Source of the DNA: Peptoniphilus phoceensis
GTDB lineage: Bacteria > Bacillota > Clostridia > Tissierellales > Peptoniphilaceae
Reading direction: 5' to 3'
Assembly: GCF_001517665.2 (NCBI RefSeq)
Contig: NZ_LN999807.1
Span: 23,788 to 87,787, forward strand
Length of the DNA stretch: 64,000 bases
Notes under the pieces: model-generated
Database searches by the model: none
Told to the model about the DNA's origin: nothing
The model's input: the letters and a program-made list of their open reading frames with translations, nothing else
Position numbers and translations under genes: made by a program
Shown here: positions 1 to 64,000 of the stretch, piece by piece
Layout of the letters: every line of letters starts with the position of its first letter
Position numbering within the stretch: the first letter of the stretch is position 1

Positions 1-2799
1 AGCTGGTGTATCTACTGTCCAGTTTCCTTGATCGTCTGCTTTTGTTTCTTTCACTGTTCCGTCTGGAAGTGTTACTTTTACTGTTGCACCTGGTGTTGCT
101 GTTCCTGATACTGTTGTATCTCCAGCTTTTGGTTCAGTTACTTTTGGTGTAGCGGTCTTTTCTGCTGGTGTTTCAGCTTCTGCTACTGTTACAGTTGCTT
201 TTACTTCATCTGTTGTTCCATCTGGATAAGTTACAACTACAGGGATTTCTACATCTTGTCCAGCTTTATCTTCTGCTGGCGTATATTTGATTTCGCCTGT
301 TTCAGGATTAATTTCTGCACCTGCTGGAGCATCTTTGCCTAGAGCAAATTTTGTTCCTTCTGGTTTTGTTGTATCTTTTCCATCTTTATCTTTAAAGTTT
401 GGTGCTGTTATTGTTGTTGGTTTTCCTACTTCAGCATCTGCACCTGTGTATTCTGGTTCAAATTGTGCAGATTGTCCATCTTTAATTGATAGTGGAACTT
501 TGTCGACATGTCCTTTTTTGATTAGGACTTCGTCGCCTTTTTCGTTTAATTTATAAATATCATAAGTTACTTCTACGTTTGGATCTTCTTCTGTAGCGTC
601 AACTTTTGCTGTTGGTGTTCCTGTGATTTTATCTCCTGTAATAGTTAAACCGTCGATTGCTTTTCCATCGATAAATTTAGCACTTACATTTTTAAATACA
701 TATCCATCAACTTCTGATGGTTTAACAGTTTCAGTATATTGACTATTTACATTACCATCTTTTAATGGTGAATCTGTTACTAAAGCAACATATTGAGAAA
801 TTCCTTCTGCTGGTTCTCCTGAGTCTTCATCAGGTACTGTTGTTTTCACAGTTACAGTATATTTACCTGGTGTTGTTGCTTTACCAGAAATAGTACCATT
901 ATTTAGATCAATTGTAAGTCCTTCTGGAAGACCTTCAGCTGAATAAGTTGCACCTTTCATTGATTCATCGTTAGCACCAGGATTTGGGATACTAACTTCA
1001 TCATGTGCAGAAACTACTAGTTTACTAATCTTTACAGTAAATGAATCTTGTGCCAACAATTGACCGTTGTTTCCTTTAGCATCAACTCTATATAGTTTAG
1101 CTGTGAAAGTTTTAGTTTCTGTTACATCACTTGTATCTAATGTTGCTTCTGGGAAATCTCCTGTTGATGAAGGTTTTGCTGCATTTTCAGTTTTAACTAC
1201 ATTTCCTTTTGCATCATACCATACAATTCTAAAGGAATCGGACGTATGACTATAAGGAAGACCCTTAGTTTCTGTCTTAGCTTCATCACCTGGTGTTGCA
1301 TAGTTATTGCCAGTATCATAGTTTGTAATATTAAACTTAATTTCTGCTGGTGCAAAAACGAAGTCCGCTCTTGTAGAGTTAGCTGCTAGTACTGTGGATA
1401 CACCAAAGGCTGCTTGAGCCCAACCACCGTGGATACCCCAAGCGTTGTTAGAGCCTGTGTACCAGTTGTTATTCCAAGGAGTCATAACTCTTAGCTTGTC
1501 TGTGCCTTCTGTCGAAATGAACAACCAATCTGAGTTAATGTGTTTTTCATTATGGTTGAGTGCACCTGTTAAGAATGATCCTTCTTCAGGACTATTTGCT
1601 ACAGTCCCAAGTCTGTTTACTTCTTCTTCTGTCCATTTGTGTGCATCTCCAGCGTAGTATTTACCTGCTACTCTGTTATATTCAGCAACATTTACGCCGT
1701 TTCTTTCAGGTCCCCAAGTACCATTGAATTGGATTTTGTAGTCGCCTTCTGCGTTTGTAACAGCGCTTACGGTTTCTGCTATCCATTTATCTGGGTCTTT
1801 TTCCACTTGTTCTTTTATCCAATCTTGTAATTGCTTTTCAAGATTAAAAGTCCATCCTGAACCACGAATTTTACTTGGAGATGATACTCCTAACATATTA
1901 GCTGTATCAGCACTAAAAATTTGTTTTAAGGCATAGTCAGACAAATAAGAAGCTCTTACTTTTACTTCTGGAGCTGGTGACGTATGAGTAGCTACAATAC
2001 CCCATTGGATACCGCCTGCAGATTCATAGTCCCAAGAAACCTTACCACGTACTGCACCTTGACCTGGATCTGTTTTAAATATTTGAGCAGGTGTCTCTTT
2101 ATCTTGTTTATGCATTAAGTCTTCTTTTGGAATTTCCATAAGAAGGACTTTCATATCAGTTAAAGTATTGTCCCCTAAACTATAATTTGCTCCAGCTACT
2201 CCTCTATCTGTAAATTCAACAGATTCTCCTGTGGAATATTGAAGTTGATAGCCTTCTGGGATTGTAGATTCATCTACCCAAAACTTATATGATTCATTTC
2301 CTGCTGATACTGTTGTATCTGCGTCAAATTTAACTAATTTTCCATCTTCACCAATATATGATTTTATCTTCATATGGAATTGACCAGTTGCATCAGATGT
2401 TGCAGCGTATACAGGTGATACTCTGTTGCCTTTCTTTTCATACCATTGGAAGTAAACTTTAACCCCTTCCTTTGGTATAAATTGACCCTTGCCTGCTTTA
2501 GCCAAGTTTTTGTTTACATCATCGCCTACTTGTACACCTACATAACCGTGCACTGCATTTTTTGCATCTGAAGCTGTGTCTGTGTCTTCTGGCGGTGCAG
2601 CGTCTCTTACAGCTACTGGTGCTTTATCTGGTGATAATGCTAATCTAGGTTCGCTGGCAGCTGCAGCAGTAGTTAAAGCGTTTTGTGCTTGTTCAGGATT
2701 TGCAAATACATTGTATGGAACCATACTAGCAAGCATAACCCCTGATAGGGCATAGGCTGCAACCCTATTGGTGTTGAACTTTTTCTTTTTATTGTCCAT
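1..2799 (-). CDS. Large secreted surface protein with Rib/YPDG and Ig-like modules (3' end outside window)
   Basis: An open frame of 933 codons runs from an ATG at 2799, preceded by AGGAG, to the window edge without a stop. Residues 1-33 form a signal peptide: Lys-rich start, hydrophobic stretch and a VFA cleavage site before NPEQ. The next several hundred residues form a globular region that describes stretches such as YFQWYEKKGN and GIHGGWAQAAFG. This is followed by Ig-like segments with LPEGLTID and NGTISGKAT, and by a Rib-type module with the YPDG motif near residue 858. The last visible residues match a Big-type Ig repeat (SGTATPGATVKVT). By family knowledge such proteins are cell-wall adhesins carrying more repeats and an LPXTG anchor at the C-terminus, which cannot be seen here. 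The ligand is unknown. Confidence 0.85.
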   Translation of the reverse strand, partial: MDNKKKKFNTNRVAAYALSGVMLASMVPYNVFANPEQAQNALTTAAAASEPRLALSPDKAPVAVRDAAPPEDTDTASDAKNAVHGYVGVQVGDDVNKNLAKAGKGQFIPKEGVKVYFQWYEKKGNRVSPVYAATSDATGQFHMKIKSYIGEDGKLVKFDADTTVSAGNESYKFWVDESTIPEGYQLQYSTGESVEFTDRGVAGANYSLGDNTLTDMKVLLMEIPKEDLMHKQDKETPAQIFKTDPGQGAVRGKVSWDYESAGGIQWGIVATHTSPAPEVKVRASYLSDYALKQIFSADTANMLGVSSPSKIRGSGWTFNLEKQLQDWIKEQVEKDPDKWIAETVSAVTNAEGDYKIQFNGTWGPERNGVNVAEYNRVAGKYYAGDAHKWTEEEVNRLGTVANSPEEGSFLTGALNHNEKHINSDWLFISTEGTDKLRVMTPWNNNWYTGSNNAWGIHGGWAQAAFGVSTVLAANSTRADFVFAPAEIKFNITNYDTGNNYATPGDEAKTETKGLPYSHTSDSFRIVWYDAKGNVVKTENAAKPSSTGDFPEATLDTSDVTETKTFTAKLYRVDAKGNNGQLLAQDSFTVKISKLVVSAHDEVSIPNPGANDESMKGATYSAEGLPEGLTIDLNNGTISGKATTPGKYTVTVKTTVPDEDSGEPAEGISQYVALVTDSPLKDGNVNSQYTETVKPSEVDGYVFKNVSAKFIDGKAIDGLTITGDKITGTPTAKVDATEEDPNVEVTYDIYKLNEKGDEVLIKKGHVDKVPLSIKDGQSAQFEPEYTGADAEVGKPTTITAPNFKDKDGKDTTKPEGTKFALGKDAPAGAEINPETGEIKYTPAEDKAGQDVEIPVVVTYPDGTTDEVKATVTVAEAETPAEKTATPKVTEPKAGDTTVSGTATPGATVKVTLPDGTVKETKADDQGNWTVDTPA

Positions 2800-2812
2800 T
2801 TATTTCTCCTTT

Positions 2813-3330
2813 TATTTTTAAATAAGTTACATCTTTCTTACATATTTATAAGTTTTTTTAATCAATGATGTCTAATTTTTTTTATTTTTATTAATTAGAT
2901 TTTTATATCATCTCCAATTTTTATCATAATTCATTAAGTTTATATTAAATATACTTTTACTGATGGAAAGGGTTCTTTATAGAACTGTTTTCCTTATGAT
3001 TTGTTGTTCATTATATCAAAAAACCTTTAATTTTTCCATGTTTCTTTAGTAAAAAGCATTTATTTTCAATGTGTTTCGATGAAAATTGTAAATAATTAAA
3101 TACAATTTTGTTTTAAGTTAATATTTTCCTCTTTATTGGCTATATTAAATGAATACTAGTTTTCTGCCTTTATTTACACTTTTTCATAGCAATAAAGGAA
3201 TTTATTTTTTAATATTTTTATATTTTTTATGATAGATATTTTCTATAATTTTACATTTGTATTACAATGCACGTCGTTTTTTCTTTTATTCTTTTTATCT
3301 TAATTTTTTCTAATTTTTTTGGAAGATTGT
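2813..3330. other. AT-rich intergenic region, no gene seen
   Basis: About half a kilobase of very AT-rich sequence between the surface protein gene and the rhodanese terminator. It contains a small inverted repeat, GTTCT-TTAT-AGAAC near 2974, and no open frame with a ribosome binding site. No RNA gene could be recognised. It probably carries the promoter and leader of the surface protein. Confidence 0.5.
2902..2910 (-). promoter_or_regulatory. Possible extended -10 promoter of the surface protein gene
   Basis: On the minus strand TGA-TATAAA forms an extended -10 about 100 bases upstream of the ATG. The -35 region is poor (TTATGA at a 17 base spacing). This leaves a long AT-rich leader. Weak assignment, sequence only. 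Confidence 0.3.
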
Positions 3331-3366
3331 AAAAAAATATCCCAAGCTTTTTAGAGCCTGGGATAT
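3331..3366 (-). terminator. Terminator after the rhodanese gene
   Basis: Stem ATATCCCA (3337-3344) pairs with TGGGATAT (3359-3366), followed on the minus strand by seven Ts. It lies 12 bases past the rhodanese stop and closes the large minus-strand cluster. Confidence 0.85.
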
Positions 3367-3378
3367 CTCATAAAATTT

Positions 3379-3669
3379 TTATTTTTCTAATTTTCCCTTG
3401 TAATCTAGGATTCCACCATCTAGGTTTGTGACGTCATATCCTCTTTCTTCAAGATATGCTGCCACGTTATAGGATCTCACTCCACTTCTGCAAAGGACAT
3501 AAATTTCTCTGTCCTTTGGGATTTCTTTTAGCCTATCTGGTATCTCGTCCATTGGAATGTGAATTGCTCCTTTAAGAGTACCAGTTTCTTCTAGTTCGTA
3601 ATCTTCTCTCACGTCAATTATTGTGGGTTCAACTATTCTATCTATTTCATTTACGTTTATTTCTCTCAT
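3379..3669 (-). CDS. Rhodanese-like sulfurtransferase domain protein
   Basis: A 96-residue single-domain rhodanese. It has IIDVREDYE near residue 18, the HIPMDEI segment, and an active-site loop CRSGVRS with Cys60, the residue that would carry the persulfide. Stand-alone rhodaneses of this size (GlpE/PspE type) move sulfane sulfur to thiol acceptors or to other sulfur-relay proteins. No signal peptide is present, so it is cytoplasmic. A ribosome binding site (AGAGGT) precedes the ATG. A terminator (3700-3718) separates it from ridA upstream, so it depends on readthrough or its own weak promoter. The physiological acceptor is unknown. Confidence 0.9.
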   Translation of the reverse strand: MREINVNEIDRIVEPTIIDVREDYELEETGTLKGAIHIPMDEIPDRLKEIPKDREIYVLCRSGVRSYNVAAYLEERGYDVTNLDGGILDYKGKLEK

Positions 3670-3699
3670 GTCTACCTCTTTTGATAAATCTTTTTATTA

Positions 3700-3718
3700 A
3701 AAAAGACCCATAAGGGTC
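3700..3718 (-). terminator. Terminator after ridA
   Basis: Hairpin GACCC-TTAT-GGGTC (3705-3718) followed on the minus strand by six Ts, located just downstream of the ridA stop and upstream of the rhodanese gene. Confidence 0.7.
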
Positions 3719-3727
3719 CTTTTAAAT

Positions 3728-4105
3728 TTATTTTACTGCGATTGCTTCGATTTCTAGTAGTCCAGCTTTTGGTAGTTTTGCAACTTCTACGCAAGATCTT
3801 GCTGGTTTGTGGTCTGTGAAATATTCTGCATAAACTTCGTTTACTGCTACAAAGTCATTTATATCGTCAAGGAATATGTTAACTTTTACAACTTTATCCA
3901 TGCTTGAGCCAGCTTCTTCTAGGATTGCCTTAATGTTGTCAAGGCTTCTTGCTGTTGCTTTTTTTATATCATCAGAGATTAGTTCTCCAGTTTCTGGAAC
4001 TAGTGGAAGTTGTCCTGATGTGAATATAAATCCGTTAACTTCTGTTGCTTGTGAATATGGACCAACTGCTGCTGGTGCTTTTTCTGTGTGTAATGTTTTT
4101 ACCAT
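3728..4105 (-). CDS. ridA: RidA family enamine/imine deaminase
   Basis: At 125 residues it has the usual length of the YjgF/YER057c/UK114 family. Visible family features are GPYSQA (15-20), FTSGQLP (28-34), Arg103 in the KPARSCVEV segment and Glu120 in LEIEAIA, which match the catalytic Arg and Glu of E. coli RidA. RidA hydrolyses reactive 2-aminoacrylate and related enamines released by PLP enzymes, which protects those enzymes. The protein is a cytoplasmic trimer in known members. It starts two bases after the rsfS stop and so is the last gene of the rplU operon readthrough unit before the terminator. Confidence 0.95.
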   Translation of the reverse strand: MVKTLHTEKAPAAVGPYSQATEVNGFIFTSGQLPLVPETGELISDDIKKATARSLDNIKAILEEAGSSMDKVVKVNIFLDDINDFVAVNEVYAEYFTDHKPARSCVEVAKLPKAGLLEIEAIAVK

Positions 4106-4107
4106 AA

Positions 4108-4449
4108 TTATTCCTCCTCAGTGTTTTTGTTTTCTTCCCACAATCTTTCTAGATTGTAGTATTCTCTTTCGTCTTTGTGAAATACGTGGACTATTATGTC
4201 GCCAAAGTCCAAGATTATCCACCTGCTTGAGTTTTTGCCTTCTAGGTTTTGTGGTCCTTCGCCTTTTTCAGATAATTTTTCGTCGATTTCTCTTGCTAAG
4301 GCGTCAACTTGTGTTGATGAATTACCACTAACTACTACAAAGTAGTCTGCTATTGATGTCATTCCTTGAATATCAAGAACCTTGATGTCAATTCCTTTTT
4401 TTGCTTCACATGATTCGATTATAATGTCTAGTTTTTCTTGAGTTGTCAT
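4108..4449 (-). CDS. rsfS: Ribosome silencing factor RsfS (YbeB/Iojap)
   Basis: 113 residues with the conserved Iojap core: SIADYFVVVSG near residue 31 and a C-terminal block WIILDFGDIIVHVF followed by REYYNLERLW. RsfS binds L14 on the large subunit and blocks subunit joining when nutrients are short. It follows the LCP gene by 23 bases, whereas in many Firmicutes it follows yqeK directly; here an LCP gene sits between them. Its ribosome binding site is AGGAGG, close to the ATG. Confidence 0.95.
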   Translation of the reverse strand: MTTQEKLDIIIESCEAKKGIDIKVLDIQGMTSIADYFVVVSGNSSTQVDALAREIDEKLSEKGEGPQNLEGKNSSRWIILDFGDIIVHVFHKDEREYYNLERLWEENKNTEEE

Positions 4450-4472
4450 TTTACCTCCTATTTTAGTTTTTC

Positions 4473-5351
4473 TTATTTAAAATTGTATTCCAATAGCATT
4501 ACTTTTATTTTATTTTCGTTTGGAATGAAATATGATACTCCACCAATGTATTTTGGTGTACCTGGTAGGGTATTTGTGTTTATGTCCTCGCTTGTTATGT
4601 TACGCATTTTTGCTGCGATTTTCACGAGTTTTTTTACTGGTATGTTGTTCTCGCTATAATTTATATATGAACCAAGTAGAAGTGGTGCTTTTACTAGAGT
4701 TTTAGGATCTTTCATCTTGGAAAGTATTGCTGACATAAATTGTTGTTGTGCCTTAACTCTGCCAAGGTCGGCATCCTTGTAACCCTTTCTGAATCTCAAA
4801 AATCCAATTGCATCATAACCTTTTAATGTTTGTCTACCTTGTTTGATGTCAATTGTAAGTGGTGGATCAGCAGTAGGATCTTCGTATTTCATATCAATTG
4901 GCACATCCACTTCAACTCCACCAATTTTATCTACCACATCTTCTACAAATCTATAGTCTACTGTTACATAATATTTTATGTCTGTGCCTAAGAGATTGTT
5001 CACTGTGTCAAGGGTAAGTTCGCTGCCTCCATATTTAAAGGAATGGTTGATTTTTGTTTTTTTATATCCCTTTATATTTGTGTAAGTATCTCTTGGGATA
5101 GATATTATATTTACTTTTCCTGTTTTGCCATCTACGTTTACCACCATTATAGTATCAGATCTTGCGTTGTTGGCATTTTTTGCATCAAGAGAGTCAACTC
5201 CAAGCATTAAAAATTGTAGGTCTTCGCCTTCTTGATAGCTTTTGTTCTCATCTTCATCTCCCAAGAAATAAAAGTAACCTGCAAAAGCTGCAAGAGCCAA
5301 GATAATTATGACGAGAATTGTTGTGAAAAAAGATTTAAAAAAAGTTTTCAA
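4473..5351 (-). CDS. LytR-CpsA-Psr (LCP) family cell-wall glycopolymer transferase, TTG start
   Basis: 292 residues. An N-terminal membrane anchor (about residues 9-28) leads to an extracellular LCP domain with the family blocks RSDTIMVV, SIPRDTYTNI, KINHSFKYGG and FLRFRKGYKDADLGR; the arginines of these blocks bind the polyprenyl pyrophosphate. LCP enzymes attach teichoic acids or capsule polymers to peptidoglycan. The only sensible start is TTG at 5351, which shares bases with the yqeK stop (TTGA) and has AAGGAG eight bases upstream, inside yqeK. The overlap suggests translational coupling. It ends without a C-terminal extension. The substrate polymer is unknown. Confidence 0.92.
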   Translation of the reverse strand: MKTFFKSFFTTILVIIILALAAFAGYFYFLGDEDENKSYQEGEDLQFLMLGVDSLDAKNANNARSDTIMVVNVDGKTGKVNIISIPRDTYTNIKGYKKTKINHSFKYGGSELTLDTVNNLLGTDIKYYVTVDYRFVEDVVDKIGGVEVDVPIDMKYEDPTADPPLTIDIKQGRQTLKGYDAIGFLRFRKGYKDADLGRVKAQQQFMSAILSKMKDPKTLVKAPLLLGSYINYSENNIPVKKLVKIAAKMRNITSEDINTNTLPGTPKYIGGVSYFIPNENKIKVMLLEYNFK

Positions 5352-5920
5352 GAGTTCAACTCCTTATAAAAATTTCTAGCAGTAACAGTGCTTGGCACTA
5401 TATAGGTATCGTGTGTTACTAAAAATTTTAAAGTATTATTTAAGGCAAAATACATTGCCTCATCTAGGTCTTTTTTTGCAAGTTCTCTTGCTTCTTCTAC
5501 TCCATCAAAGTTTCTCATAGGTTCAATATAATCTGCCAAGAATATTATTTTTTCAAGATCAGACATATTTACTCTTCCTGTTGTGTGATATGTTATGGCA
5601 TTTAAAATGTCTTCATCATCTATACCATAAAATTTCTTTGCAAAAACTGCACCAAGATAAGAATGGATAATTTGTGGAGCTCTCTGCATCTCTTTTGTTA
5701 TGAGAAGATTATTCTCTTTTGCAGCTTTTAACAAATTCTTTTTATCTCTTATTTTTGCACAATCATGTAAAAATCCTGCGATTTCTGCTTTTTCTTGATC
5801 AACCCCGTGGATTTTTGCAAGTTCAATAGCAACTTTCTTTACTCTTTGTGTGTGAAGAAATCTTTTTTCTCCAATTCTATCTTTAATTTCTTTTTCAAAT
5901 TTTTTTAAATCAGAGCTCAT
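5348..5920 (-). CDS. yqeK: YqeK family HD-domain Ap4A hydrolase
   Basis: 190 residues with the HD signature HTQRV near residue 23, FLHDCAK near residue 50 and YHTTGR near residue 112. YqeK proteins are symmetrical diadenosine tetraphosphatases of the HD superfamily that use iron and produce two ADP. The neighbour on the 5' side is nadD, with an 11-base overlap, the standard Firmicute pairing. The stop overlaps the TTG start of the LCP gene. No sign of damage. Confidence 0.92.
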   Translation of the reverse strand: MSSDLKKFEKEIKDRIGEKRFLHTQRVKKVAIELAKIHGVDQEKAEIAGFLHDCAKIRDKKNLLKAAKENNLLITKEMQRAPQIIHSYLGAVFAKKFYGIDDEDILNAITYHTTGRVNMSDLEKIIFLADYIEPMRNFDGVEEARELAKKDLDEAMYFALNNTLKFLVTHDTYIVPSTVTARNFYKELNS

Positions 5921-6518
5921 TTTTGTAAAACTCGCTTTCTTCTATATAGTTAAGAACTTTTTTTGGAATTAGGTATCTAAGGGACTTTCCTTTTTTTATT
6001 CTATCTCTCAAATCAGTTGATGAAATTTCATAGAGAGGAGTTTCTACTAAAATAATTTTTGTCCCAAAATTTTCTTTTAAATATTTTATTTCTCTATTTA
6101 TTTTTTCGTCATCGAGATAGCCTGGTCTTTTGGCAACTACAAATTCTATTTCACTAGATAGGTCTTTTATTTTTTTCCAAGTTTTAAGTTGGAAAAGTGA
6201 ATCCATGCCTATGATGAAATATAATTTTTCTTCTCTGTAGATTTCTTTTAGTTCTCTAATTGTGTCCACTGTGTAGGATAATTTTACTCTTGTAGTTTCT
6301 ATATCAGATATGTCAAAATCAGGGTTCGGTAAAATGGCAGTTTTTACCATCTCATATCTGTCTTTGGCAGAAACTTCGATTTCCTTGTGGGGAGGGTTTC
6401 CCGTTGGTATAAAAATTACCTTGTCTAGGCCCATTTCTTCTTTTATATATTCACAAATCATGAGATGTCCATAGTGGATTGGATTAAAGGATCCTCCAAA
6501 AATTCCGTACTTTTTCAT
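5910..6518 (-). CDS. nadD: Nicotinate-nucleotide adenylyltransferase
   Basis: 202 residues. The nucleotidyltransferase motif GGSFNPIHYGH is at residues 8-18 and the ISSTDLR motif near residue 168. The enzyme adenylates nicotinate mononucleotide with ATP to give deamido-NAD, the step before nadE, which is also in this window at 49411. It overlaps yhbY by one base and yqeK by eleven, so the three are expected to be cotranslated. Confidence 0.96.
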   Translation of the reverse strand: MKKYGIFGGSFNPIHYGHLMICEYIKEEMGLDKVIFIPTGNPPHKEIEVSAKDRYEMVKTAILPNPDFDISDIETTRVKLSYTVDTIRELKEIYREEKLYFIIGMDSLFQLKTWKKIKDLSSEIEFVVAKRPGYLDDEKINREIKYLKENFGTKIILVETPLYEISSTDLRDRIKKGKSLRYLIPKKVLNYIEESEFYKNEL

Positions 6519-6805
6519 TATAATTCTATTTTTTTATTTTCTTTAGATTCTCTATAAATTGTAAGTTTCTTGCCAATTTTTTGGACAAATTCTGCTCCTG
6601 TTTTTTCTAGTATTTCGTCAACAATTTCGTCAACTTCTACTGGTGCATTTTGCAAAACTTTTATTTTTACAATTTCGTGATCTTCTAAAAGTTTATCTAT
6701 TTGACTTAAAAAGCCTTCGTTTATCCCATCTTTTCCCAATTGTATAAGTGGGTCCATATTGTGGGCAAGGCTCTTTAGGTATGATCTTTCTTTACCTGTT
6801 AACAT
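6518..6805 (-). CDS. yhbY: CRM-domain RNA-binding protein YhbY
   Basis: 95 residues forming one CRM (YhbY) domain: the opening LTGKERSYLKSLAH, the segment IQLGKDGI and the later QKIGKKLTIYR. Family members bind pre-50S particles and are thought to help large-subunit assembly. It lies between obg and nadD, the usual place in Firmicutes, 14 bases after the obg stop. Confidence 0.93.
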   Translation of the reverse strand: MLTGKERSYLKSLAHNMDPLIQLGKDGINEGFLSQIDKLLEDHEIVKIKVLQNAPVEVDEIVDEILEKTGAEFVQKIGKKLTIYRESKENKKIEL

Positions 6806-6819
6806 TCTATCACCTTTAT

Positions 6820-8088
6820 TTATTCAAAAAATTCAAATTCGTATCCACCAATAAATACTGAGCAGCCATCATCTGCCCCAAGTTCTTCAAGTTTTTCTAC
6901 AACTTTATTTTTTCTAAGGTTTTCTTGGAAATATTTAAGTGAATCGTAATCGTCAAAGTTAGTTGAGCGAAGGAGTTTGTCAATATAAGGTCCTTCAACA
7001 AAGTATTCTTCTTGTTCCTTAAATACTCTTATACCTTCTTCTCTCTTAACTTCTTCTACGTGTTCTTCATCATAAGTTTCGTAATCTGTATAATCTACTT
7101 CTTGTAAACTATTATAAGTTAGCTTCATTAGCTTATCAACATTTTCTGTTGTGGCACATGATCCTGCTATTATTTCGTATTTATCGCCAAGTTCTTCTCT
7201 TAATTTTTTAAGATTTTCTTCTGCACCTGGCATATCAGTTTTATTTGCAAAGATTATTTGCTTTTTTTGTCCCAGTTTTTCATTGTATCTCACAAGTTCT
7301 TCGTTAATCTTGTAAAAGTCTTCTACTGGATCTCTCGATTCTGAACCTGAAACATCTAGTACGTGGATTAAAATTCCAGTTCTTTCAACGTGCTTTAAGA
7401 ATTCGTCACCAAGACCAATCCCCTCTGAAGCTCCTTCAATTAGTCCAGGTATATCTGCAATTACAAAGGATTCTCCTTCATCAATTTTTACAACCCCAAG
7501 ATTTGGAGAAAGTGTTGTGAAGTGATAATTTGCAATCTTTGGTCTCGCAGATGTAACTATGGAAAGAAGTGTTGACTTACCTACGTTTGGAAAACCAACT
7601 AGTCCAACATCGGCAAGAAGTTTTAGTTCTAAGATAATTTCTCTCTCTTCTCCCTTGTTACCTGCTTGGGCAAAAGCTGGAGCTTGTCTTGTTGATGTTT
7701 TAAATCTTGCATTGCCCATGCCGCCACGTCCACCCTTGCAGACAGTGACAGACATATTGTTTTCTTTTAAGTCGTATATAACTCCATTAGTATTGGCATC
7801 CCTAATTAGGGTTCCCACAGGTACTTTTAGGATGATATCTTCTCCATTTTTCCCAAATTTTAATTTATTCATGCCGTTTTGTCCATTTTCGGCCTTGTAT
7901 TCTCTTTTATATCTAAAGTCCATCAAAGTGTGAAGTCCAGAGTCTGTCATTACAATTACATTGCCACCTCTGCCTCCGTCGCCACCAGCTGGTCCTCCTG
8001 CTGGTTCAAATTTTTCTCTTCTCCAAGCGACAGCGCCATCTCCACCTTTTCCGGCCTTCAATTTTATTTTAGCTATATCTATAAACAT
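6820..8088 (-). CDS. obg: Obg GTPase
   Basis: 422 residues with the three Obg parts. The glycine-rich Obg fold is at residues 1-158 (GGDGAVAWRREKFEPAGGP and more). The G domain begins near 159 with GFPNVGKST, DIPGLIEGA and NKTD. A C-terminal OCT domain lies at about 345-422. Obg is an essential GTPase for late 50S assembly and also links to the stringent response. The gene follows rpmA but is separated from it by a terminator (8204-8239) and has its own extended -10 promoter, so it can be expressed apart from the ribosomal protein genes. Confidence 0.97.
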   Translation of the reverse strand: MFIDIAKIKLKAGKGGDGAVAWRREKFEPAGGPAGGDGGRGGNVIVMTDSGLHTLMDFRYKREYKAENGQNGMNKLKFGKNGEDIILKVPVGTLIRDANTNGVIYDLKENNMSVTVCKGGRGGMGNARFKTSTRQAPAFAQAGNKGEEREIILELKLLADVGLVGFPNVGKSTLLSIVTSARPKIANYHFTTLSPNLGVVKIDEGESFVIADIPGLIEGASEGIGLGDEFLKHVERTGILIHVLDVSGSESRDPVEDFYKINEELVRYNEKLGQKKQIIFANKTDMPGAEENLKKLREELGDKYEIIAGSCATTENVDKLMKLTYNSLQEVDYTDYETYDEEHVEEVKREEGIRVFKEQEEYFVEGPYIDKLLRSTNFDDYDSLKYFQENLRKNKVVEKLEELGADDGCSVFIGGYEFEFFE

Positions 8089-8109
8089 TTTTACCTCGCA
8101 TTTTCTAAA

Positions 8110-8118
8110 ATTATATCA
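8110..8118 (-). promoter_or_regulatory. Extended -10 promoter of obg
   Basis: Minus strand TGA-TATAAT lies 22-30 bases upstream of the obg ATG. No convincing -35 is visible, which fits an extended -10 promoter. Confidence 0.5.
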
Positions 8119-8203
8119 TAGAAAGAACATAGAATTGTAGTGAAAACTTGAACCTTATGTCAAATATGTAAAATCTTTGTGAAAATTAGATTTTACAAAA
8201 TAA

Positions 8204-8239
8204 AAACAAAAAAATAAAAAGCAAGGTCTCCCTTGCTTT
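8204..8239 (-). terminator. Terminator after rpmA
   Basis: Stem AAAGCAAGG / CCTTGCTTT (8218-8239) followed on the minus strand by a T-rich tail. It lies six bases past the rpmA stop. Confidence 0.85.
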
Positions 8240-8244
8240 ATCTT

Positions 8245-8547
8245 TTATGCTAATTCAACTTTTTCTTCTTCTTGGTAAACATTAGCGAATTTCTTTCCGC
8301 CTTTGCCCTTAGTTGTGAATCTTAAAATTCCATCAGCTGTTGCAAATAAAGTGTCATCTGACCCTTTCCTTACATTTTCACCTGGATGGATTTTTGTTCC
8401 TCTTTGTCTAACGATGATGTTACCAGCTAGAACAAATTGTCCGTCTCCTCTTTTAACTCCAAGTCTTTTTGAGTTTGAGTCACGACCGTTCTTAGAAGAA
8501 CCTGCTCCCTTTTTTGAAGAAAAAAGCAATAAATCAAATTTAATCAT
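8245..8547 (-). CDS. rpmA: 50S ribosomal protein L27 with cleavable N-terminus
   Basis: 100 residues. The body matches L27 ([19 protein letters not shown]-like segment, GTKIHPG). Residues 1-9 (MIKFDLLLF) precede SSKKG, where staphylococcal L27 has MLKLNLQFF followed by ASKKG. This is the N-terminal propeptide that the protease Prp removes in Firmicutes; here the junction is Phe9-Ser10 and the Gln-Phe-Phe-Ala consensus is altered. The gene overlaps prp by eight bases. L27 reaches the peptidyl transferase centre with its mature N-terminus. Confidence 0.97.
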
Positions 8548-8878
8548 TTTGCACCTCCACCTTCTTTAGTGTCAAATATTCTGGGTAAGCTTCCTTTATA
8601 AGCTCTATTCCCCTTATCATAAATTCAAAACAAGTTTGAATATCATTTCTTTTAAAAATATCACTTTTTAAAATTTCTATTTTTAACAATCCGTCGCCCT
8701 GTGTGTCATCTATATCACTCTCACTAACTTTAAGTTTATCAATAAGTGTAAAATAAAAAGTTTGTGTAAGAGTAGAAATACTGGAGCAGACAAGTGTATC
8801 AAATTCGCCCTCAGCATGGCCACAAGACTTAAATCCACAGTAATAATTTCCCTTTTTGTAAAGGTCAATACTAGTCAT
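8540..8878 (-). CDS. prp: Ribosomal processing cysteine protease Prp
   Basis: 112 residues. The catalytic pair of the YsxB/Prp family is visible as His21 in SCGHAEG and Cys31 in LVCSSIS. Prp cleaves the short N-terminal extension of L27, encoded by the next gene. It sits between rplU and rpmA as in other Firmicutes, with a one-base overlap at rplU and eight bases at rpmA. The cognate site in the L27 of this organism is atypical (LLLF-SS), so enzyme and substrate may have changed together. Confidence 0.93.
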
Positions 8879-9183
8879 TAGTTAATTCCTGAAATTTCAA
8901 CTAAAGTGTATGGTTGACGGTGTCCGTTTTTCTTTCTTTCGTTTTTCTTAGCTTTGTATTTGTAAACGACAACTTTTTTTGCCTTATCTTGAGCTAGTAC
9001 TTTAGCTTCAACCTTAGCTCCTTCAACGTATGGAGTTCCGATTTTAGCATCATCACCAGATACAAATAAAACCTTATCAAAAGTTACTTTGTCGCCTTCT
9101 TTTACATCTAATTTTTCAACTCTAATTTTGTCACCAGCTTCAACAGTATATTGTTTTCCGCCTGTTTCAATAATTGCGTACAT
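8878..9183 (-). CDS. rplU: 50S ribosomal protein L21
   Basis: 101 residues, full L21 length: [12 protein letters not shown] at the start, [12 protein letters not shown] in the middle, [14 protein letters not shown] and the closing FTLVEISGI-like sequence. It binds 23S rRNA in the large subunit. The gene heads the rplU-prp-rpmA unit with AGGAGGTG upstream, a leader RNA and a good promoter. Confidence 0.98.
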
Positions 9184-9262
9184 TGTAGCACCTCCTCATT
9201 ACAAGACTCGCCATCATAGGCATCAAGGATTTAAAACCTATTCTGTGCGGTTACATCAATGA
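9184..9262 (-). ncRNA. L21 (rplU) leader RNA, autoregulatory
   Basis: The transcript between the promoter and the rplU ribosome binding site carries AACCGCACAGAATAGG, TGATGCCTAT and GGCGAGTC just before AGGAGGTG. These blocks resemble the L21 leader family described in Firmicutes, in which the ribosomal protein binds its own leader. Assignment from memory of the consensus, not from a covariance search. Confidence 0.65.
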
Positions 9263-9291
9263 ATTTTATCACAAATAAGCCTCTTTGTAAA
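9263..9291 (-). promoter_or_regulatory. Promoter of rplU-prp-rpmA
   Basis: Minus strand TTTACA (9286-9291), spacer of 17, TAAAAT (9263-9268). The start of transcription is expected near 9256, at the start of the leader RNA. Confidence 0.7.
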
Positions 9292-9374
9292 TAAAATTTC
9301 ATAATTTTTACAATTATAATTTCCAAAATTTTTATTCTTATTTTTATCTTTCATGAGAGTATGGATTTTGAAAA

Positions 9375-9411
9375 TTTTATAAAATTAGCAGGTCCTCAAA
9401 CAAGACCTGCT
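9375..9411 (-). terminator. Terminator after thrS
   Basis: Stem AGCAGGTC / GACCTGCT (9387-9411) with an AT-rich tail on the minus strand. Located 48 bases past the thrS stop. Confidence 0.8.
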
Positions 9412-9458
9412 GTGATTTTATCTTTATTTTGTAAGACTTTCAAGATTTAAGTTATTTT

Positions 9459-11369
9459 TTATTCAGTAATTGTCTTATTTTTTATTTCTTCTTTAAGTGA
9501 TTCGATAAATTCATCTACATCAACATCTTGGATTTCTTCTCCGCTTCTCTTTCTAACAGAAAGTTTGCCAGAAGTTTCTTCTTTTTCTCCAATTACTAGC
9601 ATGTAGTTAATCTTCTTAACTTGTGCTTCTCTAATCTTGTAACCAACTTTTTCTGTACGTCCATCAAGGTGAACTCTAAGTCCTTCTTCGTGAAGTTTAT
9701 CTGCAATTTTTTGTGCATAATCTTTAAATTTGTCAGATACAGGTATAACTTCAACTTGTACTGGAGATAACCATAGTGGGAATTTACCTGCAAAGTGTTC
9801 GATTAGGATACCCATAAATCTTTCAACTGATCCAAGTAGGGCTCTGTGAAGCATAACTGGTCTTTTCTTTTCTCCATCTTCATCAACATAAGTTAAGTCA
9901 AAGTTTTCTGGAAGTTGGAAGTCAAGTTGGATTGTACCACATTGCCAAGTTCTTCCAATGGCATCTTCTAGGTGGAAGTCAATCTTTGGACCATAGAAAG
10001 CTCCGTCGCCTTCGTTAATTGTGTATGGTAAGTTCTTTTCTTCAAGAGCTTCTTTTAGTGATTTTTCAGCTAAATTCCAAGCTTCAAGATCTCCCATGTA
10101 GTCGTCTGGTCTTGTTGAAAGTTCAATTGAATATTTAAATCCAAAAGTTGAATATAAATAATCTGCAAGATCAATCATCTTAAATACTTCGTCTTTTACT
10201 TGTGAGAACAAGCAATAAACGTGGGCATCGTCTTGTGTAAATGTTCTTACTCTAAATAGTCCGTGTAGGGCACCTGAAAGTTCGTGTCTGTGAACAACAC
10301 CGTATTCTGCAAGTCTTACTGGTAAATCTCTATAAGAGTGATTATTTGAATTGTAAACTAAAATTGATCCTGGACAGTTCATTGGTTTAACAGCGTAATC
10401 GCCATCATCAATTTTTGTGAAGTACATATTGTCCTTGTAGTGATCCCAGTGACCTGATCTGTGCCATAGGGCTTCATTTAGGATAATTGGAGTTAAAATT
10501 TCTCCGTAACCATTTTCTTCAAGAACTCCTCTCCACCAGTTAAGAAGAGTATTTCTTAAAACCATTCCATTTGGATGGAAGAATGGGAATCCTGGTCCTT
10601 CTTCGTGCATACTAAATAGGTCAAGTTCTTTTCCAAGTTTTCTGTGGTCTCTCTTTTCTGCTTCTTCACGTCTTTCAATATATTCATCTAATTGTTTTTG
10701 TTTTTCAAAGGCAATACCATAAATTCTTTGAAGCATCTTGTTGTTAGAATCGCCTCTCCAATAAGCACCAGCTATTGAAAGAAGTTTTATTGCCTTAACT
10801 TTTTTAGTTGAAAGAAGATGTGGTCCCTTGCAAAGGTCAACAAAGTCGCCAATCTTATACATTGTGATTTTTTTATCTTCTGGAAGGTCATTTATTAGTT
10901 CAATTTTATAATCTTGATTCTTTTCTTTGAAGTGGGCAAGTGCTTCTTCTCTTGATACTTCAATTTTTTCTACTGGAAGATCTTTTTTGGCAATTTCTTT
11001 CATTTTATCTTCAATTGCCTTTAAATCTTCTTCTACAAATCTGTGTTCAAGGTCAAGGTCGTAGTAGAATCCTGTTTCAGTTGAAGGTCCAATAGCAAAT
11101 TTTGTTTCTGGATAAAGCTCTTGAATGGCATAAGCCATAATGTGAGATGCAGTGTGCCATAAAATTCTTTTTCCTTCATTGTCTTCAAATTTTACAACTT
11201 TAAAGTCGCTATCTTCATAAACTTCATCATCAAGTCCTAAGATTTCTCCATTTACTACTGCTCCAAGAGAATCTCTTAGTAGTCCTTGTGATATATCTCC
11301 TGTAATTTTTGATACCTTAACTCCACTTTCGTATTCCTTTTGTGATCCGTCTGGGTATTTAATAATCAT
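9459..11369 (-). CDS. thrS: Threonyl-tRNA synthetase
   Basis: 636 residues, standard bacterial length. Order of domains: TGS at 1-60, editing domain with HTASHIMAYA near residue 72 and the later CKGPHL, catalytic core from about 240 with RNTLLNWWR, HRHELSGALHGLFRVR and the zinc-binding Cys and His, and an anticodon-binding domain from about 535. It charges tRNA-Thr and edits Ser-tRNA-Thr. Expression is set by the T-box leader upstream. A single-gene unit with its own promoter and terminator. Confidence 0.98.
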   Translation of the reverse strand: MIIKYPDGSQKEYESGVKVSKITGDISQGLLRDSLGAVVNGEILGLDDEVYEDSDFKVVKFEDNEGKRILWHTASHIMAYAIQELYPETKFAIGPSTETGFYYDLDLEHRFVEEDLKAIEDKMKEIAKKDLPVEKIEVSREEALAHFKEKNQDYKIELINDLPEDKKITMYKIGDFVDLCKGPHLLSTKKVKAIKLLSIAGAYWRGDSNNKMLQRIYGIAFEKQKQLDEYIERREEAEKRDHRKLGKELDLFSMHEEGPGFPFFHPNGMVLRNTLLNWWRGVLEENGYGEILTPIILNEALWHRSGHWDHYKDNMYFTKIDDGDYAVKPMNCPGSILVYNSNNHSYRDLPVRLAEYGVVHRHELSGALHGLFRVRTFTQDDAHVYCLFSQVKDEVFKMIDLADYLYSTFGFKYSIELSTRPDDYMGDLEAWNLAEKSLKEALEEKNLPYTINEGDGAFYGPKIDFHLEDAIGRTWQCGTIQLDFQLPENFDLTYVDEDGEKKRPVMLHRALLGSVERFMGILIEHFAGKFPLWLSPVQVEVIPVSDKFKDYAQKIADKLHEEGLRVHLDGRTEKVGYKIREAQVKKINYMLVIGEKEETSGKLSVRKRSGEEIQDVDVDEFIESLKEEIKNKTITE

Positions 11370-11393
11370 TTATATCCTCCTAAAAATTAATAA

Positions 11394-11596
11394 TAAAAAA
11401 AGTCACCATCCCAAAGGACGATGACCGTGGTTCCACCTTAATTAAACTCTAGGGATTTAACGCATCCTTACGCCATAGTTTGCTATGGGACTCCAAGTTA
11501 GTTTTCAAAAATATAAAATTGGAAATTTTCAGCTGCCATTTCCTCTCTTAGAATTTCATATAATTTACTCTTCTTATCAAAGTCTCTTTTAAAATT
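11394..11596 (-). promoter_or_regulatory. T-box riboswitch, threonine specifier (ACU), upstream of thrS
   Basis: Minus strand carries AGGTGGAACCACGG (11425-11438), the T-box sequence that contacts the tRNA acceptor end, followed by a terminator hairpin GTCATCGTCC/GGATGGTGAC (11402-11425) and a run of Ts. Stem I begins with AGAGAGG. The specifier triplet at 11500-11502 reads ACU, a threonine codon, placed ten bases before the end of the conserved GGAGU block and followed by A. Uncharged tRNA-Thr would stabilise the antiterminator and allow thrS expression. Confidence 0.92.
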
Positions 11597-11602
11597 GTTT
11601 CT

Positions 11603-11631
11603 ATAATATCATAAAGTTTTTATATCTTCAA
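11603..11631 (-). promoter_or_regulatory. Promoter of the thrS T-box transcript
   Basis: Minus strand TTGAAG (11626-11631), spacer of 17, TATTAT (11603-11608). Confidence 0.65.
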
Positions 11632-11718
11632 GAATATTTTGAAAGAATTTATCATTTCTCTCGCCCCTATATATTACCCAGGAAAAATTATTTAAAACAA
11701 GATTTTTATTTTTTTTGA

Positions 11719-11724
11719 TATAAT
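11719..11724 (+). promoter_or_regulatory. Possible -10 of the membrane protein gene at 11755
   Basis: TATAAT 31 bases upstream of the chosen ATG. No good -35 is seen at 16-18 bases. Weak. Confidence 0.35.
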
Positions 11725-11754
11725 TAAAGAAGAAAAAATTATTTGGAGGCAAGT

Positions 11755-12651
11755 ATGAAAAATAAGTTAAAATATATTCTAATTTTAATAATAATTATAG
11801 GATCAATACCAATTCTTCCCGTCCTTGAAGAAAATTTATATGGTTTTTTTGCATTTTTAAATTTTCATGGACTAAGTTCTCTTGCCTTGCCAATTTTGAT
11901 TTCACTGCCCTTCATTTACAAAAACAAAAACTTATATTTTCTCTATATTTTACTTATTCCAATTATCTACAACAACTTTTTTATAATTTATTTTTTCAAA
12001 GTAGTTGACTATTCTTTCACTTCTATAATATTTTTTGTACTTGGCCTGGTCTTGTCCCTTTACTTATTAAAGGGACAAGAAAAAAACTCCCTAAGAGGAG
12101 TTAAAATTATTTTATATAATAATCCTTTGAGGAGATGTAAAAGTAAAATGGACTACAAAACTCAAATTAAAATGTTCAAACACCTAATTCCTATTGGCGA
12201 GAGAGATTCAAAAGACCTTATAGATTATCTCAAAAATAAATTTGATATTGTTGAAATTGATTTTTCAGAATTACCTTCTTACAAGAGAGATATGCTTAGA
12301 GAAAGTGCAAAGTATTTCGTGGGAAATGATAAGCTAAATGTTGAGATAAAGGACATGTCCTTTCGCTACTTTAAAATTATAGAAAATGAAAAAAGTATAG
12401 AGTATGTGGATCCTCGTGAAGCAGAATATGGTAATTTTCTTTTTTTTATACTTGAAGAAAAGACTAAATATATGTCTACAAATAGTGGTAGACTTCTAAC
12501 AGAGATGACTTATATTTCTGGGGTTTCTAAAGAATCTTACCTTGAAGAAGATTATGTATTTAAAGATTTGCTTTCTAAGTTAATGTTTGACTATATTTAT
12601 GACAATAAATTTTTATATAAAAAAATTCTTAACAAAAAAATAAATAGATAG
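11755..12651 (+). CDS. Membrane protein of unknown function with a C-terminal soluble domain
   Basis: 298 residues from the ATG at 11755. The frame could open at a TTG at 11743, but that codon overlaps GGAGG (11745-11749), which is the ribosome binding site for the ATG. Residues 5-110 contain three to four hydrophobic segments separated by short loops. The remaining roughly 185 residues are charged and look cytoplasmic, without a motif I recognise. The gene is alone on the plus strand, facing the GME-fold gene over a shared bidirectional terminator. Its lower Gly/Ala content and high Ile/Phe/Asn make it look like a fast-evolving lineage-specific protein. Confidence 0.75.
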   Translation: MKNKLKYILILIIIIGSIPILPVLEENLYGFFAFLNFHGLSSLALPILISLPFIYKNKNLYFLYILLIPIIYNNFFIIYFFKVVDYSFTSIIFFVLGLVLSLYLLKGQEKNSLRGVKIILYNNPLRRCKSKMDYKTQIKMFKHLIPIGERDSKDLIDYLKNKFDIVEIDFSELPSYKRDMLRESAKYFVGNDKLNVEIKDMSFRYFKIIENEKSIEYVDPREAEYGNFLFFILEEKTKYMSTNSGRLLTEMTYISGVSKESYLEEDYVFKDLLSKLMFDYIYDNKFLYKKILNKKINR

Positions 12652-12664
12652 TATATGTTTATAA

Positions 12665-12718
12665 ATAAAAGATGGTCCTAGTAGGATGGAACTAATCCTT
12701 CTACATACCATCTTTTAT
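12665..12718. terminator. Bidirectional terminator between convergent genes
   Basis: Outer stem AAAAGATGGT (12667-12676) / ACCATCTTTT (12707-12716) with a nested AGGAT/ATCCT hairpin. A and T tracts lie on both sides, so it can stop the plus gene ending at 12651 and the minus gene ending at 12742. Confidence 0.8.
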
Positions 12719-12741
12719 GATTGTCAATTTTACAAAGACCC

Positions 12742-13428
12742 TCAAATAAAATAAATAGAACCAAAATCTTCTATTGTATCATCTGACAAAATTTCAATTT
12801 CATAATCATAATTACTTATTATTTTTAAGATTTCTTCATAGGATGAATGATGAGAAAAATCTCCTGTGAAGAATATTTTTTTGCCCAAGACTCCACTTGC
12901 CCCACCAATAAAACCATAATTAAAGTTTTGAAGTCTAATCTCCCCATGATTTATTTTATAAATTGGAATAAAATCCCTTAGGCTTTCATAAATTCCTGCG
13001 TCACTTGTAATGATAAAGTCCTCTGTAACAAGTGAGGAACACTTGCCATAGCCCTGCTTTATATTTATCAGTTCATAGCCGGAATTTTTGTAGTAATCTA
13101 AAAGAACTTCATCTGTGTGCTTAAAGTTGTGGATAAAGAAGTTTTTAAAAGCAAAGGCATTTAAGTGAATGTCCCCTGGGTACTTCTTTGACAGTTTTGA
13201 TTGAGATGGAATAAGATTTTTATCAGGAAAAATATTTTTGTAATATTCTAAATTATCTCTATCGACTACAAGCTCTCCACTGGGAAGTGGGTGGACTAAA
13301 ATATCTGGATGTGTGTCCAGTCCTTTCATTAAATTTTTATTTGATTTTGTTCTTACAATTTTTCCATAATCTTTTAATTTCTCCAAAGATTTTTCTGGAA
13401 AATTTTCTGCCACTAGTACATAGGTCAT
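12742..13428 (-). CDS. DUF6873-like GME-fold protein
   Basis: 228 residues. It resembles the DUF6873 group of the guanidino-group-modifying (GME) fold: HPDILVHPLPSGE near residue 41, HLNAFAFKNFFIHNFKHTDE near 88-107, a QGYGKCSSL segment with a candidate catalytic Cys at about 129 and FIGGASGVL near 173. GME-fold enzymes include amidinotransferases and arginine or agmatine deiminases, but no substrate can be read from this sequence. The ATG overlaps the stop of the upstream methyltransferase gene (ATGA), so the two are probably coupled. Family assignment is from memory and moderate. Confidence 0.65.
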   Translation of the reverse strand: MTYVLVAENFPEKSLEKLKDYGKIVRTKSNKNLMKGLDTHPDILVHPLPSGELVVDRDNLEYYKNIFPDKNLIPSQSKLSKKYPGDIHLNAFAFKNFFIHNFKHTDEVLLDYYKNSGYELINIKQGYGKCSSLVTEDFIITSDAGIYESLRDFIPIYKINHGEIRLQNFNYGFIGGASGVLGKKIFFTGDFSHHSSYEEILKIISNYDYEIEILSDDTIEDFGSIYFI

Positions 13429-14171
13429 TTCATCATCTCGTAAATTATAATTGATGCTGCAACATTGGCATTTAGGGAATCAACCTTGGGAGAAATGGGA
13501 ATATTTAAAAATTCTTTTGAATTCTTCATCAAAAATTCAGAAACTCCCTTTGCTTCATTTCCAATTACCACAATGTCTTTATCCTTAAATTCATAATCCC
13601 TTGTGGATCTTGAATTTTCCAGTGAAGTTGCTATGACATTAAAATCTAAATCTACCAAATCTTCCCTAGTCATAAAATAAATTGGCAATCTAAAAATTGA
13701 TGACATGGAAGACCTCACAGTCTTAGGATTGTAAAGATCACATGAATTTGGAGAAATTATAAGCCCATCAAGTCCAAGGGCATCTGCAGATCTTATTATT
13801 CCTCCAAGATTTCCAGGTTCTCTTATATCATCAAGGTATAAATATTTGCCAGAACTTTTGTCAAAATCCCTGTGAATTTCTCTGTAATAGGCAATGATGC
13901 CAGGAGATGTCACTGCATCACAGAGATTTTTGAAAATTTTATCTGAAAAAATGTAAATATTTTCTTCATCTACATTTTTTCTTATATTTTCAAATTTATT
14001 TTCTTTAAAGGCAGATTCACTTAGGGCAAGGTATTCTATTTTAAAGTCTTTTGCTTCTTCAATAACTACAGGTTTTTCCACCATAAATAGCTTATTTTCT
14101 TGTCTGTGCTTTTTTTCCAAAAGTCCCTTTAAAAATTTATATGTATCATTATTTTTGCTTGTAATTATCAT
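13425..14171 (-). CDS. TrmH/SpoU family RNA 2'-O-methyltransferase
   Basis: 248 residues from the ATG at 14171. An upstream TTG at 14183 lies within the TTGAGGAG that serves as the ribosome binding site, so it is not used. The N-terminal 90 residues form the substrate-binding part typical of YsgA-like members, followed by the SPOUT domain with LDDIREPGNLGGIIRSADA, VRSSMSSIFRLP and a C-terminal NVAASIIIYE. These are the three SpoU motifs with the S-adenosylmethionine knot. Likely substrate is 23S rRNA or tRNA, not resolvable here. It lies 14 bases after a terminator that follows the DUF4342 gene. Confidence 0.88.
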   Translation of the reverse strand: MIITSKNNDTYKFLKGLLEKKHRQENKLFMVEKPVVIEEAKDFKIEYLALSESAFKENKFENIRKNVDEENIYIFSDKIFKNLCDAVTSPGIIAYYREIHRDFDKSSGKYLYLDDIREPGNLGGIIRSADALGLDGLIISPNSCDLYNPKTVRSSMSSIFRLPIYFMTREDLVDLDFNVIATSLENSRSTRDYEFKDKDIVVIGNEAKGVSEFLMKNSKEFLNIPISPKVDSLNANVAASIIIYEMMK

Positions 14172-14193
14172 TTTTCTCCTCAACTTATTAAAG

Positions 14194-14212
14194 AAAAAAG
14201 CCCCTAAGGGCT
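14194..14212 (-). terminator. Terminator after the DUF4342 gene
   Basis: Hairpin AGCCC-(CTAA)-GGGCT (14199-14212) followed on the minus strand by Ts. No promoter fits between it and the methyltransferase gene, so readthrough probably feeds the next two genes. Confidence 0.75.
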
Positions 14213-14237
14213 CTTAACTTTTTAATAAAATTTAAAC

Positions 14238-14756
14238 TTATAAAAATTTAGACTTGTCTTTTAAATATTCTTTTACATCAATCACTTCGCCATTGTCCAT
14301 GATAATCTTGAAAGAATAATCATAAATGTAAGCTGCAGATATGCCAAGAAGTGATGCTGGAAGTGCCAAAATCATTCCAATAGCAGAAGTTGTAAGGGAA
14401 AGTGAAAGGACTGTTTCATTGTCTTTTTCTACTAAAAGTCTACTTGCATTTCCTTTTCTCCAAATTTCCTTAATTGCATCCACAATTTCATCAAGATAAT
14501 TTATAACTTCATCCACATATTCTCTGCCATTTTTCTTCTTTTCACTTGATTCAGAAAACTCAGAATATTCTTGATCCTTTTCTTCTTCGCTGTCATAAAC
14601 TTTTGTAGGATCAAATTTTGGATCGTACTTGCCTTCCTTGATATATTGTATTGCTACATCAACATCACCATCACTATCTAGTAGTGCCTTTCTCACAATT
14701 TCATAGGATGCTCCAGTTGTATTTATCACATAATCAATTTTTGTCATATTAATCAT
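14238..14756 (-). CDS. DUF4342 protein with N-terminal UBA-like domain
   Basis: 172 residues. Residues 5-42 form a UBA/TS-N-like helical module (VINTTGASYEIVRKALLDSDGD), a charged linker follows, and residues 90-172 match DUF4342, with a hydrophobic Gly/Ala stretch ILALPASLLGISAAYIYDYSF and a closing VIDVKEYL. Proteins of this design occur in Firmicutes; the function is not known. The start has AGAGGTG seven bases upstream. It follows the YerB-like gene without a visible terminator between them. Confidence 0.85.
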   Translation of the reverse strand: MINMTKIDYVINTTGASYEIVRKALLDSDGDVDVAIQYIKEGKYDPKFDPTKVYDSEEEKDQEYSEFSESSEKKKNGREYVDEVINYLDEIVDAIKEIWRKGNASRLLVEKDNETVLSLSLTTSAIGMILALPASLLGISAAYIYDYSFKIIMDNGEVIDVKEYLKDKSKFL

Positions 14757-14805
14757 AATATCACCTCTAACTAGTAGATACCCAAAAGAAATTTTTTAAA
14801 ATACT

Positions 14806-15888
14806 TTATTTTTCAACTTTTTCTGCATTTGTATTTGTATTTTGAGTACTTTCTTCTCCTTCAGCTTGTGGGACTTCATAGACTGCATCACTTTCTTGGT
14901 CAACTATAGAGAAGAAAGTTCTGCCTGGATAAAATTTAACTTCAGTTCCATCAGCATATTTTAAGATTGTCCTTCCATCTTCATTTTCTTTTTCCCAAGT
15001 TATAGGTGCAAGTTTTCCCTTTTGAAGAAGAAGACCTGAACCTGTTCCAATATTTGCAAGTTTTAAAGTTCCCTTAGGTCCTGCAACTACTCCCTTTTGG
15101 AATAAAACTACTAAATTGTCTGTTGTAAATTCTTCGCCAGTGGCTTCGTCAAGAACAGCTTCTCCTTGGCGAATGTACTTGTATTTTCCACTTGCATCGT
15201 CATAAGTAAAGTTAGTCTTGTAATTTTTGTTGAAATTTAGTGTGATTTCTTTTACATCTAAGCCTTCAATTTCTGCTATCTTGTCATAAAAATTAAGAGA
15301 TGCTGTGTTGTCATTTACATCAACTCCCTTTTCCACTAGATAATTTTCTAATTCAGGTAGAGAGATGTAACCATTGTGAGGTGCACGCTTGCCAACATCC
15401 TTGTTTCTATGGAAGACAATACCTTCTAGGGCAATGCCGTCAAGGTCAACTACATTTCTACTTCTAACTTCAGCAAGTCCTGCTTCAGAGCCTCCCCAGT
15501 GGGCGTAAATTGCATTGTATTCCTTGGCAGTTTGCACAAAGTAAGGTCTTGCAGAACGAACTGGTCCCACGCCTTCAGGGAAGTTGCTTTGGAAAAGTGC
15601 CATATATCTTGTGAACTCGCCTTCAACTCTGTATTCATAAATTATGTCAGCTTTAGAAATTTGCGCTTGAGGTCTTGCATCGTCGTGATTATCAAGCATA
15701 ACTGCAAAGATTTTTTTCTTGGCTTGTTCTTGGTCTTCTCTCTCTTCATGAGTAAGTGGTGTGTAATAAACTATTTTTTCTGGCTCCTTTACTTCAGGCT
15801 CTTTATTTTCATTTGCTGGAGTTTTTCCACAGGCAACAAGGCTTGTGGCAGCTAGTCCTATAAGTAAAAGTTTTTGTAATTTTTTCAT
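14806..15888 (-). CDS. YerB-like lipoprotein (DUF3048)
   Basis: 360 residues with a lipoprotein signal (LVAC, Cys20) and then the DUF3048 domain: FAVMLDNHDDARPQ near 62, ADIIYEYRVEGEFTRYMALFQ near 84, VGPVRSARPYF near 112 and an HWGGSEAG segment. The family member in B. subtilis is YerB, whose role is not established. The C-terminal DUF3048_C half contains FQKGVVAGPKG-like sequence and ends in a Glu/Asn-rich tail. It has its own promoter. Confidence 0.9.
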   Translation of the reverse strand: MKKLQKLLLIGLAATSLVACGKTPANENKEPEVKEPEKIVYYTPLTHEEREDQEQAKKKIFAVMLDNHDDARPQAQISKADIIYEYRVEGEFTRYMALFQSNFPEGVGPVRSARPYFVQTAKEYNAIYAHWGGSEAGLAEVRSRNVVDLDGIALEGIVFHRNKDVGKRAPHNGYISLPELENYLVEKGVDVNDNTASLNFYDKIAEIEGLDVKEITLNFNKNYKTNFTYDDASGKYKYIRQGEAVLDEATGEEFTTDNLVVLFQKGVVAGPKGTLKLANIGTGSGLLLQKGKLAPITWEKENEDGRTILKYADGTEVKFYPGRTFFSIVDQESDAVYEVPQAEGEESTQNTNTNAEKVEK

Positions 15889-15920
15889 TGGATTTCCTCT
15901 TTTCTTTATGTATTAGTTTT

Positions 15921-15949
15921 ATTGTAGAATATAAATATAGATATGTAAA
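15921..15949 (-). promoter_or_regulatory. Promoter of the YerB-like gene
   Basis: Minus strand TTTACA (15944-15949), 17 base spacer, TACAAT (15921-15926). Confidence 0.65.
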
Positions 15950-15973
15950 TAAGATGTTTTCCACAAATTTTTA

Positions 15974-16001
15974 TTGGTCAAATATTTTTTAGTGGTAAAA
16001 T
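15974..16001 (+). promoter_or_regulatory. Possible promoter of the 57-residue membrane protein
   Basis: TTGGTC (15974-15979), spacer of 16, TAAAAT (15996-16001), 19 bases before the ATG at 16021. Confidence 0.4.
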
Positions 16002-16020
16002 TAAGTTAGGTGATGAATTT

Positions 16021-16194
16021 ATGTTTAAAACTATTATTATTCCTGTCTATTTAATCTTTTTAATAGGATATTTTTTAACTGAGTACACAAAAATTATTAA
16101 GAATGAAAAAACAAGAAAAAGAGTCAATATTATCTGTCACACAGTGGCTTGGCTAATACTCCTATACTATTTTGTTATAAGAAGGTTTTTATAA
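16021..16194 (+). CDS. Small two-helix membrane protein (57 residues)
   Basis: ATG at 16021 with AGGTGAT nine bases upstream. The product has two hydrophobic segments, about residues 4-19 (IIIPVYLIFLIGYF) and 36-53 (NIICHTVAWLILLYYF), joined by a positively charged loop (KNEKTRKR). No family recognised. A promoter-like sequence precedes it and a bidirectional terminator follows 16 bases after the stop, which together support a real gene although it is short. Confidence 0.65.
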   Translation: MFKTIIIPVYLIFLIGYFLTEYTKIIKNEKTRKRVNIICHTVAWLILLYYFVIRRFL

Positions 16195-16209
16195 AATTTG
16201 CAAAAAAAT

Positions 16210-16239
16210 AAGGACTAGGTCTCAAAGGCCTTAGTCCTT
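16210..16239. terminator. Bidirectional terminator
   Basis: Stem AAGGACTA / TAGTCCTT (16210-16239), with an A tract before and a T tract after, so it serves the small plus-strand gene and the minus-strand ktrA gene. Confidence 0.85.
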
Positions 16240-16262
16240 TTCTTATATTTTTTTTATAAATT

Positions 16263-16913
16263 TTAATTTTTTTCAGTAAATCTTTTTATGTCCTTGTCTG
16301 ACCCCAAAACTGTTAAGATGTCCTCTTCTTTGATTTTAAAAGAAGCAAGAGGATTTACAAAATTTTCTCCACCTCTCTTGATCATTAAGACATTAAAATT
16401 ATATTCTTCTCTAAGTTTTAAATCCTTTATTTCTTTTCCATGCATTTTTGGAATAGATTTAAAATCATAAATAGTATAGCCCTTAGAAATTTCATTGGCG
16501 TCTAGTAAATAATCATTGGATAAATTATTTGCAAGTCTATAACCCATATCTCTTTCTGGAAAAATAATTTTATCTGCCCCACACTTTAACAAAATTTTTC
16601 CAAACCTATAATTAGGTGCCTTGGCTATAACTTTTTCTATTCCAGCTTCCTTTGATGCAAGAACTGCCATTATTGCAGGTTCAAGACTTTCCCCAATGGC
16701 AATTACTGCAACATCAAAATTTTTTAGTGCAAGCTCTGTCATTGCCTTTTCATCTTCAAGGTCACATATAATTGCTTCAGTGACATTTTCTGAAATTGCA
16801 TCAATTTTTTCTTCGTCATAATCTACAATTACAACATCATTTTTTAAATCATATAATCTTGTGGCAACAGTAGAACCAAATCTACCACAGCCAAATACAA
16901 TAAATGTCTTCAT
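16263..16913 (-). CDS. ktrA: Potassium uptake regulatory subunit (KtrA/TrkA RCK protein)
   Basis: 216 residues. RCK_N Rossmann domain with GCGRFGSTVA at residues 8-17 and the acidic end of the second strand (VIVDYDE), then an RCK_C domain from about 135. This is the size of KtrA, one RCK unit that forms an octameric ring, rather than the two-unit TrkA. It gates the KtrB membrane subunit in response to ATP/ADP and c-di-AMP in known systems. It follows ktrB by three bases, so the two are one unit. Confidence 0.93.
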   Translation of the reverse strand: MKTFIVFGCGRFGSTVATRLYDLKNDVVIVDYDEEKIDAISENVTEAIICDLEDEKAMTELALKNFDVAVIAIGESLEPAIMAVLASKEAGIEKVIAKAPNYRFGKILLKCGADKIIFPERDMGYRLANNLSNDYLLDANEISKGYTIYDFKSIPKMHGKEIKDLKLREEYNFNVLMIKRGGENFVNPLASFKIKEEDILTVLGSDKDIKRFTEKN

Positions 16914-16916
16914 AAA

Positions 16917-18245
16917 TTACCCCACTATTATTTTTCCTTCAGAATATTTCGTGTGCTTCTTTCTGTGATTATCTAAAATTCCCACACCTAAAGTTGCTGC
17001 TCCCACTCTTCCAAGATACATAAGAATTATTAAAATCAATTTTGCCATAGGACTTAGATTTGAAGTTATACCTCTTGAGACACCAACAGTACCAAAAGCT
17101 GAAACTATCTCATAAAGTATATCTAGGTACAAAAATTTTCCACTTTCTATTATTGTAATCCAAAGAGATGCAAATACTACTATGGCAGAACCCAAAGAAA
17201 AAATACAAAGACTCTTTAAGAGTGCATCTCTTGATATAGTCTTGTGGAATATCTCTGTTTCATCATTTCCCCTAAGAACTGAAATTGTTGAGAATAACAA
17301 GATACCAAAGGTAGTAGTCTTTATTCCCCCTCCAGTTGATGCAGGTGATGCACCAATAAACATAAGAATTATTGTCACAATTACAGAACTTTCTTGCATC
17401 TTTCCTATGTCAATGGAATTAAAACCTGCCGTTCTAGCAGAAACTGACATAAAAAAGGAAGATAAAATTTTTCCCTTTAAAGTCAAGGATTCCATAGATC
17501 CACTATTGTTTTCTATTAAAAAATAGGCAAAAGTTCCTACTAAAAGAAGAATTGCTGAAATTGATATTACAACTTTTGAGTGAAGTGTCAAGTTTTTAAA
17601 CTTTTTCTTTCTATAAATATCTATAAAAACTGTGAAGCCCAATCCACCAATTATAATTAAAAGTGCAATTACAAGATTTACTGTAATGTCATCTACATAA
17701 TCCACAAGAGAATTTCCAATAATATCAAATCCTGCATTACAAAAGGCAGAAACTGCGTGGAAAAGAGAAAATAATATTCCCTTTTTTAGACCAAAGTCAG
17801 GAATAAATTTTGTTGCAAGTAAAATTGCCCCAACAAGTTCCACAGTCAAAGAAAATTTTATAATATAAATTACAAGTTTAACAATACCCTTGCTGGTGTC
17901 TGCACTTGTCTGTTCTTTTATTATTCTTCTTTCTGAAATCCCAATTCTTCTATTTAGGACCATGGCAATTAGTGATAAAAATACCATGGTACCCAAACCT
18001 CCAATTTGGATAAGTGTTATGATAATAATTTTCCCAAAAACTGTCCATTGTGTAGCTGTATTTGCGACTATTAGTCCAGTTACACATGAAGCTGAAGTAG
18101 ATGTAAATAGGGCGTTTAAAAAACCTATACTATTTCCATCTGCACTAGCTATGGGAAGATTTAATAAAATTGCCCCTAAAAGTATTAGGGCAAAAAAAGA
18201 TAAGCACACAAATAAGGGTGGATTCTTTTCTAATTTTCTAAACAT
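16917..18245 (-). CDS. ktrB: Potassium uptake channel subunit KtrB/TrkH family
   Basis: 442 residues with eight or more membrane helices arranged as four repeats. The four pore-loop segments with the filter glycine are visible: VTGLIVANTATQW, AFCNAGFDIIG, SARTAGFNSID and AFGTVGVSRGIT. It forms the ion path of a Na+-dependent K+ uptake system together with KtrA. The ATG at 18245 has AGGA seven bases upstream. It follows the rplT terminator. Confidence 0.94.
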   Translation of the reverse strand: MFRKLEKNPPLFVCLSFFALILLGAILLNLPIASADGNSIGFLNALFTSTSASCVTGLIVANTATQWTVFGKIIIITLIQIGGLGTMVFLSLIAMVLNRRIGISERRIIKEQTSADTSKGIVKLVIYIIKFSLTVELVGAILLATKFIPDFGLKKGILFSLFHAVSAFCNAGFDIIGNSLVDYVDDITVNLVIALLIIIGGLGFTVFIDIYRKKKFKNLTLHSKVVISISAILLLVGTFAYFLIENNSGSMESLTLKGKILSSFFMSVSARTAGFNSIDIGKMQESSVIVTIILMFIGASPASTGGGIKTTTFGILLFSTISVLRGNDETEIFHKTISRDALLKSLCIFSLGSAIVVFASLWITIIESGKFLYLDILYEIVSAFGTVGVSRGITSNLSPMAKLILIILMYLGRVGAATLGVGILDNHRKKHTKYSEGKIIVG

Positions 18246-18283
18246 AATTTCCTCATTAAATAAATTTATTCAAACTTATTCTA

Positions 18284-18307
18284 CAAAAAAAGCTCCCTAG
18301 AGGGAGC
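18284..18307 (-). terminator. Terminator after rplT
   Basis: Hairpin GCTCCCT / AGGGAGC (18292-18307), followed on the minus strand by a T tract, six bases past the rplT stop. Confidence 0.9.
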
Positions 18308-18313
18308 AATTAT

Positions 18314-18664
18314 TTATTGTTCTTTTGCAATTTCAACTAATTTAGCAAAACCAGCTGGATCATTAATTGCCATTTCAGAAAGCATCTTTCTGTTAATAGT
18401 GATGTTAGCTTTCTTTAGACCGTTAATGAATTTTGAATAGCTCATGCCATTAATTCTTGCAGCTGCATTAATTCTTGTAATCCAAAGTTTTCTAAAATCT
18501 CTTTTTCTTTGTTTTCTACCAATGTATGAATAGTTAAGAGATTTCATAACAGCTTGATTAGCAGTTCTAAATAATTTTGATTTTGCACCAAAATATCCCT
18601 TGGATTGTTTTAGAATATTCTTATGTCTTTTTTTAGCGTTAACGCCTCTTTTTACTCTAGCCAT
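18314..18664 (-). CDS. rplT: 50S ribosomal protein L20
   Basis: 116 residues, full length: [15 protein letters not shown] at the start, [28 protein letters not shown] and a C-terminal domain ending VEIAKEQ. It is an early assembly protein of the 50S subunit and in Bacillus represses its own operon by acting on the leader RNA. It follows rpmI by 12 bases. Confidence 0.98.
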
Positions 18665-18676
18665 TTCTACCTCCTA

Positions 18677-18868
18677 TTAAGGGATCATGTGATCAATTCT
18701 TCTTTGATCACCTTTAGAAACCGTACTGCTCTTTCTAAGTTTTCTTAGTCTTTTAGCAGATTTCTTACCTGTTAAATGTCCTGTGTAAGCGTAAAATCTC
18801 TTAAGCTTTCCAGTACCAGTTCTCTTAAACCTCTTTGCGGAAGCTCTGTGAGTTTTCATCTTTGCCAT
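18677..18868 (-). CDS. rpmI: 50S ribosomal protein L35
   Basis: 63 residues: [15 protein letters not shown] and a basic body ([15 protein letters not shown]). Standard L35. It lies 11 bases after infC and 12 bases before rplT in the conserved operon. Confidence 0.97.
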
Positions 18869-18879
18869 AAAAATCCTCC

Positions 18880-19407
18880 TTATTTTTCAGACTTATCGCT
18901 GTCTTTTCTTTCTGAAAGGAACATAACTAGACTTCTTCCTTCCATTTTAGGTTTTTTGTCCACAACTCCATACTCAGAAATTAAATCATAAAACTTGTCG
19001 AGAACTTCTCTACCAAGATCAGTATGACCCATCTCTCTACCTCTAAATCTAACTGAAACCTTAACTCTATCACCGTTTTTTAAGAAATCAATAGCTCTAT
19101 TGGCTTTAGTATTTAAGTCATGATCTTCAATGTTTGGAGTAAATCTAAGTTCCTTAACATTGATTACCTTTTGCTTTTTCTTAGCTTCTTTTTCTTTTTT
19201 CTCTTGCTCGTATCTGTATTTACCATAGTCCATTATACGACATACGGGTGGTTTTGCGTTTGGCGCAACATTCACTAGATCCAGTTTCTTAGATATAGCC
19301 AAATCGATGGCTTGATTTTTAGACACAACTCCAAGTTGATTGCCTTCATCATCTACTAATCTGACTTCCTTTTCTCTTATCTCTTCATTGATTTGAAGTT
19401 CTTTAAT
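18880..19407 (-). CDS. infC: Translation initiation factor IF-3 with ATT start codon
   Basis: 175 residues from an ATT at 19405-19407, seven bases after GGAGGTG. The longest open frame begins with an ATG at 19467, but that would lie inside the leader's terminator hairpin, and the family start ([10 protein letters not shown]) agrees with ATT. Rare AUU starts of infC are a known route by which IF-3 limits its own synthesis. Both IF-3 domains are present: the N-terminal domain to about 80 ([30 protein letters not shown]) and the C-terminal domain with KELRFTPNI and RFRGREM. It heads the rpmI-rplT operon. Confidence 0.95.
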
Positions 19408-19535
19408 TTCTAAGCACCTCCGTAAATTAAAAAAGCGAGCACCTAAAGATGCCCGCAAATTCATCATAATTCTAAAATAACCTAAATGACTGTGCCATTA
19501 GGTGAGAAGCGGACTTCTTCTTTAATAACAAGCAT
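19408..19535 (-). ncRNA. infC-rpmI-rplT leader RNA with attenuator
   Basis: The leader contains CCTAATGGCACAGTCATTTAGG (a hairpin near 19475-19500) and a GAAGTCCGCTTC block, then a terminator-like hairpin GCGGGCATCTTTAGGTGCTCGC with a T tract (about 19429-19455) just upstream of the infC ribosome binding site. This fits the L20-type leader of low-GC Gram-positives, where L20 triggers premature termination. Recognised by pattern; no covariance model was run. Confidence 0.65.
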
Positions 19536-19536
19536 T

Positions 19537-19565
19537 ATAATAACACAGCTTCTAAAGATTGTCAA
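19537..19565 (-). promoter_or_regulatory. Promoter of infC-rpmI-rplT
   Basis: Minus strand TTGACA (19560-19565), spacer of 17, TATTAT (19537-19542). Confidence 0.8.
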
Positions 19566-19593
19566 CTCTTCTAAAAAATTTTTTATACTATTT

Positions 19594-20211
19594 TTATACT
19601 AAAGATTTAACTTTTTGGTAGAGGATGTCAATGGCAACTTCATTTTCGCCGCCTTCTGGAATTATTAAATCGGCATACCTCTTTGATGGCTCAACAAATT
19701 GAAGATGAGATGGTCTAACTGTGGCAAGATATTGGTCTATTACAGAATCAAGAGATCTTCCTCTTTCAAGCATATCTCTTTTTATTCTCCTAATTATTCT
19801 AACATCAGCATCTGTATCTACAAAAACTTTTATATCCATTATGTCAATTAAATTAACTTCATTAAAAATTAAAATACCTTCTAGGATAATAATTGGTTTT
19901 GCTTCAACTATTTCTATTTCATCTTTTCTATTGTGAAGGGCAAAATCATAAATTGGTTTTTCAATTGACTTGCCTTCTTTTAGCATTTTTAGATGTTCAA
20001 ATAAAAGGTCGTTGTCAAAAGCCAGAGGATGGTCATAATTTGTCTTAACCCTTTCTTCAAATACTAGATTTGACTGATCTTTGTAGTAAGAATCTTGTTC
20101 TATAACAGATACATTATCTCTTCCAATTAATTCAATTAATTTTTTTGTGACAGTACTTTTGCCGCTACCACTACCACCGCATATTCCAATGATACAAGCC
20201 TTATTCTTCAT
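19594..20211 (-). CDS. udk: Uridine kinase
   Basis: 205 residues, full length. Walker [13 protein letters not shown] is at residues 9-20, and the Udk blocks [18 protein letters not shown] and RRIKRD follow. It phosphorylates uridine and cytidine with ATP or GTP. It overlaps trhP by 11 bases, the same neighbour as in B. subtilis (yrrM-yrrN-yrrO-udk), so the salvage gene is cotranslated with wobble-uridine modification genes. No clear terminator separates it from the infC promoter region downstream. Confidence 0.95.
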
Positions 20212-21430
20212 TTTCTCTCCTCAAAATAAATCCTTTTTCAATAGCTTCATCGACTTTTATTTTAAAAATTTGCTTTGCCTTATTTGCCACATCTATTTCA
20301 TTATCTTTTTCATCTAACATTTTTTCTATCTTGTAGTCAAAATGTTTGATTCCAGGTCCAAAAATTTCAACTTCTTCTCCCACAAAGACTCTATTTCTTT
20401 GCTCAATAGTTGCCATTTTTGTATCTTTGTCATAATCAAGGACTATCCCAACAAAATCATAACCTCTAATATAAGAGTTGTCCTTATAAACTTGAGAGTT
20501 TTCATTGGCTTTTCCATAGAAAAATCCAGTTGTAAAATCTCTGTGGCTTACTTTTTTGATTTCTTCCAAAAGATAAGGATCGTATTTATAATTTTCTGGG
20601 TCAGCATAATAAGCATCAATTGCCATTCTGTAAGACCTTATTACAGTTGCAAGATAATATTCACTTTTTACACGACCTTCGATTTTTAGGCTGGCTATGC
20701 CTGCTTTTATCATATCATCAATGTGTTCAATCATACATAGATCTTTTGAATTCATGATAAAAGTTCCCTCGTCATGTTCTTCTATTGGGAAATATTCTCC
20801 AGGTCTTTTTTCTTCTACTAGATGATACTTATATCTGCAAGGTTGGGCACAATCTCCCATATTTGCATCTCTTCCTGTCATGTAATTTGAAAGAAGACAT
20901 CTTCCTGAATAGGACATGCACATGGCACCGTGAGCGAAAGTTTCAATTTCAATAGAATCTCCAACTTCTTTTATTATATCAGAAACTTCCTTTAGGCTTA
21001 GTTCTCTTGCCATTACAACTCTTTCTGCTCCCAATTGTTGCCAGAATTTTACAGTTTGTGCATTAGTAACAGATCCTTGAGTTGAAATATGAATTGGAAA
21101 ATCTGGTGCTACTTCTTTTACTTTCATAAACATTCCTGGATCAGCAACTATAAGGGCATCTACTCCAATATCATACAAGTCCTTAATATATTCTTCTACG
21201 CCTTTAATGTCCTTGTCGTGAGGAATTATATTTAAGGTAACGTGAATTTTCTTTCCTCTCTCGTGCAGGTATTCTGTTGCCCATTTTATATCTTCCATGG
21301 AAAAGTTTTTGGATGCTTTTCTAAGTCCAAAACTTTCTCCACCAAGATATACTGCATCGGCACCATATTCCACTGCAGTTTTTAATTTATTAATATCACC
21401 AGCTGGTGCTAAAAGTTCAATCTTCTTCAT
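20201..21430 (-). CDS. trhP: Peptidase U32 family protein, tRNA uridine-34 hydroxylation (TrhP)
   Basis: 409 residues with the U32 signature: [13 protein letters not shown] at the start, [23 protein letters not shown] near 168 and the iron-sulfur cysteines in [10 protein letters not shown], followed by the collagenase-like C-terminal domain. U32 proteins of this clade (B. subtilis YrrO/YrrN, E. coli YegQ) make 5-hydroxyuridine at tRNA position 34 with prephenate as a source. The adjoining trmR gene supplies the next step. Only one U32 gene is present here, where B. subtilis has two in tandem. It overlaps trmR by 14 bases. Confidence 0.9.
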
Positions 21431-22073
21431 CTTTTCTCCTTACTAAAAGTATTCCATCCCCAATGGGAACAACAGATGAAATAAATCTTTCATCACTAGA
21501 AATATCTTTTAAAAATTTCCTAAGTCTTTTTACTATGGTTATTTTTCTTCTCTTTACAAGGGAGTCTTCCGCTATCATTCCCTTAAAGAGGACATTGTCA
21601 CAGAGGATTATTCCCTTTTCATTTAAGTTTTTTAGGGCAGAATCAAAATATTTTTCATATTGACCCTTTGCTGCATCTATAAATATTAAATCGTACTTTT
21701 CTTCTAAGTCAACTAAAAAATCATAGGCATCGCTATTGTGAACGTGAATAATTTCATCAAGTCCAACATCTGAAATATTTTTTCTTGCTATTTCAACCAT
21801 TTCTTCTTTTAATTCTACACTGTCAATTTTCTCTATGCACTTATTTCTCTTGGCAAAGGAAATGGAAGAATAACCTATAGCTGTGCCCAATTCAAGAATT
21901 TTTTTTGGCTTTTTCATAGAAATTAGAAAGTTTATAAATTCTTCACTTTCCCTTTCAACTATGGGCACATGATTTTCTTCTGCATACTTACTCATTTCAA
22001 GAAGCTTTTCATCTTTTATATCTTTTAAATCTCTTAAATAATTTTCTATATAATCGTAATTTATATTTGGCAT
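21417..22073 (-). CDS. trmR: tRNA 5-hydroxyuridine methyltransferase (TrmR/YrrM)
   Basis: 218 residues of the class I O-methyltransferase fold: ILELGTAIGYSSI near residue 79 binds S-adenosylmethionine, and DLIFIDAAKGQY near 145 and CDNVLF near 175 carry the metal and catalytic groups. The YrrM clade turns ho5U34 into mo5U34 in tRNAs reading four-codon boxes. Coupling to trhP by overlap supports this over a catechol-type methyltransferase. A ribosome binding site (AGAGG) lies before the ATG; there is no promoter between it and the rnj terminator. Confidence 0.88.
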   Translation of the reverse strand: MPNINYDYIENYLRDLKDIKDEKLLEMSKYAEENHVPIVERESEEFINFLISMKKPKKILELGTAIGYSSISFAKRNKCIEKIDSVELKEEMVEIARKNISDVGLDEIIHVHNSDAYDFLVDLEEKYDLIFIDAAKGQYEKYFDSALKNLNEKGIILCDNVLFKGMIAEDSLVKRRKITIVKRLRKFLKDISSDERFISSVVPIGDGILLVRRKDEED

Positions 22074-22082
22074 AATTCCTCT

Positions 22083-22107
22083 AAAAAAGGGAACCTGTTA
22101 GATTCCC
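22083..22107 (-). terminator. Terminator after rnj
   Basis: Stem GGGAA / TTCCC (22089-22107) followed on the minus strand by six Ts, nine bases past the rnj stop. trmR starts directly behind it, so some readthrough is expected. Confidence 0.8.
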
Positions 22108-22115
22108 TAAATATC

Positions 22116-23777
22116 CTAAACCTCCATAATAATTGGTAAAATCATAGGATTTCTCTTTGTGTTTTTGAAAATATATGATCTCAAGTCATCTCTTATATCA
22201 GATTTAAGTCCATTCCAATCCTTTAAGTTTTCACGAGAATCTTCTTTTAAGATTTTTCTTACAACATTTTTTGCATCTTCAATTAAATCTTCAGATTCTC
22301 TAACATATACAAAACCTCTTGAAATAATGTCTGGACCAGAAACTACTTTTCCTTCTTTTGTTATAGTGATAACAACAATTATTAGTCCATCTTCTGATAG
22401 GTGCTTTCTATCTCTTAGAACAATATTTCCAACATCTCCAACTCCAAGTCCATCAACTAAAATATTACCTGATGGAACATCTCCAACTAGTTTTGCGTCT
22501 TTTTGTGAAATTTCAAGACAGTTACCATTTTCCATTATGAAGATATTTTCTTCAGGCATTCCCATTTGCTGAGCAATGCTTGCGTGCTTCATAAGGTGTC
22601 TAACTTCACCGTGAGCTGGAATAAAATATTTTGGTTTAATAAGACTCAAAATAAGCTTTAGTTCTTCTTGACAAGCGTGACCAGAAACGTGAATTTCTGA
22701 TAAAGTTTCATAAATTACCTTTGCTCCTCTTTCAAGAAGTCTATTTATTACCTTTGTAACTGCATTTTCATTTCCTGGTATAGGAGTTGCTGAAAGAATA
22801 ATTGCATCATTTGGTGTCAATTGAATTTTTCTGTGTTCACCATAGGCAATTCTAGTAAGAGCAGACATAGGTTCCCCTTGAGAACCTGTTGTTATTAATA
22901 CAAGTTCGCTGTCATCATACTTGTGCATATCTTTTATATCTACAAAAGTATCTTTTTTAACTCTAAATTGACCAAGTTTTCTTGCAGTTTCAGTAACATT
23001 TACCATTGACCTACCAGATAGGACAACTTTTCTGCCGTATTTTTCTGCAGAATTTATAATTTGTTGAACTCTGTGAACATTAGATGCAAAAGTTGCAATT
23101 ATAATTCTATTATCAGATAAATTTTGGAACAATCTGTTAAAAGTTTCCCCTACTTTAGACTCACTCATTGTGTAGCCTTCTCTTAGGACATTTGTAGATT
23201 CGCCAATCATGGCAAGTACACCTTTTTGACCAATTTCAGCAATTCTAGTTAAATTAATTGGTTCTCCACTAATTGGAGTGAAGTCCACCTTAAAGTCTCC
23301 TGAGTGGTAAACATATCCAAGTGGAGTCTTAATAGCAAGAGAACAAGCATCAGGGATAGAGTGGTTTACATTTATCCACTCAACTTCCATTTTGCCAAGT
23401 TTTACTACATCTCCTGCACTTACTACATGAAGTTTATCTCTTGAAAGTCTATGTTCTTTTAATTTATTTTCTAATAGTCCAATTGTTAGACCTGTTCCAT
23501 AAATATCTAGGTCTAATTTTCTTAAAACATAAGGAATTGCTCCAATATGGTCTTCGTGACCATGAGTTAGGACAAGTCCTCTTATCTTGTGCTTGTTGTT
23601 TTCAAGATAAGTTACATCTGGTATTACTACATCAATACCAAGCATTTCATCTTCTGGGAAAGTCATACCACAGTCGATGATAATAATATCATCTCTATAC
23701 TCAACTAGTGTAAGATTCTTTCCGATTTCGTGAAGTCCACCCAGTGGGATAATCTTCACCTTATTTGTGTTTCTCAT
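22116..23777 (-). CDS. rnj: Ribonuclease J
   Basis: 553 residues. The metallo-beta-lactamase core has LTHGHEDHIG near residue 71 and HSGDF near 163; the beta-CASP insert and SGRSM near 255 follow; the C-terminal ISRGFVY block and a dimerisation domain close the protein. RNase J combines endonuclease and 5'-3' exonuclease activity and is central to mRNA turnover in Gram-positives. Only one copy lies in this window. The stop of fur overlaps its ATG by one base. Confidence 0.94.
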   Translation of the reverse strand: MRNTNKVKIIPLGGLHEIGKNLTLVEYRDDIIIIDCGMTFPEDEMLGIDVVIPDVTYLENNKHKIRGLVLTHGHEDHIGAIPYVLRKLDLDIYGTGLTIGLLENKLKEHRLSRDKLHVVSAGDVVKLGKMEVEWINVNHSIPDACSLAIKTPLGYVYHSGDFKVDFTPISGEPINLTRIAEIGQKGVLAMIGESTNVLREGYTMSESKVGETFNRLFQNLSDNRIIIATFASNVHRVQQIINSAEKYGRKVVLSGRSMVNVTETARKLGQFRVKKDTFVDIKDMHKYDDSELVLITTGSQGEPMSALTRIAYGEHRKIQLTPNDAIILSATPIPGNENAVTKVINRLLERGAKVIYETLSEIHVSGHACQEELKLILSLIKPKYFIPAHGEVRHLMKHASIAQQMGMPEENIFIMENGNCLEISQKDAKLVGDVPSGNILVDGLGVGDVGNIVLRDRKHLSEDGLIIVVITITKEGKVVSGPDIISRGFVYVRESEDLIEDAKNVVRKILKEDSRENLKDWNGLKSDIRDDLRSYIFKNTKRNPMILPIIMEV

Positions 23778-24235
23778 TAATTTGCCTTCTCCTCAATTTT
23801 GTGTTGGCAGTCTTCGCAATAACCCATAAATTTTAGAGTGTGGTCAATAATTTTAAAATTCTTTTCTTTCTCTATTTCAGCTTCTAGTTCATTTAAGTTG
23901 TCAATATCAACTTCTTCTACTTTTCCGCAATTTATGCAAACGAGATGGTGGTGTCTGTGTCCTTCTGTTGGAATTCTTAGTTCATATCTCAAGATATTAT
24001 CATCAAAAGCTATTTGATCTAAAATTCCAAGCTTGTGAAATAATTGCACAGTTCTATAAATAGTTGCAATTCCCATTTCAGGATCTTTTTTTGCAACTAA
24101 ATTATAAACTTCTTCTGTCGTCAAGTGTTTGTCCTTGTTATATAGAAAAACTTCGTAAACTTTTGCTCTCTGCTTAGTGTACTTGTATCCACTGTCCTTT
24201 AAAATTTTTTTAACAGGTTCAATATTTATATCCAT
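23777..24235 (-). CDS. Fur family metal-dependent regulator
   Basis: 152 residues from the ATG at 24235; the GTG at 24244 sits in the AGGTG ribosome binding site and is not used. The winged-helix part contains YTKQRAKVYEVF and ATIYRTVQLF, and the dimer domain has GHRHHHLVCINCG and GYCEDCQ, the two CxxC pairs that hold structural zinc. It may be a Fur, Zur or PerR; the sensing ligands do not decide this. Between yrzB and rnj, with a single base overlap to rnj, so the nuclease and regulator are made together. Confidence 0.88.
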   Translation of the reverse strand: MDINIEPVKKILKDSGYKYTKQRAKVYEVFLYNKDKHLTTEEVYNLVAKKDPEMGIATIYRTVQLFHKLGILDQIAFDDNILRYELRIPTEGHRHHHLVCINCGKVEEVDIDNLNELEAEIEKEKNFKIIDHTLKFMGYCEDCQHKIEEKAN

Positions 24236-24244
24236 AAATGTCAC

Positions 24245-24484
24245 CTAGTCTAATTCGTCAAGAAGTTCTTCATAAGCATTTTTAGCTTCTTCTAACTCAT
24301 CATCATCAATGCCAGCAAGAAGTTCATCACCATTTTCGTCTTCTATTACTTTTAATATATAAATTTCTGGATCATCTTCATCAGTGTAAAGTGCGACATA
24401 ATCAGTGTCATCAACAGAAAATTTTGCATCAACAAAAAATTCAACTTCATTATCATTTTCGTCATATAATTTTATTTTTTCCAT
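24245..24484 (-). CDS. yrzB: DUF1292 protein (YrzB)
   Basis: 79 residues, strongly acidic: about a third Asp and Glu. The DUF1292 pattern (KIKLYDENDNEVEFFV, YVALYTDEDDPEIYILK, DDDELEEA) is clear. Function unknown. It is the last gene of the conserved ireB-ruvX-yrzB set and ends nine bases before the fur ATG. Confidence 0.9.
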   Translation of the reverse strand: MEKIKLYDENDNEVEFFVDAKFSVDDTDYVALYTDEDDPEIYILKVIEDENGDELLAGIDDDELEEAKNAYEELLDELD

Positions 24485-24492
24485 TTTATCAC

Positions 24493-24909
24493 CTATAAAT
24501 TTAATCTATCCAGATAGGATTGCAGGATGTAAGTCGCCGCAATTTTATCTATATATTTTTTTCTATTTTCTCTTCGAACAGAACCCTCTATTAAAACTTT
24601 TTCTGCCATCAAAGTAGTCATTCTCTCGTCTACATATTCAATCTCAACTTTATATTTATTCTTTAACTTTTCTGCAAACTTAATAACTTTTTCACTTTGA
24701 GGTCCAATAGTATTGTTCATGTTCTTGGGAAGACCTACCACTATTTTTTCTACATTGTTCTCTTTTATAATTTCATGAATTTTTTCATAGGCTATCTTAT
24801 TTGATTCTCTTTTTATAGTCATAAGAGGCTGTGCTGTAAGCAATAAGGCATCACTAATGGCTACCCCAATCCAGACATCTCCTACGTCAAGGCCTAAAAC
24901 TTTATTCAT
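24493..24909 (-). CDS. ruvX: RuvX/YqgF Holliday junction resolvase-like nuclease
   Basis: 138 residues of the RNase H-fold YqgF family: GLDVGDVWIGVAISD at residues 5-19 with the first catalytic Asp, IVVGLPKNMN near 56, and YVDERMTT near 96 with the further acidic residues. Members process pre-16S rRNA or recombination intermediates. It stands between ireB and yrzB as in Firmicutes. A weak terminator follows ireB upstream, and AAAGG precedes the ATG. Confidence 0.92.
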   Translation of the reverse strand: MNKVLGLDVGDVWIGVAISDALLLTAQPLMTIKRESNKIAYEKIHEIIKENNVEKIVVGLPKNMNNTIGPQSEKVIKFAEKLKNKYKVEIEYVDERMTTLMAEKVLIEGSVRRENRKKYIDKIAATYILQSYLDRLNL

Positions 24910-24945
24910 TTAACCACAACCTTTACAGGTACATATATAATATGT

Positions 24946-24968
24946 AAAAGAGATGGGCTAGCCATCTC
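24946..24968 (-). terminator. Hairpin after ireB
   Basis: Stem GAGATGG / CCATCTC (24950-24968) that overlaps the ireB stop, with a short T run. It may act as a partial terminator between ireB and ruvX. Confidence 0.55.
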
Positions 24969-25221
24969 AAATCTTTTCTAAATAAACTTTTAACATTTCT
25001 TGTAAAAGCTCGTCACGCTCTACTTCTTGTATCATGGATCTTGCATTATCATGACTTGTAATATATGTTGGATCGCCTGATAATATATATCCTATAATTT
25101 GGTCAGTTGGGTTGTATCCCTTTTCTTCTAGAGCATTGTAAACTGTTCTTAAAATACTCTTAATTCTTTCTTGTTCCAAACTGCTTTTTTCAAAAATTTG
25201 TGTATTGTTATTTTGACCCAT
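24967..25221 (-). CDS. ireB: IreB family regulator (DUF965)
   Basis: 84 residues from the ATG at 25221. A TTG at 25233 is the first base of the TTGGAGG ribosome binding site. The sequence matches IreB/Yrz[17 protein letters not shown] and [21 protein letters not shown]. In Enterococcus, IreB is a phosphorylated target of the PASTA kinase IreK and dampens cephalosporin resistance. It lies between alaS and ruvX, as in B. subtilis, 36 bases after the alaS stop... upstream of it in transcription. Confidence 0.92.
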
Positions 25222-25269
25222 AATTACCTCCAAATAGATTATATCATAAAAGTATCTATTTTGATATTA

Positions 25270-27882
25270 TTATAAAAGCTCACTTAGCTTATTTAGAGCG
25301 TCTTCAACTTTATCTATGTCCTTTGCACCAGCAGTTGCCATATCAGGTCTACCGCCACCGCCACCGCCAGCTACTTTGGCGATTTCTTTTATCAATTTTC
25401 CAGCAGCAATTTTCTTTTCTACAAGGTCTTTTGAAACTGCACATACAAAGTTTAATTTATCATCATTTATAGTTGCAAATAAAACAACAACTGATCCTAC
25501 TTTATTTCTAACTTCATCAGCTAGATCACGAAGTGTATTTACATCTACTCCATCGAATTTCTTAACCACATATTTAATGCCGTTTTTTTCTTTAACTTCA
25601 TTTGTAAGTCCAGAAATTTGATCCTTGGCAAGATCATGTTCAAGTTTTTCAATAGATTTATTTGCTTCTTTTAGATTTTTTATATTTAATTTTATTTTTT
25701 GAAGAATTTCATCTCTATTTGATTTTAATTCGCCAGCTATTTTATCTTCCTTATCACTTAATTCGTTAAGGTAATTGTAAACTGCAGGTCCTGTAATAGA
25801 TTCAATTCTTCTTACTCCATTACTTATACCACTTTCAGATAGAATTTTAAACATGGAAATCTCTGAAGTATTAGTTACATGAGTACCGCCACAAAGTTCA
25901 CGAGAATAATCTCCCATAGAAAGAACTCTAACTTCGTCCTTGTATTTACCTTCAAATAAGCCAATGGCACCCATTTCTTTCGCTTCTTCAAGTCCAGTAA
26001 TTTTTGTATCAACTGGAAGAGCTTCAAAGATTTTTTCATTTACAATTTTTTCAACTTGAGCTAACTCTTCCTTAGTCATTGCATCAAAGTGGGAGAAGTC
26101 AAATCTCATTCTATCAGGCATAACTAAAGATCCAGCTTGATTTACGTGACTTCCCAAAACATCTTTTAAGGCTCTGTGAAGTAAGTGAGTTACTGAGTGA
26201 TTTCTTCTTATATTATTTCTTCTTTTTGAATCAATAATAGCTTTAACAGGAGCTTTTTCAAGTCTTCCTTCTTCAACTTTTACTAGGTGAAGGTGAAGTC
26301 CATCCTTAGTTTTTTTAGTATCTGTAACTTTTAATTTGAAATTATCAGAAATAATTTCTCCAGTGTCGCCAACTTGTCCACCGCTTTCTCCATAGAAAGT
26401 AGTCTTGTCAAGAACAACTATAGCTTCTTCTCCTTCTTCTACAGAGTCAACCATTTCATCATCAAAAATTATTCTTCTTATCTCAGCTTGACATTCATCT
26501 TTTTCATATCCTAAAAATTCATTGGAAAGTCCTTCAAAAAGATGTTTGTTATCTTGGTTAGACCAACCAACATTGGAATCATTTCTAGCTTCTCTTGCTC
26601 TTCTCTTTTGGTCGTCCATTTCCTTTTTGAATCCATCCATGTCTACGTCAAGACCTTCTTCTTTTAAGATTTCTTCAGTCAAGTCAATTGGAAAACCATA
26701 AGTGTCATAGAGTTTAAATGCCTTTTCTCCATCTAATAACTTTTCATTATTTTCTTTCATTTCTTCTATGTGACCATTAAGTCTAACAAGGCCACCATCA
26801 ATTGTTTCTAAGAATTTTTCTTCTTCTCTTCTAATTATTTCTTTTATGGATTCTCTATTTTCTTTTAATTCAGAATACTGTTCTCCCCAAGAATCAATTA
26901 CCATGTCACAAACTTCATATAAGAAAGCTTTTTTAATTCCAAGTTTTCTTCCATGTCTTGCTGCTCTTCTAATAAGTCTTCTTAGAACGTAACCTCTTCC
27001 TTCATTAGATGGAACAATAGTATCAGAAATCATAAAAGTCATAGCTCTTATGTGGTCTGTTATTACTCTAAAGGAAATATCTAAATTCTTATCTTTGCCA
27101 TATTCTTTACCAGAAAGCTTGGCAATTTCTTCAATTATATCTTTTATAGCATCTATTTCAAAAATATTGTCAGTTTCTTGTAAAACTGTAGCAATTCTTT
27201 CAAGTCCCATTCCAGTATCAATGTTTGGATGAGCAAGTGGATTGTAGTTTCCTTCTTCGTCCTTGTCAAATTGTGTGAAAACAAGATTCCAAATTTCTAT
27301 AAATCTGTCGCCTTCTCCACCAGGTCTTTCATCTTCACTGCCGTGTTCTAGACCTCTATCTACATAAATTTCTGAGCAAGGACCTGATGGACCTACTTCT
27401 AGTTCCCAGAAATTATCTTCTTTTCCAAGTCTAATAATTTTTTCTTCAGGTATTCCAACTACATCTTTCCAAATGTTGTAAGCTTCGTCATCTTCGTGAT
27501 AAACAGTTACCCAAAGATCTTCCTTTGGAATTTCAAGATTAACTGTCAAAAATTCCCAAGCCCAAGGGATAACTTCGTGCTTAAAATAATCTCCAAAGGA
27601 GAAATTTCCAAGCATTTCAAAAAATGTTGCGTGTCTATCTGTTAAACCAACATTGTCTATATCGCCAGTTCTAATACATTTTTGGCAAGTAGTAACTCTT
27701 TTAGCAGGTGGAACTTCTTCTCCAGTGAAAAATTTCTTCATTGGTGCCATTCCAGCTCCTATTAAAAGAAGTGATTTGTCATTTTTTGGAATTAGTGAAA
27801 AACTTGGTAATATATAGTGTTCTTTTGATTCAAAAAATTTTAAAAATTCAGTTCTTATATCGTGTAAACCTAAATATTTCAT
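25270..27882 (-). CDS. alaS: Alanyl-tRNA synthetase
   Basis: 870 residues from the ATG at 27882, six bases after GGAG; a TTG at 27888 is rejected because it falls between the ribosome binding site and the ATG. The N-terminal class II core has GMAPMKKFF and RVTTCQKCIRTGDIDNVG. The editing domain has HSVTHLLHRAL near 565 and CGGTHV near 663, and the C-Ala domain ends with GGGGGGRPDMA. It charges tRNA-Ala and clears Ser-tRNA-Ala. A promoter overlaps the end of the AI-2E gene and a hairpin sits in the leader. Confidence 0.97.
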   Translation of the reverse strand: MKYLGLHDIRTEFLKFFESKEHYILPSFSLIPKNDKSLLLIGAGMAPMKKFFTGEEVPPAKRVTTCQKCIRTGDIDNVGLTDRHATFFEMLGNFSFGDYFKHEVIPWAWEFLTVNLEIPKEDLWVTVYHEDDEAYNIWKDVVGIPEEKIIRLGKEDNFWELEVGPSGPCSEIYVDRGLEHGSEDERPGGEGDRFIEIWNLVFTQFDKDEEGNYNPLAHPNIDTGMGLERIATVLQETDNIFEIDAIKDIIEEIAKLSGKEYGKDKNLDISFRVITDHIRAMTFMISDTIVPSNEGRGYVLRRLIRRAARHGRKLGIKKAFLYEVCDMVIDSWGEQYSELKENRESIKEIIRREEEKFLETIDGGLVRLNGHIEEMKENNEKLLDGEKAFKLYDTYGFPIDLTEEILKEEGLDVDMDGFKKEMDDQKRRAREARNDSNVGWSNQDNKHLFEGLSNEFLGYEKDECQAEIRRIIFDDEMVDSVEEGEEAIVVLDKTTFYGESGGQVGDTGEIISDNFKLKVTDTKKTKDGLHLHLVKVEEGRLEKAPVKAIIDSKRRNNIRRNHSVTHLLHRALKDVLGSHVNQAGSLVMPDRMRFDFSHFDAMTKEELAQVEKIVNEKIFEALPVDTKITGLEEAKEMGAIGLFEGKYKDEVRVLSMGDYSRELCGGTHVTNTSEISMFKILSESGISNGVRRIESITGPAVYNYLNELSDKEDKIAGELKSNRDEILQKIKLNIKNLKEANKSIEKLEHDLAKDQISGLTNEVKEKNGIKYVVKKFDGVDVNTLRDLADEVRNKVGSVVVLFATINDDKLNFVCAVSKDLVEKKIAAGKLIKEIAKVAGGGGGGRPDMATAGAKDIDKVEDALNKLSELL

Positions 27883-27895
27883 ATACAACTCCTAT

Positions 27896-27923
27896 TAAAA
27901 ATCCTCCCATACCCTGGGAGGAT
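27896..27923 (-). terminator. Hairpin terminator in the alaS leader
   Basis: Stem ATCCTCCC / GGGAGGAT (27901-27923) with a T run on the minus strand. It ends the AI-2E gene transcript, yet it also starts about five bases after the predicted alaS transcription start. Confidence 0.8.
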
Positions 27924-27934
27924 GTGCTATAAAT

Positions 27935-27963
27935 ATTATAATTATAAAGAATATGAATGTCAA
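27935..27963 (-). promoter_or_regulatory. Promoter of alaS
   Basis: Minus strand TTGACA (27958-27963), spacer of 17, TATAAT (27935-27940), a perfect consensus. The -35 lies within the stop region of the upstream gene. Confidence 0.85.
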
Positions 27964-29243
27964 TTAGAGCTGTATCTATCATTGTATTTTATTTTGATAA
28001 AATCAACGAGTATAAAGATAATTGACGTCAATGGAACAGAGATTACCATTCCCCATACACCAAATATTCCACCACCAATAATTATTGAAATTAAAATTAC
28101 AAGTGGGTTAAGTCCTGTTGAATCTCCAATTAGTTTTGGTGCTAAAATATTATTTTCTATCCATTGAACAATTACAAATAAAATTAGAACCCAAAGTGCT
28201 TTCATTGGCGAATCCATAAAGGCAAATAAAACTGCTGGTGCACAACCAAGGAAAGGTCCAATGTATGGAATAATATCTGCCACACAAGTTATAAGACCAA
28301 TTATTATGGCAAAGTCTACTCTAAGAACTAATAGGTAGAGCATAGTTAATACACCTACGAAAATTGCCAATAACATTCTTCCCCTAATGAATTGTTGCAG
28401 AGCTGTGTCAATATTACTTGTAAGATAAGAAATATCTTCTCTATATTTATTTGGCATTGCCTTTTTTACTTTTAATATAAATCTTTCCTTGTCCACTGAA
28501 AAGTAGAAGGAAAATATAATTATTAAAACAAGTCTAAAAGCAGAAGTTAAAAATCCATATAGTTTTGAAACTATATTAGATAAGGATCCCATAAGTGAAC
28601 CTTGCATTTTAACTATTAATTCGTTAATAGCCTTTTTCATTGAATTCAAAATATCTGAAACTATTTGAGGTGTCTCTACATCTCCATTTACCTTTGGATT
28701 GGATTCTTTGTAGACATTGATAAAGTTTTCTGGAAGTTCTATGTTAAATTTTGCAAAAACTTCTGTCAAAAAATTATTAACATCTTTTATTAGAGTATCC
28801 ACCATGGCAGGTAGACTTGCAAGTAAGTTTGAAACTTCATTTATTGTCTTTGGTATTACTGAAACTATAAGTATTCCAAAGATAAGTATTACTGAAATGT
28901 AAACTATAATTACACCAAACTGTCTTTTAACTCCCTTTCTCTCCAAGTAGTTTACTATTGGATCAATAATATAGGCAAAAATAATTGCTATTATTACAGA
29001 CGAAAGAGTGTAACCAAGAATTGGAAACTTGTTAAAAATTATATTTATTAAATATATAGCAAGTATTCCCAAAAATATTTTTGTGATAAGCCTTAAATCT
29101 ATGCTTATTCTCTTTTTGCCTTCTATGTACCTATTTCCAATATTTACTAGATAATAAATAGCTAAAAATATTAGAAAGATTGATAAGATGGCAAGAGCAT
29201 AAACCATAAATCTTGCAGCATTATCAGAAATTTGCTCTAACAT
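27960..29243 (-). CDS. AI-2E family transporter (PerM/YtvI-like)
   Basis: 427 residues, eight or so membrane helices in two clusters and a central soluble part at about 140-260 that includes TLIKDVNNFLTEVF. The C-terminal region has YIGPFLGCAPAVLFAF and GVWGMVISVPLTSI, typical of AI2E_transport. The family includes TqsA and YtvI; real substrates are mostly unknown. It is the last gene of the suf-iscR-iscS unit, four bases after iscS, an unusual place for a permease. Confidence 0.88.
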   Translation of the reverse strand: MLEQISDNAARFMVYALAILSIFLIFLAIYYLVNIGNRYIEGKKRISIDLRLITKIFLGILAIYLINIIFNKFPILGYTLSSVIIAIIFAYIIDPIVNYLERKGVKRQFGVIIVYISVILIFGILIVSVIPKTINEVSNLLASLPAMVDTLIKDVNNFLTEVFAKFNIELPENFINVYKESNPKVNGDVETPQIVSDILNSMKKAINELIVKMQGSLMGSLSNIVSKLYGFLTSAFRLVLIIIFSFYFSVDKERFILKVKKAMPNKYREDISYLTSNIDTALQQFIRGRMLLAIFVGVLTMLYLLVLRVDFAIIIGLITCVADIIPYIGPFLGCAPAVLFAFMDSPMKALWVLILFVIVQWIENNILAPKLIGDSTGLNPLVILISIIIGGGIFGVWGMVISVPLTSIIFILVDFIKIKYNDRYSSN

Positions 29244-29247
29244 AATA

Positions 29248-30375
29248 TCACCTGTTTTTGAACTTTTTCATCCCCTGATTAATTTTTTCCACTACAAAAT
29301 CACATTCTTCTTTTGTGTTGTCGTGATTTAGTGAAAGTCTAAGCATAGAAAGAGAATCCTCTTCACTTTTTCCAATTGATCTTAATACATGGGATGGGTT
29401 AATGCTTCCTGCTGCACATGCAGATCCTGATGAAACACATATATCAAACATATCAAGATACTGAACCATAGTTTGTGGTTTTGTATTTTTTAAAGTGATA
29501 TTTATATTCCCAGGTAGTCTATTTTCTCTTGGACCATTTAAAACAATTCCATCAATATTTAAAAGTTTTTCAATGGTGTAGTCCCTAAGATCCTTTGTGT
29601 AAGAAATATTTTCTTCAATATTATTGTAAGCATCTTCCATTGCTCTTGCAAGTCCAACTATTGATGCAAGATTTTCTGTGGATGCTCTTTTTCCTCTTTC
29701 CTGTTCTCCACCATCCATAAAGTTGTCTAAATCGACTCCATCTCTTATATAGAGTAGTCCAACTCCCTTAGGAGCTCCAAGTTTGTGACCAGATAAAGAG
29801 AGCATATCTGCCCCAATATCATCAATCTTGAATTTTACATTTCCTATAGCTTGTACTGCATCTGTATGAAATAAAATATTTTTTTCTTTCGCTATTTTTG
29901 ATATTTCTCTAAGTGGCTCAATTGTCCCTATTTCATTATTGGCAATCATTATGGATATTAATCTTGTGGAATCTTTTATAGACGATTTAATTTCATCTAG
30001 ATTTACAAATCCTTCCCCATCAACTGATATTAGAGAAGTTTCTGCTCCCCACTTTTCTATTTTCTTCAAAGAATTTAAAATAGCTGGATGTTCAATTTTT
30101 GATGAAATTACATGATTTTTTTCTTTTGCCTTGAGCGAACCTTTTATAGCCCAATTATCTGATTCTGAACCAGATGAAGTGAAATAAATTTCACTTGCTT
30201 TTACTCCCAAAATCTCTGCAATTTTTATCCTTGAATTTTCTATGGCTGCCCTAGATTTTTGTCCTAGTGAATAAATTGCCGATGCATTCCCATAATTTTC
30301 TTTCAAATAGGGAAGCATGGCATTTAATACACTATCTGTTATCCTTGTAGTAGCAGCATTGTCCATGTAAATCAT
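29248..30375 (-). CDS. iscS: Cysteine desulfurase, NifS/IscS type
   Basis: 375 residues. Fold type I PLP enzyme: MDNAATTRI at the start, HTDAVQAIG near 195, SLSGHKLGAPKGVG with the PLP lysine near 205, and SSGSACAAGS with the catalytic Cys near 325. It releases sulfur from cysteine for Fe-S clusters or tRNA thiolation. It is a second desulfurase next to SufS in the same unit and follows the Rrf2 regulator by seven bases. In B. subtilis the equivalent pair (cymR-yrvO) is followed by trmU; here a permease follows. Confidence 0.93.
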   Translation of the reverse strand: MIYMDNAATTRITDSVLNAMLPYLKENYGNASAIYSLGQKSRAAIENSRIKIAEILGVKASEIYFTSSGSESDNWAIKGSLKAKEKNHVISSKIEHPAILNSLKKIEKWGAETSLISVDGEGFVNLDEIKSSIKDSTRLISIMIANNEIGTIEPLREISKIAKEKNILFHTDAVQAIGNVKFKIDDIGADMLSLSGHKLGAPKGVGLLYIRDGVDLDNFMDGGEQERGKRASTENLASIVGLARAMEDAYNNIEENISYTKDLRDYTIEKLLNIDGIVLNGPRENRLPGNINITLKNTKPQTMVQYLDMFDICVSSGSACAAGSINPSHVLRSIGKSEEDSLSMLRLSLNHDNTKEECDFVVEKINQGMKKFKNR

Positions 30376-30382
30376 AATTACC

Positions 30383-30778
30383 TCACATGTCTGCTAGAGT
30401 CATGGACTCCATTACATTTTCAATTTGACCTTGAAGTTTTGACAAAATATCTCTTGTAGCACAATTGGACTCTTTGCCGCAAGCTTCATTTTTACCAAGG
30501 TCGCAACAAGAAAGAGAAATATCTCCTTCAAGTGCATTTATAATTTCTCCAATTGCAATTGATTCTGGATCTCTTGCAAGGACATATCCTCCTCCTGCAC
30601 CTCTAATGGATTTTACAAGATCTGCCTTTCTCAGAAGAGTGAATAGTTGTTCCAAATAAGATTCAGAAAGATTTTCATCTTTTGCTATATCTTTTAAGGC
30701 TATGGGACCCTTGCCCATATTTTCCTTCAAGTTATACATGGCCATTAAACCATAACGGCCCTTAGTAGAAAGTTTCAT
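30383..30778 (-). CDS. Rrf2 family regulator, IscR type
   Basis: 131 residues. Winged helix with STKGRYGLMAMYNL and the wing GAGGGYVLARD. The region after residue 88 has Cys91, Cys92, Cys100 and Cys106, matching in position the three cysteines of IscR that hold a [2Fe-2S] cluster, though the spacing (7 and 5) differs from E. coli (5 and 5). CymR-type members lack this set. It probably senses Fe-S status and represses this suf/isc unit. It lies within the unit, 14 bases after sufU. Confidence 0.87.
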   Translation of the reverse strand: MKLSTKGRYGLMAMYNLKENMGKGPIALKDIAKDENLSESYLEQLFTLLRKADLVKSIRGAGGGYVLARDPESIAIGEIINALEGDISLSCCDLGKNEACGKESNCATRDILSKLQGQIENVMESMTLADM

Positions 30779-30792
30779 CTAATCACCTCTTA

Positions 30793-31245
30793 TTATGGTC
30801 TGAAGGATCCTTTTTCTTCATTATTTTCTAACATATTTTTTAGAGTGTACCATGAAAGAACTGCACATTTTACTCTGGCTGGCAAAGTGGATATTGATTC
30901 AAAAGCAACTGCATCATCTAAATCTTCTAATTCATCTGGATCCTCAATTTCTCCCTTAACCATTCCAATAAATTTGTCAGCTCTTTCTATTGCTTCATCT
31001 ACACTTATGCCCTTGACATTGTCACACATAATTGAAGTTGAAGCTTGAGATATGGCACATCCGTGACCTGTATAAGATATGTCTTCTATTATTCCTTCTT
31101 TGATTTTTACTTCTAGAGTTATTTCATCACCACAACTTGGGTTGTGTCCAAGTTCTTTTTTTGTATAATCTTCTAATTCTCTTCTGTTGTGTTTATTTCT
31201 AGAGTGTTCCAAGATTAGTTCTGTATAAATATTATCAAGATTCAA
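30793..31245 (-). CDS. sufU: SufU iron-sulfur assembly protein
   Basis: 150 residues of the SufU family: Cys38 and Asp40 in NPSCGDEI, Cys63 in GHGCAISQAST and Cys127 in RVKCAVLSW, which together form the zinc/sulfur-acceptor site. It accepts persulfide from SufS and delivers it to SufBCD. An 11-base overlap joins it to sufS, the Gram-positive arrangement. Confidence 0.94.
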   Translation of the reverse strand: MNLDNIYTELILEHSRNKHNRRELEDYTKKELGHNPSCGDEITLEVKIKEGIIEDISYTGHGCAISQASTSIMCDNVKGISVDEAIERADKFIGMVKGEIEDPDELEDLDDAVAFESISTLPARVKCAVLSWYTLKNMLENNEEKGSFRP

Positions 31246-32476
31246 TTCCTAAAATCCTCCTTACATCTTCAAGATGTTCCACGAAATAATCAATTTCTTC
31301 CACAGTGTTATAAATTGCAAAGCTTGCCCTACAAGAAAAGTTTGAACCTAAATATCTGTGTAGAGGTTGTGCACAGTGGTGACCTGATCTGATTGCTATT
31401 CCAAAAGTATCAAGTATTGATGCAACATCGTGTGGATGGGCTTCTTTAAAGTTAAAAGATATTACTGGAGCTCTGTTCTTGTTGCTTGTTGTGTAAACTT
31501 CTAGATAATCTAATTTTTTAAGTTTGTCATAACAATAATCAGTTAAATATCTTTCATATTCATCAATCTTATCCATGCCATACTTGTTTATAAAGTCAAT
31601 GGCAGCAGCAAGATTTACTGCACCTTCAACATTAGCTGTGCCTGCTTCAAACCTTTGTGGTGCATCTAAGAAAGTTGTGTGATCTTCGTACACATATTCA
31701 ATCATGTCGCCACCTGATAAGAAGGGTTCCATTTCATTTAATAAATTTTCTTTTCCGTAAAGTACACCAACACCTAGTGCAGAATACATTTTATGACCAG
31801 AAAAAGCTAAGAAATCAACGTCAAGTTCACTTACATTAACTTTTCTGTGAGGAACAAGTTGAGCTCCATCAAGAATTATTTTTGCTTGTGAATGTTCTCT
31901 TGTATATTTTACAATTTTTTCTATTTCAGGATTTGTTCCAACTACATTTGATGCTCCTGTAATAGAAAGAATTTTTGTGTTTTCAGTAACTTTTTCTTCA
32001 ATTTCAGAAAAAGGAATTTGCATATCCTCATCAAGATACAAAAATTTTAATTTTGCACCAGTCTTTTTTGCCACTTCTTGCCAAGGCACTAAGTTTGAAT
32101 GGTGTTCCATTATTGAAATTACAATTTCGTCGCCTTCACTTAAATTATTTCTTCCATAAGAGTAGGCAAGAAGGTTTAAAGCTTCAGTTGCATTTCTTAA
32201 AAATACAATTTCGCTTGCTTTTTTGGCACCAATAAAATCAGCAACCTTTTGTCTTGCATTTTCATAAACTTCTGTAGATTTCATTGCAAGATAGTGAGCT
32301 CCCCTGTGAGGATTTCCATTTTCACTTTCGTAAAAATTCTTTATATTGTCAATAATTTCTCTTGGCTTTTGTGTTGTAGCACCATTGTCAAAATAAACTA
32401 TATCTTTTCCATTTGGCTTTAAATTTAAGAAGGGAAACTCTTTTCTGATTTTTTCTATTTCTGTCTTTGTAAACAT
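31235..32476 (-). CDS. sufS: SufS cysteine desulfurase
   Basis: 413 residues, class II desulfurase. YFDNGATTQKP near 28, DGAQLVPH near 200, SGHKMYSALG with the PLP lysine near 227 and RSGHHCAQPLH with the active-site Cys near 366. It works with SufU to provide sulfur to SufBCD. It ends with an overlap into sufU and follows sufD by one base. Confidence 0.95.
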   Translation of the reverse strand: MFTKTEIEKIRKEFPFLNLKPNGKDIVYFDNGATTQKPREIIDNIKNFYESENGNPHRGAHYLAMKSTEVYENARQKVADFIGAKKASEIVFLRNATEALNLLAYSYGRNNLSEGDEIVISIMEHHSNLVPWQEVAKKTGAKLKFLYLDEDMQIPFSEIEEKVTENTKILSITGASNVVGTNPEIEKIVKYTREHSQAKIILDGAQLVPHRKVNVSELDVDFLAFSGHKMYSALGVGVLYGKENLLNEMEPFLSGGDMIEYVYEDHTTFLDAPQRFEAGTANVEGAVNLAAAIDFINKYGMDKIDEYERYLTDYCYDKLKKLDYLEVYTTSNKNRAPVISFNFKEAHPHDVASILDTFGIAIRSGHHCAQPLHRYLGSNFSCRASFAIYNTVEEIDYFVEHLEDVRRILGIES

Positions 32477-32477
32477 A

Positions 32478-33527
32478 TTAATTTCCTCTCTTTATAATTT
32501 TTCTAACTGAATCCCAAACTTCTTCTTTTAATTTTTCATCTTTTAGAGCGTCAATTGCACCAGAAAATTTGGATTCTACTATAAGGGCTTCAGCTTCATC
32601 ATAGCTAATTCCCCTAGACATTAGATAAAATATTTGATCATTGTCTAGCTTTCCAGCACTAGATGCGTGATTTCCTACAACATCATCTTCGTGAGCAAGC
32701 ATTAGTGGAACTGAAACTGAATGAACTGTGTCATCAAGTAAAATTGAATACTCTTCTTCAGAACCAACTGCACCCTTTGCTCCTTCTATAAATTGTAAAT
32801 TTGATTTAAAGTTTTTAAAAGATCTGTCCTTTAAAGCACCATTTACCAAAATATCTGATTCAGTTTTCTTGCCTCTATGAATCATGTCGTAATTCATATT
32901 TAGATATTCATCTTTTTGTCCAAAATAAATTGAATCTACTATTGATGAAGATTTTTCTCCAATAAGTTCACACTTGTAGTTTGTATAAAGCTTAGAAGCT
33001 CCAAGTTCATATTGGTGAATGCTAACTTTTGCGTCCTCTTCTGTATAAATTCCAATAGATTCAAGAACTAGTGATTTGTCATCATCTCTTGCTATGACAA
33101 ATACTTCCACTTCAGAATTTTCCTTGGCAAGAACTTTTATTACTGAATTTCTAAATTTTTCTTTTTCTCCATGTGATGTGTAGTCAAGCACAACTTTTAA
33201 CTTTGAGTTTTTTTCTGCAACAATATGGTGAAGATCAAAGAGTTCAGAATATTCATCGTCAAGTTCAAAAAGTTTAAATTCTTCTTTTTCCTCATCTTCA
33301 TCACTTGTGTAAGAGTTGTAATAATTTAAATATTTTCTATTTAAATCAAGAGCATCATTTGAAATTCCGTATTTTATATTTTCAAATTCAGAAATTTCTC
33401 CTGGATTTTTTTCTCCCACTTCTCTATATAATTTCCCTTGAATTTGGGGAATTTCTATTTCTGTATCATTTACCTTTAAAAAGCTAAAAGTTTTAAAGGC
33501 AATTTCATTTCCAATTATTTTAGTCAT
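32478..33527 (-). CDS. sufD: SufD Fe-S assembly scaffold component
   Basis: 349 residues with the SufBD core from about 110 on: the beta-helix region and the C-terminal block HASSAGKLDNDQIFYLMSRGISYDEA. The N-terminal 100 residues are more variable and acidic. SufD forms a complex with SufB and SufC; its conserved histidine here (HASSAG) lies near the cluster site. It begins seven bases after the sufB stop. Confidence 0.92.
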   Translation of the reverse strand: MTKIIGNEIAFKTFSFLKVNDTEIEIPQIQGKLYREVGEKNPGEISEFENIKYGISNDALDLNRKYLNYYNSYTSDEDEEKEEFKLFELDDEYSELFDLHHIVAEKNSKLKVVLDYTSHGEKEKFRNSVIKVLAKENSEVEVFVIARDDDKSLVLESIGIYTEEDAKVSIHQYELGASKLYTNYKCELIGEKSSSIVDSIYFGQKDEYLNMNYDMIHRGKKTESDILVNGALKDRSFKNFKSNLQFIEGAKGAVGSEEEYSILLDDTVHSVSVPLMLAHEDDVVGNHASSAGKLDNDQIFYLMSRGISYDEAEALIVESKFSGAIDALKDEKLKEEVWDSVRKIIKRGN

Positions 33528-33534
33528 TTTTCAC

Positions 33535-34950
33535 CTACCCAATTGATCCAACAAGTTCAAGATTGATTAAGTTATTCATCTCAACTGCATATTCCATAGG
33601 AAGTTCCTTAGCTATTGGTTCAGCAAATCCTCTAACTACCATTTCCTTTGCTTCTTGTTCAGATATACCTCTTGACATCAAGTAGAAAATAACTGAATCG
33701 CTAATTCTTCCAATTTTTGCTTCGTGTCCAATATCAATATCATTGTTTTCAATTTTTATTGTAGGAATTGTATCTGATCTTGACTTACTATCAAGCATCA
33801 AAGATTCACAAGATGTTGAGTTCTTTGCACCTACTGCATTTTCTTTTATTTCAACTAAACCTCTATAAATGGCAATACCACCAGATTTAGAAATTGATTT
33901 TGTATTTACAGTTGATCTAGTGTGTGGTGCTGCGTGAACAACTTGTGCTCCTGTATCAAGATTTTGTCCTTCACCTGCAAAAGAAATTCCAGTAAATTCA
34001 CTGCTTGCATTTTCTCCAACAAGGATTGATGCAGGGTAAAGCATAGAAACCTTTGAACCAAAAGATCCTGAAACCCATTCGATTTTTCCATCTTTTTCAA
34101 CTATGGCTCTCTTTGTATTTAGGTTATACATATTTCTTGACCAGTTTTCTATTGTTGAATATCTTAAAGTTGCACCTTCTCCAACAAAAAGTTCAACTGC
34201 TCCTGCGTGAAGATTTATTACACTATACTTAGGTGCAGAACAACCTTCTATGAAGTGACAATAAGCACCATCTTCGACAATAATAAGAGTGTGTTCAAAT
34301 TGTCCCGCTCCTGGAGCATTTAGTCTAAAATAGGATTGTAGAGGAATATCTACATTAACTCCCTTTGGAACATATACAAAGGATCCACCAGACCAAACTG
34401 CATAGTGAAGAGCTGCATACTTGTGAAGGTGTGGATTTATACACTTGCTAAAATATTTTTTTACAATTTCAGGATATTTTTTTAGTCCTGTTTCAAAATC
34501 AGTATAAATTACACCTTGGTCTTCTAGATATTTTTGAATGCTGTGATAAACAACTTCAGAGTCATATTGAGCTCCAACACCAGAAAGCATAGATTCCTTT
34601 TCTGCTTCAGGAATTCCTAATTTATCGAAGGTATCTCTTATTTCATCAGGCACATTTTTCCAATCGTCAGACATATCTGCATCTGGTCTTATATAAGTTG
34701 TGATTTCGTCCATATCAACTTCAGAAATATCTGGTCCCCAACTTGGATTTTCTTTTTCGTTAAAGATTTTAAGAGCCTTTAATCTGCTTTCAAGCATCCA
34801 TTCTGGTTCATCTTTTTCCTTGGATATTTGTCTTACTATATCTTCTGTAAGCCCTTTTTCAGTTTTTGACCTAAAGGTAAATTTATTTTTTATATCATAG
34901 ACTCCACGGTCCATGTCTTCTACATAAGTTTTGTCTAACTTCTTAGTCAA
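33535..34950 (-). CDS. sufB: SufB Fe-S cluster assembly scaffold
   Basis: 471 residues, full SufB length: the N-terminal EPEWMLESRLKAL, the SGGSFVYVPKGVNVDIPLQ region, EGCSAPKYSVINLHAG with a conserved Cys, and IGHEAKIGRISDSVIFYLMSRGI near the end. It is the scaffold on which the cluster is built. It starts one base after sufC stops. Confidence 0.96.
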   Translation of the reverse strand: MTKKLDKTYVEDMDRGVYDIKNKFTFRSKTEKGLTEDIVRQISKEKDEPEWMLESRLKALKIFNEKENPSWGPDISEVDMDEITTYIRPDADMSDDWKNVPDEIRDTFDKLGIPEAEKESMLSGVGAQYDSEVVYHSIQKYLEDQGVIYTDFETGLKKYPEIVKKYFSKCINPHLHKYAALHYAVWSGGSFVYVPKGVNVDIPLQSYFRLNAPGAGQFEHTLIIVEDGAYCHFIEGCSAPKYSVINLHAGAVELFVGEGATLRYSTIENWSRNMYNLNTKRAIVEKDGKIEWVSGSFGSKVSMLYPASILVGENASSEFTGISFAGEGQNLDTGAQVVHAAPHTRSTVNTKSISKSGGIAIYRGLVEIKENAVGAKNSTSCESLMLDSKSRSDTIPTIKIENNDIDIGHEAKIGRISDSVIFYLMSRGISEQEAKEMVVRGFAEPIAKELPMEYAVEMNNLINLELVGSIG

Positions 34951-35697
34951 TTATTTCACCTCTTCTCTTATCCAGTTAAATCCTTCTTTTTCGATTTTAT
35001 CTATTAGAGAAGCGTCTCCTTCTTTTACAATTTCACCATCTAAAACTACGTGAACAAAATCAGGTTTAATATTGTCAATTAATTCCTTGTGGTGAGTAAT
35101 AATTAAAACTGCATTGTCCTTATTTAAATATTTTTCAATACCACTTGATACAATTCTTGTTGCGTCAACATCTAGACCTGAATCTGTTTCATCTAGAATA
35201 GCAAGCTTAGGATTTAGCATAAGCATTTGAAGAATTTCATTTTTCTTTTTTTCTCCACCAGAAAAACCAACATTTAGGTATCTTTCTGCATAAGAAGAAT
35301 CCATTTTTAAATCTTCCATTTCTTTTTTTATTTCTTTTTTAAATTTTAAAATGGAAATAGCCTTGTCTTCTTTTAAAGATTTTGCAGTTCTAATGAAATT
35401 TTCTACAGAAATCCCTGGAACTTCTTCTGGAGTTTGGAAAGACATAAAAAGGCCCTTGTTAGCTCTCTTGTCTGTAGTAAGATCAGTAATGTCTTCTCCA
35501 TCTAAAAAGATTTTTCCACTTGTCACATTGTAAACTGGATTATCCATTATTACATTTGCAAGAGTAGATTTACCAGAACCATTTGGTCCCATAATTACGT
35601 GAACTTCGCCGTAATTAATTTTTAAATTTATATTTTTTAAAATTTGTTTATCTTCTACGCCTGCACTTAAATTCTCAATTCTCAATAATTCTGTCAT
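34951..35697 (-). CDS. sufC: SufC ATPase
   Basis: 248 residues from the ATG at 35697, four bases after GGAGGA; the longer frame from 35730 is rejected because it starts ahead of this ribosome binding site. Walker A GPNGSGKST, Walker B LAILDETDSGLD, signature FSGGEKKK and the H-switch THHKE are present. SufC is the ATPase of the SufBCD complex. It is the first gene of the unit. Confidence 0.96.
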   Translation of the reverse strand: MTELLRIENLSAGVEDKQILKNINLKINYGEVHVIMGPNGSGKSTLANVIMDNPVYNVTSGKIFLDGEDITDLTTDKRANKGLFMSFQTPEEVPGISVENFIRTAKSLKEDKAISILKFKKEIKKEMEDLKMDSSYAERYLNVGFSGGEKKKNEILQMLMLNPKLAILDETDSGLDVDATRIVSSGIEKYLNKDNAVLIITHHKELIDNIKPDFVHVVLDGEIVKEGDASLIDKIEKEGFNWIREEVK

Positions 35698-35756
35698 ACT
35701 TCCTCCATTTATAAAAAATAATTCATACAAAATTACTATGTTTTTTTCTACTAACT

Positions 35757-35784
35757 ATAATAACACAAGTTTTTTAAATATCAA
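35757..35784 (-). promoter_or_regulatory. Promoter of the suf unit
   Basis: Minus strand TTGATA (35779-35784), spacer of 16, TATTAT (35757-35762), about 60 bases upstream of the sufC ATG. No inverted repeat that would clearly serve as an IscR site was found. Confidence 0.6.
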
Positions 35785-35798
35785 ATATTTATTGCAAT

Positions 35799-35822
35799 AA
35801 AAAAACTAGGCTAAACCTAGTT
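35799..35822 (-). terminator. Terminator after yraN
   Basis: Stem AACTAGG / CCTAGTT (35804-35822) followed on the minus strand by Ts; the loop and stem overlap the yraN stop. Confidence 0.85.
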
Positions 35823-36181
35823 TATGAAAGCATAAATGCCGATTCTATGTGATTGATTTCCTTTTCCTTAAAATAAACTTCTATTATATCAAAGCGAACC
35901 ATTATATCAAATAAACCCTTAGCCATTATATAGGCTGTGGCAGTTTGAATAATATTTTGCATTTTGTATTCTGTGACAGCTTCGTAGGCATCTCCATATT
36001 TTCTGGAATTACGAGATTTAACTTCAACAAAGACGAGTTCTTCCTTGTCACGGGCAATAATATCAATTTCTGTTCCAAGAGCCCTGTAATTTCTATCTAA
36101 TATAATGTAACCCTTGTCTTCCAAAAATTTAGTAGCTATATCTTCCCCACGATTGCCGAAAAATAAATTGTGTCCTACCAT
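35822..36181 (-). CDS. YraN family (UPF0102) endonuclease-like protein
   Basis: 119 residues. The PD-(D/E)XK-like core is visible: GEDIATKFLEDKGY, TEIDIIARDKEELVFVEVKSR with the Glu-x-Lys triplet. The family resembles Holliday junction nucleases but its role is not settled. It overlaps rnhB by seven bases, a common pairing. Confidence 0.9.
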   Translation of the reverse strand: MVGHNLFFGNRGEDIATKFLEDKGYIILDRNYRALGTEIDIIARDKEELVFVEVKSRNSRKYGDAYEAVTEYKMQNIIQTATAYIMAKGLFDIMVRFDIIEVYFKEKEINHIESAFMLS

Positions 36182-36792
36182 TTTTCTATATTCTTTAAGA
36201 AAGTTTTTCTGTGCATTTCTGTGGGACCATAGGCCTTTAAAGCTTCTCTGTGATATTTTGTAGCATAACCCTTGTGTTTTTCAAGACCATATTGCGGATA
36301 TTTTTCTGCCCACTTTTTGCAGAGATTGTCCCTATAAACTTTTGCAACTATAGAAGCACAAGCTATAGAATAACAGGACTCATCGCCTTTTATAATTGCC
36401 TTTTGAAAAATACCTGTTTCAATAGTTTCGGCATCAATTAAAACACAATCTGCTATAATTTTATTATTTTCTCTGTCTCTTAAATTTTCAAGGGCATTTA
36501 TCATAGAAATGTGAGTTGCCATTCTTATATTTACCTTGTCGATTATATCTGCACTTGCCCTTCCAATTCCAACTGCAAGAGAAGATTCTAGAATTTTTGA
36601 ATAAAGAAATTCTCTTTTTCTAGGAGATAACTTTTTGGAATCATTAACTCCTTCGATGTACTCACCTTTTGGCATAATTATTGCACAAGATACTACATCT
36701 CCAAAAAGACAACCTCTTCCAACTTCATCAATTCCACAAATATTTTTGTATCCCTTTTCATAATATTCATTTTCAAAATTATAAAAACTCAT
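36175..36792 (-). CDS. rnhB: Ribonuclease HII
   Basis: 205 residues. CGIDEVGRGCLFGDV near residue 19 gives the first catalytic acids (Asp-Glu), with DAET and a later Asp pair near 120-140 (KGDESCYSIACASIVAKVYRD). It removes ribonucleotides from DNA and RNA-DNA hybrids. It overlaps rbgA by 14 bases. Confidence 0.95.
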   Translation of the reverse strand: MSFYNFENEYYEKGYKNICGIDEVGRGCLFGDVVSCAIIMPKGEYIEGVNDSKKLSPRKREFLYSKILESSLAVGIGRASADIIDKVNIRMATHISMINALENLRDRENNKIIADCVLIDAETIETGIFQKAIIKGDESCYSIACASIVAKVYRDNLCKKWAEKYPQYGLEKHKGYATKYHREALKAYGPTEMHRKTFLKNIEKW

Positions 36793-37630
36793 CTGGAACC
36801 TCCAGCGTTATCCTGCCAAGAATACCCTTTCTAAATTCATCTAAGACAATGCCAGCTACTTTTTCATAATCAATATAGCCGCCACGCATTAAGGCTCCTC
36901 GATTTTTTCCAATTTCATCCATTATATCGAGGGCTTCTTTGTCTTTAACATTAGAAATTTTATATCTTTCTTCTATAGAAGAAGGATAAATATTTTTTAA
37001 TTTTTCAATTAATTTTAGGGCGAGAGTTTCTCTATCCATAATCTCATCTTTTATGGCACCAGTAAAAGCAAGGTTTAATCCAACTTTATCTTCAAACTTT
37101 GGCCACAAAACTCCTGGTGTATCTAAGAGATGAAGCTTAGGATGAATTTTTATCCACTGGTTGACCTTAGTTACACCTGGTCTATTTCCAGTTTTGGCAG
37201 ACCTTGTTCCAGAAATAGAATTTATAAAAGTTGACTTACCTGAATTTGGAATGCCAACTATCATAGCACGAAGTGCTCCCTTGTTAAGACCCTTGTCCTC
37301 ATATTTTTTTATCTCTTCAGCCATTAGTTCTTGAGATTTTTTTACTACAAGAGAAACATTCCCCTTCATTGCATTGTAAGATATGGCGAAGTTATTTTCA
37401 TCAGTTAGCTTTTCCATCCAAGCCTCATTTAATTTAGGATCAGAAAGATCTGATTTATTAAAAATAAGAAGTCTTTTTTTATTTTTTAAAAGATCATCAA
37501 AAATTGGATTTCTACTGGAAAAAGGAATCCTTGAATCTATAATTTCTATTACAAAATCAACGAGTTTTAACTTTTTTTCAATATCCTCTATGGTCTTTTT
37601 CATGTGACCAGGGTACCAGTTAATATTCAT
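36779..37630 (-). CDS. rbgA: Ribosome biogenesis GTPase RbgA (YlqF)
   Basis: 283 residues with the circularly permuted G motifs of this family: NKSD near 54 comes before GIPNSGKST near 127, then DTPGVLWP near 175. N-terminal WYPGHMKKT is the family opening. RbgA is required for a late step of 50S assembly. Directly follows the HAD gene with no space. Confidence 0.94.
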   Translation of the reverse strand: MNINWYPGHMKKTIEDIEKKLKLVDFVIEIIDSRIPFSSRNPIFDDLLKNKKRLLIFNKSDLSDPKLNEAWMEKLTDENNFAISYNAMKGNVSLVVKKSQELMAEEIKKYEDKGLNKGALRAMIVGIPNSGKSTFINSISGTRSAKTGNRPGVTKVNQWIKIHPKLHLLDTPGVLWPKFEDKVGLNLAFTGAIKDEIMDRETLALKLIEKLKNIYPSSIEERYKISNVKDKEALDIMDEIGKNRGALMRGGYIDYEKVAGIVLDEFRKGILGRITLEVPDEFL

Positions 37631-38458
37631 TTAATCACCAAATAAAACCTTATCTAAAATTTTTATTGCCCCATCATGATTGTTGTCATAATCAGAAACT
37701 ACATCGGCAACTTCTCTTAGCTTTTCAACCCCATTTTTCATTGCAATGCCAAGTCCAACATTTTCTATTAGCATAACATCATTGGAATCATCGCCAATTG
37801 CCGCTACATCTTTAAGGTCTATATTTCTATTTTCTGCATATTTTTTTATTCCAAAAAACTTGTCGCCCTTTTTTTGAAGAATTTCTAGCATCCACTTTGG
37901 TTGTCTTTTTATTTTCATTAGGTGAAAATTAAATTTTTCTCCCAAATCTTTTTTCATCCTATTTCTAAGATCAACTAAGTCATCATGACTTCCTGCAAAT
38001 ACAATTGAAAGAGGATAGCCTTCATAATTGTTGAAATCATCAAACGCTAAATTTCTTCCTTTAAATGCATCTACATAGGTGCCGTCAAAAGATATAAAAT
38101 TCTTTTTCTTGTATAAAAGGTCAATTTCATCTTCTCTTTCAACACGAATAGTGGAATAAATTCTGTCATTATCATCATAGGACATTATCAAATCCACATC
38201 TTTTTTATCCATTGGGTTTACAAATTCAAGTTTACCACTTAAATTATTTCTTATAACATTTCCATTGTTGCAAATAAGATCTATTGCAAGATCTTCCCCC
38301 ACAAATCTGTGAGCAGTGTAAAACTCTCTTCCTGTGGCAACAACTGGAATTATATTATTTGATTTTAATTTTTCCACAAAGGGTTTAAATGACTCTGTTA
38401 TAAACTTATCAGTAGATAAAAGAGTTTCATCTAAATCCATTGAAACCATTTTAATCAT
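37631..38458 (-). CDS. Cof-type HAD-IIB phosphatase
   Basis: 275 residues. DLDETLLSTD at residues 7-16 gives the DxDxT nucleophile motif, VATGREF the second motif, and IGDDSNDVMLI near 218 the metal-binding motif. A cap of the C2B type lies between. Substrates of Cof phosphatases are sugar phosphates or flavin nucleotides; here unknown. It sits 28 bases after ychF. Confidence 0.92.
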   Translation of the reverse strand: MIKMVSMDLDETLLSTDKFITESFKPFVEKLKSNNIIPVVATGREFYTAHRFVGEDLAIDLICNNGNVIRNNLSGKLEFVNPMDKKDVDLIMSYDDNDRIYSTIRVEREDEIDLLYKKKNFISFDGTYVDAFKGRNLAFDDFNNYEGYPLSIVFAGSHDDLVDLRNRMKKDLGEKFNFHLMKIKRQPKWMLEILQKKGDKFFGIKKYAENRNIDLKDVAAIGDDSNDVMLIENVGLGIAMKNGVEKLREVADVVSDYDNNHDGAIKILDKVLFGD

Positions 38459-38486
38459 AAATCACCTTTTTCTTATATCCCAAATC

Positions 38487-39575
38487 TTATACATTAAATT
38501 TAAAGACTATTACATCTCCATCTTCAACTACATATTCTTTTCCTTCACTTCTAATAAGTCCCTTATCTCTAGCCTTAGCAACAGATCCTGCTTCAACAAG
38601 GTCCTTATAAGAAATTGTATCAGCTTTAATAAAACCTCTTTCCATATCAGTGTGTATTTTACCTGCAGCAGTTGGAGCTTTTGAACCTCTTTTAATTGTC
38701 CAAGCTCTAGTTTCCATTTCTCCAGTTGTTATAAAAGAAATTAATCCAAGAAGTCTATAAGAAGATTTAATAAGTTTATCAAGACCTGAAGAATCAAGAC
38801 CTAGTTCTTCCAAGAAAAGTTCTTTTTCATCATCATCAAGGGCTGCAATTTCTGCTTCAATTTCTGCAGATATAACTACAACTTCATCGCCAGTTTTTTC
38901 TGCATATTCTCTTACTTTTTTTACATATTCATTGTCATCTTTTGTCAGTTCTTCTTCTGCAACATTGCAAACATAGATAACTGGCTTAGCACTTAAAAGA
39001 GAATAATTTTTTATAATTTTTTCTTTTTCATCATCTAGCTCAACTTCTCTTGCTGATTTTCCTTCTTCAAGTGCAGTTTTAATTTTTTCTAAAAGATCTC
39101 TTTCTTTTGCAAGAGATTTTTCTGCTCTAGCTTTTTTTACAACTTTTGAGTATCTGTTGTCAACTTGTTCTAAATCAGAAAAAATAAGTTCCAAGTTAAT
39201 ATTTTCAATATCACGAATAGGATCAATTGAACCATCAACGTGGATAATATTTTCATCATCAAAACATCTCACTACATGAACAATGGCATCAACTTCACGA
39301 ATATTTGATAAAAATTGATTTCCAAGTCCTTCTCCCTTGCTGGCACCCTTAACGAGTCCTGCAATGTCATAAAATTCTATATTAGTGTAAACAATTCTTT
39401 CCGAATTACTAATTTCAGATAATACTTCTAGCCTTTCGTCAGGCACATTTACAACCCCAACATTTGGTTCAATAGTTGCAAAGGGATAATTTGCAGCTTC
39501 AGCACCAGCACTTGTAAGGGCATTAAATAAAGTTGACTTACCTACATTAGGTAGTCCCACGATTCCAAGTTTCAT
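38487..39575 (-). CDS. ychF: YchF/OLA1 family GTPase
   Basis: 362 residues from the ATG at 39575, eight bases after GGAGG; the longer frame from 39593 starts before the ribosome binding site. GLPNVGKSTLFN near 8, DIAGLVKGASKGEG near 75 and NVAEEE in place of the usual NKxD, which fits the ATP preference of the family. A coiled coil and C-terminal TGS domain follow. The role is in ribosome-linked stress control. Promoter with extended -10. Confidence 0.94.
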   Translation of the reverse strand: MKLGIVGLPNVGKSTLFNALTSAGAEAANYPFATIEPNVGVVNVPDERLEVLSEISNSERIVYTNIEFYDIAGLVKGASKGEGLGNQFLSNIREVDAIVHVVRCFDDENIIHVDGSIDPIRDIENINLELIFSDLEQVDNRYSKVVKKARAEKSLAKERDLLEKIKTALEEGKSAREVELDDEKEKIIKNYSLLSAKPVIYVCNVAEEELTKDDNEYVKKVREYAEKTGDEVVVISAEIEAEIAALDDDEKELFLEELGLDSSGLDKLIKSSYRLLGLISFITTGEMETRAWTIKRGSKAPTAAGKIHTDMERGFIKADTISYKDLVEAGSVAKARDKGLIRSEGKEYVVEDGDVIVFKFNV

Positions 39576-39599
39576 TAAAAAACCTCCATTCAAAGTAAA

Positions 39600-39608
39600 A
39601 TTATATCA
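39600..39608 (-). promoter_or_regulatory. Extended -10 promoter of ychF
   Basis: Minus strand TGA-TATAAT, 25-33 bases upstream of the ychF ATG; no strong -35. Same extended -10 form as at obg. Confidence 0.55.
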
Positions 39609-39763
39609 CAAGGCAAAGTCTTAGTCATTTTATTTTAGAGCTTTCATTAGCTTAAAATAAATAAAATTTTAAAATATTTTTAAGAAAATAGAATTATTAT
39701 TAATCTTTTCTGTATATTTCTTAATAAAGGCAGTCAAATCTTTTATTTAGCTATTTTTTATTG

Positions 39764-39769
39764 TATAAT
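39764..39769 (+). promoter_or_regulatory. Possible -10 of the ABC exporter unit
   Basis: TATAAT 31 bases before the ATG at 39801; the -35 region (TTTTAT) is poor. Confidence 0.45.
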
Positions 39770-39800
39770 GAGTTTATTAATTATTAAAGAGGTGAATAGT

Positions 39801-41096
39801 ATGAGTGCCATCGTCATAAATGACCTGACTAAAGGCAAGGGTAAAGATAAAGTTTTACGAAATCTAAATCTTGAAATTTTAGATGGAGAATTTTTCTCTC
39901 TACTTGGAACAGATAAATCTGGAAAAACAACTCTTGCAAGACTTTTAATGGGATATTTAAAAGCTTCTAGTGGATCTATTAAGCTTTATGATATGGATTC
40001 ATTTAAAGAATCAAAAGAAATAAAAGAAAGTGTGTCCTTTGTGCCAGAAGATATGATTTACGATTCAAAAATCAAATCTTTTGCCCTACTTAAAAAGACA
40101 CTTAACGCTCACAACCTATCTAACACAGAAGATATTGACATTCTCTGTGATTATTTTGATTTTAATTCAAATTTAAGGGTTTGTGATTTAAGAGATAAAG
40201 AAAGAAAACTTTTGGCTATTATTAATGCTCTTGTCATTAAACCAAGACTTTTAATCTTAGACAGTCCTTCAAAATTCTTAGAAGAAAAAGATATTGAAAG
40301 ACTCTTCTCACACATAAAAAAATTAAACGAGCAAGAAAATTTAACAATTTTACTTTTGTCTGATTCTCTTAGAGAAGCAAAAAAATATTCTTCACGCATT
40401 GCTTACCTATCTGAAGGCAAGGTTCAAGATATTGAATACAACAATGTCAAGGCATCAGGGGACAAAGTCCTAAGAATAACATCCTTCCGTGGAAATCTAA
40501 ATTACTTTACTTCTATTGGTGCAAGAATCTTAAAGGATGAAGAAGAAGAAACTGTGCTTTATTTTGACGGTCCTCTTCCAGAACTTTCTAAAGTAATTTA
40601 TGAAGAAGGATTAGAAAATTATGTCCTTGAAGATGCTAAATTAAGCGACAAAGTTAACGCTTATTACAAGGGAGAAAACGCAAAACTTCCAAGAAAAAAT
40701 CAAGAAAAAATAAAAGTTCAAAATAAGGATATTAAACTAGAAAAAGATAACACAGTAGAAGCAACTTCTATCAATGGTGTCACTGAAGAAACAGTTAAGC
40801 TAAATGATGCTGAAAAAGAATTTAATACCATAGAAGGTGTCGAAGCAAAAGAAATTGAAAAAGACACAGTTCACAATACAAAGACAAATCTTTTTGTAGA
40901 TGAAGAATACAATAGTCGCGTCCTTAGTGAAGACAATCCTCCTGTCAAAGAAGAAACTAGCACTTCTGAGTATTTAGAAAATGTCACTGACTTAGATGCA
41001 AAAAGTGAGGACACAAAAGTTTTCGATAGCTCTAATGAAGTCATTTTCAATGCAAGTGAAGAAACAAAGCTAAAGGAGGACAAAGATGATCTTTAA
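39801..41096 (+). CDS. Degenerate ABC ATPase subunit with long acidic tail
   Basis: 431 residues from the ATG at 39801 (AGAGGTG upstream); the frame from 39768 lacks a ribosome binding site. Residues 1-200 are an ABC ATPase of the ABC-2 exporter type, but several motifs are altered. Walker A reads GTDKSGKT (36-43), keeping the Lys42-Thr43 pair. The LSGGQ signature is LRDKE (130-134). Walker B reads LLILDSPS, with Asp154 followed by Ser155 instead of Glu, and the H-switch His is Asp188. Residues about 205-275 resemble the usual C-terminal domain. Residues 290-431 are an acidic, low-complexity tail with no recognised fold. Overlaps the permease gene by 11 bases. Confidence 0.85.
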   Translation: MSAIVINDLTKGKGKDKVLRNLNLEILDGEFFSLLGTDKSGKTTLARLLMGYLKASSGSIKLYDMDSFKESKEIKESVSFVPEDMIYDSKIKSFALLKKTLNAHNLSNTEDIDILCDYFDFNSNLRVCDLRDKERKLLAIINALVIKPRLLILDSPSKFLEEKDIERLFSHIKKLNEQENLTILLLSDSLREAKKYSSRIAYLSEGKVQDIEYNNVKASGDKVLRITSFRGNLNYFTSIGARILKDEEEETVLYFDGPLPELSKVIYEEGLENYVLEDAKLSDKVNAYYKGENAKLPRKNQEKIKVQNKDIKLEKDNTVEATSINGVTEETVKLNDAEKEFNTIEGVEAKEIEKDTVHNTKTNLFVDEEYNSRVLSEDNPPVKEETSTSEYLENVTDLDAKSEDTKVFDSSNEVIFNASEETKLKEDKDDL

Positions 41097-41925
41097 TATG
41101 GAATTTAAATCAAACTTTGCAAAGATGATTTCTTGGGCAATTGTCCTAATAATTTTACTTGGACTTATGCTTGCCTTTTATCCTTTCCTTGCAGAGTCAC
41201 AAATGAATTCACTTTTTAATTCAGTTTTAGAAAGTTTTAACGAGCCAACAAGAAATATCTTGGGATTCTACGATGGAATGGATATAGTAAACATTGGCGA
41301 TTATATTGCCTTAGTTTACCACTATCTTGCAATTTTGATTTTTGTATTTGCTATGCAACTTGGAGCAAACTCTCTTGCAAAAGAACAAACTTCAGGAAAC
41401 ATTGAATATATTTATTCAAATCCAATTTCTAAATCAGAAATCGTAACTGGAAAGTTCACAGCAAATATTTTAATTTATATTTTGTTCTTAATAATAATGG
41501 CACTTGCAACTATAGGACTTGTGCTTGGAATTTCTTCTATAGGAATAGGAGGAAGCGATGCAAGTCAAATAACAAGTTTTGAAATTTTTGAAGCAGTAGT
41601 TAAGGTTTTTGTTGGACTACTTGGCTCTGGTCTTGTATTTATGTCCATAGGTTACTTTTTCTCTGCAATTTCAAAATCTTCCCTACATCAAGATGCCGTA
41701 TCTGCACTTTTTGTATTCCTAATTGTACTTCTTACAATTGTAGGAAAAGTTATTGGCGATGTCTTTGGAATGGTTGTATCTTACTTCCCTAACGAAGCCT
41801 TTAGACCATATAGCTTTGTAAGTGCAAATCTAAACATTTTTGGACTAATTGCAAATGCAGTCATCTTTATATTGATGATAGTCTTGACTTATTCAATATA
41901 TTCTAATAAAGAACTTAAATATTAA
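41086..41925 (+). CDS. ABC-2 type permease
   Basis: 279 residues with about six membrane helices: one near 14-34, then 81-101, 121-150, 170-195, 200-225 and 245-272. The middle stretch KEQTSGNIEYIYSNPISKSEIVTGKF is the ABC-2 hallmark seen in NosY-like permeases. AGGAGG precedes the ATG. With the degenerate ATPase it would form an export or membrane-related complex. A terminator follows nine bases after the stop. Confidence 0.88.
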   Translation: MIFNMEFKSNFAKMISWAIVLIILLGLMLAFYPFLAESQMNSLFNSVLESFNEPTRNILGFYDGMDIVNIGDYIALVYHYLAILIFVFAMQLGANSLAKEQTSGNIEYIYSNPISKSEIVTGKFTANILIYILFLIIMALATIGLVLGISSIGIGGSDASQITSFEIFEAVVKVFVGLLGSGLVFMSIGYFFSAISKSSLHQDAVSALFVFLIVLLTIVGKVIGDVFGMVVSYFPNEAFRPYSFVSANLNIFGLIANAVIFILMIVLTYSIYSNKELKY

Positions 41926-41931
41926 CTTTAG

Positions 41932-41962
41932 AAACTACCTTGTAAAGCGAGGTAGTTTTTTT
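41932..41962 (+). terminator. Terminator after the ABC-2 permease
   Basis: Stem AAACTACCT (41932-41940) / AGGTAGTTT (41950-41958), followed by Ts on the plus strand. Confidence 0.9.
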
Positions 41963-42048
41963 GTACTCAAAATTTTTCATAAATTTTAATTTTAAAATAT
42001 TGTCAGAATTATTATCTCTATCACGAATATATAAGTGAAGGAGGAAAT

Positions 42049-42570
42049 ATGGATAATAAAGACTTGATTGAAAGGCTAAAAAAGAAAGATGAAGATGCCC
42101 TTTATATATTTATTGAAGAATATGGAAAAATATTAAAAGGTGTTATTTCAAAAACACTTTGGAAATATCCAGATCTTTGGGACGAAGCCATGAATGACGC
42201 ACTTTTAAGTATATGGCAAAATATAGAATACTTCGATTCAAGTAGGTCTACTTTTAAAAATTGGTGTGCCCTTGTTGCTAAGTATAGAGCCATAGATATC
42301 CTTAGAAAAGAAATTAAATTTGAAAGCCTTAGACTAGATGAAGATTCAAAAATCGTCGATTCAGATTTATCTTCAAATTTAGAACTAGAAGAAGTCCTTT
42401 CGCTTTTAAGTAACGAAGACAAAAAGCTTTTTGAAAATATTTTTATCCATGGTCTTTCCTATAAAGAAGCAGCATCTAAACAAAATATTTCCACAGCAAA
42501 TGCCTATAAAAAAGTTAGTAGAGGAAGAAGCCTTTTAAAAAAATGGAGGAGAAATTTTTATGAAAAATAA
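42049..42570 (+). CDS. ECF-type sigma-70 family factor
   Basis: 173 residues. Region 2 is at about 10-80 (LWDEAMNDALLSIWQNI, NWCALVAKYRAIDILRK) and region 4 at about 115-170 (LSNEDKKLFENIFIHGLSYKEAA, TANAYKKVSRGRSLL). No region 3, so it is ECF size. AGGAGG precedes the ATG. The ATG of the next gene, an anti-sigma-like protein, overlaps the stop by 11 bases, which is the usual sigma/anti-sigma coupling. The -10-like CGAATA near 42023 with TGTCAG near 42000 could be an autoregulated promoter, but this is weak. Confidence 0.9.
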   Translation: MDNKDLIERLKKKDEDALYIFIEEYGKILKGVISKTLWKYPDLWDEAMNDALLSIWQNIEYFDSSRSTFKNWCALVAKYRAIDILRKEIKFESLRLDEDSKIVDSDLSSNLELEEVLSLLSNEDKKLFENIFIHGLSYKEAASKQNISTANAYKKVSRGRSLLKKWRRNFYEK

Positions 42571-43600
42571 TATTTATGATGATTTAAACGACATGAAAAT
42601 AGAGTATGAAGAAGTTCCTCTTAATGATTTCGAAAGAGAAAATCTGAAAAAAACTGTGAGATCATTAAAAATAAAAAACAAGAAAAATACGTTTAATAAA
42701 AAAATAGTTACTATTGCAGCATCTCTTATATTGATTTTAGGAATAACAAACCACACATATGGTGGTTATGTATTGGCAAAGACAAGAGAATTAGCAAGTA
42801 ACTTTAAAATTACTTTATCTGATGCCATGGGATTGTCAAGGGAAGTTGATGAGTACAGCGTAAATTTAAACGAAGCTTTTGAAATAAATGGCAAAAAATA
42901 TATTTTTGATAAATTTATTATTGAAGATAATAATTTATACACAGTTATTTTGAGCCTAAATGACTCAGAAAAAATGCTCTCTGGAGAAGTTAACTTAACT
43001 GAACTTAAGGTTAATGGCAAGAAAAATAATATTCTTAGCTCCAGTGCCTCTGGATATACTTTACCTGAAGATAAAAAAGTAAATGTTTATACTCTTGAAT
43101 ATGTTTTGGAAGACTCCTTGCCAAAAGAAGGCAAAGTTAATTTAGAATTTTCCTTTGATGAATTTTTAGGAGACAAGAAAAAAATTAATCTTTCAACAAA
43201 TATAGATATATCTCAAATGAAAATGAATAAAAATATTATAGCAAAAGACTTTGCTATTCCAGATACTGATAATATTGTCATTGAAAGCTTTACTACAAGC
43301 CCAGCCTCACAAAAAATTGTATTGACCTATCCTGACACAGAAGATGGCTATATTTATTCAATAAAAGCCAGAGATTCTAAGGATAGATTTGTATATTTTG
43401 AAACTCGCGAAGCAGAAAAAAATAGATCCAATCTATATTTTTCACCAGTCATTAGCAAAGTTACTGCCGATGAACTTTTAAATGAAATAAAATCATTACG
43501 ATGCCAATTATACAAAGTGACACTCCACAGCTATGACGGCAAAGAAATGCCTATTGGAGAACAAGCAATTGGAGATGAATTCACTCTTAAATTAAGATAA
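42560..43600 (+). CDS. DUF4179 anti-sigma-like membrane protein
   Basis: 346 residues. A charged cytoplasmic N-terminus (1-46) is followed by one membrane segment (about 48-68, IVTIAASLILILGI) and then a DUF4179 domain: NLNEAFEINGKKYIFDKFIIEDNNLY, and a later Ig-like DUF5643-type part. Proteins of this design sit next to ECF sigma factors and are thought to bind them across the membrane. Translation is coupled to the sigma gene by overlap. The signal it senses is unknown. Confidence 0.85.
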   Translation: MKNNIYDDLNDMKIEYEEVPLNDFERENLKKTVRSLKIKNKKNTFNKKIVTIAASLILILGITNHTYGGYVLAKTRELASNFKITLSDAMGLSREVDEYSVNLNEAFEINGKKYIFDKFIIEDNNLYTVILSLNDSEKMLSGEVNLTELKVNGKKNNILSSSASGYTLPEDKKVNVYTLEYVLEDSLPKEGKVNLEFSFDEFLGDKKKINLSTNIDISQMKMNKNIIAKDFAIPDTDNIVIESFTTSPASQKIVLTYPDTEDGYIYSIKARDSKDRFVYFETREAEKNRSNLYFSPVISKVTADELLNEIKSLRCQLYKVTLHSYDGKEMPIGEQAIGDEFTLKLR

Positions 43601-43648
43601 AAAATTTTTTAGACTAAGTATTTGTATTTTTTTAATTAATTTATAAGA

Positions 43649-43690
43649 AAGATAAGGACAGTCCTAATTAATTGGAACTGTCCCTATCTT
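43649..43690. terminator. Bidirectional terminator between the sigma unit and trpZ-like gene
   Basis: Stem GATA-GGACAGT (43651-43662) / ACTGTCC-TATC (43677-43688) with A and T tracts on both sides; it closes the plus-strand anti-sigma gene and the minus-strand transporter unit. Confidence 0.85.
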
Positions 43691-43712
43691 TTTTATTTTT
43701 ATTTGAGGTATT

Positions 43713-44534
43713 TTATGCGATTTTTTCTACTTGTTTTAGGTTTTCTAAACTTTTAATGTTTTCTCTTTCTATATTATTTTCTTCTTCAATCTTTTCGTTA
43801 TAAATTCTATTTAGTTCTTCTTCTGTGACCTCACTTGGAAGAATGTCTAGGACAACTTTTCCCTTATTTAACATTATAATTCTGTCAGAATATTCTATGG
43901 CATTTTTAAGATTATGAGTGATCATAAGTGTTGTAATCTTTTCTTTTTTTATTAAATCATTTGTCTTATCCATTATTATCTTTGATGTTTTTGGGTCAAG
44001 GGCTGCTGTATGTTCGTCAAGCAAAAGTATTTTTGGTTTTTTCACAGTTGCCATTAAAAGAGATAGGGATTGTCTTTGTCCACCTGATAAAAATTTCACT
44101 TGAGTTTTTAATTTGTTTTCAAGTCCAAGGTCAATGGATTTTAATTTTTCAATTATTTTTTCATTGTTATCCTTGTCTATTAATTTTTTAAAAGTAAATT
44201 TGTGTCCTTTTTTTAAAGCCATGGACATATTTTCTAAAATATTTAAGCTTTGGCAAACTCCCTTTGATGGATCTTGGTTTACTTTTCCAATGTCAATTGC
44301 CCTCTTGTCTTCTGATAGTTTTGCAATGTCAACATCATCTAAGAGAATTTCTCCAGAATCTGGTAAAAGTGAACCAGAAATCATATTAAATAGTGTGGAC
44401 TTGCCACATCCATTTGGTCCTAGGATTGCAACACATTTATTTTCTTCGATTTCAAGGCAGAAGTTGTCAAATACTTGGTTTTCTTCTTCCATTCCCTTGT
44501 AAAAAGTTTTTGATATATTTTTAATTTTTAGCAT
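43713..44534 (-). CDS. ABC transporter ATPase for aromatic amino acids (TrpZ-like)
   Basis: 273 residues. Walker A GPNGCGKST near 37, signature LSGGQRQSL near 152, Walker B ILLLDEHTAALDP near 172 and H-switch MITHNLK near 203 are complete, in contrast to the ABC ATPase at 39801. The family is the ATPase of ABC systems with PF04392-type binding proteins (TrpXYZ in streptococci). It overlaps the permease gene by 14 bases and shares the Tyr T-box transcript. Confidence 0.9.
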   Translation of the reverse strand: MLKIKNISKTFYKGMEEENQVFDNFCLEIEENKCVAILGPNGCGKSTLFNMISGSLLPDSGEILLDDVDIAKLSEDKRAIDIGKVNQDPSKGVCQSLNILENMSMALKKGHKFTFKKLIDKDNNEKIIEKLKSIDLGLENKLKTQVKFLSGGQRQSLSLLMATVKKPKILLLDEHTAALDPKTSKIIMDKTNDLIKKEKITTLMITHNLKNAIEYSDRIIMLNKGKVVLDILPSEVTEEELNRIYNEKIEEENNIERENIKSLENLKQVEKIA

Positions 44535-45405
44535 TTTCTTCCCTCTTTCCCTTTAATACAGATAGTCCCTTTGAAGAAACATTGTTGTAAACTATAAAGA
44601 ATACTACTATTATTGCAGTTATTCCCTTTAAATCACTTGGAGCAAGTCCAATGTAAATTGAAATTCCGTAAATAATTCTATAAATAATTGCTCCAATAAT
44701 TGCTCTTGTAGTTCTATTTAAAAAGTTTGCATTTTTTAAGAAAGCATCTCCAATTATTACTGATGCAAGAGCAGATACAATTATTGCTTGACCCATTGTT
44801 ATGTCAGCATAACCATTAGATTGTGCCATTAAAGCTCCAGCTAAAGCAGCAAGTGCATTTGAAATTACAAGTCCAATGGCAATATATTTATCTGGATTTT
44901 TGCCAAGTGCCTTGACTAAAGTTTCGTTATCACCAGTTGCCAAAAGAAGGTATCCCTTTTCTGTCTTTAAAAACCAATCGAGAGCCATTTTTATAATGAG
45001 AGTGATAATTGCAAGAATTAAAATCTTTGGAACATTTTCAAAAAGTTGAAAAACAGTTTTGAAATCAAAGAAGGTAACATTTGGTGTACCTGTAATTCTT
45101 AGGTTCACTGAATATAAAAATGTCATTGTCAAAATTCCTGATAAAATTGCTTGGATCTTAAACTTTCTAAATAGTATATAAGTTATAAAACCACCAAGTC
45201 CTCCAGCTATTAGGGAAACAAGCATGGCAAGAACAGGATTCATGCCAAGTGTTAACATCTTTGCAAAGGCAAAGGCCCCAAGTGGAAAAGTACCTTCCAC
45301 TGACATATCAGGAAAATCTAAAATTTTAAAGGTTATTACTACTCCTATTGTCAATATGGAAAATATAAGACCCATGACAATGGATTCCATTATTACTGAA
45401 TTCAA
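44521..45405 (-). CDS. ABC transporter permease for aromatic amino acids (TrpY-like)
   Basis: 294 residues with eight to nine membrane helices of the branched-chain amino acid permease type (BPD_transp_2). TVEGTFPLGAFA-like sequence (SVEGTFPLGAF) near 35 and ASVIIGDAFL near 218 are family features. It lies 29 bases after the binding-protein gene. A single permease must serve both binding proteins in this cluster. Confidence 0.9.
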   Translation of the reverse strand: MNSVIMESIVMGLIFSILTIGVVITFKILDFPDMSVEGTFPLGAFAFAKMLTLGMNPVLAMLVSLIAGGLGGFITYILFRKFKIQAILSGILTMTFLYSVNLRITGTPNVTFFDFKTVFQLFENVPKILILAIITLIIKMALDWFLKTEKGYLLLATGDNETLVKALGKNPDKYIAIGLVISNALAALAGALMAQSNGYADITMGQAIIVSALASVIIGDAFLKNANFLNRTTRAIIGAIIYRIIYGISIYIGLAPSDLKGITAIIVVFFIVYNNVSSKGLSVLKGKREENAKN

Positions 45406-45434
45406 CTTTCTTCCTCCTAGAATTTATTTTTTAT

Positions 45435-46424
45435 TTATTCAACAACTTTCGCATCTTCCATTAATTTTTCGTCATCTGCTAAGCCAAGTGCTTCAGCTGT
45501 TTTTTTGTTTACAACTTTTCTTGTTTCAGTTGAGAATAAAACTGGAACTTCAGAAACTTTTTTTCCTCCAAGTATTTCACTTGCCATTCCCGCAGCTTTT
45601 TTTCCAAGATCAAGGTAATCCACACCAGCACTTATTAAAATTCCATTTTCAACTGGTCCTTCTTCAGATGCAAAGGAAGGAATCTTTGCTGCTTTAAGAG
45701 ATTCGGCAATTATAGATGATGCAGATGATACTGTATTATCTGTTATTGCCATGAAAATATCTATTTTTGGTTCAATTGTTTTTATTGATGTTGAAACATC
45801 ATTAATGTTATTTACTCCAACTTCAACTACATTTAGTCCAAATCCTTCAGCTGCCTTTTTAAGTTCTTCGACTTGGAATTTTGAATTGGCTTCATTTGTT
45901 GAGAACATAACTCCTACATTTTTTATGTCTGGGAAAATATTTAACATTTCTTCAAGTTGAGCTGAGATTGAAAAATAATCACTTACTCCTGTTATATTTC
46001 CTTCAGGTTCTTCTAAATTTTTTAATAAATCTGCTGATTCTGGATCTGTTACTGCATTAAATATTATTGGAATTTCCTTTTCACCATTTTTTGCTCCTTG
46101 AGCAGCTGGTGTTGCAATAGCATAGATCAAATCAACATTTTTGTCTTGGAAAGATTTTATAATTGATGGTACAACTGTCAAATCTCCATTGGCATTTTTA
46201 GAAATAATTTCAACATCTGGATTTGTCTTTTTAAGTTCTTCTTCAAAACCCTTTCTTGCCCTTTCAAGTGCAATGTGATCTGCAATTTGAACTACGCCAA
46301 CTTTTTTTGCAGTGCTTGTTTCTCTTGCAGCTTCTTCTTTAACAGCTTCATCATTTCCATTTTTTCCACAAGCCACAAGGACAAGGGACATAATAAGTAA
46401 AATAAACAACTTTCTAAATTTCAT
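45435..46424 (-). CDS. ABC substrate-binding lipoprotein, tyrosine-linked (TrpX-like)
   Basis: 329 residues. Lipoprotein signal with LVAC (Cys19), then a PF04392-type binding protein: GVVQIADHIALERARKGFEEEL, AIATPAAQGAKN near 120 and FSTNEANSKFQVEEL near 185. The transcript begins with a T-box whose specifier is a Tyr codon, so the ligand is probably tyrosine, though the family name suggests tryptophan. It heads a unit with the permease and ATPase. It is a paralogue of the protein at 46792-47766. Confidence 0.9.
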   Translation of the reverse strand: MKFRKLFILLIMSLVLVACGKNGNDEAVKEEAARETSTAKKVGVVQIADHIALERARKGFEEELKKTNPDVEIISKNANGDLTVVPSIIKSFQDKNVDLIYAIATPAAQGAKNGEKEIPIIFNAVTDPESADLLKNLEEPEGNITGVSDYFSISAQLEEMLNIFPDIKNVGVMFSTNEANSKFQVEELKKAAEGFGLNVVEVGVNNINDVSTSIKTIEPKIDIFMAITDNTVSSASSIIAESLKAAKIPSFASEEGPVENGILISAGVDYLDLGKKAAGMASEILGGKKVSEVPVLFSTETRKVVNKKTAEALGLADDEKLMEDAKVVE

Positions 46425-46441
46425 AAAAAACCTCCATAAAA

Positions 46442-46700
46442 TAAAAAAAGTCTTTCATCCACATTGGGACGAAAGACTGACTTCGCGGTACCACCCGATT
46501 TTATAATCTAAAAAGATTACCTCATTTTAAGGTCTAACAACCTCTAGCCTCAGATAACGGTGGCTTCCGTACTTGCCTACTAATTTCAACAAATAAGCTT
46601 TAGAGTGTATGTTAAATTTCCGTGTATTGCCTCGCACCAGCCGACAACTCTCTTAAATCATCAAAAATTCTTTTTTCTCTTTCAACGCTTTATTTAAATT
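46442..46700 (-). promoter_or_regulatory. T-box riboswitch with Tyr (UAC) specifier
   Basis: Minus strand has GGTGGTACCGCG (46484-46495), the tRNA-end-binding T-box sequence, with a terminator hairpin AGTCTTTC/GAAAGACT (46449-46478) and a U tract downstream. Stem I begins at AGAGAG and has GGTGCGAGG. The specifier triplet at 46607-46609 reads UAC and is followed by A, ten bases before the end of the ACTCTAAAGC block. The same block follows the specifier in the T-box at 47801-48056. Controls the TrpX-permease-ATPase genes. Confidence 0.92.
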
Positions 46701-46706
46701 AAATTA

Positions 46707-46735
46707 ATTATATTCTAGTAGCAGAACAAAGTCAA
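46707..46735 (-). promoter_or_regulatory. Promoter of the Tyr T-box transcript
   Basis: Minus strand TTGACT (46730-46735), spacer of 17, TATAAT (46707-46712). Confidence 0.8.
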
Positions 46736-46791
46736 GCCTTTTTTTATTTTTTTATCCCAAATTTTTATTTTTTATTAAATTGTGAAAATTT

Positions 46792-47766
46792 TTATTTTAA
46801 AACTTCAGCGTCCTTTAATTTTTCATTGTTAAGGTCAAGTCCAAGAGCTTCAGCAGTTTTTCCATTAATCTTTTTCTTAGAAGTCTTGTTGTCTTCTGCG
46901 TGAATATTTTTAATGTCTTCTCCCTTTAAAATTTTTATTGCCATTTCTCCTGCTTGACGTCCATGTTCATAATAGTCAACGCCTTCACTCATTAAAAGTC
47001 CCTTTGAGACTTGTCCTTCTTCTGCTGAAAGAGATGGAACTTTATTTTTTAATAAACTTTCCGCAAGAATTGGACCAGCTGATGCAACTGTATTGTCTGT
47101 TAAGGCATAATAAGCATCAATCTTTCCAGTTAAAGTTGAAAGAGCTTGACCAATGTCATTGATATTATTTATACCTACAGTTTCAAGTGTAAGACCAAGT
47201 TCATCACAAGCCTTTTTCAAACTTTCAACTTGTATCTTTGAATTGGCTTCGTTAGTTGAAAAAATTGTTCCTATAGTTTTTATATCAGGATAAATTTTTA
47301 AGAAGGATTCAAGTTGATCCTTTGCAGAAACTGCATCATTTACACCAGTGATATTTGTAATTTTATCTGGAGAATCAATAAGACCTGCTTCCACTGGATC
47401 TGTCACTGCAGAATAAATAATATTTTTATCTGGAAGAGCAGTCTTTGCTCCTTGAGCAGCTGGTGTTGAAATAGCATAAACTAATTTGTAGTCTTCAGCT
47501 TCAAATTTTTTAGGAACAGTTGTGGCAAGAGCTTGGTCTCCTTGCAAGTTTTCAACATCAATTTCTACATCAATTCCTTCTTCTTTTAGCCTGTCTTGGA
47601 ATCCCTTTAGTGCATTGTCAAGAGAAACATGTTCGATATATTCAATAGCTCCAACTTTTATTTTTTCTCCACTTTTTTCTTTTTTCTTATCTACTGCACA
47701 TCCAATAAGGGAAACTGCAAGGGCACCTAGACCTATAACTTTTACCATTTTCTTTAAATTTTTCAT
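46792..47766 (-). CDS. ABC substrate-binding lipoprotein, phenylalanine-linked (TrpX-like)
   Basis: 324 residues from the ATG at 47766, four bases after GGAGGA; the longer open frame from 47844 runs through the T-box and is rejected. Lipoprotein signal with LIGC (Cys23) and a PF04392-type binding protein like its neighbour: GAIEYIEHVSLDNALKGFQ, AISTPAAQGAKT and FSTNEANSKIQVESLKK. No permease gene follows, so it must share the one in the next unit. The T-box specifier is a Phe codon, which suggests phenylalanine as ligand. Confidence 0.9.
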   Translation of the reverse strand: MKNLKKMVKVIGLGALAVSLIGCAVDKKKEKSGEKIKVGAIEYIEHVSLDNALKGFQDRLKEEGIDVEIDVENLQGDQALATTVPKKFEAEDYKLVYAISTPAAQGAKTALPDKNIIYSAVTDPVEAGLIDSPDKITNITGVNDAVSAKDQLESFLKIYPDIKTIGTIFSTNEANSKIQVESLKKACDELGLTLETVGINNINDIGQALSTLTGKIDAYYALTDNTVASAGPILAESLLKNKVPSLSAEEGQVSKGLLMSEGVDYYEHGRQAGEMAIKILKGEDIKNIHAEDNKTSKKKINGKTAEALGLDLNNEKLKDAEVLK

Positions 47767-47800
47767 TTTGTCCTCCAAAAAATTTTTATTTAAAATAATA

Positions 47801-48056
47801 AAAAAATCCTCCACCCATATAGGGCGAAGGATTCGCGGTACCACCTAAATTCGAAATATAAATATTTCCTCTTTAAAGATCTAACAATCTCTAGTCTATG
47901 GTAACGGAGACTTCCGTGAAAATCTACTATCATTCAATCTTCATGCTTTAGAGTGAATATTACATATAAGCTAATCTGCGGGCTCTCACCATTTCCCACT
48001 CTCTTTAAGACTCACTTGATATCTTTCTCTCTTTCATGGCATTTATTATTTTATTA
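47801..48056 (-). promoter_or_regulatory. T-box riboswitch with Phe (UUC) specifier
   Basis: Minus strand GGTGGTACCGCG (47834-47845) with a terminator hairpin (47805-47832) and U tract. Stem I starts at AGAGAGUGGG. The specifier at 47955-47957 reads UUC and is followed by the same ACTCTAAAGC block as in the Tyr T-box. Controls the binding protein at 46792-47766. Confidence 0.92.
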
Positions 48057-48062
48057 GTGGAT

Positions 48063-48091
48063 ATTATATTCTTGTAAAAAATTTTTGTCAA
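48063..48091 (-). promoter_or_regulatory. Promoter of the Phe T-box transcript
   Basis: Minus strand TTGACA (48086-48091), spacer of 17, TATAAT (48063-48068), full consensus. Confidence 0.85.
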
Positions 48092-48122
48092 GACTAATTT
48101 TAATTTTCTTTTTATTTTTTAC

Positions 48123-48560
48123 TTAATTCCCTTGAACAATTTTAAAATCTATGTCGATTTCTCCACCTTCAGTAGGACTAGCTAAAAATTTATAATCAAC
48201 TTTATCTTTTTTTATTGGAGCAGAAGTCTCTCCATCTTTTCCAGCTTCAACAATTACAGGGTATTCTCCATTAATTTTAATTTCCACTGGATATTCACCC
48301 TTGTTTTTTATCCAAAAATTCACTTCACTTCCATTGGACTTTTCTAAAGAGCGCTCTTGTTGGAAAGCAGAACCTTTTTGACTTCCATTGTCAACAATGT
48401 ATAGCTCATTAGATTTTTTGTCAGCTTCTTTACTTTGATTGATGTTTTTCGCAATTTCTTTTTTATTTTTTTCTTCTGCATCCTTTGGATTTTTTGTGCA
48501 TGCTGATAAGCTTATAAAAGCTAAAGCAACAGCAATAACAGTTAAAATTTTTTTCTTCAT
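48123..48560 (-). CDS. Small lipoprotein with beta-rich domain, unknown function
   Basis: 145 residues from the ATG at 48560 (GGAGG upstream); the longer frame from 48617 only runs into the upstream terminator. Lipobox LSAC with Cys21, then a Lys/Glu/Asn-rich linker to about 55, then a compact domain of alternating strands (NGSEVNFWIKNKGEYPVEIKING, GGEIDIDFKIVQ). It is a paralogue of the frameshifted gene at 48670-49102: both share SNGS-VNFWI-N-G-YPV-IKING and TEGG-IDID-. Function not recognised. Confidence 0.8.
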   Translation of the reverse strand: MKKKILTVIAVALAFISLSACTKNPKDAEEKNKKEIAKNINQSKEADKKSNELYIVDNGSQKGSAFQQERSLEKSNGSEVNFWIKNKGEYPVEIKINGEYPVIVEAGKDGETSAPIKKDKVDYKFLASPTEGGEIDIDFKIVQGN

Positions 48561-48584
48561 TTTAAACCTCCAAATCTTAATTAC

Positions 48585-48622
48585 AAAAAATGCTACAAAA
48601 ATAATACTTTGTAGCATTAAAA
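48585..48622 (-). terminator. Terminator after the frameshifted paralogue
   Basis: Stem AATGCTACAAA / TTTGTAGCATT (48589-48618), followed on the minus strand by Ts, between the two paralogous genes. Confidence 0.85.
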
Positions 48623-48669
48623 AACAGATATAGAAATTTTAAATTACAAGATTATTAGAACTTTTAAAG

Positions 48670-49102
48670 TTAGTCTCTTTGAGCAATTCTATAATCTATG
48701 TCTACATTTCCGCCTTCAGTGCAGCTGGCTGTAAACCTATAATTTGAACTAAACCATCCTACTGATGCAGAAGTATGCCCTTGTCCTCCTGGTCCTATAA
48801 TATCCGCATTACTTCCATTAATTTTTATTACAACAGGATACCTTCCGTTGTTTCTAATCCAAAAATTCACAGTTGAACCATTAGATTTTTTTAAAGAGTA
48901 TGTTTGAGCAAATGCAGTGCCTATATGATGTCCTGAATCAATAAACATATCGTAAGGTACAATTTCTCTGTTTCCTTGATTATTAATATTGTACAATTTT
49001 TTCTTTATCTTGATAATTAACTGTGCAAGATTCTTTTGCAAATACAGGGACTGTAAGTAAAATACAACCTAATACTATTGTTGGAACTATAGATTTCTTC
49101 AT
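48670..49102 (-). pseudogene. Exported paralogue of the 48123 lipoprotein, frameshifted after the signal peptide
   Basis: An ATG at 49102, behind AGGAGG, opens a frame for a signal peptide (MKKSIVPTIVLGCILLTVPVFA) and about 17 more residues, ending at a TAA near 48985. A second frame (to 48670) begins upstream of that stop and carries the whole mature domain, similar to the lipoprotein at 48123. The frames overlap across an A-rich stretch (AAAGAAAAAATTG). One extra or missing base there would join them into one exported protein of about 145 residues. It has Cys after the cleavage site (KESC) and in TASCTEGG, where the lipoprotein has TASP-type sequence, so a disulfide is possible. It could also be a sequencing error or a slippery site. 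Confidence 0.7.
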
Positions 49103-49204
49103 TTTATCCTCCTAAAAATATATCTGTTTTCAAACAAATTATATAAATAGTTTATTTATTACCTGTAAAAATATTGTGATGTTTTTGTAAGTTTTAAATT
49201 TATT

Positions 49205-49387
49205 TTATTCATTTCTTCTTGATATTACATAAACAATAAAGCAAGTTATTAAAAATACCCCGATTACAAAAATATACTTGTAAATTAAATCTGAAACTAC
49301 TATTCCACTTGTAAAATACCTGTAGACATCAAAGGCTCCCATAATAACTAGTAAAATAAATAAATTTCTAAGTTGATGATTTCCCAT
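49205..49387 (-). CDS. Small membrane protein (60 residues)
   Basis: AAGGGAG lies eight bases before the ATG, 23 bases after the nadE stop, so it ends the hflX-yigZ-nadE unit. Two hydrophobic segments: about residues 8-24 (LFILLVIMGAFDVYRYF) and 36-56 (YKYIFVIGVFLITCFIVYVI). It ends in RRNE. No family recognised, but the ribosome binding site and position support translation. No clear terminator follows. Confidence 0.65.
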   Translation of the reverse strand: MGNHQLRNLFILLVIMGAFDVYRYFTSGIVVSDLIYKYIFVIGVFLITCFIVYVISRRNE

Positions 49388-49410
49388 AAATAATCTCCCT
49401 TATAAAATTT

Positions 49411-50127
49411 TTAAAATTTAAAACTTGGTGCCATAGATCTTTTGTGAGCTGAATTTTTGTGCATTCTGTCAATTTTTTCTTTGATTTCTTTTTCTGGAAC
49501 TTTTTCTCCCCTAATATAGGAATCGAGAACATCATAAGAAAAGCCCATTTCATCTTCGTCAGTTTGTCCCACCCAAAGACCTGCTGATGGTTTTTTATTT
49601 ATTATAAAATCAGGAAGTCCAAGTTCTTTAGCAACTTCAAAAATATCTGTCTTTAAAATATTTACTATTGGCATAAGATCTGCACCAGAGTCACCGTATT
49701 TTGTTGAGTAGCCAAGATACCACTCGCTGGCATTTGATGGACCAAGAACTAGGTAACCAAGGTCTTGTGCGTAGTAATAAAGTGTTGTCATCCTAAGTCT
49801 TGGTTTTATATTTGATCTTGCAAGTCTATTATCTGATGTAAAAGATGCCTTCATGAGTTCTTCAAAAGTTTTTGTAAGATCAATTGTCTTTGTTTCAAGA
49901 TCAAGAGCTTCTGCAACTTTTAGGGCATCTTCTCTATCTTTATCAATGCTGTCACAAGGCATAATTAGTCCAAGAGAATTTTCTGGGAAAACTCTTTTTG
50001 CTATAGCAGCAACTACTGCTGAATCAATTCCACCTGATAGTCCAAAGATAAATCCCTTTGCACCAACTTTTTTTGCATAATCTTCTACCCATTTTACTAA
50101 ATCTTCTGTAACTTTTTTATAATCCAT
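49411..50127 (-). CDS. nadE: NH3-dependent NAD synthetase
   Basis: 238 residues, no glutaminase domain. FGLSGGIDSAVVAAIAKR near 29 is the PP-loop; NASEWYLGYSTKYGDSGAD and IVNILKTDIFEVAKELG follow. It amidates deamido-NAD with ammonia and ATP, the last NAD step, complementing nadD at 5910. TAGGAG precedes the ATG, and yigZ ends eight bases upstream. Confidence 0.95.
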   Translation of the reverse strand: MDYKKVTEDLVKWVEDYAKKVGAKGFIFGLSGGIDSAVVAAIAKRVFPENSLGLIMPCDSIDKDREDALKVAEALDLETKTIDLTKTFEELMKASFTSDNRLARSNIKPRLRMTTLYYYAQDLGYLVLGPSNASEWYLGYSTKYGDSGADLMPIVNILKTDIFEVAKELGLPDFIINKKPSAGLWVGQTDEDEMGFSYDVLDSYIRGEKVPEKEIKEKIDRMHKNSAHKRSMAPSFKF

Positions 50128-50135
50128 AATATCTC

Positions 50136-50768
50136 CTAATAAATTATTTTTCCTTCTCTTGTTGGAAGTTCAATTTCTTCTAAGTCTTCTTTTTCAAAAT
50201 TTGCACTAGTTAAATCTCTTATTTTGTCTAAAATAGATTTGTCCTCGCCAATATCAATAGTGATTTCAACCTTGTCTGTGTAATTTTCTTCTATGATTTT
50301 AAAATTTTCATTGGCAAGAAGATTTACAAGAGCACCATGAAAGGTGTAATCGTATATTATTTTTGTCCTTGTAAAATTTTTTCTAACTACTCTTTTAGCT
50401 GCATCAAGAGCCTTTACAACTGCATCGGTGTAGGCACGCACAAGTCCTCCTGCACCAAGCTTTGTTCCACCAAAATAACGAGTCACTATGACAAGGACGT
50501 TCCTCATCTCTTCTTTCTTTAAGACTTCAAGCATAGGAACTCCAGCTGTTCCAGATGGTTCTCCATCATCAGAATATCTTTGAGTTAGTCCATCTTCTCC
50601 AATGATATAGGCGTGACAATTGTGAGTTGCAGACCTCTCTTCTTCTTTTACTCTATCAAGAATATCAAGGGCTTCTTCTTCATTTTTTACAAAAAAAGCA
50701 CGTCCTATAAAAATAGATTTTTTTATTTCAATTTCAGCTTTAGAATTTTTTAAAATCGAATTATACAT
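50136..50768 (-). CDS. YigZ/IMPACT family protein
   Basis: 210 residues. The N-terminal UPF0029 domain contains EERSATHNCHAYIIG near 45 and SDDGEPSGTAGVPML near 70, followed by YFGGTKLGAGGLVRAY near 105; a DUF1949 C-terminal ferredoxin-like domain starts near 140. Family members are thought to act in translation control; the bacterial role is unclear. It overlaps hflX by eight bases. Confidence 0.92.
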   Translation of the reverse strand: MYNSILKNSKAEIEIKKSIFIGRAFFVKNEEEALDILDRVKEEERSATHNCHAYIIGEDGLTQRYSDDGEPSGTAGVPMLEVLKKEEMRNVLVIVTRYFGGTKLGAGGLVRAYTDAVVKALDAAKRVVRKNFTRTKIIYDYTFHGALVNLLANENFKIIEENYTDKVEITIDIGEDKSILDKIRDLTSANFEKEDLEEIELPTREGKIIY

Positions 50769-52050
50769 TTACAATGTAATCCTTTACTTTTTCATATTCG
50801 CTCTCTTGAAGTCTAAGGTCTAAATAAATTCCATCATCTTCATACATAGGTTTTGCATCAAATTTTTCCACCAATTTGTAGAGAAAATCTGTGTCGTCAT
50901 AGGCAAATTTTAATTTCACATCAAAATATTTTTCTTCAAGATTATCTTCTATGATTTTTAAAAGTGCATCCATGTTTTCATCTTTTTTTGCAGAAATATA
51001 AACTTTTTTATCTGGAAGAACTTTTAAAGGTAAATTTATATCATACAAATTGACCTTGTCTACCTTGTTAAAGACAGTGATAATATTTTTGTCCAAGACA
51101 TCAATATCTTTTAAAATTGACATTGTAGTTTTGTACTGAATTTCTAAATCTTCACTTGATGCGTCTATTACATGAAGAATTAAATCAGAATATTTTATCT
51201 CCTCAAGAGTTGATTTAAATGCCTCGACGATTTTAGTTGGAAGTTTTGAAACAAATCCAACAGTATCAGAAATTATAAACTCACGACCAGATAATAGTCT
51301 TGCCTTTCTTGAAGAGGGGTCAAGAGTTTCAAAGAGCATATTTTTTACAGAAACTTCTCCTGAATCTTCTTCCTTTAACCTATTTAAAATAGTGGACTTG
51401 CCTGCATTTGTATAACCAACAAGTGATACAATGGGAATATTATTATTTATCCTCTTGTTTCTCGTTGTATCTCTAGTCTTTTTTGCCTTTTCAAGTTTTT
51501 CCTTAATCTTGTCGATTTCTCTTTTTAACCTTCTCCTATCAGTTTCAATGATTTGTTCACCTGGTCCTCTTGTACCAATTCCACCACCAGTTCTTGACCA
51601 ACCATCTATGCCAAGAAGTCTAGGAAGTTGATACTCAAGTCTTGCAAGTTCAACTTGGAGTTTCGCCTCATAAGTAGTGGCACGAAGGCCAAAAATATCT
51701 AAAATTAAATTTGTCCTGTCAATTACCTTTTTCTTTATTCTCTTTTCCAAGTTTCTCACTTGAATACCAGATAGCTCATCATTAAAGACAACAGCATCAA
51801 CTTCTAAAAGTTTTACCATTTCTTTAATTTCATCAACCTTACCTGATCCAATTAAATATTTTGGATTAAACTTATAAAGATTTTGTGTGACTTCACCCAC
51901 AACTTCTGCCCCATCTGCATATACAAGCTCTGATAACTCCTTCATAGAAGTTTCCAAGCTGTGAGGGTAAGCTCCGAGGTTTGTTCCTACAATTATAACT
52001 CTCTCTAATTTTTTATTTGAATTTAAATTCTCTAAATAAACATTATCCAT
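50761..52050 (-). CDS. hflX: GTPase HflX
   Basis: 429 residues. The HflX N-terminal domain (1-180) ends with GLRATTYEAKLQVELARLEYQLPRL and GGIGTRGPGEQ, then a coiled coil (about 180-205), then the G domain with GYTNAGKST near 214, DTVGFVSKLP and NKVDKV. HflX splits 70S ribosomes after stress. No ribosome binding site lies upstream of the ATG, and a consensus -10 ends six bases before it, so the transcript may be leaderless. It heads the hflX-yigZ-nadE unit. Confidence 0.94.
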   Translation of the reverse strand: MDNVYLENLNSNKKLERVIIVGTNLGAYPHSLETSMKELSELVYADGAEVVGEVTQNLYKFNPKYLIGSGKVDEIKEMVKLLEVDAVVFNDELSGIQVRNLEKRIKKKVIDRTNLILDIFGLRATTYEAKLQVELARLEYQLPRLLGIDGWSRTGGGIGTRGPGEQIIETDRRRLKREIDKIKEKLEKAKKTRDTTRNKRINNNIPIVSLVGYTNAGKSTILNRLKEEDSGEVSVKNMLFETLDPSSRKARLLSGREFIISDTVGFVSKLPTKIVEAFKSTLEEIKYSDLILHVIDASSEDLEIQYKTTMSILKDIDVLDKNIITVFNKVDKVNLYDINLPLKVLPDKKVYISAKKDENMDALLKIIEDNLEEKYFDVKLKFAYDDTDFLYKLVEKFDAKPMYEDDGIYLDLRLQESEYEKVKDYIVNV

Positions 52051-52056
52051 GACTAC

Positions 52057-52062
52057 ATTATA
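52057..52062 (-). promoter_or_regulatory. -10 box of a possibly leaderless hflX promoter
   Basis: Minus strand TATAAT at 52057-52062. By normal spacing the +1 base is 52050, the A of the hflX ATG. The -35 at 17 bases (TTTTTT) is poor. Confidence 0.55.
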
Positions 52063-52141
52063 CTACATAATGATGGGATAAAAAAACTCACATAATAGTA
52101 TTTAGCTTATTAAAATGTTATAATTGTACAAAGGAGAAAGT

Positions 52142-55021
52142 ATGAAAAACTTAGGAGAATTAAAAAGAAATATTAAAAATTTAGACAAGAAAGACAAAAT
52201 AAAAATCTGGCTTTTAATTTTACTATTGATTTTTGTTTTATTAATTTCATTTTTTTCTGCACTTATTATTTCAATAATTTCAAAAACTCCTGCCACAGAC
52301 TTAAATAATTTGAGCTCGTCTTTTAATCAAAGCTCCTATATTTATTCTAAGGATGGAAATTTAATCGAAAAAATTGAATCTCTTGAGTACAGAAGTCTTA
52401 TTGACATTGACGATATACCAGAGGATATAAAAAATTCTTTTGTCGCCATTGAAGACCACAGATTTTATAAACACAAGGGACTAGATCCCATTGGAATTAT
52501 GTCTTCAATTGCTGCAAATATAAAATCAAGATCCCTTATGCGTGGTGGATCTACAATTACTCAACAGCTAGTCCGTTCTGTATATCTTACAAATCAAAAA
52601 ACTCTTGGTAGAAAAATCCAAGAAGCTTATTTATCCCTTCGAGTTGAAGAAGCTTTAAGTAAAGAAGAAATCTTAGAAGCTTATTTAAACAGAATTAATT
52701 TAGGTCAAGGATCCTACGGAATTGAAGCAGCTGCTCAAACTTATTTTTCTAAAAGTGCAGTTGATTTAAATATTGCAGAAGCAGCACTTCTTGCATCAAT
52801 TCCAAAATCTCCAGCAAATTATTCACCTTTTAAGTCAGTTCCTGCTGAATATCTTGAAGATGATTTTAGAGTAATAGGAACTCGTGAAGTTGATGGAAAA
52901 GACCTCTACATGGTCTTAAATGATGATGCTTTCAAAAGACAAAAAACCGTTTTAATGAGAATGCATGAACTTGGCTACATTGACGACGCTCAATATGAAA
53001 GAGCAAAAAACTATGACATTGTGAGTGCTCTTAATCCTCGCAATTTCAAAAACCACACCATGTCTAGCTACTCAACAGACTACATAAAAAAAGAAGCTTC
53101 AAAGTATCTTGCTGATTTTTATAAGATAAGTCTTGATGAGGGTGAACACAAACTCTTTACTGGTGGCTACAAGGTTTACTCTACTATTGATGAAGAAATG
53201 CAAAAAGATTTAGAAGATAAATATGAAAATTTTCAAAATCTTCTTTTAAATTATTCTGCTTCTTCTGGTTCAAGAATGCTGGGCTTAAATTTCGATGAAT
53301 CTAATAATATTATCTTTGGAGATGAAATTTTATATTTTGAAAAAAATAATATTTTAGATGAGAAATTTAATTTAGTTATTCCAAAGTCTGCCTACAATAT
53401 ATCATCTCATGGCGACCTCAAAATTAGAAGTTCCTACTTTAAAGACACTGGTCAAAAAATTGATATAATTGATGCTTATAATCTTTTCGATGACAAAATT
53501 TTGCGAACTTATGAGATTGGTGGACTAAAAATTGAAGATGGTGCAGCTGAACTTAAAAATAAATATTTAATTATTGACGGGCATTATTTAAAGAACTATC
53601 CAGATTTTTATAAAATCGAAAATGATAATTTAATAATTTCAAATAAATATTTTGACTATAATAAGGAGCCTGTAATTCAACCTCAATCTGCCATGATTTC
53701 TGTAGATAATGAAAGTGGTTTTGTGGATGCAATAATTGGCGGCTTAGATGTTAGGACAAAAAATGCAAAGATTTTAAATCGTGCTACTGACTCTTATAGA
53801 CAAGCAGGATCTGCCCTCACACCTTTTTCTGTCTACCTTCCAGCACTTGAATCTGGAAAAAAATTATCTGATGTCTACGATGATGTACCAATGACTGTTG
53901 ACGGAAACTTTTGGCCACAAAATTATTATAATTCCTTTAAGGGTCTTATGACTTTAAGACTGGCTATGGAAAATTCTTCCAATGTCATTGCAGCAAAAGT
54001 TCTTCAAGAAATTGGCAAGGAAAATGCTATAGACGTTTTGAAAAAATTTGATGTGATTGATGAAAATAATGATGATTATTTTATCACTGCAAAGGATAAT
54101 AAAAAGAAAAATGATGAAAATTTAGAATCACTTGCTCTTGGAAATATGCAAGTTGGTTTAAGATTATCTGACTTATCAAAGATGTATCAAACTATTGCCA
54201 ATGACGGATTATACAAAGAGGAAACAGCAATTTTAAAAATTGAAGATCCCAGTGGAAATATAATTATAGACAATTCAAATAAAAACAAGAGACTCTTTGA
54301 CGAAAAGAGTTCCCATCTTTTAAAAGATGTTTTTATAAAAAATACTGATCGTGGAAATGCCAAGAATGTTCGCATAGGATCATCCGAAACTGCAGGATAT
54401 CTTGGACAAAATAAAACTAATTCAGATTATTTTGTAAATGCTTTTACTAAGTCTCACACAGTTTCTTTTTGGATTGGTGCTGATTCTCCAAAGATTTCTC
54501 TTGCAGCTGATAAATCTGCAGCCATTGATATCTTTAACAAGATGTCTAAAAATTTAGCTACCAAAGAAAACTTTGACGAAGATCCATCTTATATTGTGAC
54601 AAGATCTATTTCATCAAAGAGTGGAAAGCTTGCCACAAAAATGAGCGACTATGCTGGAGCATCATACAAGGAAAAATTTATTTCTGGAACTGAACCAAAG
54701 GATCATGACGATTTATTTAAAAAGTATTTAATTTGCAAAGACTCAAATAAACTTGCAAACCAATATTGTCCAAGTGAATCTGTCCTATACACTGTTCTCT
54801 TTGAGAGAAAAGAAGGATACGATGCAAAAGACCATTTTGGAATTTATCCCGATGACTACATGACCATTCCAAAGTCCTACTGCAATATCCACACAAGAGA
54901 ATGGTATAATGAAAATGGAATGGATGACGAGGATGAGGATGAAGATAATAATTCTTCAAAGAAAAAAGAATCTAAAAAATCTTCAGATAAAATAAAGAAA
55001 ACAAGTAAAAATAAAAATTAA
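52142..55021 (+). CDS. Class A PBP-like glycosyltransferase with degenerate transpeptidase domain
   Basis: 959 residues from the ATG at 52142, behind AAAGGAG; the frame from 52124 has no ribosome binding site. One membrane segment at about 20-45. GT51 glycosyltransferase domain: IEDHRFYKHKG with catalytic Glu104, RGGSTITQQL, RKIQEAYLSLRVE and EILEAYLNRI. The later half aligns to a PBP transpeptidase, but the SxxK motif reads SALT (Ser557-Thr560), the second motif SSN (612-614) is kept, and KTG reads ETA (749-751). It would polymerise glycan strands without cross-linking. The C-terminus is acidic (DDEDEDED), then Lys/Ser-rich. An Arg-rich small gene follows. Confidence 0.9.
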   Translation: MKNLGELKRNIKNLDKKDKIKIWLLILLLIFVLLISFFSALIISIISKTPATDLNNLSSSFNQSSYIYSKDGNLIEKIESLEYRSLIDIDDIPEDIKNSFVAIEDHRFYKHKGLDPIGIMSSIAANIKSRSLMRGGSTITQQLVRSVYLTNQKTLGRKIQEAYLSLRVEEALSKEEILEAYLNRINLGQGSYGIEAAAQTYFSKSAVDLNIAEAALLASIPKSPANYSPFKSVPAEYLEDDFRVIGTREVDGKDLYMVLNDDAFKRQKTVLMRMHELGYIDDAQYERAKNYDIVSALNPRNFKNHTMSSYSTDYIKKEASKYLADFYKISLDEGEHKLFTGGYKVYSTIDEEMQKDLEDKYENFQNLLLNYSASSGSRMLGLNFDESNNIIFGDEILYFEKNNILDEKFNLVIPKSAYNISSHGDLKIRSSYFKDTGQKIDIIDAYNLFDDKILRTYEIGGLKIEDGAAELKNKYLIIDGHYLKNYPDFYKIENDNLIISNKYFDYNKEPVIQPQSAMISVDNESGFVDAIIGGLDVRTKNAKILNRATDSYRQAGSALTPFSVYLPALESGKKLSDVYDDVPMTVDGNFWPQNYYNSFKGLMTLRLAMENSSNVIAAKVLQEIGKENAIDVLKKFDVIDENNDDYFITAKDNKKKNDENLESLALGNMQVGLRLSDLSKMYQTIANDGLYKEETAILKIEDPSGNIIIDNSNKNKRLFDEKSSHLLKDVFIKNTDRGNAKNVRIGSSETAGYLGQNKTNSDYFVNAFTKSHTVSFWIGADSPKISLAADKSAAIDIFNKMSKNLATKENFDEDPSYIVTRSISSKSGKLATKMSDYAGASYKEKFISGTEPKDHDDLFKKYLICKDSNKLANQYCPSESVLYTVLFERKEGYDAKDHFGIYPDDYMTIPKSYCNIHTREWYNENGMDDEDEDEDNNSSKKKESKKSSDKIKKTSKNKN

Positions 55022-55041
55022 AATTACTTTAAGGAGGAAAT

Positions 55042-55233
55042 ATGAAAAAATTAGCTAGTTTAATTAAATTAATTGCATTTTTTAAAGTTATAAGACCTAT
55101 AAGAATTAGAAAGAGAAGAAGAAGGAGGAAGTTAAGACTTTTATCTTTACTAAATCCAAAAAGGGCTGGAAAAGTTGCTTTTCACGCTGGCAAAATAAGA
55201 ATGAGAAACGAAATAAAAAGATTGTTGTACTAA
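55042..55233 (+). CDS. Arg/Lys-rich mini-protein (63 residues)
   Basis: AAGGAGGAAAT precedes the ATG at 55042, 20 bases after the PBP-like gene. About 23 of 63 residues are Lys or Arg and only one is acidic (Glu57); residues 21-30 read RIRKRRRRRK. The first 17 residues are hydrophobic with lysines (LASLIKLIAFFKVI), a possible amphipathic or weak membrane segment. It has no recognised family. A terminator follows at 55279. It could bind the acidic tail of the PBP-like protein, nucleic acid or wall polymers; this is speculation. Confidence 0.7.
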   Translation: MKKLASLIKLIAFFKVIRPIRIRKRRRRRKLRLLSLLNPKRAGKVAFHAGKIRMRNEIKRLLY

Positions 55234-55278
55234 GTAAATAATTTATTTTAAAATTAATTAAATATTTTAAGAATTAAA

Positions 55279-55316
55279 AAAGATAGCCTGTCTACTTTGA
55301 CAAGCTATCTTTTCTT
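55279..55316. terminator. Bidirectional terminator
   Basis: Stem AAAGATAGC (55279-55287) / GCTATCTTT (55304-55312), A tract before and T tract after. Serves the plus-strand mini-protein gene and the minus-strand macrodomain gene. Confidence 0.85.
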
Positions 55317-55326
55317 TTGTCTTATA

Positions 55327-55839
55327 TTATTTTTCAATCCACTCTTTATTTTTTTCCTTTAATACTTTAAGTATGTTGTCATTTAAAACAGAAATTGTAA
55401 CATCAATATCGTGCTCTTTGACAAAATCTCTAATGGTAAACACAGCAACTTCTGCAGCTTCATCTAATGGATAACCATAGATTCCTGATGATAATAAAGG
55501 AAAAACTAAGCTCTTAAAATTATTTTCAACTGCTAAATTTAGTGCAGACTTATATGCTTTTTCAAGTGTTTCCTTTTCAGCTTGGTTTCCATCAAAGTAA
55601 ATTGGTCCAACTGTGTGAATAATATTTTTAGCCTTTAAATTATATCCCTTAGTTATAACAGATTCACCAGCTTTTATTGGGGCAAGTTTTTTACATTCTT
55701 CTTCCAATCTATTGTCGGCTGCTCCTGCAAAAATTTGTCCACAAACTCCTCCGCCTCTTCTAAGATCCTTATTGGCAGCATTAACAATAGCGTCAACTTG
55801 GTAATCTAGAATATTTTTCTTTTCAATTTGAAAGCTCAT
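55327..55839 (-). CDS. Macrodomain protein (ADP-ribose binding, YmdB-like)
   Basis: 170 residues, one macrodomain. VDAIVNAANKDLRRGGGVCG at about 15-34 binds the diphosphate and ribose, and LLSSGIYGYP near 115 is the second loop. Related proteins remove ADP-ribose or acetyl groups from O-acetyl-ADP-ribose and ADP-ribosylated targets. It is a single gene between two terminators. Its partner transferase is not in the window. Confidence 0.9.
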   Translation of the reverse strand: MSFQIEKKNILDYQVDAIVNAANKDLRRGGGVCGQIFAGAADNRLEEECKKLAPIKAGESVITKGYNLKAKNIIHTVGPIYFDGNQAEKETLEKAYKSALNLAVENNFKSLVFPLLSSGIYGYPLDEAAEVAVFTIRDFVKEHDIDVTISVLNDNILKVLKEKNKEWIEK

Positions 55840-55937
55840 AATACCCCCCTTTCACTTCTTAATTACTATATACCACATTAGATTATTTTTAAAGTAGTTA
55901 AGTAAAGTTTTTTATAAATATTTTAAAAAATTTCAAG

Positions 55938-55962
55938 AAAAAAAAGCTAACCTAAGTTAGCC
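55938..55962 (-). terminator. Terminator after nhaC
   Basis: Stem GCTAAC (55946-55951) / GTTAGC (55956-55961), followed on the minus strand by Ts, 14 bases past the nhaC stop. Confidence 0.85.
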
Positions 55963-55975
55963 TTAAAAAATATTT

Positions 55976-57478
55976 TTATGCATTTTTTATATATTTATTT
56001 ACTGTGTATCTTCTCATGAAAAATACCACAACTGCCAAAATTACAATCCCTATTGGAAGTGTAAGGCTTGGCTTTTCAAGTATACCTGATATTAAAAAGG
56101 CAAGGGCTGATGAAGCTCCAACACTTATTGCATAAGGAAGTTGACTTGAAACGTGGGAAATGTGATCGCAACCTGCTCCTGCTGATGACAAAATTGTCGT
56201 ATCAGAAATTGGTGAGCAGTGATCTCCAAATACTGATCCAGAGAAAATTGCAGCAAGCACAACTTCAAGATAATGCATATGATTTGTGTGCATTAGGATT
56301 GGCACCATAATTGGAATTAAAATCCCAAAAGTTCCCCAAGCAGTTCCTGTAGAGAAAGATAGAAAAGCTCCCACTACAAAAATTATTGCAGGTAAAAGCC
56401 ACATAGGCATTGTTGAGTTGGAAATAAGTGATGCAATATAAGATCCTGTATTTAAATATTCATCACTTGTTATTCCACCAATTGTCCATGCAAGAGATAA
56501 AATTACAATTGCAGAAACCATTGTCTTCATACCTTCCACTATTCCCTTCATAAAATCATCAAATTTTAGAAGTTTTCTTGGAATATAAAGGACAAAAGAA
56601 ATTACAATGGCAAAAAATGCTCCAATAACAAGAGACAAGTTTACATTTGCATCTCCAAAGGCTGCAGCCGCTCCCACACCCTCAGAGAAAAATCCTCCAG
56701 TCTTTAACATCATCATTATAGTCACAAAAATTAAAACTACAATTGGCACTACTAAATCAAAAACTCTACCATTTTTAGAATATTCATAACCAACATCTTC
56801 TTTTTCTATAACTTTTGATGTGTCATTTAGTTCATATTTTTCCATTACTCCTATTTCAATTTCACTTGTACTGAAATACAAAATCATAAGTAAGGTTAAG
56901 ATTGGATAAGCATTCATTGGTATTGTTGATAAAAATACCCTCATTGGGTTCTCAACACCAGTATCACCAATAACAGCAACAACAGATGCTGCCCAAGATG
57001 AAACGGGCGCCAAAATACAAACTGGAGCTGCACATGAATCAATTATGTGAGCAAGTTTTGCCCTAGATACCTTATTTTCATCTGTGATAGGTTTCATCAC
57101 TGCTCCAACTGTCAAACAGTTAAAATAGTCATCTATAAAAATTAAAATACCCAAAAAAGCTGTGGCAAGTTTTGCCATTTTTTTACTCTTTATTTTTGTA
57201 CTTGCCCATTTACCATAGGCAAAAGAACCGCCTGCCATATTCATTACCATAACAAGAGATCCAAGCATTGCCAAGAATACAAGCATAAGTGCGTTATCAC
57301 CAAGCTTTGTTCCCATTAAATCAAAAACTGTTTCTAAGGCGACAATAAAATTTCCGCCAGCGTAGATAAGCCCTCCAGATATAATTCCAATTAAAAGGGA
57401 GGTTATAACTTCCTTTGTTATAAGTGCCAGAGCAATGGCAACTATTGGAGGAATTATCGATAAAATTCCAAATTCCAT
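55976..57478 (-). CDS. NhaC family Na+/H+ antiporter
   Basis: 500 residues with twelve or so membrane helices. The GDHCSPISDTTILSSAGA motif near 415 and FIDDYFNCLTVGAVMKP near 113 are the conserved transport residues of the NhaC family. It exchanges Na+ and H+, sometimes organic substrates (malate, lactate) in close relatives. It follows the TIM-barrel gene by 14 bases, so the two are one unit with the promoter at 58246. Confidence 0.88.
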   Translation of the reverse strand: MEFGILSIIPPIVAIALALITKEVITSLLIGIISGGLIYAGGNFIVALETVFDLMGTKLGDNALMLVFLAMLGSLVMVMNMAGGSFAYGKWASTKIKSKKMAKLATAFLGILIFIDDYFNCLTVGAVMKPITDENKVSRAKLAHIIDSCAAPVCILAPVSSWAASVVAVIGDTGVENPMRVFLSTIPMNAYPILTLLMILYFSTSEIEIGVMEKYELNDTSKVIEKEDVGYEYSKNGRVFDLVVPIVVLIFVTIMMMLKTGGFFSEGVGAAAAFGDANVNLSLVIGAFFAIVISFVLYIPRKLLKFDDFMKGIVEGMKTMVSAIVILSLAWTIGGITSDEYLNTGSYIASLISNSTMPMWLLPAIIFVVGAFLSFSTGTAWGTFGILIPIMVPILMHTNHMHYLEVVLAAIFSGSVFGDHCSPISDTTILSSAGAGCDHISHVSSQLPYAISVGASSALAFLISGILEKPSLTLPIGIVILAVVVFFMRRYTVNKYIKNA

Positions 57479-57492
57479 TTTTTCTCCTTCTT

Positions 57493-58215
57493 TTATTTAT
57501 CTTTTTCTCTCATATTTTTCCTGTAAACATCCATTACTTCAGAAAAAATTTCTGAGCTTGACTGTGGTGTATATGTGATAGCATTTGCACCTGCTTCAAT
57601 TGTTTCTAGTATATGCTCATCAGTATGACCACCAGTTGCGATAATTGGAAACTCATCTCCAAGTATCTTTCTTGTATATTTTACTAGTTCTGCAGTATTT
57701 TTGCCACCTGCAATATTTAAAACTCTTGCCCCTGCGTCAACTTTTCCCTTTATGTCATCATATTTTGTAATAACAGTGGCAATAACGGCAATATCCAAAA
57801 CTTCTGATATTTGTCTTATGTTTTCATTTGTCATAGGTGCATTAACTACAACACCACTAGCTCCCATTAACTCAGCTTGAAGACCAATATTTACAGCTCT
57901 AAGTCCTGAAGTAGTTCCTCCACCTATTCCAACAAATACTGGAACTGATGCAACTTCCATTATAGCAGAAACAATTTTTAATTGTGGCGTAAAGGGATAA
58001 ACTGACATAATTGCCTGAGCATTATTGTTCACAATTATGGGAATGTCATTGGTAAACATAAGAGATTTTATTCTCTTTCCCATGAAATTTATTCCACTGG
58101 CCCTATAAGTTACTTCAGGCACAGAAACTTGTCTTCTTCTAAGTTCAGTTTCAATTGATGGTACAAATTTCTTTTTCTTATCTATATTTTCAAAATTTTT
58201 TTCAATATTTTCCAT
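57493..58215 (-). CDS. TIM-barrel protein of unknown function
   Basis: 240 residues. The sequence shows alternating strands and helices with VFVGIGGGTTSGLRAVN near 95, GASGVVVNAPMTNENI, AGARVLNIAGGKNTAE and a C-terminal IIATGGHTDEHILETIEAGANAITYTP, which looks like the phosphate-binding end of a (beta/alpha)8 barrel. No catalytic family recognised; it may be a synthase or a hydrolase of the IMPDH/ThiG type fold. The unit with NhaC hints at a small-molecule pathway. GGAGG precedes the ATG. Confidence 0.7.
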   Translation of the reverse strand: MENIEKNFENIDKKKKFVPSIETELRRRQVSVPEVTYRASGINFMGKRIKSLMFTNDIPIIVNNNAQAIMSVYPFTPQLKIVSAIMEVASVPVFVGIGGGTTSGLRAVNIGLQAELMGASGVVVNAPMTNENIRQISEVLDIAVIATVITKYDDIKGKVDAGARVLNIAGGKNTAELVKYTRKILGDEFPIIATGGHTDEHILETIEAGANAITYTPQSSSEIFSEVMDVYRKNMREKDK

Positions 58216-58245
58216 ATTTCCTCCAAAATAATAATATTTATATTA

Positions 58246-58274
58246 ATTTAAAAGTATTTTTGCAAGAATGTCAA
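58246..58274 (-). promoter_or_regulatory. Promoter of the TIM-barrel/nhaC unit
   Basis: Minus strand TTGACA (58269-58274), spacer of 17, TTAAAT (58246-58251). Confidence 0.6.
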
Positions 58275-58309
58275 TTTAAATTTTACTTTATATAAAAATT
58301 ATGATTATG

Positions 58310-58318
58310 TGCTATACT
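58310..58318 (+). promoter_or_regulatory. Extended -10 promoter of the HEPN/nuclease-like gene
   Basis: TGC-TATACT about 32 bases before the TTG start; -35 not clear. Confidence 0.45.
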
Positions 58319-58350
58319 TTTCTTAGAAGAACTTTGAAAGGAGTTATAAA

Positions 58351-59259
58351 TTGTCTGGCAAATTAAAAATCCCTGGATTTGAATTTGAAAATTGTAAAAA
58401 CAAAGTTTCCTATTCAATTTATCATGAAAATAAACCCATAAAATTGACAGAAGAAATGACAAAAAATCTTGAATACTTACTTTGGTATGTACCAAATATA
58501 AATTCAACTCAGTCACAAGAAAATGAACTAACCTCTTCTCTTTCTTTTGAAAATTTTGTCTTTGGAATAATAAAAAATTATATGGCTCTAGAAAATAAGG
58601 ATGTGGCTTTTTTAAATTCCATTGACGATGAAATAGTAAAATTTTATGACAAAAAAATCTGTCCTCATTCACAAAAAATTATCCTTACGAAACAAGATAA
58701 TGAATCAAAGACCGACTCTCTTTTGCGTCATATAAGAAATTCACTAGCACATGGAACTTTTAATATAGTTGATGGAATGTTAGTGGGATTTGATTACAAA
58801 TTTGGAGCCCATGGCAAAAATATTTGTACGGGTATATTTAAAATATTTCCAAAAAATTTATTGAAGGGTCTTTCTAGTTTAGATGAAGAAGTTACAACAG
58901 AGAGTCTTGCCCAAATTGCCCTACAAAGAACAGGATACACCCTAGAGCGTTTTAGAAATGAAAGAGAAGATATTTTCTTTGACTTTTATGTAAAGAAGGG
59001 CAAAAAGAGATATGCTCTTGAAATTAAAAAATATAAAGATATAGAAGTTTTGCCTGAAGAAGAAGTTAAAAAATTGTTAAATAAGTTTTCAAATTTATAT
59101 GAAAATATAATTCCAGTTTTATTTATCAACACTTCTTTCTTGAAAAAGGAAACTAAGGAAAAATTGAAAAAGGAAAAAGTTATAATTTTGGACATAAAAA
59201 ATATTTTAAAAATGTTAGATGGAAGAGATATTCTAGCTGAAATAGATGAATTAAAATAG
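58351..59259 (+). CDS. HEPN domain fused to a PD-(D/E)XK-like nuclease domain, TTG start
   Basis: 302 residues from a TTG at 58351, eight bases after GGAG; the next ATG is 35 codons later and would cut into the fold. Residues about 60-150 look like a HEPN helical bundle with the RNase motif Rx4H: Arg129 and His134 in HIRNSLAHG. Residues about 195-300 look like a restriction-endonuclease-type fold with Asp211 (IFFDFY), then Glu224-x-Lys226 (LEIKKY), and later strands IIPVLFINT and VIILDI. HEPN and PD-(D/E)XK modules occur in anti-phage and toxin proteins. It is a single gene with its own promoter and terminator among housekeeping genes. No antitoxin or partner gene is adjacent. Confidence 0.65.
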   Translation: MSGKLKIPGFEFENCKNKVSYSIYHENKPIKLTEEMTKNLEYLLWYVPNINSTQSQENELTSSLSFENFVFGIIKNYMALENKDVAFLNSIDDEIVKFYDKKICPHSQKIILTKQDNESKTDSLLRHIRNSLAHGTFNIVDGMLVGFDYKFGAHGKNICTGIFKIFPKNLLKGLSSLDEEVTTESLAQIALQRTGYTLERFRNEREDIFFDFYVKKGKKRYALEIKKYKDIEVLPEEEVKKLLNKFSNLYENIIPVLFINTSFLKKETKEKLKKEKVIILDIKNILKMLDGRDILAEIDELK

Positions 59260-59290
59260 GATGCCGAGTAAATCAGCATCCTTAATTTTT
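59259..59290. terminator. Terminator after the HEPN/nuclease-like gene
   Basis: Stem GGATGC (59259-59264) / GCATCC (59276-59281) overlapping the stop, followed by TTAATTTTTT. On the minus strand it lies directly after the DUF1294 stop. Confidence 0.8.
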
Positions 59291-59542
59291 TATAAAATAA
59301 ATTGTAACAAATATGCCAATAATGTTGGCAAGGTAAAATTTCTTCTCACGAGTTTTGTGATGAAAAATTTTCATTCCAATAAGTCCACCAAATCCTGCCA
59401 TGATTGAAAGGGTCAAGAGAGTTTTTTCACTTATTCTCCACAAGTCGTGCTTTGCCTTGTACTTGTCTATGCCGTACAAAATAAAGTTTATTAGGTTTAA
59501 AATTAAAAATATATAATTATTTTCCAAACAAATCATCCTCAA
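59282..59542 (-). CDS. DUF1294 membrane protein
   Basis: 86 residues. DUF1294 features: NFILYGIDKYKAKHDLWRISEKTLLTL and GGLIGMKIFHHKTREKKF, with three to four membrane segments. Function unknown. The frame is open from a TTG at 59542, but GAGG (about 59536-59539) suits a TTG at 59527 (MENNYIF) better, which would give 81 residues; the ATG at 59536 lies within the ribosome binding site. Start uncertain. Confidence 0.8.
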   Translation of the reverse strand: MRMICLENNYIFLILNLINFILYGIDKYKAKHDLWRISEKTLLTLSIMAGFGGLIGMKIFHHKTREKKFYLANIIGIFVTIYFIKN

Positions 59543-59608
59543 CTCATAATCTATAATTTTATAATATCACAAATTGAGAATTAAAAATAAACTATTTTAT
59601 GTGAAACT

Positions 59609-60091
59609 TCATTCCATCATCTCAAAAGAAGCAGCACCTCCTTCAAATTTTTCATTTTTTAGTCTTTCAATTAAGTTGTCAAAGTCTTCTTGGCTCTTCT
59701 TATAATCATCTACTTCTTTCCCATACTTGATTTTCAAAGCTTCATTGGCAAGGTCCTTGTCAATGAAACGAAAGTATAAGTCTTCTCCTGAATACCTAAC
59801 TTCTTCGGCATCAGTTAAGATGAGTAGGACTACTCCATTTATAAATCCTGTCTTGAAGGACTCATCTTTGCTTATGTCAGGCTCTCCACTTACTTTAATT
59901 TCTAGATTCTTATTTCTTACCTTATAATCTTCAAGCTTATAAGGTCTCCAGTCAATGCTTCCAACTAATTTATTTAGCCCCCCTTCATCAGATAAATCTG
60001 TCTTCATAGAGTAGAGAGATCTATTGCCACAAGCTGATAAAAATAAAATTGTGATTAGGAAAATAAGAGATATTTTAAATAATTTTTTCAT
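59609..60091 (-). CDS. Lipoprotein of unknown function
   Basis: 160 residues. Lipobox LSAC with Cys21, mature part acidic, with strands and helices (TGFINGVVLLILTDAEEVRYSGEDLYFRF) and a C-terminal coiled region. No family recognised. It appears to be a single gene. No promoter or terminator stood out near it. Confidence 0.75.
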   Translation of the reverse strand: MKKLFKISLIFLITILFLSACGNRSLYSMKTDLSDEGGLNKLVGSIDWRPYKLEDYKVRNKNLEIKVSGEPDISKDESFKTGFINGVVLLILTDAEEVRYSGEDLYFRFIDKDLANEALKIKYGKEVDDYKKSQEDFDNLIERLKNEKFEGGAASFEMME

Positions 60092-60160
60092 AAAAATCGC
60101 TCCCTGTTTATTACTTTATCTAATTATATAACAAAATTATTTTTTTTCAAAAAATTCCAT

Positions 60161-60189
60161 AAAAAATCTGCCAAGTTTCCCTGGCAGAT
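60161..60189 (-). terminator. Terminator after the 5-oxoprolinase operon
   Basis: Stem ATCTGCCA (60166-60173) / TGGCAGAT (60182-60189), followed on the minus strand by Ts. Confidence 0.9.
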
Positions 60190-60202
60190 AAATAAATTTT
60201 TA

Positions 60203-61000
60203 TTAAAATACAGAAACGTAAGAATCTTTTTTATCTAAGATAAGCATGTGACCAGGTGCGTGAGTAATCATAATTTCTGGTTTAGACGCCATAGCAACAG
60301 CTTGAGGTGTTACTCCACAAGCCCAAAATACTGGCACTTCTCCATCTTTAATTTCACTTCTTTCGCCAAAATCTGGTTTGTCTATATCTTTTATTCCAAT
60401 AACTGATGGGTCACCAATATGAATTGGAGCACCATGTGTTGCTGGGAATCTTGCAGTAACAGTTGTCGCCCTTACAATATCCTTATATGGAATTGGTCGC
60501 ATTGATACAACTGTATTTCCATGAAAAATTCCAGCTGGTTCTGTTTCTATGTTTGTTATATACATTGGAACATTGTGCTCGTCTTCAATGTGTCTTACTG
60601 GGACATCTGCTTCAAGCATTGCCTTTTCAAAAGAGAAAGAACATCCTATGACAAAAGTAACAAAGTCATCTTGCCATACATCTTTTAGGTCCTTAACTTC
60701 TTCTACAAATTCACCATTTTTATAAATCCTATATCTTGGCACATCAGTCCTAATATCAGCTCCATCAGCCATAATTTTTGTTAAAGGACTTCCTTCGTCT
60801 AAAACTTCAAGAATTGGACATGGTTTTGGATTTCTTTGTGCAAAAAGTAAGAAGTCATAGGCATATTTTTTTGGAAGAATTGCAAGATTTGCTTGTAAAT
60901 ATCCTTCACTCATACCTGAAGTTGGAAGGTCAACTTCTCCCTTTCTAATGAGTTCTCTAACTTCTTTGGGATGCATTTTTCCTAGTTCACTTAATTTCAT
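60203..61000 (-). CDS. YcsI/DUF1445 putative hydro-lyase
   Basis: 265 residues of the DUF1445 family: SGMSEGYLQANLAILP near 28, FVIGCSFSFEKAM near 115, HNVPMYITNI near 142, TARFPATHGAPIHIGDP near 184 and ITHAPGHMLI near 245. Related proteins (D-glutamate cyclase type) open or close the pyroglutamate ring, and B. subtilis ycsI sits in the same operon. A role in the 5-oxoproline pathway is an inference from context. It overlaps pxpC by four bases (ATGA). Confidence 0.9.
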   Translation of the reverse strand: MKLSELGKMHPKEVRELIRKGEVDLPTSGMSEGYLQANLAILPKKYAYDFLLFAQRNPKPCPILEVLDEGSPLTKIMADGADIRTDVPRYRIYKNGEFVEEVKDLKDVWQDDFVTFVIGCSFSFEKAMLEADVPVRHIEDEHNVPMYITNIETEPAGIFHGNTVVSMRPIPYKDIVRATTVTARFPATHGAPIHIGDPSVIGIKDIDKPDFGERSEIKDGEVPVFWACGVTPQAVAMASKPEIMITHAPGHMLILDKKDSYVSVF

Positions 61001-61941
61001 ATTACAGACTCCTTCTTTATTGTTTCAAATTTATTCCTGTAATCTAAAGTTAATTTTTGAGCCTCTTCTATTGTAACTTCTTGGAAAAGAATCTTATCCA
61101 AGAAAGACACTTGTGCAAGCTTTGGAAGGTCTGGAGTTATTACATTTGCAATTTTTGTATAACCTCCAGTAGTTTGTCTATCTGCAACAAGAATAATTGG
61201 TTGACCATTAGCTGGAACTTGAATTGAGCCAAAGTTAGTACCATCAGAAATAATATCTGCAGTTTCTTTGTGTTCTATTGCAGTTCCTTTAAGTCTAATT
61301 CCCATTCTGTCAAAATCTTTAGTCACTTGGTAACCACCTGATCTACATAGATCGTGGATTCCCTTTTCTGTAAAGTAGTCATCTTGAGGTCCAAGAACAA
61401 CTCTTAAAACATTACAGTGATTAAACTTAGGAAGATACTTTTCTGGTATTCTTCTCATTGTTTTTTCTTTGGACTTTTTAATATCAAGGGTATCTTTTGC
61501 CTTTAAAGCTCTACCACTAATTCCACCCATCTTTGTCTTTATGTGAGTTGACTTAGATCCATTTACTAGTGGAACATCAATAGATCCACCAAAAGCAATA
61601 TATCCCCTTACACCTTCATTTACTTTTCCAAATTGTAGGGTGTCTCCAGCCTTAACCTTAATGGTTTCAAACATTGGAGCTGGTGTGCCATTTATCTTTG
61701 GATTCATATCTGAACCTGTTATTGCAAGTGTCATATCTTCGTTAAACTTTAAAGTTGGTCCAAAATATGTCATTTCAAGAACAGCTTCATCAAGATTATT
61801 TCCAACTAATATATTTGCAAGTCTAAAGTTGTAATCATCCATGACACCTGATGTAGGAATACCTAATTCTTGATAGCCATATCTACCAGAATCTTGAATT
61901 GTTGTGAGAATCCCACCATTCATTACATCGATACTACTCAT
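60997..61941 (-). CDS. pxpC: 5-oxoprolinase subunit C (KipA)
   Basis: 314 residues from the ATG at 61941. The open frame can start at a GTG at 61950, but that GTG is within the AGAGGTG ribosome binding site. The family opening GGILTTIQDSGRYGYQ and FGPTLKFN, GSDMNPK and ADRQTTGGYTKIANV are clear. PxpC and PxpB form the ATP-using half of the PxpABC 5-oxoprolinase. Overlaps pxpB by eight bases. Confidence 0.93.
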   Translation of the reverse strand: MSSIDVMNGGILTTIQDSGRYGYQELGIPTSGVMDDYNFRLANILVGNNLDEAVLEMTYFGPTLKFNEDMTLAITGSDMNPKINGTPAPMFETIKVKAGDTLQFGKVNEGVRGYIAFGGSIDVPLVNGSKSTHIKTKMGGISGRALKAKDTLDIKKSKEKTMRRIPEKYLPKFNHCNVLRVVLGPQDDYFTEKGIHDLCRSGGYQVTKDFDRMGIRLKGTAIEHKETADIISDGTNFGSIQVPANGQPIILVADRQTTGGYTKIANVITPDLPKLAQVSFLDKILFQEVTIEEAQKLTLDYRNKFETIKKESVI

Positions 61942-62680
61942 GAAGATCACCTCTCTTTACTTTCTTAATTGAAACTTTAAATGTGTCATTTTCCACTTCT
62001 TTTTTAATTCTGTCATATTCCTTTTGGTCAATTGGGACATATCTAATATAGTCACCAGCTTGTATAAATACAGGTGGTTCCTTAGTATCATCAAAAAGTT
62101 TAAGTGGAGTTCTTCCTATTAGTTGCCATCCTCCAGGAGATTCTAGTGGATACATACCAGTTTGAGAGCCGGCTATACCTACAGAACCTGGATCAATTTT
62201 AAGTCTAGGACTTTTTAATCTTGGAGTTGCAATTCTTTCGTCAAGTCCACCAAGATAAGTAAATCCTGGAATAAAGCCCATCATGTAAACTAAATAATCT
62301 GTTCCAGAGTGAATTTTTATAACTTCTTCTTCTGATAATTTTGCATTTTTAGCAACAAAATCAATATCTGGACCATATTCTCCACCATAAAGTGTAGGGA
62401 TTTCAATTAGTCTAACTTCATCACTTTGTTTATTTGAATCAGCCTTGCTAAGTCCCTTTAGGATATCCATCATTTCACCATAGGAAATTTTTACAGGGTC
62501 ATAGTTAATTAAGATAGACCTATAAGTTGGTAAAATGTCTAGGATTCCGTCAATTTTTTTGTTTTTTAAATTTTCTACAACTGCTGCAATTCTGGCGTTA
62601 ATTTCTTTTTCAATTGTGTCGCCAAATTCCATAACTATGGCAGAATCACCAGCAGTTAGAAATTTTATTTTATCATACAT
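61934..62680 (-). CDS. pxpB: 5-oxoprolinase subunit B (KipI)
   Basis: 248 residues. TAGDSAIVMEFGD near 9, YMMGFIPGFTYLGGLD near 130 and SPGGWQLIGRTPLKLFD near 190 are the KipI/PxpB cyclophilin-like family marks. It works with PxpA and PxpC to turn 5-oxoproline, a breakdown product, to glutamate with ATP. It follows the NRAMP gene by 27 bases. Confidence 0.94.
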   Translation of the reverse strand: MYDKIKFLTAGDSAIVMEFGDTIEKEINARIAAVVENLKNKKIDGILDILPTYRSILINYDPVKISYGEMMDILKGLSKADSNKQSDEVRLIEIPTLYGGEYGPDIDFVAKNAKLSEEEVIKIHSGTDYLVYMMGFIPGFTYLGGLDERIATPRLKSPRLKIDPGSVGIAGSQTGMYPLESPGGWQLIGRTPLKLFDDTKEPPVFIQAGDYIRYVPIDQKEYDRIKKEVENDTFKVSIKKVKRGDLHE

Positions 62681-62707
62681 TTTTTGCTCCTAACGTCATC
62701 TCTTTAC

Positions 62708-63913
62708 TTAACCAAATAGTTTTCCAACGTTTGCTATTACAGTTTGAATTCCCATGAAAGCAGTTACTGCTACTACGATCCATCCTAGAATATATAGTAC
62801 ATTTGAGTGTACATAATCGCCAACGATTTTCTTGTTCTTAGAAGCAAGTAGAATTACTGCAAGTGTAATTGGAAGGATAAATCCGTTAAGTGTTCCAACT
62901 ACTACTAGTAGTGTTTGAGGTTGTCCAATAAAGATAAACATAATTGTAGATAGTACGATAAAGGCAATTGTAACCATGTTTTCGTGGTCAGCTACAAATT
63001 TAAATAAAGTCTTTAGGAAAGATACTGATGTATAAGCTGCACCTACTACAGAAGTGAAGGCTGCTGCTGCAAATACAAAACCAAATATCTTATAACCAAC
63101 AACACCTGAAGCAGCTAAGAAAGAAGATGCTGCAATATTATCAGGATCAATTTGAGCGTTTGTCATCTTAGTAACACCAAGAATAGCAAGGAATAATAAA
63201 ACTCTTACTATAAAAGCAACACCAATACCTAGTGATGCTGATTTATTTACTTCTGAAAGATTTTCTTCTCCAGTGATTCCAGCATCAATAAGTCTGTGTC
63301 CACCTGAGAATATAATATAACCACCAACAGTTCCACCAATTAGTGTAAGAGTTGGAGAAACAATGCTATTAAATCCACCAACAGGGTTAACTGAAGCTTT
63401 AAGAGCTTCTCCAACAGGAGGTTGTGTTTTAATTGCTACAAAGGCAATTAAAATAATCATAAGTGCTCCAAGCACTTGAGTTACTCTATCCATAATTGAA
63501 GATGCAGATTTTGATGAGAATAAAATAATACCGATAACACCACCAATTGCTGCTCCAATTTTTACGTCAATGCCAAAGATAACATTAAGTCCAAGTCCAG
63601 CTCCACCAACGTTACCTATGTTAAATGCCAAGCCACCTAGGGCTACAAGAAAGGCAATTACATAACCAAGTCCTGGCAATACATTGTTGGCAATGTCTTG
63701 ACCTCTCATCTTAGAAACTGCTATAACTCTCCAAACATTAAGTTGTGCTATATAAGAGAATATAATTGAAATTAAAATTACTGCTGCAAAGTCTGCTCCA
63801 ATATTTGTAGTAAATGTAGCAGTTTGAGTCATAAATCCTGGTCCTACGGCAGAAGTTGCCATCAGGAATGCCGCACCTAAAAGAACGGACATATTAGTTT
63901 TATTTTTACTCAT
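62708..63913 (-). CDS. NRAMP family transporter (YcsG-like)
   Basis: 401 residues with eleven or so membrane helices. Typical NRAMP start GPGFMTQTATFTTNIGADFA. The metal-binding consensus DPGN of true NRAMPs is replaced by SAVGPGFMTQ, which fits the YcsG branch of non-metal NRAMP-like carriers found in pxp operons. It may carry 5-oxoproline or a related compound. It lies between pxpA and pxpB as in B. subtilis (ycsF-ycsG-ycsI-kipI-kipA). AGGAGG precedes the ATG. Confidence 0.88.
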   Translation of the reverse strand: MSKNKTNMSVLLGAAFLMATSAVGPGFMTQTATFTTNIGADFAAVILISIIFSYIAQLNVWRVIAVSKMRGQDIANNVLPGLGYVIAFLVALGGLAFNIGNVGGAGLGLNVIFGIDVKIGAAIGGVIGIILFSSKSASSIMDRVTQVLGALMIILIAFVAIKTQPPVGEALKASVNPVGGFNSIVSPTLTLIGGTVGGYIIFSGGHRLIDAGITGEENLSEVNKSASLGIGVAFIVRVLLFLAILGVTKMTNAQIDPDNIAASSFLAASGVVGYKIFGFVFAAAAFTSVVGAAYTSVSFLKTLFKFVADHENMVTIAFIVLSTIMFIFIGQPQTLLVVVGTLNGFILPITLAVILLASKNKKIVGDYVHSNVLYILGWIVVAVTAFMGIQTVIANVGKLFG

Positions 63914-63928
63914 TTTGTCCTCCTAATA

Positions 63929-64000
63929 TTATAAGAAACTAATTAAAGGTTTTATTTCAATACCTTCAGCCTTTAAACCTTCGCGAATATTTTTAACAAA
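63929..64000 (-). CDS. pxpA: 5-oxoprolinase subunit A, C-terminal end only (YcsF/LamB)
   Basis: The last 23 codons and a TAA stop (63929-63931) of a gene that starts outside the window. The visible end reads FVKNIREGLKAEGIEIKPL and matches the C-terminus of PxpA. The stop is 15 bases before the NRAMP ATG. Identity rests on this short segment plus operon context. Confidence 0.75.
   Translation of the reverse strand, partial: FVKNIREGLKAEGIEIKPLISFL

Follow-up and report, generated by a model that had tools for sequence, protein, structure and literature searches.

A class A penicillin-binding protein (PBP) normally both builds and cross-links the cell wall, and monofunctional glycosyltransferases (GTs) such as MGT, MtgA and SgtB are also known. 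PBP1 of C. difficile is a class A PBP that serves as a division synthase and carries an insertion associated with its GTase (PMC12539705), and its E137 and S487 give a spacing of 350 residues (PMC12154710). A 66-residue insertion is described there in both C. difficile PBP1 and Peptoniphilaceae (PMC12539705). Laboratory mutations of this protein show that septum synthesis needs its GT activity, and that cells without its transpeptidase (TP) activity can still divide but do not grow (PMC12539705; PMC12154710). Because the TP mutation left division possible, a TP-dead class A PBP can run septum synthesis in C. difficile. Among class B PBPs, the FtsI-type division proteins of B. subtilis and S. 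aureus have dispensable catalysis, as cited in PMC12154710. A solved orthologue of the protein described below also exists, PDB 7u4h, a class A PBP of the PBP1A family that matches locus L120 of genus g21 almost letter for letter. At 33–35% identity it resembles our protein in architecture and in its GT residues, but reads STMK and KTG where ours reads SALT and YLG.

The gene lies in a stretch of 64,000 nucleotides (the window) from contig NZ_LN999807.1 of Peptoniphilus phoceensis. The gene, its parts and its divergent neighbour are, in window coordinates:

50761–52050, minus strand: GTPase gene that we take to be hflX-like, divergent neighbour of the PBP gene and synteny anchor
52131–52140, plus strand: ribosome-binding site AAGGAGAAAG, AAGGAG-type, 5' of the PBP ATG, read directly
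52142–55021, plus strand: gene of the native, long type for a class A PBP-like protein of 959 aa, with intact GT51 and degenerate TP domain
52355–52843, plus strand: GT51 transglycosylase domain, residues 72–234, with E104 and E161 kept
53729–54418, plus strand: TP domain, residues 530–759, with degenerate active-site motifs
53810–53821, plus strand: SALT replacing SxxK, residues 557–560, by alignment
53975–53983, plus strand: SSN, the SxN motif kept, residues 612–614, by alignment
54398–54406, plus strand: YLG (Y753-L754-G755) replacing KTG, residues 753–755, by alignment

The reading frame is uninterrupted from the ATG at 52142. By architecture its product is a class A PBP, with a Pfam Transgly match over residues 72–234 (6.5e-60) that includes the catalytic Glu and a C-terminal Transpeptidase match over residues 530–759 (1.9e-17), both above the Pfam cut-off (63.8 bits vs 22.1 for the second); by its motifs it is not bifunctional. 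E104 and E161 are presumably the catalytic GT residues. Of the three TP motifs expected in a bifunctional class A PBP, SxN is present as SSN, SALT stands in the place of SxxK, and YLG in that of KTG, with AGYLGQN aligned opposite the AGKTGTT of intact relatives. A preliminary description of this DNA had read IEDHRFYKHKG (with Glu104) and GGSTITQQL in a GT site that is indeed intact by sequence, and had correctly read SALT at residues 557–560. It had also reported KTG as lost and replaced by ETA; the loss stands, Lys and Thr being gone on either reading, but ETA (residues 749–751) is four residues away from the true equivalent.

With the NCBIfam model TIGR02074 (PBP_1a_fam) the window protein scores 444.3 bits, against a curated cut-off of 508.75. 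A low score was considered as a mark of TP loss and dropped: of four intact orthologues scored, two are below the cut-off (502.0 and 490.9) and two above it (521.9 and 517.7), and the intact second class A PBP discussed below reaches 484.7, so that a miss by the window protein says little. The monofunctional GT model TIGR02070 gives it 135.2 bits (cut-off 182.65), and its TP domain is present. An AlphaFold2 model, for which the window protein was aligned with loci of named records (five sequences in all), had a mean pLDDT of 39.2 and was set aside as unusable, and a promoter scan was uninformative (28 found vs 17.5 expected). A hydrophobic stretch visible by eye at about residues 22–47 is a candidate for the N-terminal membrane anchor expected of a class A PBP.

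Relatives share the defect. All 13 Peptoniphilus genomes lack both the Lys at position 753 and the Thr at 754, and in 11 of the 13 the SxxK Lys has become Thr. The preliminary description had named SxxK and KTG in homologues 98% identical to this protein as a sign of error or strain mutation; no such homologue was seen among the genomes and named records compared. The nearest named record (P. timonensis, 96%) has the SALT and YLG letters, split over two separate reading-frame pieces, and that of P. vaginalis (85%) also reads SALT and YLG. A sequencing or assembly error as the cause of the motif loss is ruled out by the 13 congeneric genomes together with the named records.

Searches covered 61 genomes and then 109 genomes of the family, at least 90% complete and from 35 genera, with the seven catalytic TP letters taken from one alignment. 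The family table likewise holds 109 genomes, made up of 108 of the larger set, from which G082 drops out for want of a GT match, and of G022 (81% complete). Outside these counts stand G082, G023 (81% complete, one weak match), L094 (a separate 256-aa GT of G029), L095 (a 535-aa fragment) and the named records L007 and L008; G092 was taken as intact although its gene is split over two frames. The long gene is intact (S, K, S, N, K, T, G), with no second class A PBP, in 69 of the 109 genomes (24 genera). It is TP-dead and accompanied by a second class A PBP in 34 (10 genera). Three genomes, all of genus g14 (3/3), have a GT-only frame of 267–300 codons at the same locus, together with the second enzyme; in a further three, all of genus g5 (3/3), the native gene is absent and the second enzyme stands alone. 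A second intact class A PBP is found in 40/40 of the genomes with a dead, GT-only or absent long gene vs 0/69 of those with an intact one, and none of the 109 family genomes has both types intact. As counted here, TP loss extends through the whole clade, and it goes together with the presence of another, intact class A PBP that is of a different type. Since this link rests on one clade, it represents one event without replicates.

Outside the family, 23 of 24 class A or GT51 sequences from the same order have all seven letters (S, K, S, N, K, T, G), and the one that does not is a 535-aa fragment. The letters are also complete in 26 of 26 sequences of a class-wide control, which is biased because it was drawn from the proteins that best match the second, intact PBP; the two controls overlap, in that G039 and G258 of the class-wide set belong to the same order and G039 is in both. 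One genome of another family in this order (G051) has an intact long class A PBP and a second intact one without the insertion, which means that TP loss need not follow from having two copies. Several genomes of the order carry extra short GTs beside their long genes, which are intact where read. Searches of the open full-text literature, which mostly leaves out subscription papers, listed no report of a naturally TP-dead class A PBP.

The long gene adjoins hflX in 6/6 TP-dead genomes checked (G000, G013, G014, G020, G029 and G036), in 3/3 GT-only genomes and in one of two intact ones (G035); in the other, G125, PBP gene and hflX fall on separate contigs. All three g5 genomes conserve the hflX block and have no PBP beside it. 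From hflX adjacency and the GT tree, the window gene is identified as the native long-type class A PBP, and intact orthologues, judged in the same way, occur within the family, at least one of them (G035) at the same locus. The tree was computed from GT columns, with TP columns excluded, for 93 sequences by a quick method, and genus g24 and the outgroup from the same order were limited to a few. The dead and GT-only rows form one clade (SH-aLRT 99). L094, whose branch is very long and which looks like an unrelated GT, is placed there too. The least number of changes on this tree is one for the KTG Lys and three for the KTG Thr/Ser; it is four for the SxxK Ser, three for the SxxK Lys, four for the SxN Ser and three for the SxN Asn. 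Because the KTG Lys was lost once and the others changed several times, and because g9, g20 and g25 still have SxxK, the KTG Lys was probably lost first and the other motif residues decayed later in several lineages. The preliminary description had the catalytic Ser and the SxN motif remaining, as they do in the window protein; across the clade each is less secure, with the SxxK Ser in 19/34 and the SxN Asn in 19/34.

The source assembly (1.74 Mb, 99% complete) encodes this class A PBP and one other, an 815-codon frame that lies on a different contig and reads SSIK, SSN and KTG. The second enzymes read SKSNKTG in 40/40 genomes and differ from the long type in the spacing between the catalytic Glu and Ser (346–364 in 40/40 vs 445–462 in the long type; 349 vs 453 in the source genome), and an insertion follows the GT domain in the two that were aligned. 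The combination of a spacing of about 350 and an insertion, as in C. difficile PBP1, is not found in the window protein. Orthology of the window protein to C. difficile PBP1 was therefore dropped: by the published spacing and insertion, it is the second enzyme that fits better. A class-wide search of 146 genomes gave, as the best matches of the second enzyme outside the family, three genomes of one other family, aligned through the insertion. A fourth genome, G160, also aligns through it, and many other listed matches break at about residues 230–296. On a quick tree the three outside proteins group with the second enzymes (SH-aLRT 96) and G160 lies elsewhere. Origin as a within-family duplicate is ruled out, a clade of second and long class A PBPs being rejected (AU test on the quick tree, p 5.6e-57); transfer from another lineage would be the simplest reading of these sequences. 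The idea that a T. vaginalis PBP reported to come from Peptoniphilus is the dead PBP is unsupported, since the genes listed beside it in its cassette (PP-loop, Hpt, FtsH, BioY, Dus) are similar to those that surround the second enzyme, as far as the latter can be named from the look of their sequences.

The explanation that we hold to be probable, with some reserve, is that the long protein polymerises glycan and carries a pseudo-transpeptidase domain, the cross-links being made by other enzymes. It would still polymerise lipid II into glycan strands, and would not be acylated by a donor peptide or by a beta-lactam. The dead TP domain, no longer catalytic, may serve for structure or docking and in this way position or regulate the GT half. 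The strands that the protein makes would be cross-linked in trans by the second class A PBP, by class B PBPs and perhaps by L,D-transpeptidases of the YkuD type. Candidates are at hand, since the source genome encodes, beside the second class A PBP, two class B PBPs and two YkuD matches, as well as two SEDS proteins. One class B PBP/SEDS pair lies in what we take to be a division and cell-wall cluster. It is plausible, from this one clade, that native TP activity was no longer needed once the second class A PBP had arrived.

The main alternative is that the native gene became redundant beside the second enzyme and is slowly decaying, so that the dead TP domain is a stage towards truncation or loss and has no special role. 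The GT-only frames of g14 and the empty locus of g5 are what such decay might leave, and the motif letters of the dead proteins vary from genus to genus. The other residues of the dead domain were compared in 34 dead and 55 intact rows (47 from the family). Retention in the dead proteins (genus-weighted) is 0–0.40 at the seven catalytic TP columns, against a mean of 0.82 for the 26 other TP columns that are invariant in intact relatives (Mann-Whitney p 2e-4); the KTG glycine, one of these 26, is retained in 34/34. For comparison, 43 conserved GT columns are retained at a mean of 0.93, E161 is present in 34/34 and E104 in the 32/32 that hold that column (two of the 34 are cut by contig ends), and all examined GT motif residues are kept. 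Two non-catalytic TP residues conserved in intact relatives, R535 and Y632, are at 0.00, lost throughout the dead proteins, as decay would predict; G556, P561, S612-S613-N614, Y753, G755 and N757, by contrast, are identical in 13/13 Peptoniphilus. Selection was estimated within Peptoniphilus as pairwise omega (Nei-Gojobori), with dS under 1.2 in 15 of 55 pairs for the long gene and 33 of 78 for the second enzyme; the long gene was represented by 11 of 13 genomes, two cut by contig ends being left out. Median omega is 0.137 for the dead TP domain and 0.074 for its GT half, vs 0.062 (TP) and 0.042 (GT) for the second enzyme. The dead domain is under purifying selection in Peptoniphilus, with some relaxation, about twofold relative to its own GT half. 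The relaxation suits decay, but a value of 0.14 (for Peptoniphilus only) is far from neutral, and the full-length form persists in 34 genomes and 10 genera. Weighing these points, we regard slow decay as rather unlikely. They also bear out the preliminary view that TP chemistry is lost and the fold probably kept, with the motif letters gone and most TP fold residues apparently conserved.

It is improbable that the TP half keeps a weak or altered acyl transfer, or beta-lactam binding, at least where SxxK remains. Seven of the 34 dead proteins do retain both Ser and Lys of SxxK (four in g9, one in g20, two in g25), six of the seven with the SxN Asn, SSN is present in 13/13 Peptoniphilus, and five of the 34 have Ser at the position of the KTG Thr. 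The KTG Lys and Thr themselves, however, are absent from 34/34, the SxxK Lys is missing from 11/13 Peptoniphilus, and transpeptidation by a PBP is unlikely without these motif residues. That neither half is active, leaving a pure scaffold or regulator, has a parallel in the non-catalytic wall-synthesis role reported for C. difficile PBP3 (PMC12539705) and is very improbable, given the complete set of examined GT motif residues, the slower evolution of GT than of TP, and one genus that has kept GT alone.

Two further features lie directly downstream of the PBP gene:

55042–55233, plus strand: gene for a small, very basic protein, 63 aa, with an AAGGAGG site; start 20 bases past the PBP stop
55278–55313, no strand assigned: strong hairpin and then a T-rich tail, likely terminator (-20.3 kcal/mol for a 58-base stretch, z -6.3)

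A consensus scan did not report the hairpin. The small protein has a net charge of +22, and its window copy has no Pfam or NCBIfam match. Small basic frames were flagged just 3' of 32/34 dead-TP genes, or 31 without that of G013, which was judged spurious; G020 and G095 have none. They also follow 3/3 GT-only genes, and 4/60 intact genes with a flank of at least 250 bases, one of these four having a ribosome-site-like stretch; for 31 further intact genes the flank was too short to search. With E up to 1e-5, a profile of 16 small proteins matches 22/40 clade genomes (16 of them supplied the profile rows and six are new, including two g5 genomes), and gives no match at this level in the other 69 genomes searched; weaker matches in G031, G029 and G120 look spurious. 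Median omega in Peptoniphilus is 0.17 (50 of 55 pairs; G001 and G007 left out), which supports the reality of the gene. Comparison of the profiles of groups A2 and A3 found no convincing homology (probability 3.6%), so that beyond A2 the kinship of these proteins rests on position, size and charge. A role in serving the dead PBP only is weakened by g5, where the small gene sits beside hflX in 3/3 genomes that have no PBP there (two identified by profile, G016 by position, size and charge). As the gene survives loss of the PBP, its function is not tied to the PBP alone, and the protein may have a broader part in wall synthesis, or act elsewhere, for example on the ribosome.

If the long protein is indeed a polymerase with a pseudo-transpeptidase domain, it would be expected to work like the monofunctional GTs, polymerising without cross-linking, but unlike them it keeps a conserved full-length TP domain; the g14 protein, in contrast, is a real reduction to the GT. 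With the FtsI-type class B PBPs it would share a non-catalytic need for a TP-type protein whose cross-links are supplied by others, with the difference that those are class B proteins whose activity was removed in the laboratory, and this is a class A protein whose site was lost in nature. The case would also be a natural version of the TP-dead situation in C. difficile, in a different class A PBP.

One family holds a graded natural series, from a bifunctional enzyme through a full-length protein with a dead TP domain and a GT-only remnant to complete loss, and in the sampled genomes the second enzyme is present exactly where the series starts. It touches on whether the two activities of a class A PBP must share one protein, and on the role of the TP domain beyond its chemistry, questions that are usually probed with laboratory point mutants, and it provides naturally TP-dead polymerase candidates for biochemistry. 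A wider picture, possible but doubtful, is a clade-wide rebuilding of peptidoglycan synthesis, in which a class A PBP of the C. difficile PBP1 type would have taken over cross-linking, the native PBP would have become a beta-lactam-indifferent polymerase with a regulatory or peptide-docking pseudo-TP domain, and the small basic protein, specific to the lineage, encoded beside this PBP and retained where the latter has been lost, would take part in the control of wall synthesis. The prediction is that these human-associated cocci have a polymerase that would go unlabelled by penicillin and that moenomycin should inhibit.

The window organism's copy of the second class A PBP, with intact motifs, is encoded at locus L207:

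L207, 8587-11025 (contig C11 of the same genome as the window), - strand: second class A PBP

Its neighbours there, judged by appearance, we take to be bioY, coaX, dus, tilS, hpt and ftsH. A similar set flanks the PBP in a gene cluster of Trichomonas vaginalis that is reported to derive from Peptoniphilus (PMC4082486). Because of this likeness, the PBP gene transferred to T. vaginalis was probably the intact second one.

The PBP that has lost its transpeptidase motifs (TP-dead) is followed in the window by a further gene:

55042-55233, + strand: small, very basic protein, directly 3' of the TP-dead PBP gene

Such a gene occupies this position across most of the clade, and in the g5 genomes without a native PBP a similar one adjoins the hflX-like GTPase gene (3 of 3). 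The window copy matched no known family in Pfam or NCBIfam.

In P. timonensis JC401 (L007) the TP-dead orthologue is interrupted, with 643 codons in one reading frame and 299 in another, which may reflect a strain defect or a sequencing error. Genome G029 carries an extra glycosyltransferase (GT) of 256 codons (L094), with a very long branch, besides the dead and second PBPs. The genome search gave no GT51 match in G082 (genus g24, listed as 99% complete), and only a partial match within an open frame of great length; masking or a gap in the sequence may account for this.

In genus g14 (L069, L165 and L166) the native class A PBP has been cut down, at the same locus, to its GT half, encoded by a frame of 267-300 codons, a natural path from a bifunctional PBP to a monofunctional glycosyltransferase.
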